Source: an uncultured Pelagibacteraceae bacterium | GTDB taxonomy: Bacteria > Pseudomonadota > Alphaproteobacteria > Pelagibacterales > Pelagibacteraceae | Direction: 5' to 3' | Assembly (NCBI GenBank): GCA_902597335.1 | Contig: CACJXK010000001.1 | Location: forward strand, 186,001 to 250,000 | DNA: 64,000 nucleotides | Notes under the pieces: model-generated | Told to the model about the DNA's origin: nothing | Database searches by the model: none | Seen by the model: only the letters and a program-made list of their open reading frames with translations | Program-made: the position numbers and the translations under genes | Shown here: positions 1 to 64,000 of the stretch, piece by piece | Numbering within the stretch: the stretch's first letter is position 1 | Layout of the letters: every line of letters starts with the position of its first letter

Positions 1-416
1 GATGGCTCAGGCTTTCTATTATTTGGTGGTCTATAATTTACAACATTAGTTATATAAATATTGCTCCTTTTTATCTGAATTGCCTCTAGCATTTTATTTA
101 ATAATATTCCCGCATCTCCTACAAAGGGTTTTCCTTGTTCATCTTCTTTTTGTCCAGGCCCTTCGCCTATAATCATAATTTTACTTTGATTGTTGCCATC
201 AGCAAATACTAACTGCTTAGCATTTTTTTTCAGCTCACAATTATCTATGTTTTCAATTTCGCTTCTTAATTTTTCAAGAAGTTTAATTTTTTCTTCTATC
301 TGAGGTTTAGTTTTAAGTCTGTTTATTGGTTTATCACTAAATATATATTCAATATCGTTTGAGTTAAGCTTTTCAAGGTTTAATATGTCATTTTGATTTT
401 TGAAACTTAAAGTCAT
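1..416 (-). CDS. Uracil-DNA glycosylase, family 4/5-like (partial, runs off the left edge)
   Basis: My own reverse-strand translation gives MTLSFKNQNDILNLEKL...KIMIIGEGPGQKEDEQGKPFVGDAGILLNKMLEAIQIKRSNIYITNVVNYRPPNNRKPEP; the GEGPGxxEDxxGxPFVGxAG motif is typical of these UDGs. Not in the supplied ORF track because it is truncated. Confidence 0.85.
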   Translation of the reverse strand, partial: MTLSFKNQNDILNLEKLNSNDIEYIFSDKPINRLKTKPQIEEKIKLLEKLRSEIENIDNCELKKNAKQLVFADGNNQSKIMIIGEGPGQKEDEQGKPFVGDAGILLNKMLEAIQIKRSNIYITNVVNYRPPNNRKPEP

Positions 417-426
417 AAGTTTAGGT

Positions 427-2100
427 ATGAAAATATTATTAATAATTTTATCATTTTTAACACTCCAAACCAGCACATATTCAAGCACAACCGTGGATAA
501 AAAATTCAACCAGAAGTATTTATCTGATTATTTTTCTGCTTTGGTCTCATCAGGAAATCAAAAAAACGAAGAGGCGCTTAAATATTTCAATTCATCAAAA
601 TTTCTAATTCAAAAACATGATGATTTTTTAAAAAAATACGTATTTTCTCTAGTTTTGAATGGGCAAGTAAAAAAAGGGATAGATCAAATAAAGACTTCAA
701 AAAATGATATCAATTCAAATACTTTCGAACTTAACTTACTTTTGCTAATTGATAGTTTAAAGAAAAAAGATTTCAAGCAAGCTAATAAAAGATTTAAAGA
801 ATTTCAGTTTAATAAAGATGATGGAACTTATGAATATGTAATTTACAAAATTTTAAAAGACTTTAATTATCTATTTTTAAAAAAAGAGACTATCGAGGAT
901 AACAAGTATGGAACATTAAGTTTAATTTCTTCAGCTTTTCAAAATTGTTATTTAAATTCTCCAAATACCAGCTCATATTTTGAAAAATTACTAAATAGTT
1001 CTGATGGAGATTATTCTAGATACATGTTCTTTTATTTTGCAAATTTAATTGAAAATAATAATACTGAAAAAGTTATTCAAGTTTCAAAAACGATTGAGCC
1101 TATTGGTGACAGCATATTATTGCATCAAATCAAAGACTGGATTAATAATGATCAATACAAAAAATTTGAATCCCATTTCTCATGCTATAATGAAAATGAT
1201 ATTCTAGCTGAAATTTTTTATTTGATATCTAATTTATTTTCAACACAAAATATATATGATCAGTCAAATTTTTATTTAAGAATTTCTGAGTACTTAAATC
1301 CTAAGTTTTATTTTAACCAATCTCTTCTTGCTGAAAACTATTACTTAAATAAAAATAGTGAACAAGCTACCAAAATTTTAGAAAATTTTAAAAAAAAAGA
1401 TAAATTATATTTTTGGTATAAAACAAAAAAGATAGGAAGAATATTATCTGAAGATAATAGTGAGGAAGAGGCTATCAACTATATAAATAAGAATTTTAAT
1501 TCTATAAAAAAACCTACAGAAAAAATACTTTATGATTATGCAAATATAAATAAAGGTTTTGAAAAGTATGAAATTGCAATTGAATATTACACAGAGTTAC
1601 TCAAAAATGTTGATCATAGTTCATATGCAATCTCAAGAATTTTATATAGGAGGGGTAGCAGTTATGAACGAACAGGAAATTATGAGAAGGCTGACAGAGA
1701 TTTAATTACAAGTTTAAAAATGTATCCAAATGAACCATACACATTAAATTATCTAGCTTATAGCTGGTTAGAAAGAAATTATAAAATAGATCAAGCGATA
1801 GATATGATACAAAAAGCACATAAACAAAAAGAAAATGATCCGTATATCACCGACTCTGTTGGATGGGGATTTTATTTAATTGGTGATTATATCAATGCTG
1901 AAAAATATCTTAAAAAAGCATTGCAATTAATGCCAGATGATCCAATTGTTAATGATCATTATGGTGATGTCCTTTGGAAATTAGACAGAAAATTACAAGC
2001 AAAATATTATTGGCAAGCAGTTTTAGGACTTGAAGAGACAGAAGATGAAATGAAATCGAAAGTAAAATCGAAATTATTAGAAGGTTTAGAAAAATCATAA
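427..2100 (+). CDS. TPR-repeat protein with N-terminal signal sequence
   Basis: ORF 400..2100 opens at TTG; the ATG at 427 (MKILLIILSFLTLQTS) gives a better signal peptide. TPR-like repeats near the C-terminus (YEKADRDLITSLKMYPNEPYTLNYLAY; YINAEKYLKKALQLMPDDPIVNDHYGDVLWKL). Confidence 0.75.
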   Translation: MKILLIILSFLTLQTSTYSSTTVDKKFNQKYLSDYFSALVSSGNQKNEEALKYFNSSKFLIQKHDDFLKKYVFSLVLNGQVKKGIDQIKTSKNDINSNTFELNLLLLIDSLKKKDFKQANKRFKEFQFNKDDGTYEYVIYKILKDFNYLFLKKETIEDNKYGTLSLISSAFQNCYLNSPNTSSYFEKLLNSSDGDYSRYMFFYFANLIENNNTEKVIQVSKTIEPIGDSILLHQIKDWINNDQYKKFESHFSCYNENDILAEIFYLISNLFSTQNIYDQSNFYLRISEYLNPKFYFNQSLLAENYYLNKNSEQATKILENFKKKDKLYFWYKTKKIGRILSEDNSEEEAINYINKNFNSIKKPTEKILYDYANINKGFEKYEIAIEYYTELLKNVDHSSYAISRILYRRGSSYERTGNYEKADRDLITSLKMYPNEPYTLNYLAYSWLERNYKIDQAIDMIQKAHKQKENDPYITDSVGWGFYLIGDYINAEKYLKKALQLMPDDPIVNDHYGDVLWKLDRKLQAKYYWQAVLGLEETEDEMKSKVKSKLLEGLEKS

Positions 2101-2103
2101 TTA

Positions 2104-2952
2104 ATGAAATTTGAAAAGATTAAATCACATGCAAAAATTAATTTATCTCTAAATGTTCTAGGAAAAAAAAAATCTAAACTTCATAACTTAGAAACTCTAG
2201 TTGGTTTTTTAGACTTACATGATGATATTTATATTAAGAAAACAAATAAAAAAAACCATATAATAAAATTTACTGGAAATTTTTCTAATAAAATTCCAAA
2301 AAAAAATACTATCAGTAATTTATTAAAAATTTTAGATGAAGCGAAAAAACTAAAAAATCAAAAATATCTTATTTCAATTAAAAAAAATATACCTCAAGAA
2401 GCAGGGTTAGGAGGCGGGTCAATGAATGCGGCTTCTTTAATAAATTATTTGATTAAAAAAAATATAATTTTATTGACAATGAAGGAGAAACAAAATTTAT
2501 GTTCAAAAATTGGTTCAGATGTTATTTTAGGCATAGATCAAAAAAATCTTGTATTAGCTTATAAAAATAAAATAAAAAAAATCAAAAAAAACCTTAAAAT
2601 TTTTACTTTGTTGATTAAACCCAATTTTGGTTGTTCTACAAAAAATATATATGCTCAAGTTAGGAACTTTTCGAAACCACAATTTTTTAAAATTAAATCA
2701 AAAAATATTAATTTCAATACACTTTCAAAGATGAAAAATGATTTAGAGGTCATATCTTTCAAATTGTATCCAAGACTAAGGAAACTTAGACAATTTTTTT
2801 TGAACATAGATAAGAATTCTTATGTCAGAATGACAGGATCAGGCTCAACAATTGTGGGATACTTTATGTCCAAAAAAGCCGCACTAAATGCAAAGAAATT
2901 ATTGAAAAAAAAATATAAAAACTATTGGTGTAATTTATCTAAAACTATATAA
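2104..2952 (+). CDS. ispE: 4-diphosphocytidyl-2-C-methyl-D-erythritol kinase
   Basis: GHMP kinase motif PQEAGLGGGSMNAASLI and C-terminal MTGSGSTIVGYF. Confidence 0.9.
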   Translation: MKFEKIKSHAKINLSLNVLGKKKSKLHNLETLVGFLDLHDDIYIKKTNKKNHIIKFTGNFSNKIPKKNTISNLLKILDEAKKLKNQKYLISIKKNIPQEAGLGGGSMNAASLINYLIKKNIILLTMKEKQNLCSKIGSDVILGIDQKNLVLAYKNKIKKIKKNLKIFTLLIKPNFGCSTKNIYAQVRNFSKPQFFKIKSKNINFNTLSKMKNDLEVISFKLYPRLRKLRQFFLNIDKNSYVRMTGSGSTIVGYFMSKKAALNAKKLLKKKYKNYWCNLSKTI

Positions 2953-2984
2953 AGCTTTTTTTTTGTGATATATGAAATTAATTT

Positions 2985-3059
2985 TGGGGTGTAGCCAAGT
3001 GGTAAGGCAGCGGTTTTTGGTACCGCCATTCCTAGGTTCGAATCCTAGCACCCCAGCCA
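2985..3059 (+). tRNA. tRNA-Gln (TTG), CCA encoded
   Basis: TGGGGTG...CACCCCA acceptor stem, GCGGT-ttTTGgt-ACCGC anticodon arm, canonical T-arm CTAGG-TTCGAAT-CCTAG, GCCA 3' end. Confidence 0.93.
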
Positions 3060-3062
3060 AAT

Positions 3063-4337
3063 ATGTATAATTTTTTAAAAAAAATTTTTAAAAGCAACAA
3101 AAAACCTGCTCAAAGAGAAAGATCTTTTTTAAACGTTTATAGTAATACAGAAGTTTCTAAAATTTTTGACTCTGTATCAAATTTTAACGAAAAAAGTGAG
3201 ATAAGATATGTAGGTGGATGCGTTAGAAAAATATTAAATCAAGAAGAAGTAGATGATATAGATTTAGCAGTAAATTTAAATCCAAATGAAGTTAAAGAAT
3301 GTTTGCAATCAAATAATATTAAATTCTTTGAAACTGGTATAGATCACGGAACTATTACTGCTAATTTAGGTAAGAAAAATTTTGAGATTACATCTTTGAG
3401 AGAGGATGTAGATACTGATGGAAGACATGCAAAAGTTAAATATACTAAGGATTGGCTAAAAGACTCATCAAGAAGAGATTTTACATTTAATTCTATTTAT
3501 GCAGACAAAGAGGGTAATTTGTTTGATCCAAACGGTGGAGCTAAACATTTAGACGAGGGCAGGGTTATATTTATTGGAGACCCAAATAAAAGAATTCAAG
3601 AAGATTACTTAAGAATTTTAAGATATATCAGATTTTTTCTTAATTATAGCAAAGTATCTCATAATTTATCAGTACAAAAATCAATCAAGCAAAATATTGC
3701 TGGTATTGTCAATCTTTCAAAGGAAAGATTAATTAGTGAATTAAAAAAAATTATTTTATCAAAAAATATTCTAAAAATATCTGAGGATCCTTTTTCTTCG
3801 GAAATTTTAAAAACTATTTTTCCTCAACTCGTAAATTTAAATTGTTTAGGTAAATTAAATGATTATTCAAAAAGATTATTTAACAAAAAATCGTTTATTT
3901 TTTTGATTTCTTATTTAATAATTGATGATTCCGATAATGCAAATTATTTTTTATTTAAATATAATCTTTCTAACGAAAACAAAAAAAGAATAAAATTTTT
4001 AATTGATAACTATTACCTTTTCTCTGAAAAAGATTATTTTAGTAAGAAAAATCTTCAAAGAATTTATTATTTTAATGACAAATCTTATGTTATCGATTTA
4101 TTAGATTTAAAAATTTTCAATTCTAAATTGGTTTCAAAAAAACTCATTGACTTAAAAAAATATTTTGAAAAATTTGAAAAACCTATTTTTCCTTTAAAAT
4201 CAAGAGATTTACTTAACAAATATAAAGTTAAGGAGGGTAAAGATTTTGGACAAAAAATTAAGTTGCTTGAGAATATTTGGTTAAATAACAGCTTTAAATT
4301 GAGTAAAAAAGAAATCGATAATATTTTTGGTAATTAG
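3063..4337 (+). CDS. CCA tRNA nucleotidyltransferase / poly(A) polymerase family protein
   Basis: [11 protein letters not shown]...[10 protein letters not shown] head-domain motif and [12 protein letters not shown]...[17 protein letters not shown]...RILRYIRF. Confidence 0.9.
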
Positions 4338-4810
4338 ATATACTTTACGTCTTTTATTTCAAAATTTTTAACACCAGCAGGAGTTTTAATTTCAACTAAA
4401 TCCCCTTTATTTTTTCCTATAAGGCCCATACCAATTGGTGACTTAAAATATATTAGTTTTTCTTTGAGGTCAGCCTCATCTTTCCCAACAATTTTGTATT
4501 TAACATTTTCGTCTGTATCCAAGTTTTGAAGTAGTATTGTTGAACCAAATATTACCTTTCCATCATTATCTAATTTAGAAACATCAATCACATTTGCTCT
4601 AGCTATAATATCTTCAACTTCTTGAATTCTGCCTTCATTATGTGATTGTTGTTCTTTCGCTGCGTGATACTCAGCATTTTCTTTTAGATCTCCGTGGGAT
4701 CTGGCTTCAGCTATGGCAGCTACTATCTCAGGTCTTTTTTTTTCTTTTAAAAAAATTAATTCACCTTTTAATTTTTCTAATCCTCTAACTGTAATTGGTT
4801 CTTTTTCCAT
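4334..4810 (-). CDS. greA: Transcription elongation factor GreA
   Basis: [21 protein letters not shown] and the [24 protein letters not shown]-terminal domain. Confidence 0.95.
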
Positions 4811-4813
4811 ATT

Positions 4814-5641
4814 TTATTTCCATTTAGCAATAGGTGGGAGTGACATTAAAATGGCCTCAACATTACCATTAGTTTGTAAACCAAATTTGGTACCTCTATC
4901 ATAAAGTAAGTTAAATTCAACGTATCGACCTCTTTTTTCCAATTGAATTTCTTTTTGTTTATTTGACCATTTTTTTTTATATTTTTTCAATGTTATCTCT
5001 CTAAATATATTTTTAAAGCTTATACCAACTTCTCTAACAAAACTAAAATCCTTTTCCCAATTGTCTTTTTTATAATCAAAAAAAATACCTCCTATTCCTC
5101 TTGGCTCTTTTCTATGAGGTAAGTAAAAATATTCATCACACCATTTTTTATATTTTTTGTAATAGTTTTTATTATATTTATCACATGAAACTTTTAACTC
5201 TTTATGAAACCATTTTTCTAAACTTTTATCTTTTAGACAAGGTGTAACATCCATTCCCCCGCCAAACCATCCATGTGAAGTGTAAATATATCTAGTGTTA
5301 AAATGCATTGCTGGTACATGAGGGTTTTGCATATGCATTACTATTGATATGCCCGATGCCCAAAACTTTGGACTCTTATCACCACCTGGCATCCTACTTC
5401 TAAATTTTTTTGAAAATTTTCCGTAAACCTCTGAAAAATTCACTCCAACTTTTTCAAAAATTTTTCCATTTTCTAATATTCTAAATTGACCTCCACCTTC
5501 ATTTGATTTTTTCCCTCTTTCCCAATTATTAATTTTAAAAATATTTTTTTTACCCTCTAATTCCTCTATTTCTTGGCAAATCACTTCTTGTAAAGTTTTA
5601 AACCAATTTCTAGCTAATTTTTTTTTTATTAATTCGTCCAT
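4814..5641 (-). CDS. hemF: Oxygen-dependent coproporphyrinogen III oxidase
   Basis: MHFNTRYI, WFGGGMDVTPC, EPRGIGGIFFDY, GRYVEFNLLYDRGTKFGLQTNGNVEAILMSLPP. Confidence 0.95.
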   Translation of the reverse strand: MDELIKKKLARNWFKTLQEVICQEIEELEGKKNIFKINNWERGKKSNEGGGQFRILENGKIFEKVGVNFSEVYGKFSKKFRSRMPGGDKSPKFWASGISIVMHMQNPHVPAMHFNTRYIYTSHGWFGGGMDVTPCLKDKSLEKWFHKELKVSCDKYNKNYYKKYKKWCDEYFYLPHRKEPRGIGGIFFDYKKDNWEKDFSFVREVGISFKNIFREITLKKYKKKWSNKQKEIQLEKRGRYVEFNLLYDRGTKFGLQTNGNVEAILMSLPPIAKWK

Positions 5642-6153
5642 AAATAATTAGTTTGTCTTATATTTTCAGAAAGAATAATTGCAACTGATGAAGCCAAATT
5701 TAGAGACCTTTTTTTCTCAATCATTGGTATTTTTATTCTATGTTTCACTATTTTATGAACCTTTTGAGGAACACCAGAGCTTTCTCTCCCAAATAAAAGT
5801 GTATCACCATTTTTAAACTTAAAGTCTATATATGACTTACTTGCTTTAGTGGTCATTAATATTACTCTATCTTTTTTCTTTGCGTTAAAAAATTCTTCTG
5901 AACTATTATAGGTTTTGATCATACTTTCATCTAAGTAATCCATCACTACTCTTTTGAAACGTTTATCGCTTAGTAAGAAGCCACAAGGTTCAATTATCTC
6001 CAGTAATGCGCCTAAGCAAGAGCAGGTCCTAGCTATTGCTGCTGTATTTTGAGGTATATCAGGCTCGTAAAGTGCTATTTTTGGCCTGAAATTATTTGTT
6101 TTGTGTGTCATTCTTGCTATGGAAAAAATATCTTTTTCTTCATATGAAATCAT
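5629..6153 (-). CDS. trmL: tRNA (cytidine(34)-2'-O)-methyltransferase (SPOUT family)
   Basis: IALYEPDIPQNTAAIARTCSCLGA, LLFGRESSGVP, SLNLASSVAIILSE. The start may be the internal Met of MTHKT (6111). Confidence 0.85.
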   Translation of the reverse strand: MISYEEKDIFSIARMTHKTNNFRPKIALYEPDIPQNTAAIARTCSCLGALLEIIEPCGFLLSDKRFKRVVMDYLDESMIKTYNSSEEFFNAKKKDRVILMTTKASKSYIDFKFKNGDTLLFGRESSGVPQKVHKIVKHRIKIPMIEKKRSLNLASSVAIILSENIRQTNYLWTN

Positions 6154-6179
6154 ATATTAAGAAAAAATTAAAATAATAA

Positions 6180-6698
6180 ATGTCAGAATCAAATAAAAAA
6201 AAACCAAATAGAAGAGATTTTATATTAACAGCAACAACAGCTGCAGGGGCTGTTGGAGTAGGCGCAGCTGTTTGGCCATTGGTTGATCAAATGAATCCAG
6301 ACGCATCAGTAAAAGCATTAGCAAGCACAGAAGTAGATATTAGTTCAGTTCAACCCGGACAATCAATAACTGTTATATGGAGAGGTAAACCTGTTTTCAT
6401 TAAACGAAGAACTCAAGATGAAATTGATAGTGCAAGGGCAGTAGACTTAAGTGAATTAAAACATCCAGAAAAAGATGAGGACAGAGCTGTTAATCCAGAA
6501 TGGCTTGTTATGCTAGGAGTATGTACTCACCTAGGATGTGTTCCTTTAACTGATAAAGGTGATTACAATGCATGGTTTTGTCCATGCCATGGCTCTCACT
6601 ATGATACATCAGGTAGAATCAGAAAAGGTCCAGCCCCTACAAATATGGAAGTACCGAAATATGAATTTGTAAACAGCAACACTATAAAAATAGGATAA
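6180..6698 (+). CDS. petA: Ubiquinol-cytochrome c reductase Rieske iron-sulfur subunit
   Basis: TAT-like N-terminus [22 protein letters not shown] and CPCHGSHYD cluster-binding motifs. Confidence 0.96.
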
Positions 6699-6706
6699 AA
6701 AAATAA

Positions 6707-7975
6707 ATGAGCGATCACGAATACACACCTAAGTCAAAAGTTGGAAAATGGTTTAATGATAGACTTCCATTACTAACACTAGCAAACCATTTGACTGATT
6801 ACCCAACGCCAAAAAATTTAAATTACTGGTGGACTTTTGGAGGAATTTTAACTTTTTGTTTAATAACCCAAATTATTACAGGAATTATATTAGGAATGCA
6901 TTATGTGGCACATGCTGATTTAGCATTTCAAAGTGTTGAACATATAATGAGAGATGTAAATTATGGGTGGTTAATTAGATATGTTCATGCAAATGGTGCT
7001 TCAATGTTTTTTCTAGCTGTTTATATTCATATTTTTAGATCTTTGTATTATGGCTCATACAAATCACCAAGAGAAGTTATTTGGATTATTGGTATGTTGA
7101 TTTATTTTTTAATGATGGCCACTGCATTTATGGGATACGTTCTTCCATGGGGTCAAATGAGTTTTTGGGGTGCTACAGTAATCACAAATTTGTTTAGTGC
7201 CATTCCGTTGGTTGGAGATAGTATTACGACTTGGTTATGGGGAGGTTACTCAGTCGATAATCCAACATTGACAAGATTTTTTAGCTTACATTATCTTTTT
7301 CCATTTTTAATTTTGGGATTGGTTGTTCTACATATTTGGGCACTTCATGTACCCGGAAATAATAATCCTATTGGTATAGATATTAAAAAACCTTCAAAAG
7401 ATACTGTCCCATTCCATCCATACATTGTAATAAAAGATTTATTTGCACTTCTTATATTTTTAATAATTTTTGCTTTTTTTGTATTCTTTTCACCTAATAT
7501 ATTAGGACATGCGGACAATTATATTGAGGCAAATCCATTAGTTACACCAGCTCACATTGTGCCAGAGTGGTATCTATTACCTTTCTATGCAATACTTAGA
7601 TCAGTACCTGATAAGTTGCTTGGAGTAATAGCAATGTTTGCAGCAATATTTGTATTGGTTATTCTTCCATGGTTAGATACTTCTAAAGTTAGATCAACTG
7701 TGTTTAGACCAATATACAAACAGTTTTACTGGTTTTTAGTAGCCGATGTTTTGATACTTGGCTACGTTGGTGCGATGCCAGCAGAAGGACTATACTTATT
7801 GATCGCAAGAGTTGCTACCGCTTATTATTTTGCACATTTCCTAATAATACTTCCATTTTTAGGAATGAAGGAAAAAACAACACCGTTACCGCTTAGTATA
7901 ACAGAGCCTGTGCTAGGAGGGTCAGCTGATATGGCAATGGCCAGAAACAATACAGATTTTAAAGAGAAACTGTGA
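6707..7975 (+). CDS. petB: Cytochrome b of the bc1 complex
   Basis: [53 protein letters not shown]. Confidence 0.97.
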
Positions 7976-8757
7976 AAAACTTTTTAAAACTGTTAGTCTT
8001 TTTTACTATTATTTTATCTTTAACATTTTCTAAGGCAAGTGCCGCTGGTGAACAACAAGAATTATTAAAAGTTGATTGGAGTTTCAAAAGCTTTTTTGGA
8101 AAATTTGATAGAGCTTCTTTACAAAGAGGATATCAGGTTTATTCAGAAGTTTGTGCATCATGCCATTCATTAAAGCATTTAAGCTACAGAAATTTAGCAG
8201 AAAAGGGTGGACCAGAATTTACTGAGCTAGAAGCTAAGGCAATTGCCTCAAATTTTGAAGTTACAGATGGACCAAATAGTGATGGAGAAATGTTTGAAAG
8301 ACCCGCAAAATTATCTGATAAATTTGTAATGCCTTATGCAAATGTTCAAGAGGCAATAGCAGCTAACGGTGGCGCATATCCTCCAGATATGTCAGTCTTA
8401 GTAAAAGCTAGAGGTGGTGGAGCAAATTATATTTATTCTGTCCTGATGGGATATGAAGACCCTCCAGCAGGTATGGAACTTGATGATGGTGTATATTACA
8501 ACAAATATATGTATGGTAATAAAATTAAGATGGCGTCACCTTTAGATGATGACATTGTAGAATATTCAGATGGTACTAAAGCAACAGTCGATCAAATGGC
8601 AAAAGACGTAACAACATTTTTACAATGGACGGCCGAACCACATTTAGAAACACGACACAAGATGGGCTTTAGAGTAATTATTTATTTAGTTGTTTTAACA
8701 ATATTAGTTTACTTCAGTATGAAAAAAATCTGGTCACGTATTGAATCGAAAGTTTAA
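7972..8757 (+). CDS. petC: Cytochrome c1
   Basis: GTG start overlapping the petB stop; [15 protein letters not shown] haem motif; C-terminal membrane anchor. Confidence 0.95.
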
Positions 8758-9810
8758 TATATCTCCATCTTCAACAATATAATCTTTACCTTCCAACCTC
8801 ATTTTTCCAGCTTCTTTTGATTTTAACCACCCTTGATTTTTTATAAAATCATCAAAGGAAATTGTCTCAGCTCTTATAAATCCCTTCTCAAAATCTGAAT
8901 GGATTTCTCCAGCAGCTTTTGGTGCTGTAGTCTCTTTTGTAATTGTCCAAGCTCTAGTTTCTTCTGGTCCTGATGTGAAAAAGGTTTGAAGAGACAGAAG
9001 ATTGTATCCTTTTCTAATTAATGAATTAAGTCCGGTATCTGACATGTTAATCATTTTCATATAATTTTTCTTTTCAATTTCATTTTCTAATTGATTTATT
9101 TGGTTCTCTATATCTGCCGAAACTATTAAGGTATCTTTTTCAGTATATTTGTTGATAAAATTCTTTGTATAATTATTTCCTTTTTGGAGGCTCTCTTCAT
9201 CTACATTGCATACATATAGCTTCGGCTTTGTAATCAGAAGTCCGCTGTTTTTTAAAGTTTTTTTATCAAACTCATCTGTTATTAATTTTAAATCACCATC
9301 TTCATCAATTATTTTTTGCGCTCTTTCTAGTATTTTTAATTCTTCATTATCAACATTTTTTTTATTTTTCTTATCAAGTCTTTTTTGGATAGATTCTAAA
9401 TCAGCTAATTTCATTTCGGTTTCAATAATCTCTAAATCTCTAACAGGATCGACGGTGGGATTTACATTTTGAATATCATCAGAGTCAAAACACCTAATCA
9501 TATGAATAATTGCGTCTACTTCTCTTATGTGGGATAAAAATTTATTTCCTAACCCTTCACCTTTAGAAGCTCCTTTAACCAGACCTGCAATATCAACAAA
9601 AGATATTGTGGTATTAATTTTTTTTTTGGACTCCGAGATAATAGCTAATTGATCAAGTCTGTTATCTGGAACAGCCACAATGCCAATATTTGGATCTATT
9701 GTGCAAAAGGGAAAATTTTCTGCTTGTGCTTTATTAGAATTTGTTAGGGCATTAAATAAAGTTGATTTACCAACGTTAGGTAATCCAACGATTCCACATT
9801 TAAAACCCAT
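8734..9810 (-). CDS. ychF: Redox-regulated ATPase/GTPase YchF
   Basis: [41 protein letters not shown]-terminal TGS domain. Confidence 0.96.
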
Positions 9811-10371
9811 TTAATTGTTATTTACAGTACTTGAAAATAAATCTAATTTTTTGTCAATCAAGATACTTAAAGACTCTATAATATTGTTTGTTATAGAGTC
9901 CAAATGAACTTGTTCATCTTCGTTGAAATCATTTAAAACATAATCAGAAACAGAAATTTTATTTTCTGGTTTACCTATACCAATACGAACTCTTGAATAT
10001 TCTTTTCCAATAAATTTATCAATTGATGCAATACCGTTATGACCTGCACTTGATCCACCAAATTTAGCTTTTATTTTTCCAAATTCGATATCTAAGTCAT
10101 CATGAAACACAATTACATCTTCAGCATCTATCTTGAAGTACTCCAGCAATTCTCTTATACATATGCCTGAATTATTCATAAAAGTTAAAGGTTTAATCGC
10201 ATAAACTTTCTTATCATCAATTTTTCCTGTAGTTAACAGTCCTTTAAATTTTGGTTTTTGTTTTGATAATCCAAAATTTTGATTTATTGCATCCACAATC
10301 TTAAAACCAATGTTATGTCTATTATTTTGACTATTTGGAGTCGGATTTCCTAAACCAACAAGTAACAACAT
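9811..10371 (-). CDS. pth: Peptidyl-tRNA hydrolase
   Basis: LLVGLGNPTPNSQNNRHNIGFK, HDDLDIEFGKIKAKFGGSSAGHNGIASID. Confidence 0.95.
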   Translation of the reverse strand: MLLLVGLGNPTPNSQNNRHNIGFKIVDAINQNFGLSKQKPKFKGLLTTGKIDDKKVYAIKPLTFMNNSGICIRELLEYFKIDAEDVIVFHDDLDIEFGKIKAKFGGSSAGHNGIASIDKFIGKEYSRVRIGIGKPENKISVSDYVLNDFNEDEQVHLDSITNNIIESLSILIDKKLDLFSSTVNNN

Positions 10372-10407
10372 ATCAACTTAAATTTTGAAAAGAATTTTCA
10401 CTATTTG

Positions 10408-11124
10408 TTATTTTTTTTCCGATGAAGCTTTATCTTCTTCCTTAGATTTATCGCCCTCAGCTTTATCGCCCTCAGTCGAGGCTTTTTCACCACCATCTGC
10501 TGCACCTTCTGCTCCTTCTGCAGCATCACCTTCAGCGGCCTCCGCAGGTTTCTCTGGTTCTTTAACTACTGTTGGTGCTGCAACTGTAGCAATTACAAAA
10601 TCTCTACCTTGAATTGTTGGGGTAACATTTTCAGGCAAATTAATTGATGAAATCTTAATACTAGTTCCAATATCTAATCCTTCTAAATCTACAACAAGCT
10701 CAGTTGGAATATTTTCAGCAGGACATTTCAATTCTACCTTACGTCTTACTATATTCAGCACCCCCCCACGTTTTAGTCCAGGAGATATTTCATTATTTAT
10801 AAATTTCACAGGTATTTCTAAGATAATTCTTCCACCTTTTACAATTCTCATAAAATCAAAGTGAATTGGCTCATCAGTAACGGTGTCGAAAGAGATATTT
10901 CTAGTTAAAACTTTTTGTTCTTTCCCATCTAGATTAATTGATATTACGTTTGATAAAAAATTTTCTTTATTTATTAAATTTTTTATTTCTTTGGTTGTAA
11001 TTGAAATTTTCTCGTTTGGTAGCTCTCCACCATAAATTATGCCAGGAACATTTCCATTACTCCTTAGGTCATTAACTTGACCTTTTGTTTTTGTATCTCG
11101 TATTGTAGCTTGTATAGTACTCAT
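10408..11124 (-). CDS. rplY: 50S ribosomal protein L25 (Ctc type) with acidic/Ala-rich C-terminal tail
   Basis: L25/TL5 features (GNVPGIIYGG, HFDFMRIVKGGRIILEIPVKFINNE...); low-complexity EAAEGDAAEGAEGAADGGEKAS tail. Confidence 0.92.
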   Translation of the reverse strand: MSTIQATIRDTKTKGQVNDLRSNGNVPGIIYGGELPNEKISITTKEIKNLINKENFLSNVISINLDGKEQKVLTRNISFDTVTDEPIHFDFMRIVKGGRIILEIPVKFINNEISPGLKRGGVLNIVRRKVELKCPAENIPTELVVDLEGLDIGTSIKISSINLPENVTPTIQGRDFVIATVAAPTVVKEPEKPAEAAEGDAAEGAEGAADGGEKASTEGDKAEGDKSKEEDKASSEKK

Positions 11125-11166
11125 AAAAAGCTGGTTTTTAACCGATGTTTGGTAGATTTACAAGTT

Positions 11167-12099
11167 TTATTTAAATAGATCTGAAACAGATGTTGAATTA
11201 GATATCCTTTTAATAGCCTCAGCTAATAAAATAGATATTGATAATACTTCAATATTTCTTACTTTTTTTAATTTATCTGAACTATCTATACTGTCAGTAA
11301 TAACTAAATTTTTTATTTTTGAATTTTTTATTTTTTTGACTGCATCTCCGCTAAAGACGCCATGTGTTGCATATACATGAACCTCTTTTGCACCTCTCTT
11401 TATTAAAGCATCAGCTGCATTAACTATTGTTCCTCCAGAGTCAATTATATCATCAGTAAGAATACAAATCTTATTTTTAACGTTACCAATTACATTCATT
11501 ACCTGAGACTTTCCAGGACTCGGCCTTCTTTTATCAACTATTGCCAAACCTACATCTAATTTTTTTCCTAATGCCCTTGCTCTTTCAACCCCACCTACAT
11601 CCGGGGCTACACAAATTATATTTTTACTTTTTATTTTCTTTTTTATGTGTTTTGAAAAAATTGGAGTAGCAAACAAGTTATCTACTGGAATGTCAAAAAA
11701 ACCTTGAATTTGTCCTGCATGTAAATCTACAGTTACCACTCTATCCGCTCCTGCATTTGTTATTAGGTTCGATACTAATTTTGCAGATATAGAAGTTCTT
11801 GGGACAACTTTACGGTCTTGTCTTGCGTAACCAAAGTAAGGTATTACAGCTGTAATATTTTTTGCTGATGACCTTTTAAGTGCATCTATGCACAAGAGTA
11901 ATTCCATTAAGTTATCATTTGCGGGAGAGGAAACTGATTGAATTATAAAAATACTATTTCCTCTTATATTTTCATTGATTTCAATATATATCTCACCGTC
12001 AGCAAATTTTCTTATACTGGTGTTAACTAATTTATTTTTAAGATTTTTAGAGATTTTGTTACTAAGCTGCTTGTTGCTATTGCCTGTGAGAATTTTCAT
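11167..12099 (-). CDS. prs: Ribose-phosphate pyrophosphokinase
   Basis: YFGYARQDRK, VTVDLHAGQIQGFFDIPVDNL, PRPP loop LTDDIIDSGGTIVNAADAL. Confidence 0.96.
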   Translation of the reverse strand: MKILTGNSNKQLSNKISKNLKNKLVNTSIRKFADGEIYIEINENIRGNSIFIIQSVSSPANDNLMELLLCIDALKRSSAKNITAVIPYFGYARQDRKVVPRTSISAKLVSNLITNAGADRVVTVDLHAGQIQGFFDIPVDNLFATPIFSKHIKKKIKSKNIICVAPDVGGVERARALGKKLDVGLAIVDKRRPSPGKSQVMNVIGNVKNKICILTDDIIDSGGTIVNAADALIKRGAKEVHVYATHGVFSGDAVKKIKNSKIKNLVITDSIDSSDKLKKVRNIEVLSISILLAEAIKRISNSTSVSDLFK

Positions 12100-12114
12100 T
12101 GTTTGAGAATGTTT

Positions 12115-12870
12115 CTATTTAATCATAATTACAGAAATATTTCTACCATAATCATTTAATTTTTTTTTCAATGATCTTCTTGCGCTAAAAAAATTGTTAC
12201 TTAATATATATGTATCTTTTTTGATGATTTCAATGTTTTTTATACCCAAATCTAAAAAGCTCTTTTTAATAAAATCATTAAGACTGAAAAATATTTTATT
12301 ATTTTTATAATTAAAAAAATTTTTATTGGACTTTTCTTTAACAATAAATTTATTTAAAAAATCTTTCTTAACTTCATAATTATTTTTGCTGATACAAGGA
12401 CCAATCACTACTATCAAATCATTTAAATTACTTCCTTTTATTTTAAACTTTTTTATCGTTTTAGAAATTATTTGTTTAAATGCCCCTTTCCATCCTGCAT
12501 GAAGTGCGCTTATAAAGTTGTTAATTGGATCATAAATAAAAACAGGTGCACAATCAGCAGTCAAAATACCTAATGCGATACCTTTTTTGCCAGTAATCAA
12601 TGAGTCACCTTTTAATTTTTTTTTGGTAACTCTATTTACATTGTGGACAATGTTACTATGAACTTGATCCAACAAAATAAGATTTTTTTTATTGCAACCT
12701 ATCTTTTTACAAACTTTTTCAATATTTTTTTTTATATTATTGATTTTATCTTTTGATCCTGGTCCACAATTTAAACTTTTATAAATACCTTTCGAGACAC
12801 CTCCTTCTCGATTAAAAAAACCATGTCTTATATTTTTAAATTTAATTAATTTTTTGGAACAAAACATCAA
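12115..12870 (-). CDS. pgeF: Multicopper polyphenol oxidase / purine nucleoside phosphorylase family (YfiH/PgeF)
   Basis: RHGFFNREGGVS, LDQVHSN, LTADCAPVFIYDP, SALHAGWKGAF. Confidence 0.9.
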   Translation of the reverse strand: MMFCSKKLIKFKNIRHGFFNREGGVSKGIYKSLNCGPGSKDKINNIKKNIEKVCKKIGCNKKNLILLDQVHSNIVHNVNRVTKKKLKGDSLITGKKGIALGILTADCAPVFIYDPINNFISALHAGWKGAFKQIISKTIKKFKIKGSNLNDLIVVIGPCISKNNYEVKKDFLNKFIVKEKSNKNFFNYKNNKIFFSLNDFIKKSFLDLGIKNIEIIKKDTYILSNNFFSARRSLKKKLNDYGRNISVIMIK

Positions 12871-13946
12871 TCAAATCCCAAAAAATTATTTTTTTTACTT
12901 TTGAATGCAAATACAACTTTAAATAAGCCTCCCATTAAATCTTTATGGAGTAGTCTCATTAGTGTTAAGGACATATACTCTTCTTGTTTTTGTGTCATTT
13001 TCTTTTCTAATATCCTCGCTCTCTGAATAATTCCCATCTTTTCCAAGAAAAATTTTTGTGAAACAATTTTTTTAACTTTTAATTTTTTTTTTAAAAAAAA
13101 CTCTTTCAAAAGACTAAAGTTTACCAGGTAAGTTATGTCTGCTCTTCCTAAATTTTTAAAAAGACTATTCATATTCATTTTCTTATTTTTCATTACAGTT
13201 TGTAAAGTACTTTTATTAACTAGATCTAAGTATCCATAATCTATGAGCATTATACCACCACTTAGCTTTGAAATTTTTTCAATAATTTTGTCTAATTCAA
13301 AAAATCCCTTTTTAGGATACTCAATAAATTTTAAATTCTTTAATGTTTTATATGACTTAATAGCTTTAGTGTCTTTCAAAGAAGCTTTGCGATAAACTTC
13401 ATTCAATCCAGTTTGTTTATTAATAATATAATATTTTTCAAATAAATCTTTTTTGTAAAAAGTAAATTGTTTAATAGGTATAGCATCAAAAAATTCATTT
13501 CCAAAAAAAACAACTGGACCTTTTTTAATTTGTTTGAAATTATTTATCCACTTTACATTTGAGTCATTGATTTTTTTATTTTGTATTTTTTTTAAAAAAT
13601 CACTTTTTTCATATAAAAAAATGTTTAAAGATTTTTTAAAATCAGGAAAATTCTTTATTGTATCAATTAATACTTTTGAAAAACTTCCATCTCCAGGACC
13701 AAGTTCAACAAAATTAAAACTTTTAGGTTTTCCAAATTTTTCCCAGCAAGATATAAGCCAAATAGTTATTATTTCTGAAAATAAATTAGATATAGTAGGA
13801 GCTGTTACAAAGTCACCTTCTTTTCCAAAAGGAATTTTTTTTATGTAATATCCAATTTCAGGGTGATAGAGAACCTTTTCAACAAACTCATCAACAGGTA
13901 TAAGTTCGTCCGATTGTAAATCAAAATTTTCAGGTTTATATCTCAT
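12867..13946 (-). CDS. Class I SAM-dependent methyltransferase, MidA/NDUFAF7 family
   Basis: NFVELGPGDGSFSKVLI, GNEFFDAIPIKQF, GGIMLIDYGY; lies between lgt and pgeF. Confidence 0.87.
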   Translation of the reverse strand: MRYKPENFDLQSDELIPVDEFVEKVLYHPEIGYYIKKIPFGKEGDFVTAPTISNLFSEIITIWLISCWEKFGKPKSFNFVELGPGDGSFSKVLIDTIKNFPDFKKSLNIFLYEKSDFLKKIQNKKINDSNVKWINNFKQIKKGPVVFFGNEFFDAIPIKQFTFYKKDLFEKYYIINKQTGLNEVYRKASLKDTKAIKSYKTLKNLKFIEYPKKGFFELDKIIEKISKLSGGIMLIDYGYLDLVNKSTLQTVMKNKKMNMNSLFKNLGRADITYLVNFSLLKEFFLKKKLKVKKIVSQKFFLEKMGIIQRARILEKKMTQKQEEYMSLTLMRLLHKDLMGGLFKVVFAFKSKKNNFLGFD

Positions 13947-14706
13947 TTTTCTTTTTAAAATAAATTATGCTTCCAGCTAAAATCATAAATAGACTTAACA
14001 AAGTACCTGTGCTGATATATCCAAATAAATAACCTATTTGTACATCTGGCTCTCTAAAAATCTCTGAGATAATTCTTAAGAAACCATAAAGTATTAAAAA
14101 CATAATAGAACAAGTCCCTACTTTATTTTTCTTATTAAAATGTATTATGTTTATTAATATAAATAAAATTACTCCTTCTAAAAATGCTTCATAAAGTTGA
14201 GAAGGATGCCTTAATTTGTCATCATAACTTGGAAATAGAACTCCCCAATTGGAATTTGTAGCTTTTCCAACTAATTCCCCATTAATAAAATTTGTAATTC
14301 TTCCAAGAAAAATTCCAATAGGAGCAACAATAGAGACTAAATCTAAAAATATGAAAATGTTTTGATTATTTTTTTTTGAAAATAGATAAGTGAAAACAAT
14401 TATGCCTATCAATCCTCCATGGAAAGACATCCCACCGTTCCACACCATAAAAACTTCAATTGGATTTTTAAGAAAATAAGAGAAATTGTAAAAAAATACG
14501 TATCCTAATCTTCCACCAATAATTATTCCAATAATTAAATATGAAATATAGTCATCAAACAATTTTTGAATTGTGGCTGTTTTGATGAGAATTTTTTTAC
14601 AATAAATCCAACCAAAAATAATGCCAAATATATAAGCTAATGAATACCAACGTATACTTATAGAAAAAAACTCGAAGGCAACTGGGTCAAAATTATTGGT
14701 AAACAT
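13936..14706 (-). CDS. lgt: Prolipoprotein diacylglyceryl transferase
   Basis: GGMSFHGGLIG, PIGIFLGRITNFINGELVG, RHPSQLYEAFLEG. Confidence 0.95.
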   Translation of the reverse strand: MFTNNFDPVAFEFFSISIRWYSLAYIFGIIFGWIYCKKILIKTATIQKLFDDYISYLIIGIIIGGRLGYVFFYNFSYFLKNPIEVFMVWNGGMSFHGGLIGIIVFTYLFSKKNNQNIFIFLDLVSIVAPIGIFLGRITNFINGELVGKATNSNWGVLFPSYDDKLRHPSQLYEAFLEGVILFILINIIHFNKKNKVGTCSIMFLILYGFLRIISEIFREPDVQIGYLFGYISTGTLLSLFMILAGSIIYFKKKNEI

Positions 14707-14756
14707 TTAAATAATTTATTATAATTTATTAAATATAATTCTGTTAAATAATTATT

Positions 14757-14999
14757 ATGTCAAAATCAAGATTCGTATTCGACAAATTTGCAAAATTAAT
14801 TGAACAAGGTTTAATTAATTACAAAGATGTTTCTGATGAGATAATATCTGTTCTAAAATCTAAAAGAGATGAAATTGTATTTAAAATGAAACTTGCGAGT
14901 AAAGAAGAAGTAGATGTTTTAAATAAGAGAATTAGTAATTTAGAAAAAAAACTAGATTCACAAATCAAAAGAAAAAAAGCTAATAAGGCAAAGAAATAA
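14757..14999 (+). CDS. UbiK/YqiC-like BMFP domain protein
   Basis: 80 aa, coiled-coil C-terminus EEVDVLNKRISNLEKKLDSQIKRKK; the E-[FV]-DVL motif resembles the BMFP family. Confidence 0.65.
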   Translation: MSKSRFVFDKFAKLIEQGLINYKDVSDEIISVLKSKRDEIVFKMKLASKEEVDVLNKRISNLEKKLDSQIKRKKANKAKK

Positions 15000-16296
15000 T
15001 TGCCTTAAGCCCACCCATTTTTGATTTATTAAATTTTATATCACCTCCATGGGATTTTATAATATCAGAGGAAATTGATAATCCTAAGCCAACACTCGAT
15101 TTCGAATCTGACCTACTTTTATCTACTTTATAAAATGGTTTAGTTATATTTTGAAACTCTGATTTATCTACACCAGGTCCATCATCATCAATAGAAATTA
15201 TTATATTTGTATTTTTTTTTTCTAAGTTAACAGATATTTTTTCAGCATATTTAATTGCATTATCTAATAAATTACTAATACTTCTTTTGATTAAATTTGG
15301 CCTTCCATTAAAATATATTTTTTCTTTTATATTCTTTTCAATATTTTTATTCTCGTACTTGAGAACTATTTCGTTTAAAAGATCTGAAATATTAAATGTC
15401 TCCGTTTTATCTTTAGCTCCTGTACTTGTAAATTGAAGATATTCATTAAGCATTTTTTCCATTTCATCAACATCTTTAGAAATTTTCTCAGAAAGATCCT
15501 TGTCTTTAATAATTGCAAGTTGAAGCTTAATACGAGTAAGTGGAGTCCTCAAATCATGACTAATACCAGATAGCATTTCAGATCTTTGATTTAAATGTCT
15601 TAGAATTCTTTTTCTCATTTTTTCAAATTCAAGACCAGCTTTTCTTATTTCTAGTGCACCAGATGGTCTAAACTCCTCAACGTCTTCTCCTCTTCCAAAT
15701 CGTTCTGAGGCTTGAGCTAATTTTGTTATAGGTCTTGTCTGATTTTTTAAAAAAATTATTGCAACTGCAATCATAAGAATTGCCGGTATTGTAATCCAAA
15801 AAGCAAATATCCTGATAGATGATACCTGAATTCTTTCTTTAGGAAAAAATATTTGAAGCACTCCGTCTCTAAACTTAATCCTTAAATCAACAACCTCTTT
15901 GTAGGAAATAGTATTGAACCAGTGTTCCCCAATTTTAGGCTTAAGTTCTCTTCTTAAAGTCCTATCCATTGGACTAAACCATCTTTCAACTTTTATATCT
16001 GGAAGTTTCTCATTTTCTAAAAATCTTACAGAAAAGCTAAAATTTTTATTATAAAGGTCTGTAACTATTCTCTTATTATATTCATTTTCATTGTTGTAAA
16101 TATCAATAATTGTAACTATTTCGCTTACCAAGGCTCTGGTTAACCCTTTGTTTGTTTTAATCCATAGGCTATCAAAAAAAACTAAGGATATCGTGATCTG
16201 TAGAATCACTATTGGAACTGCTACAATTAATAAACCTCTGTAAAATAACCTTTTAGGTAATATGTTTTTTAAAAATTTACTCAATCCAAAGAACAT
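14980..16296 (-). CDS. EnvZ-like sensor histidine kinase
   Basis: HAMP region, H-box GISHDLRTPLTRIKLQL, N-box NLLDNAIKYAEK, G-boxes. ORF track start is 16350; MFFGLSKFLKN at 16296 is the more likely start. Confidence 0.9.
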   Translation of the reverse strand: MFFGLSKFLKNILPKRLFYRGLLIVAVPIVILQITISLVFFDSLWIKTNKGLTRALVSEIVTIIDIYNNENEYNKRIVTDLYNKNFSFSVRFLENEKLPDIKVERWFSPMDRTLRRELKPKIGEHWFNTISYKEVVDLRIKFRDGVLQIFFPKERIQVSSIRIFAFWITIPAILMIAVAIIFLKNQTRPITKLAQASERFGRGEDVEEFRPSGALEIRKAGLEFEKMRKRILRHLNQRSEMLSGISHDLRTPLTRIKLQLAIIKDKDLSEKISKDVDEMEKMLNEYLQFTSTGAKDKTETFNISDLLNEIVLKYENKNIEKNIKEKIYFNGRPNLIKRSISNLLDNAIKYAEKISVNLEKKNTNIIISIDDDGPGVDKSEFQNITKPFYKVDKSRSDSKSSVGLGLSISSDIIKSHGGDIKFNKSKMGGLKAIISLPY

Positions 16297-16954
16297 ATCC
16301 CTCACCTCTAATTGTTTGAAGATATTTAGGGTTTTTTGGACTTTCTTCAATTTTTTTTCTGAGTCTAGTTACTATAACATCAATCGATCTTTCTTTACCT
16401 AAATTGATTAAATCAGCAATCTCCTCTCGTTTATAAATTTTTCCAGGAGTATTTATCATTTTTTCCAATATCATTTTTTCGGTATTATTAATTTTTATAC
16501 TTAAATCATTTTTGTAAATAAATTGCTTTCTTAGGTCTATCTTAATATTTCCAAATTCAATTACTCTTTTTATTTCAAATGATTGTGTCTTGTTTAATAT
16601 ATTATTTATTCTTAAAATTAACTCCTTCGGTTCAAAAGGTTTTGTTAAATAATCATCTGCACCCAATTCTAACCCTTCAATTCTCTCTGAGGGTTCACCT
16701 TTTGCAGTTAATAATAAAATTGGTGTTTTAATTTTATTTCTATATTCTTGTGTAAATTCCAACCCAGTTTGCCCTGGCATCATTATATCTAACACGATTA
16801 AATCAAATTTAATAATTTTAATTTTATTAAACGCATCATTTGAATCTTTGGCAGTAGAAACGAGGTAGTCATTTTGACTAAGATACTCTTTCACAAGATC
16901 TCTTATTCTATCATCATCATCAACAATTAAAATATGTGCTTTAAATTTTTTCAT
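16277..16954 (-). CDS. OmpR/PetR-like response regulator
   Basis: Receiver VDDDDRIRDLV...LIVLDIMMPGQTG, ADDYLTKPFEPKEL; winged-helix IDVIVTRLRKKIEESPKNPKYLQTIRGEGYVLW. Confidence 0.93.
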   Translation of the reverse strand: MKKFKAHILIVDDDDRIRDLVKEYLSQNDYLVSTAKDSNDAFNKIKIIKFDLIVLDIMMPGQTGLEFTQEYRNKIKTPILLLTAKGEPSERIEGLELGADDYLTKPFEPKELILRINNILNKTQSFEIKRVIEFGNIKIDLRKQFIYKNDLSIKINNTEKMILEKMINTPGKIYKREEIADLINLGKERSIDVIVTRLRKKIEESPKNPKYLQTIRGEGYVLWIE

Positions 16955-17384
16955 TAATAATTTTTTTTAATACTTTATCAAAACTTATTACATCACCGGA
17001 TTCTGAACTTATAAATGCATCATAGATTCTTTTCTTTTGAGCCGTAAATATCTCATCAAAAATTTTTTTTCCTTCATCTGTTAAATATACATGCTTAACT
17101 CTTGTATCAATCTCGTCCCTTTTAAATTCTATTGCCTTTATTTTTACCAAATCGTTTAAAACTCTGTTCAAACTTTGCTTTGTCACTTTAAGTTTTCTTA
17201 ATAAGGTTGAAATAGTTATTCCTTCATATAAAGATAGGAGATGAATTACTTTATTGTGGGCAGTTCCTAACGCATGTTTTTCCAAAACTTTTTTGGCATC
17301 AGCGACAGTTTCTCTGTATCCATTGAATATTTTTTCTATATATTGTTTTAATTGATGATCTTTTAGATATAAAAGTTTTTTCAT
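16941..17384 (-). CDS. MarR family transcriptional regulator (PetP-like by context)
   Basis: Winged HTH LLRKLKVTKQSLNRVLNDLVKIKAIEFKRDEIDTRVKHVYLTDEGKKIFDEI. Confidence 0.85.
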   Translation of the reverse strand: MKKLLYLKDHQLKQYIEKIFNGYRETVADAKKVLEKHALGTAHNKVIHLLSLYEGITISTLLRKLKVTKQSLNRVLNDLVKIKAIEFKRDEIDTRVKHVYLTDEGKKIFDEIFTAQKKRIYDAFISSESGDVISFDKVLKKIINEKI

Positions 17385-17398
17385 AATGGTAAGTTATA

Positions 17399-17427
17399 TT
17401 GACATATTATATATACAAAGATATTTT
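17399..17427 (+). promoter_or_regulatory. Possible sigma-70 promoter for ilvE (TTGACA-N17-TATTTT)
   Basis: Perfect -35 hexamer at 17399-17404, 17-nt spacer, weak -10 at 17422-17427, in the divergent marR/ilvE gap. Confidence 0.35.
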
Positions 17428-17444
17428 TTCTAAAAAAAAATCAT

Positions 17445-18326
17445 ATGATACCGTTTGACAAAAGAGAGGGAAAAATCTGGTACAATGGTGATCTTGTTGA
17501 ATGGCAAGATGCACAACTTCACGTGATAAGCCATGGACTTCATTATGCAAGTTTAGTTTTTGAAGGGCTGAGAGTTTATGAAGGAGAAATTTTCAAATTA
17601 GAGGAGCATACTGATAGATTATTTTATTCTGCTAAAAGATTGGATATAGAAATTCCTTACTCTAAAGATGAAATTAATAAAGCTTGTAACCAAATAACAA
17701 AAATACAAAAAGTTCAGAATGGTTATGTAAGACCTTTTGCTTGGCGAGGAAGTGAAATGATGGGCGTGTCGGCTCAGAAAACAAAAATACATGTAGCAGT
17801 TGCAACTTGGGAGTGGGGCGATTATTTCGATCCTAAGTTGAAAACCGAGGGAATAAAATTAAATATCTCAAATTGGCGAAGACCAGCGCCCAATACAATA
17901 CCTTGGGATAGTAAAGCCGCAGGATTGTATATGATTTGTACGCTTTCAAAACATGAGGCCGAAAGACAGGGATATAGCGAGTCATTAATGTTAGATCATG
18001 AAGAAAATGTAGCAGAGTCAACTAGCGCTAATATTTTTTTTAAAGATAAGAAAGGAGAACTCCATACACCTACTCCAGATTCTTTTCTAAATGGAATTAC
18101 TAGACAAACTGTAATTGAGTTAGCAAAATCAAAAAATATAAAAGTCCATGAAAGAAAAATTAAACCTGATGAACTACCAAATTTTGAAGGATGTTTTTTA
18201 ACTGGAACTGCAGCTGAAATAACACCAATATCTCAAATTGCTGAAAATAATTATAAAGTTTGTGATCTTATTTTAGATCTTTCAGAAAGTTATGGAAAAT
18301 TAGTAAGAAAAAAGAAAGCTGCTTAA
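17445..18326 (+). CDS. ilvE: Branched-chain amino acid aminotransferase
   Basis: FEGLRVYEGEIFKLEEHTDRL, GYSESLMLDHEENVAESTSANIFF, FLNGITRQTVIELA. Confidence 0.93.
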   Translation: MIPFDKREGKIWYNGDLVEWQDAQLHVISHGLHYASLVFEGLRVYEGEIFKLEEHTDRLFYSAKRLDIEIPYSKDEINKACNQITKIQKVQNGYVRPFAWRGSEMMGVSAQKTKIHVAVATWEWGDYFDPKLKTEGIKLNISNWRRPAPNTIPWDSKAAGLYMICTLSKHEAERQGYSESLMLDHEENVAESTSANIFFKDKKGELHTPTPDSFLNGITRQTVIELAKSKNIKVHERKIKPDELPNFEGCFLTGTAAEITPISQIAENNYKVCDLILDLSESYGKLVRKKKAA

Positions 18327-18907
18327 TCTTTATTGTCCTCAGATATAGCGTGGTCAATTCCTTTTCTTAAATATTCATATCCAGTGTACAAAGTTAGAAA
18401 AGCAGAAAGCCACAATAAAATTATACCAATAGTTTGAGCATTATAGTCCTGAAAATTAATAATTTTATTTCCTGTTTCTCCAGTAAGTAAAATAGAAATT
18501 GAAAACATTTGAAGAAATGTTTTAACTTTTGCTAAACTTGAAACAGGAAGTTTAACCTTTCCTTTTGCTAAAAATTCTCTTAAACCAGAAATTAATATTT
18601 CTCTTGTAAGTATTATTATTGCAGCTATTACCTCATAGTTTTTAATAGTCCCATCCATAACTAATAATATTAGTGCTGTAGCAACTATAATTTTATCAGC
18701 AATTGGATCTAATAATTCACCAAGTTTAGACTCTTCTTTGAACATTCTTGCTAAAAGTCCATCTAAGAAATCAGTAAATGAGGCAATTACGAACAAAGCG
18801 AAAGGAATCACGTCCCCATAAAATCCAGGCAAATAAAACGTAAATACAAATATTGGAACAATTATTATTCTTCCAATTGTTAGATAATTCGGAATTTTGA
18901 TTTTCAT
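18323..18907 (-). CDS. pgsA: CDP-diacylglycerol--glycerol-3-phosphate 3-phosphatidyltransferase
   Basis: [14 protein letters not shown] and CDP-alcohol phosphotransferase motif [27 protein letters not shown]. Confidence 0.95.
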
Positions 18908-20739
18908 TCGTGAAAGAAATTATATATCTTTTTAGCAACTTTTTCCTCAACTCCTTCAACAGTCTTTATCTCATCTAAGCTAGCTGACTCAACAGCTCTA
19001 GCTGAACCAAAATGATTTAAAAGTGCTCTTTTTCTTATAGATCCAATACCATCAATTTGATCAAGTAAAGACTTACTAATCCCTTTTTTCCTTTTAGCTC
19101 TATGAGCGCTAATCGCAAATCTATGGGATTCATCTCTTAATCTTTGTAAGAAAAAGAGAGTAGGGTCATTCTTTTCAAACTTAAATTCTTTGCCATTATG
19201 AAAAAAAGTTTCATTTCCGCTATTTCTAAATTTACCCTTGGCAATTGCTATCATCGGAATATCATGCAATCCAAGTTCATTGAGTGTTTCTCTTGCTACA
19301 GAATATTGTCCTTTTCCTCCATCGATTATTACTAAATCCGGCATAGTTAAATAATTATCTTTTTCTTGTAAAGCTCTTTTGAATCTCCTATTTAAAACTT
19401 CATGCATCATTCCATAATCATCTTGTTCATTCTTTTTAATCTTAATATTAAATTTCCTATATCTTTTTTTTATAAAACCTTCCTCACCAAATGTAATGAG
19501 TGCACCAACACTATTGGTACCTTGAATATGACTGTTGTCATAAACTTCAACTAAATTAATATTATTTTCTAAATCAAATTTTTTAGATACTTTATCAAAT
19601 AGCTCTTTATTATTTTGGCTTTCGTAAATTTTTCTATTTAAGCTGTCTTTTGCATTTTTGAGTGCTTGATTTACAACTTTAAGTTTAGATCCTTTTTTCG
19701 CTACTGAAATATTTATTTCTTTATTCTCTTTTTGTGAAAGTGTTTTTTCAATTAAAACTTTTTCTTTAATATCTTCATTTAAAATAATAGAGCTCGGCAC
19801 ACTTTTGTTTTCATAGAATTGAGAAACAAAGGAGTTAAGAATTTCTTTAATATTATCATCTGGATCATGTTTTGGAAAAAAAGCTTGATTACCCCAGTTT
19901 TGTTTTGATCTATAGAAAAAAACTTGAATACAAGTTTTTCCAGACTCTTTGTAGCCAGCTATTACATCGGCCTCTACTAAATTTGCCTCATTTATTCTCT
20001 GAGATGACTGAATAATATTTAAAGATTTTATTCTATCTCTTAATATTGTAGCTTTTTCAAAATCTAAATCTTCACTAGCTTTTTCCATTTGGTTTGATAA
20101 ATTTTTTTGAATTTTTCTTGATTTCCCTGATACAAATTCAATAGCATTGTCTACCGTTAGTTTATATTCATCCTCTTCTATATAACCAACACATGGCCCA
20201 GAACATCGCTTAATTTGATAAAGGATACATGGTCTCTCTCTTTTTTTAAAAACTGTATCATCACAAACTCTAAGCTGAAAAATTTTTTGTATCATTTTGA
20301 TGGTCCAGTTTGCAGATCCCGCCGAAGCAAATGGTCCAAAATAAAAACCTTCTTTAGTTTTTTTTCCTCTGTGTCGTCTAATTTGAGGCCATTTATCTTG
20401 ATTACCAATAAAAATAAATGGAAATGATTTATCGTCTCTCAAGAGAATATTAAATTTAGGTTTATACTTTTTAATTAAGTTTGCTTCTAAAAGTAGAGCC
20501 TCGCTCTCATTTGAGGTGCTAGTAATCTCAATTTTAGTTGTTTGAGATAACATTCTTTCAGTTCTGATAATATGGTTTTTCTCTGATACATAACTCTTTA
20601 ATCTATTTGGTAAATTTTTTGCCTTGCCAACGTAAAGTATTTCGTTTTTAGAATTTAACATTCTATATACCCCAGGAAGTTTGGGTATAAGTGGTAACTC
20701 TTTTTTTATCGCCTCTTTACCGATATCAGAGCTTATCAT
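18904..20739 (-). CDS. uvrC: Excinuclease ABC subunit C
   Basis: [59 protein letters not shown]-terminal HhH. ORF track start 20769; [11 protein letters not shown] gives 20739. Confidence 0.95.
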
Positions 20740-21151
20740 AGCTTCTTTTTTTTGAAATTTGAATACCAACGGATGAACAATCTTTCATGATTTCTAATTT
20801 CTCGATTTGAAGACTTATTTTATCAATTCTTTTGTCTTTAAATAGTTCATCGAATACATCTTCCGCTAATGTTTCAAGAAAATTATAATGTTTATTTTTG
20901 ATTAGTTTTTTTATCAATTTCACAATTTTTGCATAATTTACGATTGATTTAATATCTTTGTCGTTAGAGGGTTTTTTATCTTCATAATTTACCTCTAAAT
21001 TAAACTTTACCTTCTGGGGAGCTTCTTTTTCAAAATCAAAATACCCAAGTTTTAAGTCAAGAATAAGCTCCTTAATAAGTACCTTTTTTTCATAATTAAA
21101 TAGAGTTTTATTTTTATCGATTTTAACAATTTTTAGATTATTTTTTTTCAT
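20726..21151 (-). CDS. folB: Dihydroneopterin aldolase family protein
   Basis: [35 protein letters not shown]...[14 protein letters not shown]. Confidence 0.8.
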
Positions 21152-21903
21152 TCTTTTCCACCCATTATGTCTGGTGTTTGCCAGTTTAGGTTTTGTCCAC
21201 TATCAATAGCTAACACTTGTCCAGTAATAGATATATTTTTTATAAAAAAGTCAACAGCATTACATATCTGTTCAACATCTACCTGTCTTTTTAATGGAGT
21301 TGCCATGTACTGTTTTTTGAAATGTTTCTCACTTTGCCTCTTATTTTTGATTGTAGGGCCTGGTGCAATACCATTCACTCTTATTTTTGGAGCTAAACTC
21401 ATTGCACTAGTCTTGGTCAAAGTATAAAGACCAGTTTTACTGATAGTATAAGAAAAAAAGTATGGTGTTAGTTTAAATACTCTTTGATCAATTATATTTA
21501 TAATATTATTATTTTTCGCTCTTATATTTTTGGCAAATTCTTTTGTTAGAAGAGCAGGCGTTCTTAAATTAGTTCTTAAGTGATGCCCCCAACTATCAGT
21601 AGTAAAATTCTCTAATTTGTCATTTTCAAAAAGTGATGCGTTGTTTATTAGACAATCAAAATATTTAAGTTTACTTTTTGCAAATTTAATAATTTTGTTT
21701 ACATCTTTTTCTACACTTAAATCTCCTTTTATTAAATAAACCTTTGTACCATTTTGTGATAATTCTTTTTTAAGGATTTCTGCTTTTGTTTTTGATTTAT
21801 TGAAATGAATAACTATTTCAACTCCTTTGCCAGATAGTTTTTTAGCAATAGCAGCACCAATTCTAGTGGCTCCACCTGTAATAATTATTTTATTTGCTTC
21901 CAT
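21148..21903 (-). CDS. SDR family oxidoreductase, pteridine reductase (FolM/PTR1)-like
   Basis: [14 protein letters not shown] (GxxxRxG), [17 protein letters not shown] catalytic motif, directly overlapping folB. Confidence 0.8.
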
Positions 21904-24056
21904 TTTTTTTTTCCTTTTTGAGCTCTAGTGCCTGGCATACCCATTGTAGATCTTCCTTTAGGGTATATTTTGTTCTTTAGGTTATATTGTTTCACTTTAG
22001 GATTAAGTGTAACTTCTAACTCAGTACTTTCAAGTTTTCTAATCTCATCTCTTATTTTAGCAGCTTCTTCGAATTCTAGATTTGTGGCAGACTCTTTCAT
22101 TTTCTTATTAAGTGCTTTGATATGTTTCTTTAAATTACCACCAACATTTGCTCCTGTACCAATTGTAACATAATCTTTTTCATAGACGCTCTCTAACACA
22201 TCACTAATCTCTTTTTTAACAGTAGAGGCGCTAATTTTATTTTTTTTATTGTATTCAAGTTGAATATTTCTTCTTCTTTCGGTTTCTTTTATTGCTTTTT
22301 TAATGCTTTTAGTTTCTTTATCTGCATACAAGATTACCTTTCCATCTAAATTTCTTGCTGCTCTTCCAATAGTTTGAATTAAGGATGTTTCAGATCTCAA
22401 AAATCCCTCTTTATCAGCATCTAATATTCCAACTAAGGCACATTCAGGAATATCAAGTCCTTCCCTTAGTAGGTTTATTCCAACTAAAACATCAAACACA
22501 CCTAGCCTCAAGTCTCTCATAATTTCTATTCTCTCAAGGGTATCTATGTCTGAGTGCAAATATCTAACTTTGATACCATTTTCATGCAAGTATTCTGTAA
22601 GATCTTCAGCCATTTTTTTAGTTAATGTTGTAACTAATACTCTATAATTTTTCTCGATAGTCTTTTTACATTCATGCATTAGATCATCGACTTGATTTTT
22701 GGCAGGTTTGATTTCAACTGGAGGATCTATTAATCCAGTAGGTCTTATAACTTGATCTATAAATTTTCCTTTTGTTTGCTCTAACTCCCATGGACCAGGT
22801 GTAGCAGAAACAAATACTGTTTGAGTTCTCATCATGTCCCATTCCTCAAATTTTAAAGGTCTATTATCCATACATGATGGAAGTCTAAATCCATATTCCG
22901 CCAAAGTACTTTTTCTTGATCTGTCTCCTTTAAACATCCCATTTAATTGAGGTACAGTGACGTGACATTCATCAACAAATATCAATGTATTGTCAGGAAA
23001 ATATTCAAATAATGTAGGAGGAGGTTCTCCGGGTTTCCTGCCTGATAAAAATCTTGAATAATTTTCAATACCAGCGCACGAACCAGTTGCCTCTATCATT
23101 TCAAGATCAAATTTTGTTCTCTCTTCTAACCGTTGTGCCTCAAGCAATTTATTTTGCTCTTTATGTTTTTTAAGAGTTATCTCCAACTCTTTTCTAATAT
23201 TAATTACCGCTTGTTCGATCGTTGGCTTGGGAGTTATATAGTGACTGTTTGCATAAATCTTAACTAAATTCAATTCTCTCACAAGATCACCTGTTAACGG
23301 ATCAAATTCCTCAATTTTTTCCAACTTATCTCCAAATAAACTAAGTCTCCAAGCCCTATCTTCCAAATGAGATGGAAAAATTTCTAAATATTCACCTCTA
23401 GCCCGAAATGTACCTCTAAAGAAATTTTGATCATTTCTTTTATATTGAAGAGCAATTAAAGATTTGATTATTTGTTCTCTATTATAATCATAATTTTTTT
23501 GAAGAGTTAAAGTCATTTTACTGTAAGCTTCAACTGATCCTAGTCCATAAATACAAGATACACTTGCAACAATTAAGACATCATCTCTTTCTAAGAGTGA
23601 TCTAGTAGCAGAGTGTCTCATCCTATCAATTTGTTCATTTATAGATGCTTCCTTTTCTATGTATGTGTCTGATCTTGGAACATATGCCTCAGGAGTATAA
23701 TAATCATAATAGGACACAAAATATTCAACAGCATTATCTGGGAAAAACCCTTTCATCTCACCATAAAGTTGGGCGGCAAGGGTTTTATTCGGTGCAAGTA
23801 TTAGAGCGGGCCTGTTTGTTTCTTCAATTACTTTAGCCATAGTGAATGTTTTACCTGATCCTGTAACACCTAATAATACTTGATTAAACTCGTTCTGTTT
23901 TGCGCCTTTTACTAAACTTTTAATAGCCTCTGGTTGGTCACCAGCTGGTTTAAAATCAGATTTAATTTTAAATTTCTTTCCACCCTCAAGTTTTCCACCA
24001 ATTTTTGGATTTTTACTTTGAATATCTGTAATTAAATCTTGATAAGTATTTTCCAT
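21885..24056 (-). CDS. uvrB: Excinuclease ABC subunit B
   Basis: [96 protein letters not shown]. Confidence 0.98.
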
Positions 24057-24080
24057 ATATTAAATAAAGTAATAGAATAA

Positions 24081-26294
<2,214 letters not shown>

Positions 26295-26306
26295 GTAATT
26301 GTAAAA

Positions 26307-26690
26307 CTATTTTGACTTTCTTTTTTTTTCTAAGCCAAAAACAGGAGAATTTCTGAATCTCAGAACTAGTATAGCTATTGCAATTAGCACAATTGCTCCA
26401 GCTTCATACAGCAATACTTCTGGATTTATTGATTTTCCTTGCAATATAATAAATCTAGCAAGTGCTGTTATAGCAATAAACAAAGGTAAGGTAATTTGAA
26501 TGGATTGACTTTCCCAAAATACTCTAACCATGGCTAAAACTTCTAAGTATAGAAAGAGTAACAGCAAATCAGCTAAAGTCACTTTTTGAACTTCAATCAT
26601 TTGGTATATTTCTATACCGAATGCAATAACTGTAGCCCCAAGTATAATTACTAAAGCCAATAATTGAATTTGTTTTACAATATTCTCCAT
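26307..26690 (-). CDS. PsiE-family membrane protein
   Basis: 127 aa, several TM segments, LLLFLYLEVLAMVRVFWES, ITALARFIIL pattern of phosphate-starvation-inducible PsiE proteins. Confidence 0.65.
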   Translation of the reverse strand: MENIVKQIQLLALVIILGATVIAFGIEIYQMIEVQKVTLADLLLLFLYLEVLAMVRVFWESQSIQITLPLFIAITALARFIILQGKSINPEVLLYEAGAIVLIAIAILVLRFRNSPVFGLEKKRKSK

Positions 26691-26716
26691 AAAATTATTT
26701 TATAAATGATATTCTA

Positions 26717-27664
26717 TTAATTTGCAGCTAAATATTTCTCTGCCTCTAATGCAGCCATACAGCCCATTCCTGCTGCAGTTACTGCCTGCCTATAAATTTT
26801 ATCTTTCACATCCCCAGCTGCGTAAACTCCTGGAATGTTAGTCTCGGTAGAATCGCTTTTAGTAATTAAATATCCTGTGCTATCCATTTCCAGCTGATCT
26901 TTAAATAAAGATGTAGCAGGATCATGTCCAATAGCTATAAATAATCCATCTATCTTTAAATTTGATATTTCATTAGTTTTAACATTTTTAATTTTTAATC
27001 CTTTTACATTTTTTGGTTCATCATCACCTATCACCTCTTCAACAATAGAGTCCCAAATAATCTCAATTTTTTTATTTTCCATTAATTTTTTTTGCAAAAG
27101 TTTTTCAGCTCTAAGTTCATCTCGTCTATGAATTAATTGTACCTTTGATGCAAATTTTGTAAGAAACATTGCTTCTTCTACTGCAGCATTTCCCCCGCCA
27201 ACAACTGCAACTGTTTTATCTTTGAAAAAAAAGCCATCACATGTTGCACAAGCTGATACTCCAAATCCCTTAAATTTTTGTTCAGATTCAATGTTTAACC
27301 ATCTTGCTTGTGCTCCAGTCGAAATTATAATCGAGTCTGCGGTATATTTTTGCCCCCCATCACCAATCGCCTCAAACGGTTTAGATTTTAAATTTACTGA
27401 TTGGATATGATCTTCAATTAAATCTGTTCCAACTGCTTTTGCCTGCTCTCTCATTTGTTCCATCAGCCAAGGCCCTTGAATAACATCTGCAAATCCAGGG
27501 TAGTTCTCAACATCAGTTGTTATGGTTAGTTGTCCACCCGGTTGCATACCAGCAACTAACATTGGTTTAAGCATAGCTCTTGCAGCATAAACAGCAGCAG
27601 TATAACCAGCTGGTCCTGATCCAATTATTAACACTTTTGTATGTTTAGTTGGTTTTTCACTCAT
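26717..27664 (-). CDS. trxB: Thioredoxin reductase
   Basis: VLIIGSGPAGYTAAVYAARA, redox motif SACATCDGFFF, AGDVKDKIYRQAVTAAGMGCMAALEAE. Confidence 0.96.
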   Translation of the reverse strand: MSEKPTKHTKVLIIGSGPAGYTAAVYAARAMLKPMLVAGMQPGGQLTITTDVENYPGFADVIQGPWLMEQMREQAKAVGTDLIEDHIQSVNLKSKPFEAIGDGGQKYTADSIIISTGAQARWLNIESEQKFKGFGVSACATCDGFFFKDKTVAVVGGGNAAVEEAMFLTKFASKVQLIHRRDELRAEKLLQKKLMENKKIEIIWDSIVEEVIGDDEPKNVKGLKIKNVKTNEISNLKIDGLFIAIGHDPATSLFKDQLEMDSTGYLITKSDSTETNIPGVYAAGDVKDKIYRQAVTAAGMGCMAALEAEKYLAAN

Positions 27665-27684
27665 ACAGGTCTATATAGTAAATA

Positions 27685-28629
27685 ATGAGCAAATTAAAAG
27701 GTATATTATTGACTGAGGGCATGCACGGCATGATTAGCCAAGTAGAAGGTCTAGCTAAAGCTCTTGAACTTGATTTTACTCACCACAAAGTTGAACTTAA
27801 AAATTTGTGGAGTTTGATTCCACCTAAATTTACGCCAATTTCTCAAAATGTTTACAAAAAAATAAATCATATAGATTTTGATATAATAATTTCTTGTGGA
27901 AGAAAAAGTATAATTCCATCAATCCATTTAAAAAGTATCTCAAATAAAAAAGTTTTTAATATTCATATACAAAATCCAAAAATAAACTTTGATTATTTTG
28001 ATTTTATTGTAGCCCCTGAACATGACAAAATTAATGGTTCAAATGTAATTAATACTAAAGGTGCAATTCATTATCTTACAAAAGACGAAATAGAGGAAAA
28101 TAAGGATTACTTAAACTCATTTATAAGAAAAGATAATAGAAAAATTTGGTGCTTAATTATGGGTGGACCAACAAAATACTATGATTATTCAACAAAAAAT
28201 ATGAAACATATTTTTTCAATTTTTTATAAGCTTTTAAAGAAACATGATTTTCAACTTGTTGTAATCCCATCAATGAGAACACCATTAAATACTATTCATT
28301 ATGCAAAAGAATTTTTTGGTGAAAATCATACAGTCATAATGAATGTTGATAAAAAGGCTTACTTATCTGCTTTAGCTCTTTCAGAAAATATCATTGTTAC
28401 ATGTGACTCAAGTTCAATGATTTCTGAAGCTGCTTTAACAGGAAAACCTATTTATATTGCAAATATTTTGCCAAAAAAAAATGATATTAGGTTTCAGAGA
28501 TTTAGAAATTTATTTAGAGAATTAAATATCACTAGAAATCTTGGAGAAGATATGGAAAATTGGAGCTATCAAAGTCTTGATGAAACTAATAGGGTAGCAA
28601 AAATTATAAAAGAAAAAATTAATTATTAA
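27685..28629 (+). CDS. ELM1/DUF1022-like (GT-B fold) protein
   Basis: LLTEGMHGMISQVEGLAKAL, IISCGRKSIIPSI, CDSSSMISEAALTGKPIYIA are features of the bacterial mitochondrial-fission ELM1 family. Confidence 0.75.
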   Translation: MSKLKGILLTEGMHGMISQVEGLAKALELDFTHHKVELKNLWSLIPPKFTPISQNVYKKINHIDFDIIISCGRKSIIPSIHLKSISNKKVFNIHIQNPKINFDYFDFIVAPEHDKINGSNVINTKGAIHYLTKDEIEENKDYLNSFIRKDNRKIWCLIMGGPTKYYDYSTKNMKHIFSIFYKLLKKHDFQLVVIPSMRTPLNTIHYAKEFFGENHTVIMNVDKKAYLSALALSENIIVTCDSSSMISEAALTGKPIYIANILPKKNDIRFQRFRNLFRELNITRNLGEDMENWSYQSLDETNRVAKIIKEKINY

Positions 28630-29294
28630 TGTCATTTTTAAATTCAATACTAAACGACTCAAAAAAATTTGATAATCCATTTGAGCATTGGGAATTAAAT
28701 AAACCTTTAACAGATGATCAAATAAACGAGATAATAGAAACAGATATATCTGACCCAGCAAAACATGACCTTAATTATGATGGAACTAGGGCTATTGATG
28801 GAGGTGAGGGAAAATTTAGAGAAGGAATTTCAGATGGTGGAAAAGCTTTAAAATTTCGATGTTTTGTAACTCATGAAAATACCAGAGAATTTCCAGGACT
28901 AACAAATTTAATTAAAGAACTTCAAAGTAAAGAAACTCATCTAAAAATTTCTGAATTAATCAATAAAGATTTGTCTAATTCTTATGTACGAGTTGAGGTT
29001 ATATGTGATCGAGAGGGTTTTTGGCTGAAACCACATTGTGATATTAAGGAAAAACTTATGTCATGTTTATTATTCGTTAACAAACATAATGAAAGTGAGG
29101 AACTTGGTACAGATTTTTATGATAGTGATTTAAAGTTGATTAAAACATTGCCTTATAAAGATAATTATGGATATTTTTTTTCTAGCGGACCCAATACTTG
29201 GCATGGAATGGAAAAGAAAGAAATAATAAAAGAGAGAAGGTGTTTACAAGTAAATTATGTAACTTTCAAAACTGATTGGAAAGTTGAAAATTAA
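28629..29294 (+). CDS. 2-oxoglutarate/Fe(II)-dependent oxygenase-like protein
   Basis: HxD motif KPHCDIKEKL, distal TWHGMEKKEIIKERRCLQVNYV; ATG overlaps the upstream stop. Confidence 0.7.
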   Translation: MSFLNSILNDSKKFDNPFEHWELNKPLTDDQINEIIETDISDPAKHDLNYDGTRAIDGGEGKFREGISDGGKALKFRCFVTHENTREFPGLTNLIKELQSKETHLKISELINKDLSNSYVRVEVICDREGFWLKPHCDIKEKLMSCLLFVNKHNESEELGTDFYDSDLKLIKTLPYKDNYGYFFSSGPNTWHGMEKKEIIKERRCLQVNYVTFKTDWKVEN

Positions 29295-30016
29295 TTTTCC
29301 CAATCAAATCTAGGAAATGTATCAAATACTTTAAAAATTCCCTCAGACCAGGTGTTACAGACTTTCGAATAATCTTCATCATCTAAACTTAAACATTTTA
29401 ATGATGCTAATTTATTTTCATCTTTTTTATAAATTGCAAAATCAATGGGTGGACCTACGGTTAAGTCACTTTTTAAAGTAGAGTCCATAGAAATTAGTGC
29501 ACACCTTGATGCATCACCAATTGATACATCTGGTTTAATAACTCTATCAAGTATTGGTTTACCATACTTAACCTCACCAATTACAAGATAAGGTTTACTA
29601 TCTGCTGGTCTTATATAGTTTCCTTGAGGATATATAAGGTATAGCTCTGGCTTTTGTCCTTTTATTTGACCACCTATTATGAAAGTTGAACCTAAAAGCA
29701 CATCATCAGTATTTATCCCTTGAGGTGACGAATGTTTTATATTTAAAGATCCAACATAGGATGCAATTTGCTCAAAGTCTTTACATGTGTTTAAATTAAG
29801 TATTCCCGATGAGCTTTTTAAATCCTTCTCTACAGATTTGTAAACAGCTTGCGATGTTCCTAAATTACCTGATGTTACCATTACTATTGTTCTATCACCA
29901 ACATCATGAGTAAACATTTTTGAATAAATATTTACATTATCTAAACCTGCATTAGTTCTCGAGTCTGATGCGAAGACTAATCCCTCGTTTGTTTTAATTC
30001 CAATACAATAGGTCAT
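29291..30016 (-). CDS. Proteasome-type peptidase, Anbu (ancestral beta subunit, COG3484)
   Basis: MTYCIGIKTNEGLVFASDSRTNAGLDN with Thr2 as expected nucleophile; FIIGGQIKGQKPELYLIYPQGN; GPPIDFAIYKKDE. Confidence 0.87.
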   Translation of the reverse strand: MTYCIGIKTNEGLVFASDSRTNAGLDNVNIYSKMFTHDVGDRTIVMVTSGNLGTSQAVYKSVEKDLKSSSGILNLNTCKDFEQIASYVGSLNIKHSSPQGINTDDVLLGSTFIIGGQIKGQKPELYLIYPQGNYIRPADSKPYLVIGEVKYGKPILDRVIKPDVSIGDASRCALISMDSTLKSDLTVGPPIDFAIYKKDENKLASLKCLSLDDEDYSKVCNTWSEGIFKVFDTFPRFDWEN

Positions 30017-30121
30017 GAGCGATTTTTATTTAAAAATGACATAATTATCAAATATTTTATGACATAGCAGCTATTTGTATTTAGCAATTGTTTTGTAATT
30101 TATTTTATCAAAGATTATTGA

Positions 30122-31567
30122 ATGTCTGTTTCTCTATGGAAAAATTATGATTCAAAATCTGCATATGATGGATATTTGACAGAAGAAAATAAAATTAGAA
30201 AACATGCTAGAATAATGACTGGCATATTAGAAAGACATGGAACAAAAAAACTTCAGGAAATTGAAAAAAATTGTCAAAGTACAATAAGCGCTAGAGGTAT
30301 TAATTTTAGAGTTTACGCTGCAAATAATAGAGCAGAGGAAAAAAAATGGCCATTAGATATCATACCTAGAATTATTCCAAAGTCTCAATGGAATAAAATA
30401 TCAAGAGGACTAATTCAAAGAGTAAAAGCATTAAATTTATTTATAGATGATGTTTATAATAAAAAAAAAATTTTTAAGGATAAGGTTGTTCCAAAAGAAT
30501 TAATATTCAATTCACCATATTATTTAAAAGAATGTGAAGGTTTTTCCCCGAAGTATAAAGCTTGGGCAAATATATCAGGAATTGATTTAATAAGAAATAT
30601 TAATGGGGAATATCTAGTTCTTGAAGATAATTTACGTGTCCCATCTGGTGTATCTTATATGCTGGAAAATAGGATGGTAATGAGGGACGTGTTTCCTGAA
30701 TTATTCACTCGATATAAAGTTTCCTCTATCCACCAATATTCTAATAAACTTTATCAAAGTATGATTGAGTGTATACCAAAAAAAACTGATAATCCGCACA
30801 TGGTTGTTTTGACACCAGGCATTTACAATTCAGCCTACTTTGAACATTCGTTTTTAGCTCAACAAATGGGAATAGCTTTAGTCGAGGGTAAAGATTTATT
30901 TGTTGAAAATGATTTTGTTTATATGAAAACAGTTAAAGGAAAATTAAAAGTTGATTGTATATATAGAAGATTAGATGATACTTTTCTTGATCCAAAAGTA
31001 TTTAACAAAGAATCACTCATCGGAGTTCCTGGCTTATTTAAATGTTGGAAAAAGGGAAATGTTGGCATTATTAACGCTCTTGGAACTGGAGTTGCAGATG
31101 ATAAGGCTGTTTATTCTTATGTTAATAAAATGATTGTCTATTATTTAGGTGAGCAACCTAAACTTAACCAAGTAGAAACATTTTTGTGTGAAAACAAAGT
31201 TCACAGGCAACATGTAATTGAAAATATAGCTAAGCTTGTTGTTAAACCAGCAAATGCTTCAGGTGGATATGGAATAATGATTGGTCCGAAAGCACCAAAA
31301 AAAGAGCGAGAAGAGATGGTAAAAAAGATTAAAAAAAATCCTCGAGAATTTGTAGCTCAACCTTTAGAAATATTATCAACAATACCAACTATTTGTGAAA
31401 ATGGCATTGAGCCAAGACATTTAGATTTAAGGCCTTTTATATTAACTGGCAAAACTTCTTATGTTACAACTGGCGGTCTTACAAGAGTTGCTTTGAGAAA
31501 AGGAAGTACAATAGTAAATAGTTCTCAAGGAGGTGGGTCTAAAGATACAATGGTTGTGGATGCTTAG
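30122..31567 (+). CDS. Circularly permuted ATP-grasp type 2 protein
   Basis: [100 protein letters not shown]. Confidence 0.92.
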
Positions 31568-34500
31568 TTTTCTTGAAGAGCTTTAACTTTAAGTTTTTTC
31601 GTCTTCAGAGCATTTATTGCTTCTAAAAACGAATATGCAGTAGACATATTTGTACAATAAGGAATTTTATTAGCTAAAGTCCCCCTTCTTAGCGCTTTTG
31701 CATCACTAATTCTATTTTCACTATTTCCACCACCAGTATTAATTACCAATGAGATTTTTTTTGAATTAAGTACATCTACTATGTGAGGTTTACCACTACT
31801 TACTTTATTAATTTTTCTGCACTTCATACCATTTTTAATTAAAATATCTGCAGTCCCTTTAGTTCCTGACAAAGAAAATCCCAATTTTAACAACCTTTGT
31901 GCAATACCAATTATTTCTTGCTTATGAGAGTCTTTTACAGATAAAAATGCTAAACCCTTTGTTGGTAATGAATTTGCTGCTGCTATTTGACTTTTGGCTA
32001 TTGCCATACCAAAGTCATCATCAAACCCCATCACTTCTCCAGTAGATTTCATTTCTGGTCCAAGCAATAGATCACTATCAGGAAATTTATTGAATGGAAA
32101 TACTGCTTCTTTGACTGCAAATTTTTTATTAGTTTTATATTTTAATTTGTACTTTGAAAGTTTTTCTCCTGCCATTATTCTGGATGCAATTTTAGCTAGT
32201 GGAACCCCATTAGCTTTTGAGACGAATGGAACTGTTCTACTTGCTCTTGGGTTTACTTCTATAACAAATATTTCATCCTTTTTTATTGCAAATTGAATAT
32301 TTAAAAGCCCTTTAACTTTTAGTGCTAATGCTAATTTTCTAGTTTGGATTTTAATTTCTTTTAAAAGATTAGCTTTGATTGATACTGGAGGTAAGCAACA
32401 TGCTGAGTCCCCAGAATGAACCCCTGCTTCTTCAATGTGTTGCATGATACCTGCAACATAAACATCTTTACCATCAGAGATAGCATCTACATCAACTTCC
32501 ATGGCATGATCTATAAATTTATCAATTAAAATTGGATTTTGCTCTGAGGCTTTAAATGCTTCATTAACAAATTTTTTAAGTTGGCTTTTATCATGAACTA
32601 TCTCCATCGCTCTTCCACCCAAAACATACGAGGGCCTTACAACAACTGGAAGACCAATGTTTTCACTTATCTTAATTGCTTGATCAAACTTGTTAGCAAT
32701 ACCACTTTTTGCTTGTTTTAAATTTAGTTTGTTTAATAGATCCCTGAAACGATCTCTATCCTCTGCTAAATCAATTGAACCATATTGAGTACCAAGTATT
32801 GGTAATTTGTTGTCATGCAAAAATTTTGCTAATTTAATTGGAGTTTGGCCTCCAAATTGAGTAATCACTCCAATAAGATTTCCTTTTAATTTTTCTTTTA
32901 AAATAATATTTTGAACATATTCTTCTATAAGAGGCTCAAAGTATAATCTATCACTTGTATCATAATCTGTCGAAACAGTCTCAGGATTGCAATTAACCAT
33001 AATTGTTTCAAAACCAGCTTCTTTTAATGAAAAACTTGCCTGACAACAGCAATAATCAAATTCTATTCCTTGTCCAATTCTATTTGGACCTCCTCCTAGA
33101 ATAATTATTTTTTTCTTATTACTAGGATCAGCCTCACACTCAGTTTTTAATGAAAAATTTCTTTGATACGTTGAATACATATATGGAGTAAAGGATTTAA
33201 ATTCAGCTGCACACGTATCAACTTTTTTAAAGACAGGCAAAACTTTAAGAGCGACTCTTTTAGATCTTATAATTTTCTCTTTTATTCCTGTAAGTTTTGA
33301 TAATTTTTTATCTGAAAAACCAATGGATTTAATTCTATTAAACTCATTGTATGTTTTTGGAATTCCTTTCTTAATTATATTTTTTTCTTCATCAACAAGA
33401 TCTTTGATTTGATTTAAGAACCAAGGATCAACTTTTGATAGTTTATATATAGTGTTTAATGAAATATTTTTCCTAAAAGCCTCACCAATTAACAACAATC
33501 TATTTGGAATACTTACTTTTAAAGTTTTTAAAATCTCTTTTTTTGAATAATTAAAACTATTGTCTAATCCAGATAATCCAGTTTCTAATGAAACCAAGGC
33601 TTTTTGGAAGGATTCTTTGAAATTTCTACCAATTGCCATAGCCTCACCAACGGATCTCATTGAAGTTCCAAGTACAGCTTTAGTGTCAGAAAATTTTTCA
33701 AAAGTAAACCTAGGAATTTTTGTAACCACATAATCAATCGTTGGTTCAAATGAAGCAGGAGTTACTTTTGTTATTTCATTTTTTAATTCATCAAGTGTGT
33801 AACCAACTGCAAGTTTAGCTGCAACTTTTGCAATTGGAAAACCTGTAGCTTTAGAAGCTAGAGCTGAAGATCTTGATACCCTAGGGTTCATCTCAATTAT
33901 AACCATTCTTCCATTTTTAGGATTAATGGCAAACTGCACATTTGACCCTCCCGTCTCAACCCCAATTTTTCTCAAACAAGCAATAGAGGCATTTCTCATG
34001 ACTTGGTATTCTTTATCAGTGAGCGTTAATGCTGGAGCGACAGTAATTGAGTCTCCAGTATGTATTCCCATTGGATCTACATTTTCTATAGAACAAATGA
34101 TTATACAGTTGTCATTTCTGTCTCTTACAACCTCCATTTCAAACTCTTTCCACCCCTCTAAAGATTCCTCAATTAAAACTTGATTTTGAGGCGACTCATT
34201 CATTCCATTTCTAACAAGTTTAAAGAATTCTTTTTTACTTTTTGCAATTCCTCCACCTAATCCACCCAATGTGAAGGAAGGTCTTATAATTGCAGGCAAA
34301 CCAATTTCTTTTAAACATTTTGAGGCATCTTTGAAATTATTTATGATTCTTGATTTGGGTAAATCTAAACCAATGTCAGACATATTTTTTCTGAACTTTT
34401 TTCTATCTTCAGCATTTTCTATTGCTTTTGATTTTGCACCTATTAACTCAATTTTGTATTTTTTTAAAAGACCAGATTTTTCAGCACTAATTGCTAAATT

Positions 34501-34788
34501 TAAGGCTGTCTGACCGCCCATAGTAGGTAGAATTGCATTAGGCTTTTCTTTTTTAATTATTTCTTCAAGAACTGGAATTGTAATAGGCTCTATGTAAGTT
34601 TTGTCAGCAACTCCAGGGTCAGTCATAATAGTTGCAGGATTTGAATTTATTAATACAACCTCAAAACCTTCGTCTTTAAGTGCCTTGCAGGCTTGTGTAC
34701 CTGAATAATCAAATTCGCATGCTTGTCCAATTATTATTGGACCCGCACCAATAACTAATATTTTTTTAATATCTTTTCTTTTTGGCAT
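31564..34788 (-). CDS. carB: Carbamoyl-phosphate synthase large subunit
   Basis: [54 protein letters not shown], two ATP-grasp halves plus MGS domain. Confidence 0.98.
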
Positions 34789-35959
34789 ATTTTTTTACAT
34801 CTTGAATAAAATTTTTGAATAAATATTGACTATCCTGTGGTCCTGGATTTGCCTCAGGATGGTATTGAACTGAAAAAACTGGTCTGCTTTTTAATCTTAT
34901 TCCCTCAATACTGTTATCAAAAAGCGATTTGTGAGTTATTTGTACATTTTTTGATAGACTTTTTTCTATTACTTCAAAACCATGGTTCTGACTTGTGATT
35001 TCTACTTTATTATTTAGTAAGTTTTTTACTGGATGGTTTGCCCCTCTATGACCTAATTTCATTTTTTTTGTTTTAGCATTTAATGCCAAAGCTAAAATTT
35101 GATGGCCCAAGCAAATACCAAATATTGGATAATCCTTTTTAATTAATTTTTGTATAGCTTTAATTGCATATTTACCAGTTGCCGCTGGATCACCCGGCCC
35201 ATTCGATAAAAAAATTCCATCTGGTTTTAATTTTGTAATTTCTTCGGCAGTTGTTTTGCATGAAACAACTTTTACATCACAATTGTAATTTGAAAAATAT
35301 CTTAAAATATTTTTTTTTATTCCATAATCAATTGCAATAATTCTGTATATTTTTTTTGTATTTTTTTTATACCCTTTTTCTTTGTTCCAAGTTTTAAAAC
35401 CTTTCCAAGTATAAGTTTTTTTTGTTGATACTTCTTTTGCAAGATCGAGACCATTTAGACCTGGCCATTTAATTGAATAATTAATTAATTTTTTAATATT
35501 AAATTCTCCTTTTTTGTTGTTAGAGATCGTTCCTTTTGGAGCACCTTTATCCCTTATTAAATTTGTTAAACTTCTAGTATCTAGTCCAGTTAAACCAACT
35601 ATTTTATTTTTTTTTAGCCATTCATCTAACGTTCTCAAAGCTCTGTAATTAGAGGGGTAAGTAATCTCAGAATTAAATATAGCGCCCTTTGCCCAAACTT
35701 TGTCAGACTCCAAATCCTCATTATTAGTTCCAACATTTCCAATATGAGGAAATGTAAAGTTAATAATTTGACCAGCATACGAAGGGTCCGATATAATTTC
35801 CTGGTATCCAGTCAAAGAAGTGTTAAAACAAACCTCTCCGGTTGCTGTACCTTGATATCCAAGACCAATACCCTTGAAAACTATCTTATTATCTAGAACT
35901 AAAATACCTGTTGGAAATTGATGTTTAATTGCAATTTTATTTTTTTGTTTTTTGTTCAA
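34766..35959 (-). CDS. carA: Carbamoyl-phosphate synthase small subunit
   Basis: [61 protein letters not shown]. Confidence 0.97.
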
Positions 35960-36083
35960 TTACAACTCATGAGTTAAAGGTCTATACAATAAAACCTTTT
36001 TTTGCGCAACACATCTAATGTATATTGTGTAAAAAAACTTTTTTTCTTTTTGAAGAATTTTTTTCATGCGTTAAAATTATACT

Positions 36084-36548
36084 ATGAGCTTGAGGGAAAA
36101 AATTGAAACAGACTATAAAAGCGCTTTAAAAGCTAAAGATAAAAATAAAATATCAACTTATAGGTTAATTTTATCTGGAATTAAAGATTTAGATATTAAT
36201 AACAGATCTCAAGCAGAAAAAAGAGAGACAAATGATGATGATATAAAAAAGCTTTTAAAAAAAATGATAAAGCAAAGAATCGAATCAATAGAAATGTACA
36301 AAAAAAACAATAGAAATGATCTTCAAGAAGTAGAGGAGAAAGAAGTAGAGGTAATTATTCAATATTTACCTCAACAACTAAGCGATGAAGATACTAAAAA
36401 GTTATGTTCAGAGGTTATTATTTCTACTGGAGCAAGTTCAATAAAAGATATGGGAAAAGTGATGGGTGAACTAAAAAAAAATAATGCTGATAGTATTGAT
36501 TTCGCTAAAGCTGGAACAATAATTAAAGAGTTGCTAAACCAGAAATGA
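36084..36548 (+). CDS. GatB/YqeY domain protein
   Basis: LREKIETDYKSALKAKDKNKISTYRLILSGIK, IIQYLPQQLSDEDTKKL, KDMGKVMGELK. Confidence 0.92.
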   Translation: MSLREKIETDYKSALKAKDKNKISTYRLILSGIKDLDINNRSQAEKRETNDDDIKKLLKKMIKQRIESIEMYKKNNRNDLQEVEEKEVEVIIQYLPQQLSDEDTKKLCSEVIISTGASSIKDMGKVMGELKKNNADSIDFAKAGTIIKELLNQK

Positions 36549-38320
36549 AGTATCCAAAAGATTATTTAGATGAAATAAAAACAAGACTAAAAGTCTCAAC
36601 AGTTGTGTCTAAAACTGTAAATTTAAAAAAAAGAGGCAAGGAATATATAGGCTTGTCTCCATTCAAAACTGAAAAAACTCCTTCTTTTACTGTAAACGAT
36701 GAAAAGGAATTTTATCATTGTTTTAGTACAGCAGAACACGGCAATATTTTTGATTTTGTAATGAAAACACAAAATTTAAAATTTGGTGAAGCAGTAAAGT
36801 TACTCGCAAATCTTGCAGGAATGAGACCTTATACTTTTTCAAAAGAAGATGAGATTAGAGAGAAAAAATGGAGTAGTTATAAGGCTATATTTAACAAATA
36901 TGTAGATCATTATCATAACGAATTATTAAGAAGTTCAAATTCGAGTGAAGCTAAAGATTACCTCAAAAAAAGAGGATTGACTAAAGAAGAAGTTCAAAAA
37001 TTTAAGATTGGGTTTGAGACTAATGATTTAAATTTTCAAGATAATATATTTAATGAGTATAATGAGAATGAAATTAAAGATACTGGACTATTTTATTTTG
37101 ACGAAAAAAAGAAAAAATATGTCTCCAGATTTAGGGAAAGGGTAATATTTCCTATAAAAAATATTTCAGGTGATACGATTGGTGTTGGAGGAAGGATTTT
37201 TAAAGAAAATAAATTTTTAGCAAAGTATATAAATTCTCCTGAAACTCCCTTTTTTAAAAAAGGATCAAATCTATTTAATTTGGATTTTGCTCGTAAATTG
37301 TCAAATAATCAAAACAATATTTTTTTGGTTGAAGGCTACATGGATGTGATCGGGTTAAGTAAAAATAAAATAGATAATGTTGTTGCTAATTTAGGCACAT
37401 CATTAACGAGTAGACAAATTTTAACTTTAAATCAATTTTTTGATGAAATAATTATATGTTTTGATGGTGATGACAGTGGATATAAAGCGGCTTTGAGGGC
37501 AGCTGAAAATTCTATAATCGAATTAAAACCAGAAAAAAAAATCTCTTTTTTATTTCTACCAGATAATCACGACCCAGACAGTTTTGTAAATAAAAAAGGA
37601 AAAAATATGTTTTTAGAATTTTCCAGAAATAATTCAGTTCCTATTCATAAATTTATATTTAATCATTATTTCAAAAAAATGGATGACAATCCATCTTCAA
37701 GGGCTATTTTTGAAAAAAGCCTAAGATCGATTTCATCAACTATTAAAGACGAATTCATAAGAAAATATGTACTTGAATATTTTTTAGAGAAAATTTCAGA
37801 GTTGACTCCTAATACAAACTTGAAATTTAAAAAATATTATTCAAAAAATACTAAATCACTTAAATCAACACAAAATTATTATAATGAAACTAAATTTTTG
37901 AAAGCAATTGATATCAAAGAGTTTTCATTTTTATATATTTTGTTAAAAAAACCTCAACTAATCAAAGATAACTTTCATTTAGTCGAAAATGTCAAATTAT
38001 TTAGTAATGAAAATAAATTAGTTTTAAGTGAAATTCTATCTCAGTCTAATAATTTTGAAATTACTGATATTGAAAATATAAATATTGATAAAAATTTAAT
38101 AGAAAGAGTGTTAAAATACGCATCCATTAAACATATATTGATTAAAAACTTAAATAATGATGAAAAAATACTTGAAATTCTATCTGAGCTTATAAGAGAT
38201 TTAAAAAATTACGAGCTTGAAATAAGAATAGAGGAATTAGAATCAAGATTTTCTAAGGATTTGAGTGAAGTAACATTTAATGAGCTAAAAGAGCTTAAAA
38301 AACAGCAGAAAACCAATTAA
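36545..38320 (+). CDS. dnaG: DNA primase
   Basis: [83 protein letters not shown]. Confidence 0.96.
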
Positions 38321-38385
38321 ATAATAATCAAAATCCCATAGATTTTTTTCATTTAAGTATTATATACATTCTGAACTTTTTTATT

Positions 38386-40221
38386 GTGGAACGTATAATT
38401 ACAAAATCATTTGCAAGATTAATGGGCAGAGGTGTCCATAGAGGTTTTATTACCTATGAAGAACTAAATAAATCTTTAGGAAAAAGAAATCTATCTAATG
38501 AAAATCTGGAACAGGCTTTCATACATATTCTTGATGAAAAGATAATACTAGTCGAAAAAAAAGCAGATTTTAAGGTCTTAAGAAAAAAAGATAATGGTTC
38601 GAAAGAGGAGGGTAAGTCTGTTGAGAAAAGTGATGATCCTATCAGAATGTATCTTAGAGAAATGGGAGGAGTTGAATTACTTTCCAGAGAAGGTGAAATT
38701 GCTATTGCTAAAAGAATAGAGGCAGGAAAAGATGTAATGTTGAATGCACTATCTCAAAGTCCGATAACTGCCCAACAGTTTTTTGAGTGGAATACAAAAC
38801 TTCAAAATGATGAAATATTAGTAAGAGAAATAATAGATATCGATACCAATTACATGGAAGATGAGGATACTGGTCAAAGTGCAAAACAAAAAAAATCAGA
38901 TGAGAGCGCGGACAACCAGAACGGACAAGATTCTAATAGTGCCGATGATGATGAGTTCAATCCAACACTTGCTGCAATGGAAACCGAGATTAAACCTAAA
39001 GTTTTGCAAACTGTTAACAATTTAACAAAAGAGTACAACAAACTTATAAAATATCAGAAAGAGAAGCTAGACTGTCTACTAAATATGAAACAGTTTTCGC
39101 CATCAAAAGAAAAAAATTACAAAAAAATTGTAGAAGATATTTTAGAAAATATAAAAACTCTTCAATTATCTCCCTCAGTTCTAGAAGAATTAGTTCAAAA
39201 GCATTATGTAGAAAATCGTAAAATAATATCACTAGAAGGTAATCTTTTGAGACTTGCTTTAAGTGAAAAAATATCAAGAGATGAATTTATTAAATTTTAT
39301 GTAGGAAATGAAATTAATCCCAACTTAAAAACATTTTTAGACACCAATGATACTTGGAAGAAATTCTTTCAAAAATTTAAAGTTGAGTTTAAAAATATAC
39401 GAGACAGACTCGTTGAAACAAGTAATAAACTTGGTATTTCAGTAACAGATTACAAAATAATGGTAAGTAGGATACAAAAAGGAGAAAAAGAGTCTAGGAT
39501 TGCAAAAAAAGAAATGGTAGAGGCTAATCTTAGATTAGTTATATCAATTGCTAAAAAATACACAAACAGAGGTTTGCAATTTTTAGATTTGATACAAGAA
39601 GGAAATATTGGTCTAATGAAAGCTGTTGATAAATTTGAATATAGAAGAGGGTATAAATTTTCAACATATGCAACATGGTGGATTAGGCAGGCAATAACGA
39701 GATCAATTGCAGACCAAGCTAGAACTATAAGAATCCCAGTTCATATGATTGAAACAATAAACAAAATTGTAAGAACACAGCGATTAATTTTAAGCGAATT
39801 TGGTAGAGAGGCTACCCCCGAGGAACTTGCAAAAAAACTAAGAATGCCTCTTGAAAAGGTAAGAAAAGTATTAAAAATATCTAAAGAACCTGTGTCATTA
39901 GAAAAACCTGTCGGAGACGAGGAAGATAGTAGCTTAGGAGATTTTATAGAAGATACAAAAGCTCTAGCACCTTTAGATCAAGCAATTAAATCAAACTTAA
40001 GTGAAGCTACAACAAAAATATTATCTACTTTAACTCCAAGAGAGGAAAGAGTTTTGAGAATGAGGTTTGGTGTTGGTATGAATACAGATCATACCCTCGA
40101 GGAAGTAGGATTACAATTTTCAGTCACAAGAGAAAGAATTCGTCAAATTGAGGCAAAGGCACTAAGAAAGTTAAAACACCCAAGCAGATCAAAACAGTTA
40201 AAAAGTTTCTTAGAGAGCTAG
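38386..40221 (+). CDS. rpoD: RNA polymerase sigma factor RpoD
   Basis: GTG start; [86 protein letters not shown]. Confidence 0.97.
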
Positions 40222-40296
40222 GGGCCGTTAGCTCAATAGTAGAGTACTGCATTGACATTGCAGGGGTAGTTGGAGCGTAACCAACACGGCCCACCA
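40222..40296 (+). tRNA. tRNA-Val (GAC) with non-canonical T-loop and D-loop, CCA encoded
   Basis: 7-bp acceptor GGGCCGT/ACGGCCC, D-stem GCTC/GAGT, anticodon stem CTGCA/TGCAG with loop TTGACAT, T-stem GTTGG/CCAAC, loop AGCGTAA, ACCA end. Confidence 0.82.
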
Positions 40297-40355
40297 CTTT
40301 GATAATTATCTATAATTGATAAGTATGAAAAAATGTTATAATTAGTTATATTTTT

Positions 40356-40432
40356 GGGCCTGTAGCTCAGTTGGTTAGAGCAGTACACTCATAATGTATT
40401 GGTCCCAGGTTCGAGTCCTGGCGGGCCCACCA
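40356..40432 (+). tRNA. tRNA with CAT anticodon (elongator Met or Ile2), CCA encoded
   Basis: GGGCCTG/CGGGCCC acceptor, D-loop with GG, anticodon loop CTCATAA, canonical T-loop CCAGG-TTCGAGT-CCTGG. Met versus lysidine-Ile not resolvable by eye. Confidence 0.93.
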
Positions 40433-40433
40433 A

Positions 40434-41024
40434 CTATTTAATAATAAATTCTTCCAGAGATTTAAAAAGATAATTAATATCTTCACCATTATTTTGCATG
40501 ATAGATTTAAATTCTTCCTTCTGTGTTCTTGCTAAACTTAACCCTTCTACAATAAGATCTCTAATTAAGGGTCTTTCAGGATTTTTTGTGTAAATTCTCC
40601 AATCAATTTTGACTTCTGGATTTTTTGACGTTTCCTCTAAGAGAGTACTAACAATGGTATATTTTTCATTAATTTTTTTTTCTGACACAACACTTATTTT
40701 TGGATCTGAATAATCTACTAATCTACTTGAAAAACTTTTAAGAAAATAACTTTTAAATAGTTTCCTATATTTTATTTTTTGGTCATCATTAAGAGTTTTA
40801 CGATAGCTTCCTAAAGTGTACATTCCAATACCATCAATATCTACATTCAATTCTGCAATATTGTTTAACCTTATTATTTTTGATTCTACTGGATCCGAAC
40901 TTGATAAAATAATTGACGCCTCGTTAACTAGTTCATTTATTAATTCACTAGGCTCTTTTGCATTTGAGGGGTTTAATAAAAATAAGATAAAAAAAAAAAT
41001 ATAAAAAAATTTTAATTTGATCAT
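40434..41024 (-). CDS. mlaC: MlaC/Ttg2D-like phospholipid-binding periplasmic protein
   Basis: LGSYRKTLNDDQKIKYRKLFKSYFLKSFSSRL...IVSTLLEE...DWRIY...IRDLIVEGLSLARTQKEEFKSIMQ. Confidence 0.82.
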   Translation of the reverse strand: MIKLKFFYIFFFILFLLNPSNAKEPSELINELVNEASIILSSSDPVESKIIRLNNIAELNVDIDGIGMYTLGSYRKTLNDDQKIKYRKLFKSYFLKSFSSRLVDYSDPKISVVSEKKINEKYTIVSTLLEETSKNPEVKIDWRIYTKNPERPLIRDLIVEGLSLARTQKEEFKSIMQNNGEDINYLFKSLEEFIIK

Positions 41025-41031
41025 TTAATAA

Positions 41032-41835
41032 TTATTGAGTGTCTATTTCCTCCCAATCATCATCATTCATAGTCTCAGTGGTTTCACTTGAATTTAGAAT
41101 TTTTCTTTTTCTGTCTTGTAAATATAAACTCCTTACAGAAGCGTATAAGTCCATAGAATTTTTTTCAAGACTATCAAATGCCTCTAAATTTTTAGCTCTA
41201 AAATCTACACCTGCTGTTAATCTAGAGTAATAATAATCAGAATTTTCAAAGTATTTTGTATCATTGGCTATAGTAACATTGTACCAAGCATCACCACCAC
41301 CGAAATTGACTAAAGAGCCCATAGTATCTCTCACAGTAGTTGGTCCAAGCACTGGTAAAACAAAATAACATCCCTCTTTAACTCCCCAAGTTCCAAGAGT
41401 TTGACCATAATCTTCTTTATCTAATTTATTTAGTCCATAGTATGAAGCTACATCAAATATTCCAGCAATGCCGAGTGTTGAATTAATTGAAAATCTTAAA
41501 GTATTAATTCCAGCTTCTTTGAACTGACCTTGCAATAAATTGTTTGGGATTGTAACAACATTACTCAAATTATTTAAAGCATTACTTGTGCCTGACCTAA
41601 TAGGTTTTGGCAAGTATCTATAACCTTTGGCCACTGGTTTAAAAAAAATTTTGTCTAACCCTTGGTTAAAAGCAAAGACACCTCTATTTATAGTTTCAAA
41701 GCAATCTTTCACTTCTGTGTTCTGATTATTAGATTTACTATTTATTTCTATAGTACCACCTGAACCAGCAAAAACATTTAATGTTAATACATTAAAAATT
41801 ACAGAAATAATAAATAGTTTTAAAATCTTTTTCAT
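41032..41835 (-). CDS. mlaA: MlaA/VacJ family protein
   Basis: ETINRGVFAFNQGLDKIFFKPVAKGYRYLPKPIRSGTSNALNNLSNV, NSTLGIAGIFDVAS, DYGQTLGTWGVKEGCYFVLPVLGPTTVRD. Confidence 0.92.
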   Translation of the reverse strand: MKKILKLFIISVIFNVLTLNVFAGSGGTIEINSKSNNQNTEVKDCFETINRGVFAFNQGLDKIFFKPVAKGYRYLPKPIRSGTSNALNNLSNVVTIPNNLLQGQFKEAGINTLRFSINSTLGIAGIFDVASYYGLNKLDKEDYGQTLGTWGVKEGCYFVLPVLGPTTVRDTMGSLVNFGGGDAWYNVTIANDTKYFENSDYYYSRLTAGVDFRAKNLEAFDSLEKNSMDLYASVRSLYLQDRKRKILNSSETTETMNDDDWEEIDTQ

Positions 41836-41890
41836 TAATGACGTTTATATTATATCTTTTACTTATTTAAAGATTTAAATGTTTTAAATA

Positions 41891-42625
41891 ATGCAGAAAA
41901 ATGTTCAAAAAATGACTATTGATTATTCACCAAATTTCGATCTTAAAAAAAGAGATAAAAATAAAATAAAATACTTAATTTTTCATTACACAGGAATGAC
42001 AAATGACAGATCAGCTATTAAAAAACTAACAAGTTTTAATTCTAATGTAAGTTGTCATTACTATATAACCAGGTCAGGCAAAATTATTCATATGGTTCCA
42101 GATTTATATATAGCTTGGCATGCGGGTATATCAAGTTGGGGAAAACATGTTTCTTTAAATAAATATTCAATAGGTATAGAAATCTCAAATCCAGGTCATG
42201 AACATGGTTACAGAAAATTTAATAAAAATCAGATACAAACTTTAATTAAGATTTCAAAAAAAATAATTAAAAAATATAAAATTAACAAAAAAAATATTTT
42301 AGGTCACTCAGATATTGCCCCTTTAAGAAAAAAAGATCCAGGAGAAAAATTTCCTTGGAAATTTCTTCACAAAAATAGAATTGGAATTTGGCATAATTTA
42401 AATTCAAAAAATATTAAAAATTTAAGAGGCAAAATATCAGGTTTTCATTTAAGAAATTTTTCAAATTTTTTGAAAAGAATTGGATATAGAATTGAATATT
42501 CTAATGGCAGACAATTAAAAAGACTAACTCAAATTTTTCAAACGAGATTTAGGCCTGAGCTAATTAATGGAAAATGTGATTTAGAATGTTATGAAATAGC
42601 AAAATCCCTTAAAAATATTAAATAA
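41891..42625 (+). CDS. N-acetylmuramoyl-L-alanine amidase (AmiD/AmpD-like)
   Basis: YLIFHYTGM, VSCHYYITRSGKIIHMVPD, AWHAGISSWG, NKYSIGIEISNPGHEHGY, LGHSDIAPLRKKDPGEKFPW. Confidence 0.9.
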   Translation: MQKNVQKMTIDYSPNFDLKKRDKNKIKYLIFHYTGMTNDRSAIKKLTSFNSNVSCHYYITRSGKIIHMVPDLYIAWHAGISSWGKHVSLNKYSIGIEISNPGHEHGYRKFNKNQIQTLIKISKKIIKKYKINKKNILGHSDIAPLRKKDPGEKFPWKFLHKNRIGIWHNLNSKNIKNLRGKISGFHLRNFSNFLKRIGYRIEYSNGRQLKRLTQIFQTRFRPELINGKCDLECYEIAKSLKNIK

Positions 42626-42657
42626 TAAATAATTGAATTTTATTAAAAAATTTATAT

Positions 42658-43026
42658 TGTCCATGAGCCAGATAAAAGACTTATCGCTTTAATATATTAA
42701 AGAGGAAAGTCCGGGCTCTACAAAGACACAGTGCCAGTTAATGGCTGGCGGGGGCGACCCTAGGGATAGTGCCACAGAAAATAAACCGCCTTATCAAGGC
42801 AAGGGTGAAAAGGTGTGGTAAGAGCACACCGGCTAAGTTGGTAACAACTAGCGCATGGAAAACCCCACTGAGAGCAAGACTGAGTAGAGATGACAAAGTT
42901 AGAAATAACAAAAAGCAGTCTTTGGCTAGTCATCTGGGTTAGTTGCTTGAGCCTTAAAGTGATTTAAGGCCTAGAGAAATGGTAAGTTTAAATGACAGAA
43001 CCCGGCTTATATTTTATCTGGCAAAA
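42658..43026 (+). ncRNA. rnpB: RNase P RNA (class A)
   Basis: Conserved core GAGGAAAGTCCGGGCTC, GCGACCCTAGGGATAGTGCCACAGAAA, CAAGGGTGAAAAGGTGTGGTAAGAGCACACCG, 3' AGAACCCGGCTTAT; ends pair (GCCAGATAAAA / TTTTATCTGGC). Ends approximate. Confidence 0.95.
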
Positions 43027-43130
43027 TTCTAATTTTATAATTTTTATATCACACCAGATTTTATAATTTTCTGTTTTCTATTGCTATAAATTTGGAACAA
43101 ATCAAGAATATCTGTTTATAATATTAGGTA

Positions 43131-43159
43131 TTGACGATTATATTTAAAACCCATAATAT
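43131..43159 (+). promoter_or_regulatory. Predicted mraZ/dcw promoter TTGACG-N17-TAATAT
   Basis: -35 at 43131-43136, 17-nt spacer, -10 at 43154-43159. A separate TATAAT at 43117-43122 could be a second promoter. Confidence 0.5.
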
Positions 43160-43175
43160 CCCATATTATCCCAAA
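43150..43175. promoter_or_regulatory. Three direct 10-bp repeats, candidate MraZ operator (TGGG boxes on the minus strand)
   Basis: CCCATAATAT CCCATATTAT CCCAAA: CCC at 43150, 43160 and 43170, immediately before mraZ. Confidence 0.7.
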
Positions 43176-43192
43176 TATGGAATTTATGGATT

Positions 43193-43648
43193 ATGTTTTT
43201 ATCTACTTACGAAAACAAATTGGACAAAAAAGGAAGGGTGTCAGTGCCTGCTAGCTTTAGGAGTTACCTTTCCAATATGGGATATAATGGAATTATATGT
43301 TTTCCATCATTTAATAATCAATCTATCGAGGCTTGGCCTCAAGATAGAATTGAAGCAATTTCAAATGCAATAGACTCATTAAATCCATTTGAAGATAAGA
43401 AAGATTATTTCGCAACCGCAATATTATCAGAAAGTATTAATTTACAATTTGATAGCGAGGGTAGAATTCTGATCACAGAAAAATTATTAAAACACGCAAA
43501 AATAAAAAATAGCATGTTATTTGTTGGCCAAGGAAAAACTTTCCAAATATGGGAACCGACAATTTTTGAAAAATTTAGGGTCACTGCTAGAAAAAAATCT
43601 AACATAAATAGGGCTAACCTTAAATGGGAGCAAAAACTTAATAACTAA
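43193..43648 (+). CDS. mraZ: Transcriptional regulator MraZ
   Basis: MFLSTYENKLDKKGRVSVPASFRSYL, DSEGRILITEKLLKHAKI, FVGQGKTFQIWEP. Confidence 0.95.
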   Translation: MFLSTYENKLDKKGRVSVPASFRSYLSNMGYNGIICFPSFNNQSIEAWPQDRIEAISNAIDSLNPFEDKKDYFATAILSESINLQFDSEGRILITEKLLKHAKIKNSMLFVGQGKTFQIWEPTIFEKFRVTARKKSNINRANLKWEQKLNN

Positions 43649-43659
43649 ACGGGGGATAA

Positions 43660-45114
43660 ATGACAATTAATTTTAAAGCACCAGATATAAAAGAGTTGAA
43701 ACCAAGAATACTAGTTCTTGGAATTGGAGGCGCGGGAGGTAATGCCATTAATGGAATGATAGAAGCTGGTTTGCAGGGGGTAGAGTTCATAGCTGTAAAC
43801 ACAGATGCACAAGACTTGAGATTAAGTCACGCACAAACAAAAATTCAAATGGGTTTGAATTTGACAAAAGGTCTAGGTGCTGGAGCAAAATTGGATATTG
43901 GTGAAGCCGCAGCAGATGAGTCTTTGAATGAGATAGTAAATGTTCTTCAAGGTGCAAATATGGTTTTCATAACTGCAGGAATGGGTGGTGGAACTGGGAC
44001 CGGTGCTGCACATGTTATTGCCCGAGCTGCTAAAGAACTTAACATTCTAACTATTGGAGTAGTTACTTTACCTTTTTTATATGAAGGTCCTTCTAGAATG
44101 AGAAAAGCAAATCAAGGTCTTGAAGAATTAAGAAAACATGTGGATACCATTATTGTAGTTCCAAATCAAAATTTATTTAAGATTGCTAGTGAACAAACAA
44201 CTTTTGAAGAGTCTTTTGAGCTTTCAAATGATGTACTCCTTCATGGAGTCCAGAGTATTACAGATTTAATGGTAAGACCTGGATTAATAAATTTAGATTT
44301 TGCTGATGTTGAAACTGTAATGAGTTCAATGGGTAAAGCTATGATGGGAACTGGTCAAGCTGAAGGTGAAGGAAGAGCGGTTAAAGCTGCTGAGATGGCC
44401 ATAAATAATCCATTGATAGATGATTATACACTAAAAGGAGCAAAAGGATTGCTTGTAAATATCACTGGCGGAAAAGACCTTAAGCTTTTTGAGGTTGATG
44501 AGGCTGTTAATAAAGTAAGAGCAGAGGTAGATCCAGATGCAGAACTCATAATTGGAGCAATAACTGACGAGAGTTTAGATGGATTAATGAGAGTTTCGAT
44601 TGTTGCTACATCTTTAGATGGTCAGCAACCTGAACCAAAATCAGTTATTAATATGGTTCACAGAATACAAAACAGAAACCCTGGCTATTCAGACTTTTCT
44701 AATCAGGCCTCTAGTCAATCATTCAGTTTTTCTAATCAAAATAGTTCAATAATGACCAATGGCGCAAACGCACTTAAAATTGAAGAAGATGTGAGAGCTG
44801 AAACTGAAAGTCAAGATGCATCCACAACAAATGCTTCTGAGAAAGTTGAAAGCTCAGCAATTGTTGAGGAGGAAATCAACTCTGTTGAAGGTCAAATATC
44901 TAATGTTTCTGAACAATCGATTGAAACACAAGAAATTGAAAATTCTCCATCAAATGGACTAGAGAACTTTAATTTTGATGAAGAAACACCTGAACTTTTT
45001 AACTCTGATGGAGAAACTGACGATCAATCTTCTTTAACACCAGAAATAAGTGAAACGAAAGAAGAAGAGGATGATTTAGAAATTCCAGCATTTTTGAGAA
45101 GACAAAAAAATTAA
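43660..45114 (+). CDS. ftsZ: Cell division protein FtsZ
   Basis: [44 protein letters not shown]-terminal peptide [12 protein letters not shown]. Confidence 0.98.
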
Positions 45115-45132
45115 TGTTCTTCAAAAAAATAA

Positions 45133-46128
45133 ATGAATGCCACCATAAATCTGGAAAACAAACATTTTCCAGTTCTGCTAAATGAATTAATTAGCATTAT
45201 TTCCCCTCTTTATGGTGGCACATTTATCGACTGCACTTTTGGACAAGGCGGATACTCAAAAAAAATTCTAGAAAATAAACAAAATAATATAATTGCAATA
45301 GATCGAGACAAAGATGTTTTGATCAGTGCATCAAAATTTGAAAAAAATTATAGTAATAGGTTCAAATTTTATAACATTAAATTTTCTAAATTAAATAAAA
45401 TAAAACTAAAAAATAATGATCTAAAAGGTGTAATTTTTGATTTAGGGTACTCTATTAACCAAATAAAAAATTCTAAAAAAGGATTATCATTTAATGATAA
45501 AGGTAAACTAGATATGAGAATGGGAATAAATGATTTTTCAGCAAACGATTTTATATCTAGTATGGGTGAAAATAATCTTTCAAGAGTTTTTAAAATATTT
45601 GGTGATGAAAAATATTCAAAAAAAATTGCTAGAGAAATTGTCAAAACAAGAAAATTTAAAACTATTAAAACTGAGGATTTGGTGCAAATTGTAGATAGTG
45701 TAAAAAAATTCAAAAAAACAAAAATTCATAACTCAACTAAAATTTTTCAAGCATTAAGAATTTTAGTGAATAAAGAAATTAGCGAATTAATAAATGCTTT
45801 GATAAACTCGTTTCACTTAATTCCTATTGGTGGTGTAATTGCTGTAGTTACTTTTCATTCAATAGAGGATAAAATTGTTAAATTTTTTTTTAAGCATTAT
45901 TCGGAGGAAAGAAATTCTTCCAGATATATGCCAAACAAAGAAAAATCAAAAAAATGTTTCAAATTATTAAATAAAAAACCAATTTTACCTAGCTTTAAAG
46001 AGGTGAGCCAAAATCCACCATCAAGATCTGCCAAACTTAGGTATGCAATAAAAATAAACCAAGAATGTAATTTTAATGATCTTAAGGAAAAATTTAAATA
46101 TCTGACTGATGTTGAGGAGTTAAGATAA
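45133..46128 (+). CDS. rsmH: 16S rRNA (cytosine(1402)-N(4))-methyltransferase
   Basis: HFPVLLNELISIISPLYGGTFIDCTFGQGGYSKKIL, FDLGYSINQI, FQALRILVNKEI, VVTFHSIEDKIVKFFF. Confidence 0.96.
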   Translation: MNATINLENKHFPVLLNELISIISPLYGGTFIDCTFGQGGYSKKILENKQNNIIAIDRDKDVLISASKFEKNYSNRFKFYNIKFSKLNKIKLKNNDLKGVIFDLGYSINQIKNSKKGLSFNDKGKLDMRMGINDFSANDFISSMGENNLSRVFKIFGDEKYSKKIAREIVKTRKFKTIKTEDLVQIVDSVKKFKKTKIHNSTKIFQALRILVNKEISELINALINSFHLIPIGGVIAVVTFHSIEDKIVKFFFKHYSEERNSSRYMPNKEKSKKCFKLLNKKPILPSFKEVSQNPPSRSAKLRYAIKINQECNFNDLKEKFKYLTDVEELR

Positions 46129-46132
46129 TTTA

Positions 46133-46438
46133 ATGAAAAAAATATTTTTTTTTACCCCAATAATAATTCTCATTTTTGCAACAACATTAACAAAAAACTC
46201 AACCAAAAAACTTGATAAAAAAATTTTTGAAATTAACGAAAATATAAGAATTTTGGAGGATCGTTATGAGCTCACTTTACTTGATTATAATATCCTAACC
46301 TCACCAAAAAAATTAATCGAGTATCAACAATTTTATTTTGAGGAAAAATTCATACAAAAAAAAATAGAAAATTTGAACACAATTACAATTGTAAATGATA
46401 AATTAAAAGTAGAGAAAATGGTTAATATTGATGAGTGA
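46133..46438 (+). CDS. Putative FtsL-like division protein
   Basis: 101 aa with single N-terminal TM and coiled coil, between rsmH and ftsI; assignment mostly positional. Confidence 0.6.
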   Translation: MKKIFFFTPIIILIFATTLTKNSTKKLDKKIFEINENIRILEDRYELTLLDYNILTSPKKLIEYQQFYFEEKFIQKKIENLNTITIVNDKLKVEKMVNIDE

Positions 46439-48083
46439 AACAAACCAAAACTCTCAAAATTCAAATAAATATAATGAAAGCTTTTCCTTTAAAGAAAATA
46501 AGTCATATTTGAAAATATCCTTTGAGAGAATCGCGTTTATTTTTTTCGTATTTTTTATTTTGGCAGTTATTTTTTCGTCAAAAGTTATATTTCTTAGTAT
46601 TAAAAAAATTCCAGAAATTCAAAAAGTGACTAAAAAAGAGAATTTTAGATCTAGTATTTTGGATAAAGATGGAAATATTTTGGCTAAAAGTGTTCCAATT
46701 GTTAATTTAGGCATAAATCCTAATCTAGTAATTAATAAAGAAAAATTATTAATTTCTCTAAAATTAATATTTCCAAACAAAGATTTTCAAAAAGAAATTT
46801 ACGGAAAAAAATTCTTTTATATTAAAAAAAAAATAAGTCCAAAAAAACTTGAACAAGTTCTACTTTTAGGAGATAAATCATTTATTCAAGAAGATAGTAT
46901 AGCAAGAGTTTACCCTAATGGAAATTTGTTCAGCCATGTAATTGGACAAATTGATAATGATAACAATGGCATATCAGGAATTGAAAAAACTTTTGATTAT
47001 GAGCTAACAACTTCACAAGACCCTTTAAAATTAACGCTTGATAAAGAACTACAATACTTAATTAAAGAGGAGCTATCTAAATCTAGCGATATATTTAAAA
47101 ATGTTGGAAGTGCTGCAATTTTAATGGATATTAATAACGGTAACATTTTATCAATGGTTTCGCTTCCTGACTTCGACCTTAACAAAAGAGAAAAGATTAC
47201 TGATATAAAATATATTAATAGAGCAACAAAAGGTGTTTATGAATTTGGATCTGTTTTTAAAACTTTCACATTGGCAGCAGGCTTACAATACAATGTTATA
47301 GAACCAGATACAGAGTTTAAAGACCTTAAAAAAAGGATTACATGTGCAGGAAATTCTATTTCTGAATATGATGACAAAATACCATCAGATTTAACCGCAG
47401 AAGAGATTTTAATTAGATCAGGAAATATTGGTTCTGTAAGAATTGCTGAGAAGGTTGGTATAGAAAATTATAACGAGTTTTTACAAAATATTGGAATTAT
47501 ATCTAATTTAGAATTTGATATTCAGGAGGTCGGGTCAACACAGATAGGAAGATGGGGCAAATGCAAACTTGCGACAGTTTCGTTTGGCCATGGGATTGCT
47601 ACCACCTTATTACAACTTTCCAAAGCTTATTCCATTATTAGTAATGGAGGATACGATATAACCCCAACATTATTGAAAAAAGATAAATTAAAGAGACAAA
47701 GAATACTCAATGAAAATTTATCAGAAACAATTAATCCCATTCTCAGAAAAATTGTATCAACAAAAGAAGGAACAGCAGGTTTTGCAAATGTAAAAGGTTA
47801 CGAAATAGGAGGAAAAACTGGTACTGCTGATCAACCATCAGAGGGTGGTTATTCTAAAAAAAAAATAAATACTTTTGCCTCAGTTTTCCCGACATCAAAT
47901 CCTAGATTTGTATTAGTTGTAATGTTAGACGAGCCAAAAGCAAACAGAGAATTTGTCTATCATTATAGAGATGACAGATATCCATACAAAGGTAATTGGA
48001 GGAATACAGCGGGTTGGACGACTGTCTGGGTAGCAGGCCAGATAATTGATAAAATTGGGCCAATTTTAGCCACAAAATATTAA
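46431..48083 (+). CDS. ftsI: Penicillin-binding protein 3 / FtsI
   Basis: FRSSILDKDGNILAKSV, YEFGSVFKTFTLAAGL (SxxK), SGNIGS, GGKTGTADQ (KTG). ORF track begins at a TTG at 46428. Confidence 0.94.
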   Translation: MSETNQNSQNSNKYNESFSFKENKSYLKISFERIAFIFFVFFILAVIFSSKVIFLSIKKIPEIQKVTKKENFRSSILDKDGNILAKSVPIVNLGINPNLVINKEKLLISLKLIFPNKDFQKEIYGKKFFYIKKKISPKKLEQVLLLGDKSFIQEDSIARVYPNGNLFSHVIGQIDNDNNGISGIEKTFDYELTTSQDPLKLTLDKELQYLIKEELSKSSDIFKNVGSAAILMDINNGNILSMVSLPDFDLNKREKITDIKYINRATKGVYEFGSVFKTFTLAAGLQYNVIEPDTEFKDLKKRITCAGNSISEYDDKIPSDLTAEEILIRSGNIGSVRIAEKVGIENYNEFLQNIGIISNLEFDIQEVGSTQIGRWGKCKLATVSFGHGIATTLLQLSKAYSIISNGGYDITPTLLKKDKLKRQRILNENLSETINPILRKIVSTKEGTAGFANVKGYEIGGKTGTADQPSEGGYSKKKINTFASVFPTSNPRFVLVVMLDEPKANREFVYHYRDDRYPYKGNWRNTAGWTTVWVAGQIIDKIGPILATKY

Positions 48084-48094
48084 GAGCGTAAATC

Positions 48095-50941
48095 ATGTTA
48101 TTGAAAGATTACTTTCCAAACTTAAATAAAAAATATCATAGAGTAAGTTTTAAAGGAATAGCCTTTAACTCTAAAAAAATTAAAAAAGGATATATTTTTT
48201 TTGCATTTAAAGGAAATAATACAAATGGAAATTTATTTATTAATGATGCAATAAAAAATGGATCAAAAATAATAATTTCTGACAAATTAAAAAAAAATGG
48301 TTGGAAAAAAGATATTTTATTCTTAAGATTTAAATACCCTAGAAAATTACTAGCTTTATTTAGTTCAAGAATTTTCAATAAAAAACCAAATAACTTAATA
48401 GCAGTTACTGGAACAAATGGAAAATCTTCAGTAGCAAATTTTTATTTCCAAATTGCAAGTTTAAATAAAGTAAAGGCAGCCTCAATTGGAACATTAGGAA
48501 TTAACGGTTTGAATATAAAAAAAAATTTTACAAATACTACTTTTGATCCAATTGAAATAAATAATATTTTACAAAAATTAAAACAAAAAAAAATTGAGAA
48601 TGTTATTTTGGAAGCATCAAGTCATGGATTGAATCAGAATAGATTGTATGGATTAAAATTTGATATTGGTATATTTACAAATTTATCAAGAGATCATTTA
48701 GATTACCACAAAACATTTCAAAATTATTTTAACTCAAAGTTAATATTATTCAGGCAATTGATGAAAAAAAATTCATGCGCCATTTACGATAATGACTTAA
48801 AAATTGCCTCAAATTTAAATAGAATTATAAAATCAAATAATATAAAAAAATTTACAATAGGAAGTACTAATTCAAGTTTTAAAATACTAGAACATCAATT
48901 TTTGAAAGATGAACAGAAAGTAATATTTAAATTTAACAATAAGAAATATTCCTTTTCAACAAAATTAATTGGAAGAGTTCAAATTAAAAATTTACTAACG
49001 GCTATTGTAGCAGCAATGAATAGTAATATATCATTAGAAAAAATTTTAAAAATCACTCAAAAAATTAAACCAGTAAATGGCAGGTTAGAAAAAATTGGAA
49101 GACTTAACAATAATGGAATTGTCATTCTTGATTATGCACATACACCTGATGCTTTAGAAACCTGCATAAAAGATATTAAGGAACAATTTAAATTAAGAAA
49201 AATTAATTTAGTATTTGGATGTGGAGGTGACAGAGACAAACCTAAAAGAAAAACAATGGGCATAATTGCCAATAAATACTGTAACAAAATCTATTTAACA
49301 GATGACAATCCAAGAAATGAAGATCCAAAAATAATAAGAAGAGATATAAAATCTAATATCTTAAAAAATAAATTATTAGAGATTCCCTCAAGAGAAAGAG
49401 CAATAAAATCAGCGATTCTGGATATTAAGTCTGATGAGGTAGTTATTATTGCAGGTAAAGGGCATGAGATCTACCAAGAATATACTTCTAAAAAATACTT
49501 TTCAGATAAGAATTGTATCCAAAAATATATTAAAGAGAAAAATAAAACTTTAAACAAGAATTGGAAGTCTAATATTATTTCAGAAGTCACAAAAAAAAAA
49601 ATTGGAAAAAATATTAAGATTAACGAAGCTTCAATTGACTCAAGAAAAATAAAAAAAAATAATATTTTCTTTGGCATTAAAGGAAAAAATTTCGATGGTA
49701 ATAAATTTGTTGGTCAAGCTTCACGAAATGGGGCATCAATCTCAGTCATTGAAGGCAAATTCAAGAATAATATCAAAAATAAAATATATGTTAAAAATTC
49801 TTTAAAAATATTTTCTGAAAGTGCTAAATTAGTTAGAATATCATCCAGTATTTCTTCTGTAGCAATCACGGGATCTGCGGGCAAAACTTCCTTAAAGGAG
49901 ATGCTGGGTCAAATGATAAGTAAATTATGTCAAACATCTTATTCAAAAAAATCTTTTAATAATAAATATGGGGTCCCAATTTCTTTATTTAATATAAATG
50001 AGGGAGATAAAATAGGTATCTTCGAAGTAGGGATGAATAAAAAAGGAGAAATTGACTTTCTGACTAAAAGTATATTGCCTAACATTGGAGTAATTACAAA
50101 CATATCTTATGCTCACATTGAAAATTTTAAAAATTTAAATAGTATAGCTCAAGCCAAATCAGAAATAATAAATAATATAGTAGAAAATGGAACAATCATA
50201 TTGAATGCCGATGATCAATTTTTTAACTTTTTTAAATTAAAAGCTAAAAAAAAAAATTTAAAAATAATTTCTTTTGGAATAAAAAAAAATTCGAATTTAC
50301 GTTTATTAAAAATAAAAAATGAAGAAAATAATTGTATTCTTTTCATTAATTACAATAATTCAAATTTAGTATTTTCAATTAAAAAAAATTTAGAAAATTA
50401 TATTTATAATATTTTATCAACTTTAGCTGTAATTTCAGTTTTCTTCGATTTGCATCAATTGAATAAATTTTTTTTCAATGACTATAAATTTCCAGAGGGA
50501 AGAGGGGATACAAAATTAATTAATTTAAAAGGAAAAAAAATTAATTTTATTGATGAGAGTTATAATTCTAATCCCTTATCTCTAAAGTTCGCTTTAAGTA
50601 AACTAAATAATTTAAATGCTAATTCAAAAAGAAAATTCATTTTATTAGGAGATATGTTAGAACTTGGCAAATATTCTAAAAAATTTCACAGGAAAGCTGC
50701 TGAATTTATTAATCATACTAAAATTGATAAAGTTTATGTTTACGGCAAAGATGTAATCGAAACATTTAACAAAATTAGACCACAAAAAAGAGGAAAAATA
50801 TTAAATTCAAAAAAGGATATATATAATTTTATGATAAAAGACATTAAGAATGGCGAATATCTTATGATCAAAGGTTCAAATTCAACTGGATTAAATAGAA
50901 TAAGTCAAAATTTGAAAAATGGTAAGCTAAATGCTTTTTAG
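48095..50941 (+). CDS. MurE-MurF fusion (UDP-MurNAc-tripeptide synthetase / tripeptide:D-Ala-D-Ala ligase)
   Basis: 948 aa: N-half VTGTNGKSSVANFY, DYAHTPDAL, DDNPRNEDP (meso-DAP motif); C-half INEASIDSRKIKKNNIFFGIKGKNFDGNKF, ITGSAGKTSLKEML, DESYNSNPLS, GDMLELG. Confidence 0.95.
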   Translation: MLLKDYFPNLNKKYHRVSFKGIAFNSKKIKKGYIFFAFKGNNTNGNLFINDAIKNGSKIIISDKLKKNGWKKDILFLRFKYPRKLLALFSSRIFNKKPNNLIAVTGTNGKSSVANFYFQIASLNKVKAASIGTLGINGLNIKKNFTNTTFDPIEINNILQKLKQKKIENVILEASSHGLNQNRLYGLKFDIGIFTNLSRDHLDYHKTFQNYFNSKLILFRQLMKKNSCAIYDNDLKIASNLNRIIKSNNIKKFTIGSTNSSFKILEHQFLKDEQKVIFKFNNKKYSFSTKLIGRVQIKNLLTAIVAAMNSNISLEKILKITQKIKPVNGRLEKIGRLNNNGIVILDYAHTPDALETCIKDIKEQFKLRKINLVFGCGGDRDKPKRKTMGIIANKYCNKIYLTDDNPRNEDPKIIRRDIKSNILKNKLLEIPSRERAIKSAILDIKSDEVVIIAGKGHEIYQEYTSKKYFSDKNCIQKYIKEKNKTLNKNWKSNIISEVTKKKIGKNIKINEASIDSRKIKKNNIFFGIKGKNFDGNKFVGQASRNGASISVIEGKFKNNIKNKIYVKNSLKIFSESAKLVRISSSISSVAITGSAGKTSLKEMLGQMISKLCQTSYSKKSFNNKYGVPISLFNINEGDKIGIFEVGMNKKGEIDFLTKSILPNIGVITNISYAHIENFKNLNSIAQAKSEIINNIVENGTIILNADDQFFNFFKLKAKKKNLKIISFGIKKNSNLRLLKIKNEENNCILFINYNNSNLVFSIKKNLENYIYNILSTLAVISVFFDLHQLNKFFFNDYKFPEGRGDTKLINLKGKKINFIDESYNSNPLSLKFALSKLNNLNANSKRKFILLGDMLELGKYSKKFHRKAAEFINHTKIDKVYVYGKDVIETFNKIRPQKRGKILNSKKDIYNFMIKDIKNGEYLMIKGSNSTGLNRISQNLKNGKLNAF

Positions 50942-52016
50942 TCTTTTTTCGAGCTTAGTCGAAATTTTTAGTTTTCTAAATGTTTTTAAATATTTGACCG
51001 TAAGAACAGGTCTTTCGATGTTTACTTCGATGACAGTAGTTTTTCTAGTTGGGGGACCATTAATAAATTATTTTTCTTCAAATCAAATTCATGATCCAAT
51101 TAGAGAAGACGGACCGAGCGAGCATATTATCAAAAAAATAGGAACTCCTACAATGGGAGGTTTAATGATATTACTTGGTATTTTCTCTGGAGTGTTGTTG
51201 TGGGGTGATTTATCAAATCCCTACAATTGGTTCTTACTATATATAGCAGGATCTTTTGGACTCCTCGGGGTATATGACGACTTTCAAAAAATAAAAAAAA
51301 ATAATTCAAATGGTATTTCATCGAAATTGAAAATTTTAATCCAGATCGTTTTGGCATTAGGTGGAATTTTCCTTCTTTATCTTTTTAGTGGATCAAATGA
51401 ACTTGAAAACCTATATTTTCCGTTTTTTAAAAATTTAGTAATTAATCTAGGCTGGTTTTTTATTCCGTTTTATTTATTTGTTATTGTAGGTTCATCAAAT
51501 GCTGTTAACTTGACTGATGGACTAGACGGTTTAGCTACAGTACCTGTTATATTGGTTGCAGCATGTTTTGCTTTTATTAGTTATGTTACGGGTAATATAG
51601 TTTTTTCAGAATATTTACAAATTGTTTATATTGATGGAGTTGGGGAAGCATCTATTTTCTGCGGAGCAATAATAGGATCTTGTTTAGGTTTCTTATGGTT
51701 TAATGCTCCACCTGCAAAAATTTTTATGGGCGACACAGGCTCTTTAGCTTTAGGTGGATCATTGGGAGCAGTTGGGATTATAACTAAACACGAAATTGTT
51801 CTTGCAATTACGGGTGGTCTCTTTGTCTTGGAAGCAGTCTCGGTAATTGCACAAGTTATATCTTTTAAACTCACTGGTAGAAGAATATTTAAAATGGCAC
51901 CAATTCACCATCATTTTGAAAAAAAAGGTTGGCCCGAGTCAACTGTTGTAATTAGATTTTGGATTATTTCAATTATCTTAGCGATGATAGGTCTTGCAAC
52001 TTTAAAATTAAGATAA
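50931..52016 (+). CDS. mraY: Phospho-N-acetylmuramoyl-pentapeptide-transferase
   Basis: GTPTMGGLMIL, NAVNLTDGLDGLA, NAPPAKIFMGDTGSLALGGSLG, APIHHHFEKKGWPE. Confidence 0.97.
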   Translation: MLFSLFSSLVEIFSFLNVFKYLTVRTGLSMFTSMTVVFLVGGPLINYFSSNQIHDPIREDGPSEHIIKKIGTPTMGGLMILLGIFSGVLLWGDLSNPYNWFLLYIAGSFGLLGVYDDFQKIKKNNSNGISSKLKILIQIVLALGGIFLLYLFSGSNELENLYFPFFKNLVINLGWFFIPFYLFVIVGSSNAVNLTDGLDGLATVPVILVAACFAFISYVTGNIVFSEYLQIVYIDGVGEASIFCGAIIGSCLGFLWFNAPPAKIFMGDTGSLALGGSLGAVGIITKHEIVLAITGGLFVLEAVSVIAQVISFKLTGRRIFKMAPIHHHFEKKGWPESTVVIRFWIISIILAMIGLATLKLR

Positions 52017-52019
52017 TGA

Positions 52020-53321
52020 ATGAAAAAAAAAATTAATTTTAAAAACAAAAAAATTTTAATTTACGGTTTTGGAAAATCAGGCATTTCTTGCTTTAATTTT
52101 TTAAAAAGTAATAATATCTGTACAATACTTGATGATAATATAAAAAATATTCCAACTAAGCTTAGAAAAAAATTAATTAGTATTAGGAAATTATTCAATA
52201 CAAGCTTTGATTTTATTGTTTTAAGCCCAGGCATAGATATTAATAAATGTAGAATTTCGAGTTATTTAAATAGAAACAGATCTAAAATCATTACTGAACT
52301 TGATATATTTGAAATTAGTTATCCAAAAATAAATAAAATCACAATCACTGGAACCAATGGTAAATCGACCACTTCAAAACTTTTATATGACCTTCTTAAA
52401 AGAAATAAGATGGATGTAAGACTAACTGGTAATATCGGATATCCACTATTAATGGAAAAAAAAATAAAAAAAAATACTATATTTGTAATTGAGGCATCTT
52501 CATATCAACTTGATTATAGCAAATATTTTAAGTCAAAATATTCGGTTATACTTAACCTAAGTCCAGATCATTTAGAAAGACATGGAACCTTTAAAAATTA
52601 TGTAAATGCAAAATTTAAAATCATAAAATCACAAACTAAAAATGACTATACATTTATAGATAGTGAAAATAAAATTCTCAATGGATTGATTAAAAAAAAA
52701 CAAATCAAATCTAAAGTTATTAAAATTGATTACTTGAAATATAAAAAATATTTTAGACAAATAGATAATATCTACTTTAAAAATTCTAGTAATAAAAAAA
52801 ATCTTTGTTTTATTTTCGATATTGCTAAGATTTTAAAGATAAATTTTAAAACAGTTATAAATACTGCTAATAAATTTAAAGGATTAAATTTTAGACAACA
52901 AATTATATATCAATCAAAAAAATTATTAATTATTAATGACTCAAAATCTACAAGTTTTTCATCTACGGTACCATTACTTGAAAGCTATAAAAATATTTAC
53001 TGGATCTTGGGAGGACTTGCAAAAAAAGGCGATAAATTCAAATTAAAACAAGAATATTTATCAAATATTAAAGCTTTTGTTTATGGTAAAGATAGAAATC
53101 TTTTGATCAATTCTTTGCCAAATAAAATTGTTTATCAAAGTTCTCTAACACTTAAAAAGATTTTAAAAAATTTAAATATTACTATTAAAAATGATGATAG
53201 CAAAAAAGTAATACTTTTTAGTCCCTGTGCAGCATCCTTCGACCAATTTAAAAACTTTGAGGAAAGGGGAAAATTTTTTAATCGTAATATTAAATATGTA
53301 ATTAAAAAAGTTAGAACATGA
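52020..53321 (+). CDS. murD: UDP-N-acetylmuramoylalanine--D-glutamate ligase
   Basis: ITGTNGKSTTSKLLYDLL, IEASSYQLDYS, NLSPDHLERHGTFKNYVNAKFKI, NDSKSTSFSSTVPLLES. Confidence 0.94.
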   Translation: MKKKINFKNKKILIYGFGKSGISCFNFLKSNNICTILDDNIKNIPTKLRKKLISIRKLFNTSFDFIVLSPGIDINKCRISSYLNRNRSKIITELDIFEISYPKINKITITGTNGKSTTSKLLYDLLKRNKMDVRLTGNIGYPLLMEKKIKKNTIFVIEASSYQLDYSKYFKSKYSVILNLSPDHLERHGTFKNYVNAKFKIIKSQTKNDYTFIDSENKILNGLIKKKQIKSKVIKIDYLKYKKYFRQIDNIYFKNSSNKKNLCFIFDIAKILKINFKTVINTANKFKGLNFRQQIIYQSKKLLIINDSKSTSFSSTVPLLESYKNIYWILGGLAKKGDKFKLKQEYLSNIKAFVYGKDRNLLINSLPNKIVYQSSLTLKKILKNLNITIKNDDSKKVILFSPCAASFDQFKNFEERGKFFNRNIKYVIKKVRT

Positions 53322-54427
53322 GCAATTATTTAGATAGCTTTTATTATTGGTGGAAAAATATAGATAAATTTTTGTTATTTTTAATTTTAGGTTTATTTTT
53401 ATTAGGTCTTTTTTTTTCATTAGTCTCTACGTCTCTAATAGCCTCAGATAAATTAGATACAAAATCATATTATTTTTTTTTTAAACATTCTGCTTACATA
53501 ACTTTAGCTATTTTAATTTTGATACTTTTTTCATTCTTAAATCAGAAAATCTTAACAAAATTTTCAATTATTTTATTCTTGATTGCATTTGTAAGTTTAT
53601 TATTAGTTCCTTTCATTGGTATTGAAGTTAAAGGATCAAAGAGATGGTTAGATTTATTTTTTTTACCTAGGTTTCAGCCCATAGAAATTATAAAGCCATT
53701 TTTTATAGTGACATTATCTTTAATGCTAACTGTCCAAAGTAGAAGACTATATTTTAAATATTTTTTAAGTATTCTATTTATTCTTCCTATTTTACTTTTA
53801 CTAGTTTACCAACCTGATATTGGGCAAACACTTTTAATCACAATGGTCTGGTTAGCTCTAATTTTTGTATCAGGCATTAATATTTTTATATTTTTTGTTT
53901 TTTTTCTTTTGGCATGTTCTATTGTAAGTTATTTGGTGATTTTTGTTCCTAAATTTGAATATATAAAAATTAGGCTTTTAGCTTTTTTAGACTCAAATTC
54001 AGGCAATAATTATCAAGCAGAAAAAGCGAGTGACGCAATTATAAATGGAGGTTTTTTTGGCAAAGGCATCGGAGAAGGTACTCTGAATTCAAGAGTTCCT
54101 GAAGCCCATACAGATTATATAATCTCTGTTATATCAGAAGAATTTGGAGCAATTATTGTGATTGTTATTTTATTTTTGTATCTAATTTTTTCTTATAAAG
54201 TTATCCAAAAAATAAATTTATTAAATGAGGATACTTATAAATTAATCTTGATTGGTTGTATCTCTTTAATATTGTTACAAACTTTTGTACATGTGGGTGT
54301 AAACATAAGAATACTTCCAACAACAGGCATGACACTTCCGTTCTTAAGCTATGGTGGATCATCAATAGTTAGTACAGCAATTGTCTCGGGTATAATTCTA
54401 AATTTAACAAAAAGAAATTTGGATTAA
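53318..54427 (+). CDS. ftsW: Lipid II polymerase FtsW
   Basis: GSKRWLDLFFLPRFQPIEIIKPFFI, NYQAEKASDAIINGGFFGKGIGEG, PEAHTDYIISVISEEFG, LPTTGMTLPFLSYGGSS. Confidence 0.95.
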   Translation: MSNYLDSFYYWWKNIDKFLLFLILGLFLLGLFFSLVSTSLIASDKLDTKSYYFFFKHSAYITLAILILILFSFLNQKILTKFSIILFLIAFVSLLLVPFIGIEVKGSKRWLDLFFLPRFQPIEIIKPFFIVTLSLMLTVQSRRLYFKYFLSILFILPILLLLVYQPDIGQTLLITMVWLALIFVSGINIFIFFVFFLLACSIVSYLVIFVPKFEYIKIRLLAFLDSNSGNNYQAEKASDAIINGGFFGKGIGEGTLNSRVPEAHTDYIISVISEEFGAIIVIVILFLYLIFSYKVIQKINLLNEDTYKLILIGCISLILLQTFVHVGVNIRILPTTGMTLPFLSYGGSSIVSTAIVSGIILNLTKRNLD

Positions 54428-54431
54428 TTCA

Positions 54432-55505
54432 ATGAAAAAAATACTTATTATAACTGGTGGATCGGGTGGTCACGTAATTCCTTCACTAACCTTATATGAT
54501 TCTCTTAAAGACAATTTTGAAGTACATATTGTAACGGATATTAGAGGATCTAGGTATATTAATAGCAGTTATAGTTTTTCATTGATCGATGTGCCAAATA
54601 TATTCTCAAATTTATTTTTAATACCATACAATTTAATAAAATTTTGCTTTTCAATTTTAAAATCCTATAGATATCTCAAAATAAATAATTTTAATATTTT
54701 AATTAGTACAGGTGGGTATATGTCTATACCTTTGTCTTTGGCATCATATTTAATGAAAATCAAAATTTTCGTTTTTGAACCAAACTCTATTTTAGGAAGA
54801 GCAAATAAATTAACCTTAAATTTTGCAAAAAAAATTATTTGTTATGATATGAATTTAAAAAAAATCCCAAAAAAATATCATAAAAAAATATACTCAATCA
54901 AACCATTACTTAGACAAGAAATTTATGAATATCAAAAAAATGTAAAAAAAACCCTTGAAGATAAAAAAAAAATTTTAATTATAGGAGGAAGTCAAGGTGC
55001 AAAATTTTTCGATGATTTTATTTCAAAGATGATAATAAAACTCTCCAAAACCCAAAATATTATAGTTTTGCAACAGATTACTGATCAGAAATCGAGAGTA
55101 AATTTAAAAAATTTATATAAAAATAACCAAATAGATCATGAATTATTCGATTTTGATGACAAGTTATTAATAAAAGCAGTAAATTATGATTTAGCTATCA
55201 CTCGCTCTGGTGCATCTACGATTTCAGAATTAAGTTATTTAAATATTCCATTTATAGCAATTCCATTTCCATATGCTAAAGATAATCATCAATACTACAA
55301 TGCAGAATTTTATGAAAAAAAAAAATGTTGTTGGCTAATAAAGCAAAAAGATATTAATGAAAATAATTTTATAAACTTATTAACTAATATATTTGAAAAT
55401 CAAAATGAATACTTTTTAAGAAAAAATAATTTAATTCGATTGACTAAAGAAGATACTTGGGAAAAAAATAAAGCTAGACTAAATAAACTATTAAATGAAA
55501 ATTGA
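54432..55505 (+). CDS. murG: UDP-GlcNAc:lipid I GlcNAc transferase
   Basis: ITGGSGGHVIPSLTL, STGGYMSIPLSLAS, EPNSILGRANKL, IIGGSQGAKFFDD, ITRSGASTISELSYLNIPFIAIPFPYAKDNHQYYNAEF. Confidence 0.95.
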   Translation: MKKILIITGGSGGHVIPSLTLYDSLKDNFEVHIVTDIRGSRYINSSYSFSLIDVPNIFSNLFLIPYNLIKFCFSILKSYRYLKINNFNILISTGGYMSIPLSLASYLMKIKIFVFEPNSILGRANKLTLNFAKKIICYDMNLKKIPKKYHKKIYSIKPLLRQEIYEYQKNVKKTLEDKKKILIIGGSQGAKFFDDFISKMIIKLSKTQNIIVLQQITDQKSRVNLKNLYKNNQIDHELFDFDDKLLIKAVNYDLAITRSGASTISELSYLNIPFIAIPFPYAKDNHQYYNAEFYEKKKCCWLIKQKDINENNFINLLTNIFENQNEYFLRKNNLIRLTKEDTWEKNKARLNKLLNEN

Positions 55506-56886
55506 CTTGAGAAAAAACGAGCTGATTCACTTTGTTGGCATAGGAGGGATAGGCATGAGTGGTTTAGCATTAATTATGAATGGCCTAGGCTATAAAGTTC
55601 AAGGTAGTGATATTGCTAGTAATAAAAATATTGAGAGACTAAATGATAAAAAAATTAAAATATTTTTAAATCATAAAAAAGAAAATATAAAAAAAACTAC
55701 TATTCTTGTTATTTCATCAGCAATCAAAAAAAATAATCCTGAAATTCAAGAAGCAATAAAAAAAAATTTACCAATTTATACGAGGGGAGATATGTTGGGT
55801 CATATAGTTTCCTTCATGAGAAATATTGTTGTTACTGGCTCACATGGAAAAACAACAACAACATCTTTAGTATCAAATATTTTTTCGATTAGTAATTTAG
55901 ATCCAACTATTATTAATGGTGGAGTTTTAAATTCATTTGGTAATTCTGCAAAATTAGGAAAAAGTAATTGGTGTGTGACAGAGTCTGATGAGTCAGATGG
56001 TAGTTTTTTAAAAATACCTTTTGTATATTCTATAGTGACAAACTTAGATTATGAGCATTTAGATTATTATAAAAATATATCAAACCTGAAAAAAAGCTTT
56101 TTAGAATTTATAGAAAAAATACCATCTGTAGGCAAAGGTTTCATTTATAATGATGATAGGAATTTAAAAGACGTTCTGAATAAATCAAAAAATAAAAATT
56201 TCTATACTTATGGTGAAGATAAAACATCTAATTTCCAAATAATAAATATTAAACAAAACTTTAAGCTTTCCAGCTTTGATATGAAAATAAATATACCAAG
56301 TAAAAAAAAAATAATTAAAAATATTAAGCTTCCAATGATTGGCATTCACAATATAAGAAATGCAGCTGCTGCTGCTGCATTGGCTTTTACGATTGGCTTA
56401 CCTGAAAAATATATAAAACTAGGCCTTTATAGTTTCAAAGGTGTTCAAAGAAGATTTACTCACCTATTTAATCACTTTAAAGTGAGTTTTTATGACGATT
56501 ATGCTCATCATCCAACCGAAATTAGTTCAGTATTAAGTGGAGTAAAAAATGTTTACAAAGAAAAAGAAATTGTTTGTATTTTTCAACCGCACAGAATTTC
56601 ACGAGTAAAAAATTTAAAATATGAGTTTTCAAAGTGCTTTAAAATGGCAGATACTGTTTTATTGTGTCCAATTTATTCCGCTAATGAAAAAATAAAACTT
56701 AATTTTACCTATAATTCTTTTGCAAATTTAATAATAAAAAATTCTAAAGTTAGGTTAATACTAATAGATGATGAACTTCAGTTAAAAAAATTTGTAAAAC
56801 AGAATGCATTTGGCGAAAAGATTTATATAGGAATGGGAGCAGGATCAATATCTAGCTGGATGAAAAATTTAAAAAATATTTTTTAA
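55495..56886 (+). CDS. murC: UDP-N-acetylmuramate--L-alanine ligase
   Basis: IHFVGIGGIGMSGLALIM, VTGSHGKTTTTSLVS, ESDESDGSFLK, YDDYAHHPTEI. Confidence 0.96.
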   Translation: MKIDLRKNELIHFVGIGGIGMSGLALIMNGLGYKVQGSDIASNKNIERLNDKKIKIFLNHKKENIKKTTILVISSAIKKNNPEIQEAIKKNLPIYTRGDMLGHIVSFMRNIVVTGSHGKTTTTSLVSNIFSISNLDPTIINGGVLNSFGNSAKLGKSNWCVTESDESDGSFLKIPFVYSIVTNLDYEHLDYYKNISNLKKSFLEFIEKIPSVGKGFIYNDDRNLKDVLNKSKNKNFYTYGEDKTSNFQIINIKQNFKLSSFDMKINIPSKKKIIKNIKLPMIGIHNIRNAAAAAALAFTIGLPEKYIKLGLYSFKGVQRRFTHLFNHFKVSFYDDYAHHPTEISSVLSGVKNVYKEKEIVCIFQPHRISRVKNLKYEFSKCFKMADTVLLCPIYSANEKIKLNFTYNSFANLIIKNSKVRLILIDDELQLKKFVKQNAFGEKIYIGMGAGSISSWMKNLKNIF

Positions 56887-57794
56887 TGGAAATTGAAGAC
56901 CTAAAAAAATCTGTATTATCGATAGATGGAAATGTATTTTTCGATCAAACAATAAAAAATTTAAATTGGTTCAATATTGGTGGAAAAACAAGAATTTTGT
57001 TTAAACCAAATTCTTTAAAAGGTTTAATAGACTATCTCAAATTATATGCTCAACGTGGGAAAATATTTATTTTGGGAAATGGCTCCAATGTGTTATTTGA
57101 TGATGAAACCTATCAAGGAACTATAATTAAGCTGGGAAAAAATTTTTCAAGGATTTCTTTGTTAGACAGAACTACAATTATCGCTGGAACTGCTATTTCT
57201 CAAAAAAAAGTCTCAGAATTTGCCAAGGATAATAATATTTCAGGTTTAGAATTCATGTCTTGTATACCAGGGTCTATTGGTGGTGGTATAAGAATGAATT
57301 CTGGCTGTTTTAAAAAAGAGTTTAAAGATGTTCTTGTTTCAATTCAATTAGTAGATTTTCAAGGAGTTGTAAAAAGTATACCAGCAAATAAAATCAATTT
57401 TAATTATAGATCAATTGAGTTATCGAAAGATTTAATTTTTTTAAGTGCTACTTTTAAAGGAAAGGAAAGAGATAGCTTAGAAATAGAGCAATATATGAAT
57501 GATTTAATTAAAAAAAAGGAAATAGCTCAACCGACCAAAATTAAGACCAGTGGAAGCACTTTTAAAAATCCGATCAATCAAACTAATAAAAAAGTATGGG
57601 AATTGATTAGATCAAGTGTATCAATCGAAAAAAGTTATGGGGATGCATTCATTTCTGAAAAACATGCAAATTTTTTTGTGAATAAAAAAAATGCAAAATC
57701 TAAGGATATGAAGTCATTAATTAATTTTGTAAAAGAAAAAGTTGAGCAAAATACAGGTGTAAAATTAGAATTAGAAATTGTAGTTGTCGAATAG
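56886..57794 (+). CDS. murB: UDP-N-acetylenolpyruvoylglucosamine reductase
   Basis: NWFNIGGKTRILFKP, ILGNGSNVLFDD, GLEFMSCIPGSIGGGIRMNSGCF, KTSGSTFKNP. Confidence 0.95.
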   Translation: MEIEDLKKSVLSIDGNVFFDQTIKNLNWFNIGGKTRILFKPNSLKGLIDYLKLYAQRGKIFILGNGSNVLFDDETYQGTIIKLGKNFSRISLLDRTTIIAGTAISQKKVSEFAKDNNISGLEFMSCIPGSIGGGIRMNSGCFKKEFKDVLVSIQLVDFQGVVKSIPANKINFNYRSIELSKDLIFLSATFKGKERDSLEIEQYMNDLIKKKEIAQPTKIKTSGSTFKNPINQTNKKVWELIRSSVSIEKSYGDAFISEKHANFFVNKKNAKSKDMKSLINFVKEKVEQNTGVKLELEIVVVE

Positions 57795-58714
57795 TGAAAA
57801 AGATATTAGCTTTAGCGGGTGGATACTCAAATGAAAGAGAGATTAGTTTAATAACAGCAAAAGGTGTTATTAAGGAATTAAAAAAAGATACGAAATATAA
57901 TATTTTATTAACTGAGCCTGATGGAAATTTTGTAAAAAAGTTAAGGAAATTTAGACCAGATTTGGTTCTGAATCTTTTACATGGCAGATACGGAGAGGAT
58001 GGATATATTCAGTCTATACTTGAGTCTGAAAGAGTAAAATATACTCATTCAGGCGTACTTTCATCATCACTTGCAATTGATAAAGAAATATCTAAAAAAA
58101 TATTCATTAAAAATAAAATTCTGACACCTCCATATATTAAATTTATTTTTAAAAATAATATCAATTTTAAAAATATAACAAAAAAAGTTAATCAAAAATT
58201 GAAATTTCCAGTTGTTTTAAAGCCAATTAATGAAGGCTCTAGTGTAGGAGTGTTTATCACCAATAAAAACAATTTTATTTCTAATTTAAATAAATTAGAA
58301 AAATATAAAGAAGTTTTAATTGAAAAATATATACCAGGAAGAGAAATTCAGGCAGCAATTTTAGGCGATAAAAAACTTGGCATTATAGAGTTAAAACCAA
58401 AAAGAAAATTTTATGACTATGAAGCAAAGTATAATGAAAGTGCTAAAACAGAACATATTATTCCAGTTAATATAAGTCATGAAAATTTTAAGAAAGTTAA
58501 CTCTATAGCTTTGAAAGCACACAAACTATTAAAATGCAGAGGTGTATCTAGGTCTGATTTTAGATTTTATAATAACAAATTTTATTTGTTGGAACTAAAT
58601 ACTCAACCTGGCATGACCTCACTCTCTTTGGTACCAGAAATTGCGAATCACCAAAAAATAAGCTTTAAAAGACTTATTGAAGAAATAATAAAAGATGCTT
58701 CAATCAATAAGTAA
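57794..58714 (+). CDS. ddl: D-alanine--D-alanine ligase
   Basis: GTG start; GGYSNEREISLITAKGV, LLHGRYGEDGYIQSILE, VLKPINEGSSVGV, LLELNTQPGMTSLSLVPEIA. Confidence 0.94.
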   Translation: MKKILALAGGYSNEREISLITAKGVIKELKKDTKYNILLTEPDGNFVKKLRKFRPDLVLNLLHGRYGEDGYIQSILESERVKYTHSGVLSSSLAIDKEISKKIFIKNKILTPPYIKFIFKNNINFKNITKKVNQKLKFPVVLKPINEGSSVGVFITNKNNFISNLNKLEKYKEVLIEKYIPGREIQAAILGDKKLGIIELKPKRKFYDYEAKYNESAKTEHIIPVNISHENFKKVNSIALKAHKLLKCRGVSRSDFRFYNNKFYLLELNTQPGMTSLSLVPEIANHQKISFKRLIEEIIKDASINK

Positions 58715-59390
58715 ATATAGATTATATCTATACTTATTTTTTTTTATTTTTTTAAGTTCAATATTTAATTTTCAATTCTTAAAAAATTATCATGATCAGT
58801 TTAGTTTAAAGATAATAAATATAAATGGGTTATCTATAAATGAAAAAAAAGCGATAGAAATTGATCTTAAAAATATTAAAAATATTAATATTTTTGAATT
58901 AAGTGAAGATAAAGTTTTAGAAAAATTAAATAAATATAAATTTTTAGAAAATATATATGTGAATAAAATTATACCTTCTACAATAAATATCAATTTATCT
59001 AAAACAGCAATTCTTGGAAAAACTTTCATTGATGGAGAAAATTTTTTCATAGGTAAAAATGGAAAGCTTATTAATTCAAATCAACTTATAGAAATAGATA
59101 AAGTTCCTGAAATATTTGGAGATTTTAAAATTAATGACTTTTTAAATTTACAGAAAATTTTAAATATTCATGATTTAGAAGTAAATAAAATTGAAAAATA
59201 TTATTATTTCAAAAATAAAAGATGGGATTTATTATTTTCAGATGGCCTGATGTTGATGTTACCTTCTAAAGATGTTGAAAAATCGATTAAAATTTTCAAA
59301 GAAATGTCTATTAGCAATAATTTAATAAATACAAAAATTATTGATCTACGAGTAAATAGTCAGATTATATTGACGAATAAAAATGAGTGA
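58695..59390 (+). CDS. ftsQ: Cell division protein FtsQ
   Basis: Single N-terminal TM, POTRA-like INGLSINEKKAIEIDL...NIYVNKIIPSTININLSKTAILG; between ddl and ftsA. Confidence 0.8.
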   Translation: MLQSISKYRLYLYLFFFIFLSSIFNFQFLKNYHDQFSLKIININGLSINEKKAIEIDLKNIKNINIFELSEDKVLEKLNKYKFLENIYVNKIIPSTININLSKTAILGKTFIDGENFFIGKNGKLINSNQLIEIDKVPEIFGDFKINDFLNLQKILNIHDLEVNKIEKYYYFKNKRWDLLFSDGLMLMLPSKDVEKSIKIFKEMSISNNLINTKIIDLRVNSQIILTNKNE

Positions 59391-60546
59391 ATTTGATACT
59401 GTAATTGATTTTGGTTCTAATAATTTGAGAATAGGTGTTTTTGATAGTCAATCAAAAAGTATTTACTCATCAAAAGTTGCAATGCATGAGTCTTTAAATA
59501 ATAAAGATTTAAATAATTATCTTAATGAATTAATTAGAGATGCTGAAAGGCACTTATCTACTCATTTAGAAAATGTAAAAGTTTTATACGATTCCTCAAA
59601 ATTTAAATTTATAGAATTATCAATTAAAAAATCCTTTGATCAACCAACTTCAGTTAAAAAACAATTTGAAAACTTGATTGAGGAGGCAAATTTTTTAATT
59701 AAGGAAAATCATTTTGAATATAATATTATACACTTAATAATTAATAGTCTTATTATTGATGATAATAAAAAATTAAAAAAAATAACAGATAAAGTAAAAA
59801 GTAAATCATTAGTACTGGAACTTAAATTTATATGTCTAGGCAAATCAATAATTAATAATATTTTTTCCACATTTAAAAAAAATAGTTTAAATATTTCAAA
59901 TATATTTTGTTCAAGCTACGTGAAAGCAACATTTTATAATAAGAAATTAAAATTTAAAAATAATTTTGTATTTTTAGATATTGGTTTTGAAAGAACAACT
60001 GCATGGTTCTTTATTGATCATAAGTTTGTATTCTTTAATTCCATAAATCTAGGTGGAAATAGTATTACGAAAGATATTTCAAAAGTATTAGATTTGGATA
60101 TGGATTATTCAGAAAATTTAAAAAAAAATTTTAATATTGATGAAAATGACTTTTTTAATAAAGACCAAAGTAAAAATATTAATCTTTATAGCGAAATTCA
60201 AAAGAAAAATATTTCAATTGATAAATTGAAAAATATTATTCAAGCTAGAGTAGATGAAATAATTGAACTTGCAGTTTATAAAAACAATTATTTTAAAGTT
60301 TCAAATAATTTGGAAATTCAAAGTTTAATTTTTATTGGGAGTGGATCAAAACTGCTATCAAATACTACAAATTTTGGAACTAGTAAATTATTTGAGGAAT
60401 TAATTTTTTTCAAAGAAAATGTGTCTACTATCTGTGATGCAGGTTTGGCTTATGACAAAAGCGAGGAAAGTCAACTGGTGTTATCAAAAAAAAATTCAAA
60501 AAGAGCAGGATTCTTTGAGCGTTTTTTCAATTTATTTTCAAAATAA
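59383..60546 (+). CDS. ftsA: Cell division protein FtsA (divergent)
   Basis: Actin-like fold motifs VIDFGSNNLRIGVFD, FLDIGFERTTAWFF, INLGGNSITKDISKVL, FIGSGSKL; C-terminal amphipathic FFERFFNLFSK. Confidence 0.87.
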   Translation: MSEFDTVIDFGSNNLRIGVFDSQSKSIYSSKVAMHESLNNKDLNNYLNELIRDAERHLSTHLENVKVLYDSSKFKFIELSIKKSFDQPTSVKKQFENLIEEANFLIKENHFEYNIIHLIINSLIIDDNKKLKKITDKVKSKSLVLELKFICLGKSIINNIFSTFKKNSLNISNIFCSSYVKATFYNKKLKFKNNFVFLDIGFERTTAWFFIDHKFVFFNSINLGGNSITKDISKVLDLDMDYSENLKKNFNIDENDFFNKDQSKNINLYSEIQKKNISIDKLKNIIQARVDEIIELAVYKNNYFKVSNNLEIQSLIFIGSGSKLLSNTTNFGTSKLFEELIFFKENVSTICDAGLAYDKSEESQLVLSKKNSKRAGFFERFFNLFSK

Positions 60547-60608
60547 TTGTATTTTCTTGTAATATTACTTGAATACTAAATTTTCTCTATTTTCCGTATA
60601 GTTTTAAT

Positions 60609-61532
60609 ATGTCAGTTTTATCTCAGTCTACTATAGTAAATAAAGTATCATTGTCAGGCATAGGAGTTCATACTGGTAGTCCAGTTAATATTAGAATTTT
60701 GCCATCACAACCTAATTCAGGAATTATTTTTAAAAGAGTGGATTTAAAAGAAAATAATATAATTGTTCCAAATTTTGAAAACGTCTGTGAGGCTACACTT
60801 TGTACAACTATATCAAATCAGTTTGGAATTAAAGTTTCTACAATTGAACATTTAATGGCTGCTTTTTTGGGACTAGGTATTGACAATGCAATTGTTGAAA
60901 CAGACTCACAAGAAATACCAATACTTGATGGATCCGCAAAGGAATTTATAGAGTTATTAAAGAAGGCAGGAATTAAAAAGAGTGACCTACCGATTAAATT
61001 AATAAAAATAAATAATCATGTAGAGATTGATGAAGGTAAAAAATTTATATCAATTGATAAATCAAACACCACATTAGAAATAGACTTTGAGATTAACTAT
61101 GAAAATGAAATTATAAAATCACAAAGAAATAAAATTAACGTATTTGAGGATAACTTAGATGATATATTTAATTCAAGAACATTTTGTCTTTATGAAGATA
61201 TTGAAAAACTAAAAAAAATGAATTTAGGAAAAGGTGGATCTCTTGAAAATGCAATTGTTGTAAAAAATGAAAAAATATTGAATGAAAATGGATTAAGAAA
61301 TAAAAAGGAGTTTGTAAATCACAAAATACTAGATTGTATGGGTGATCTATATTTAACAGGTTATAGATTGATCGGATCTCTTCAATGTAAACATGGTGGT
61401 CACAGTTTAACAAATAAATTATTAAGAAAAGTATTTAGTGATACAAGAAACTACTCTTTAATTGAAATAAAAGGAAAAAGTTTACCGCATTCACTTATAA
61501 ATAATCGTCATAATTTAAAATCTATTGCTTAA
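60609..61532 (+). CDS. lpxC: UDP-3-O-acyl-N-acetylglucosamine deacetylase
   Basis: GIGVHTGSPVNIRILP, STIEHLMAAFLGLGIDNAIVE, ILDGSAKEFIELL, SRTFCLYEDIE, HKILDCMGDLYLTG. Confidence 0.96.
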   Translation: MSVLSQSTIVNKVSLSGIGVHTGSPVNIRILPSQPNSGIIFKRVDLKENNIIVPNFENVCEATLCTTISNQFGIKVSTIEHLMAAFLGLGIDNAIVETDSQEIPILDGSAKEFIELLKKAGIKKSDLPIKLIKINNHVEIDEGKKFISIDKSNTTLEIDFEINYENEIIKSQRNKINVFEDNLDDIFNSRTFCLYEDIEKLKKMNLGKGGSLENAIVVKNEKILNENGLRNKKEFVNHKILDCMGDLYLTGYRLIGSLQCKHGGHSLTNKLLRKVFSDTRNYSLIEIKGKSLPHSLINNRHNLKSIA

Positions 61533-61570
61533 AAATTAGAATTTTAAAAATATTCTGCTAAGATTCATTA

Positions 61571-62410
61571 ATGAAATTTCAAAATTTTTTATTTTACTTA
61601 ATAGTATTATTAATTTCATTTTCCTGCTCTCAAAAAGAAGAAAAAATATCAATTATAAAAGAAGATAATTTAGAAATGCAAATGATCGAAGCTTACAATG
61701 AAGGATTAAAAGAATTTAATAGAGGAGATATTTTTTTTGCAGTTAAAAAATTTAATGAAGTGGAGCTTTTGTACCCACAATCAATATGGGCACCCAGATC
61801 AACTCTCATGGCGGCATACGCTTTTTACTCTGATTTATATTTTAGTGATGCAATTTTTGAACTAGAGAGATTTCTAAATAAATATCAAAATCATCCAGAT
61901 ACTGATTATGCTTATTATTTATTGGCTATATGTCATTATAACCAAATAGTTGATGAGAAAAAAGATTTAGGAGAAATAGTAAATGCTCAAAGATATTTTA
62001 ATTTATTATTAAAAGAATTTCCAGAAACTGATTTTGCAGAGGATGCCAAATTCAAACTTGAATTAATTCAGGAAATACTTGCATCAAAAGAAATTTATTT
62101 AGCAAATTATTATTTAAGCAGAGAAAAGTGGATACCAGCAATGAATAGATATAAAAAAATCGTAAACCAATATGACACTACTATATTTATTGAAGAAGCT
62201 TTGTATAGACTTGTTGAATTGAATTATAAAATTGGGCTTGAAGAAGAAGCAAAAAAATATACAGCTTTACTAGGTTATAATTATCAGTCAAGTGAATGGT
62301 ATGAAAGGTCTTATGAAATTTTAAATAAGAATTATAGAAAAGTAGATCTTAAAACAGATAGTGACAATCAAGAATCTTTACTTAAAAGATTTAAAGAATT
62401 ATTTAAATAA
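61571..62410 (+). CDS. bamD: Outer membrane assembly lipoprotein BamD
   Basis: Lipobox LISFSC; YNEGLKEFNRGDIFFAVKKFNEVELLYPQSIWAPRSTLMAAYAFYSDLYFSDAIFELERFLNKYQNHPDTDYAYYLLAICHYNQI. Confidence 0.93.
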   Translation: MKFQNFLFYLIVLLISFSCSQKEEKISIIKEDNLEMQMIEAYNEGLKEFNRGDIFFAVKKFNEVELLYPQSIWAPRSTLMAAYAFYSDLYFSDAIFELERFLNKYQNHPDTDYAYYLLAICHYNQIVDEKKDLGEIVNAQRYFNLLLKEFPETDFAEDAKFKLELIQEILASKEIYLANYYLSREKWIPAMNRYKKIVNQYDTTIFIEEALYRLVELNYKIGLEEEAKKYTALLGYNYQSSEWYERSYEILNKNYRKVDLKTDSDNQESLLKRFKELFK

Positions 62411-62416
62411 TAATAA

Positions 62417-64000
62417 ATGAAAGAGTCTGAAATAAAAAAACTTTATAAAAATAAATTAAATGAATTAAAAAAACATAATAAAAACTACTTTGATAAAAAC
62501 TCACCTACAATTTCAGACAAAGATTATGATAAAATTAAATTAGACGTATTTGATTTAGAAAAAAAATATACTTTTTTAAAAAGCACATATTCACCGTCAA
62601 TTTCTTTGGGATATCCACCATCAAAAAATTTTGTTAAATCTAATCATCGGGTAAAAATGCTTTCTTTATCAAATGCTTTTAATAAAGATGATTTACTAAA
62701 TTTTGAAAAAAGAATTTATAATTATTTAAATCAAAAGATAGAATTAGAATATAGTGTTGAACCAAAAATAGATGGTATTTCTGCTTCACTAACTTATAAA
62801 AATGGTATGTTATTAATTGGCACCTCTAGAGGAGATGGTGTTACAGGTGAGGTAATTACCGAAAATTTAAAAACTATAAATGACATACCTCATGTAATAA
62901 AAGATAAAGATTTTCCAAGTGATATAGATATTAGAGGTGAGGTTTTTATAAAAAAAAGTGACTTCGAAAATTTAAAAAGCAATTTTGCAAATCCAAGAAA
63001 TGCAGCATCAGGTTCATTGAGACAAAAAAACTCTGAGCAAACCAAAAAAATACCACTTAATTTTGTAGCATACACTTTTGGTTTTTTTAAAAATAAAAAT
63101 ATTAAGAAGCAATCAGAATTTTTAAGCTGCTTAAAAAAATGGGGATTTAAAGTAAGTGAACACAATAAAGTATTTAAAACAATTAATGATTTAGAAATTT
63201 TTCATAAAAAATTTGAGAAATATAGGTTTGATTTAGAATATGATGTTGATGGTTTAGTTTATAAAATAAATAGTCTTGAACTTCAAAACAGATTAGGTTT
63301 TACAGCAAACTCTCCAAGATGGGCTATAGCTCACAAGTTTTCAGCAGATAGTGCATACTCTCAAATAACCGAAATAAATATTCAGGTTGGTAGAACTGGG
63401 GCATTAACACCTGTAGCCAGAATAAAGCCAGTAAATATTGGAGGAGTAATCGTTTCTAATGCAACCTTACACAATGAAGATGAAATTATCAGAAAAGATA
63501 TAAGAGTTGGTGATACGGTTAAAATAGAGAGAGCAGGGGATGTGATACCACATGTAATACTTGTTGACTTAAAAAAAAGAGATAGAAAATCGAAAAAATT
63601 TATTTTTCCAAAAAATTGTCCTTCTTGTGGATCAGAAACAATTAAAGAGCTTAACAAAGTAACAAAAAAGTATGACGCAGTTAGAAGATGTATTAATGAA
63701 GGTTATGATTGCGAAAAAATTGCGATTGAAAAAATAAAACACTTTATATCCAAAGATGCTATGAATATTGATGGACTAGGCAAAAAAGTTGTTGAGAATT
63801 TTTGGGATCTAAACTTAATAAGATTTCCACAAGATATATATAATTTTAACTATAGCAAAATATCAAAATTAGAGGGTTGGGGAGAACTTTCAGTTTCAAA
63901 TTTAAAATATTCAATAGATCAATCAAAAAAAGTTTCTTTCGATAGATTTTTATATGCCATTGGGATTAGACATATAGGTATAGAAAATGCTAAATTAATT
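62417..64000 (+). CDS. ligA: NAD-dependent DNA ligase LigA (partial, runs off the right edge)
   Basis: My translation from ATG 62417: MKESEIKKLYKNKLNEL...YSVEPKIDGISASLTYKNGMLLIGTSRGDGVTGEVITENLKTI...NPRNAASGSLRQ...CPSCGSE...RRCINEGYDC; absent from the ORF track because truncated. Confidence 0.96.
   Translation, partial: MKESEIKKLYKNKLNELKKHNKNYFDKNSPTISDKDYDKIKLDVFDLEKKYTFLKSTYSPSISLGYPPSKNFVKSNHRVKMLSLSNAFNKDDLLNFEKRIYNYLNQKIELEYSVEPKIDGISASLTYKNGMLLIGTSRGDGVTGEVITENLKTINDIPHVIKDKDFPSDIDIRGEVFIKKSDFENLKSNFANPRNAASGSLRQKNSEQTKKIPLNFVAYTFGFFKNKNIKKQSEFLSCLKKWGFKVSEHNKVFKTINDLEIFHKKFEKYRFDLEYDVDGLVYKINSLELQNRLGFTANSPRWAIAHKFSADSAYSQITEINIQVGRTGALTPVARIKPVNIGGVIVSNATLHNEDEIIRKDIRVGDTVKIERAGDVIPHVILVDLKKRDRKSKKFIFPKNCPSCGSETIKELNKVTKKYDAVRRCINEGYDCEKIAIEKIKHFISKDAMNIDGLGKKVVENFWDLNLIRFPQDIYNFNYSKISKLEGWGELSVSNLKYSIDQSKKVSFDRFLYAIGIRHIGIENAKLI

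Follow-up and report, generated by a model that had tools for sequence, protein, structure and literature searches.

In a normal tRNA, G18 of the D-loop inserts between bases 57 and 58 of the T-loop and touches pseudouridine 55 (Ψ55), and to our knowledge this G18-Ψ55 contact is regarded as essentially universal. The tRNA-Val(GAC) gene that follows rpoD in the window (the whole stretch of 64,000 nucleotides analysed here, from a Pelagibacteraceae assembly of 1.27 Mb that is 87% complete) encodes A18 and G55 instead. The question raised by this locus is whether it holds a copy released from translation or a working tRNA with another kind of elbow. The features of the region are the following:

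38386..40221, forward strand: rpoD (sigma-70), its TAG stop at 40219-40221 abutting the 5' end of the tRNA (open reading frame; throughout the genus the two genes mostly lie no more than about 25 nt apart)
40222..40296, forward strand: tRNA-Val(GAC), CCA encoded, alternative A18/G55 elbow (ARAGORN; Rfam RF00005, 53.6 bits; genus-wide conservation)
40235..40241, forward strand: D-loop AATAGTA, that is A14 A15 U16 A18 G19 U20 A21, with A18 in place of G18 (sequence; 17/17 variants keep A18 and G19)
40254..40256, forward strand: anticodon GAC (sequence, ARAGORN)
40264..40268, forward strand: variable region GGGUA; base 48 is A, hence 15-48 is A-A and there is no Levitt R-Y pair (sequence)
40274..40280, forward strand: T-loop AGCGTAA, that is A54 G55 C56 G57 U58 A59 A60 (sequence; 55-60 read GCRUWA in 17/17 variants)
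40356..40432, forward strand: downstream CAU tRNA, canonical (T-loop TTCGAGT, GG in the D-loop), an internal comparison (ARAGORN, Rfam)
42668-43025: RNase P RNA, class A (296.5 bits)

The tRNA-Val(gac) call of ARAGORN covered exactly 40222-40296, and the Rfam tRNA model, whose gathering cut-off is 29 bits, matched 40222-40293 with 53.6 bits, the window's other two tRNAs scoring 72.7 and 65.0. Direct reading gave an acceptor stem GGGCCGT/ACGGCCC, a D-arm GCTC-AATAGTA-GAGT with a G-U wobble at 10-25, an anticodon arm CTGCA-TTGACAT-TGCAG and a T-arm GTTGG-AGCGTAA-CCAAC, followed by A73 and the encoded CCA, with pairing intact in all four stems. The canonical G18, U54, U55 and A58 are absent, their places being taken by A18, A54, G55 and U58; the T-loop has four changes from TTCGAAT, at 54, 55, 58 and 60, G19 and C56 are retained, and 15-48 is A-A. 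This confirms the preliminary description, which had proposed a tRNA-Val(GAC) with intact stems, a T-loop departing from TTCGAAT at four of seven positions, A at 18 and preserved G19 and C56, and had correctly noted the ordinary loop of the tRNA at 40356-40432. There is no spacer between the rpoD stop codon and the first base of the tRNA (40219-40222), and tight spacing between rpoD and tRNA-Val is common in the genus. Because this close spacing recurs across the genus, the two genes are probably cotranscribed.

Conservation of the gene was examined in Pelagibacter. Among 50 other genomes of the genus with a match, 40 carry a sequence 100% identical over the 75 bases, in a genus where RpoD protein identity to the window copy is mostly 85-95%. 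In the 17 distinct variants with the alternative elbow, 12 stem pairs vary, frequently at both of their bases, without a single break in 357 stem-pair cells. A18, G19, G55, C56, U58 and A60 are invariant across these variants, and the GAC anticodon, A73 and CCA are kept between species. A tRNA pseudogene, which random decay of stems in homologues would have indicated, is ruled out by the absence of any such decay. As for the codons to be read, GUU and GUC make up 143 of the 249 valine codons in 12 genes of the window, GUU being the commonest, so there is ample work for a GAC tRNA. Taken at the level of sequence, the elbow is very likely a functional alternative to the normal one, and the gene quite likely encodes a functioning elongator tRNA-Val(GAC) that reads GUU and GUC and whose elbow, though alternative, is complete; normal charging and use in translation would be expected of it.

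A canonical G18/U55 tRNA-Val(GAC) was found in four Pelagibacter genomes (G037, G121, G122 and G215), lying 2-11 nt after rpoD in three of them, much as the alternative form does, and 255 nt after it in the fourth. The preliminary description had held that relatives with a canonical loop at the locus would point to a sequencing error or an isolated mutation; such relatives do exist, but that explanation is ruled out, as about 150 Pelagibacter genomes have the alternative form and the elbow switches as a whole. Between the canonical gene of G037 and the window gene, differences are confined to the D-loop, base 48, pair 52-62 and the T-loop. The elbow bases change jointly, with at least four switches of state on the RpoD tree, a count that rests on this single-gene tree, on which a single canonical clade was rejected (p-AU 0.003); recombination between relatives could be behind some of the apparent switches. 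In other genera of the family (G105, G148, G220) tRNA-Val(GAC) is canonical.

The alternative elbow is not restricted to valine tRNAs. Of 30 Pelagibacter tRNA-Phe sequences read, 17 carry the loops AGGAGTA/TGCGAAT and 13 are canonical, and tRNA-His occurs in two different A18/G55 forms (L105, L117) beside canonical ones; in the first of these the closing pair of the T-stem, 53-61, is U-A and not G-C. Among 93 unique tRNAs of Pelagibacterales loci, 18 were A18/G55, 75 were G18/U55 and none was mixed. Of the 248 genomes examined in the order, 168 matched a search pattern that requires A18/G55 and a GCTC-type D-stem and that gave zero control matches: by hand count, 148/159 in Pelagibacter, 18/23 in genus g8 and 2/4 in genus g7, one of the last two (G156) being possibly a contamination. 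No match was obtained in genera g5, g6 and g9 or in 54 genomes of the other family. A general Alphaproteobacterial trait is ruled out, since in a class-wide sample only 3 of 386 genomes matched, all three of them Pelagibacter. One genome (G000, C2:134501-134571) also contains a second copy of tRNA-Ser(GGA) that is 5'-truncated, lacks the normal 5' strand of the acceptor stem and scores 35.7 bits, possibly the remnant of an integration event.

Beyond the order, the A18/G55 pattern was found in at least 114 stretches of viral contigs, and its A57 version in at least 117 stretches of an 85,000-species genome collection, both counts being lower bounds on stretches chosen by pattern. The matches listed from the collection include Verrucomicrobia, CPR, Planctomycetota, Myxococcota, Micrarchaeota, Clostridia and others, often in tRNA arrays. 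In the tRNA arrays on six contigs from genomes labelled Verrucomicrobia, Planctomycetota and others (L389, L289, L298, L320, L345, L325), A18/G55 is present in nearly every tRNA, across most identities. Covariation was assessed on the unique tRNAs of the pattern-bearing contigs listed, leaving out the pattern-matching tRNAs themselves. The viral contigs gave 107 A18/G55, 463 G18/U55, 3 A18/U55 and 1 G18/G55, and the genome contigs 243, 201, 1 and 7, respectively (Fisher p < 1e-110 for each set, uncorrected for relatedness). Position 18 was assigned here by a rule anchored on G19 and not by a covariance model, and several of the nominal mixed states, including those scored A18/U55, proved on inspection to be misparsed D-loops. 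The proposal that the elbow had been altered jointly on both sides is thus borne out by a very strong 18/55 covariation, the check that had been suggested for it.

Among the matches listed, the A18/G55 class covers about 20 tRNA identities. Of 517 A18/G55 tRNAs, 432 have U-A and 57 have A-U at 54-58, whereas the corresponding numbers for 734 canonical tRNAs are 716 and 10, and A60 accompanies A54-U58 in 55 of the 57. The window gene, which combines A18 and G55 with a retained G19 and C56, belongs to the class and, like phage tRNA-Ile, tRNA-His and tRNA-Val, to its A54-U58-A60 subclass; the 54-58 reversal is explained less well than the 18/55 change. A third, minor elbow, with G18, C55 and a T-loop TCCGANT, was observed in 16 unique tRNAs, all with U54-A58 (L174, L202, L236, L371 and others).

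The covariation can be given a structural form. A18 would occupy the usual slot of G18 with G55 as its partner, and G55-C56-R57 together with A18 would make a composite tetraloop of GNRA-like form. The lone pair 54-58 (A54-U58 in the window gene, with A60) would close it, the G19-C56 contact being kept. In other RNAs, the G of UGNRA triloops pairs with an outside A to give a composite GNRA tetraloop (PMC2258182), and TGCRA plus A18 is likely the same motif within a tRNA, a geometry proposed from sequence. Base 57 is a purine in all 517 A18/G55 tRNAs among the matches listed and therefore fits the GNRA requirement. The window gene has G55 and a purine at 57 but not a U54-A58 closing pair; it would behave like a UGNRA motif, yet is no strict member, because its closing pair is A54-U58.

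Comparison with known elbows sets the window gene apart from each of them. With the canonical bacterial tRNA-Val(GAC) it shares the cloverleaf, the anticodon, A73, CCA, G19-C56 and the locus after rpoD, whereas it has A18/G55, A54-U58, A60 and an A-A 15-48 where the canonical tRNA has G18/U55, U54-A58 and a pyrimidine at 60. With the T-loop/UGNRA lonepair triloops of structured RNAs and riboswitches (PMC2258182) it has in common a G at the second loop position, a purine at the fourth, a lone pair of the 54-58 type and, on the proposed geometry, an external A in the vacant GNRA slot, but here the motif is the tRNA's own T-loop, the A comes from the D-loop and the closing pair is reversed to A-U. 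Eukaryotic tRNA-Ala with A54/A58 and R15/A48 (PMC7566577) also presents a natural 54-58 change, tied to a purine-purine 15-48, as does, according to a passage of PMC7912444, the A54-A58 eukaryotic initiator tRNA as regards 54-58. That eukaryotic change affects 54/58 and is reported absent from bacteria, while the window gene has A54 but U58, and its main change is at 18/55, to A18 and G55. Finally, tRNA-Pyl and other tRNAs without GG/TΨC (PMC7609411) likewise have a non-canonical D-loop/T-loop contact, but tRNA-Pyl has neither G19 nor C56 and its D-loop is small, in contrast to the G19, C56 and ordinary-size D-loop found here.

The phage tRNAs bear on where such an elbow might come from. A tRNA-Val(TAC) on phage contig L163 has the AATAGTA/AGCGTAA elbow and the GGGUA variable region of the window gene. 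The window tRNA itself gave no direct match among named phages. Agrobacterium phage Atu_ph07, DSS3_MAL1 and Stenotrophomonas phage DLP_6, considered as carriers from matches to a phage tRNA-Gly query, were rejected, as their 18/55 bases are canonical. Further named phages that were checked were also mostly canonical, A18/G55 being found only in tRNA-Leu(CAG) of Brevundimonas phage Kikimora (isolated phage vB_BpoS-Kikimora; reverse strand 4089-4174 of L434; D-loop AAGCAGTAGA, T-loop TGCGAAT). A54 with a normal U55 was observed in tRNAs of the Mesorhizobium phage Cp1R7A-A1 (ATCGAAA), the Mycobacterium phage Alice (ATCGTAA) and the Stenotrophomonas phage DLP_6 (ATCGTTA) (L430, L431 and L422, respectively). 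An elbow that works in translation but that Pelagibacter acquired, through gene replacement or recombination, from phages or mobile tRNA arrays would be in line with the L163 tRNA, with the abundance of A18/G55 in phage tRNA sets and with the scatter of the canonical form over the RpoD tree. We nevertheless regard it as unlikely, as the gene remains at the rpoD locus, its tRNA has no match among the named phages, and the canonical gene of G037 equals the window gene outside the elbow, which fits an in-place change or a very local conversion.

TruB is the enzyme that makes Ψ55. In a search for TruB (TIGR00431) that was positive in 14/14 reference genomes as a control, none was found in the 159 Pelagibacter genomes sampled, including the complete G012, or in genera g8 and g9. 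Genera g5, g6 and g7 have the enzyme, as do most genomes of the other family (f2), and its loss in Pelagibacterales amounts to few evolutionary events. Within CPR, the A18/G55 carriers with TruB number 1 of 7, compared with 249 of 375 other genomes (Fisher p = 0.008), and the enzyme was found, in a second set from a contig scan, in 3 of 18 carriers listed (Fisher p = 3e-5); both tests ignore phylogeny and completeness, CPR genomes being incomplete, and the two carrier sets have G680 and G691 in common. As A18/G55 accompanies TruB loss in Pelagibacter and CPR, an elbow independent of Ψ55 modification is suggested. TruB loss as a universal requirement is ruled out, since G214, a genome from a different genus, combines TruB with an A18/G55 tRNA-Val, and the enzyme is also present in Verrucomicrobia and in further carriers with large genomes. 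Neither is the loss sufficient, as most Pelagibacter tRNAs stay G18/U55, keeping U55 although TruB was not found. Being neither needed nor sufficient, it is proposed as a permissive or favouring condition, a reading to which we give slightly less than an even chance; that it acts as a cause is something we infer.

If TruB had gone, or if an AT-rich, fast-evolving genome had left position 55 unconstrained, any compatible pair might have arisen by near-neutral drift, and the coincidence of TruB absence with A18/G55 in the reduced genomes of Pelagibacter and CPR fits that idea. One alternative pair dominates, however, with mixed states almost absent, and TruB-positive hosts of tRNA arrays carry A18/G55 as well, which makes drift improbable as the explanation. 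Phages or mobile elements might instead use A18/G55 to evade host factors that recognise the usual elbow, such as modification enzymes and decay or defence nucleases; the many A18/G55 tRNAs on phage contigs and in TruB-positive bacterial arrays speak for this, but it leaves the chromosomal tRNAs of Pelagibacter and CPR unexplained and seems quite doubtful. Least probable, and in our judgement hardly tenable, is a tRNA-like copy freed from translation by tRNA-Val(TAC) and now decaying or in a non-translational role, the latter having been raised as speculation, beside freedom to diverge, in the preliminary description: the tRNA-Val(TAC) it guessed at is indeed encoded in the genome, in canonical form, and in the complete relative G012 single UNN tRNAs cover the Ala and Pro boxes (tRNAs read), so that GAC is perhaps dispensable, but freedom to diverge is contradicted by an identical sequence in 40 species-level genomes, unbroken pairs, invariant elbow bases and a retained anticodon, discriminator and CCA, a non-translational role is unsupported with GUU the commonest valine codon, and the sole tRNA-Phe found in G012 has the A18/G55 elbow too.

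No earlier report of an A18/G55 elbow class was found in the open-licence literature. Passages of reviews on tRNA modification give no such class, and one passage calls Ψ55 the tRNA modification that is conserved most universally (PMC7912444); engineered precedents may exist among laboratory suppressor-tRNA selections. On the best reading, A18/G55 is a recurrent, self-consistent second elbow solution, used by many tRNA identities in phages and scattered bacterial lineages. We further hold it rather more likely than not that A18-G55 is a second stable natural elbow, composite GNRA in form and Ψ55-independent, that arose on many occasions through concerted switches in nearly all tRNA identities, dominates some mobile arrays and phage sets, and is favoured where TruB is lost.

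A recurrent, covarying replacement of this kind points to a second workable solution for the tRNA elbow and offers a natural experiment on the purpose of Ψ55 and TruB, with sequence pairs already at hand for the study of elbow stability, processing and passage through the ribosome. Programs that find tRNA genes, and the design of tRNAs as well, would do well to allow for the A18/G55 elbow, and phage tRNA arrays may hold tRNAs that function without host modification.
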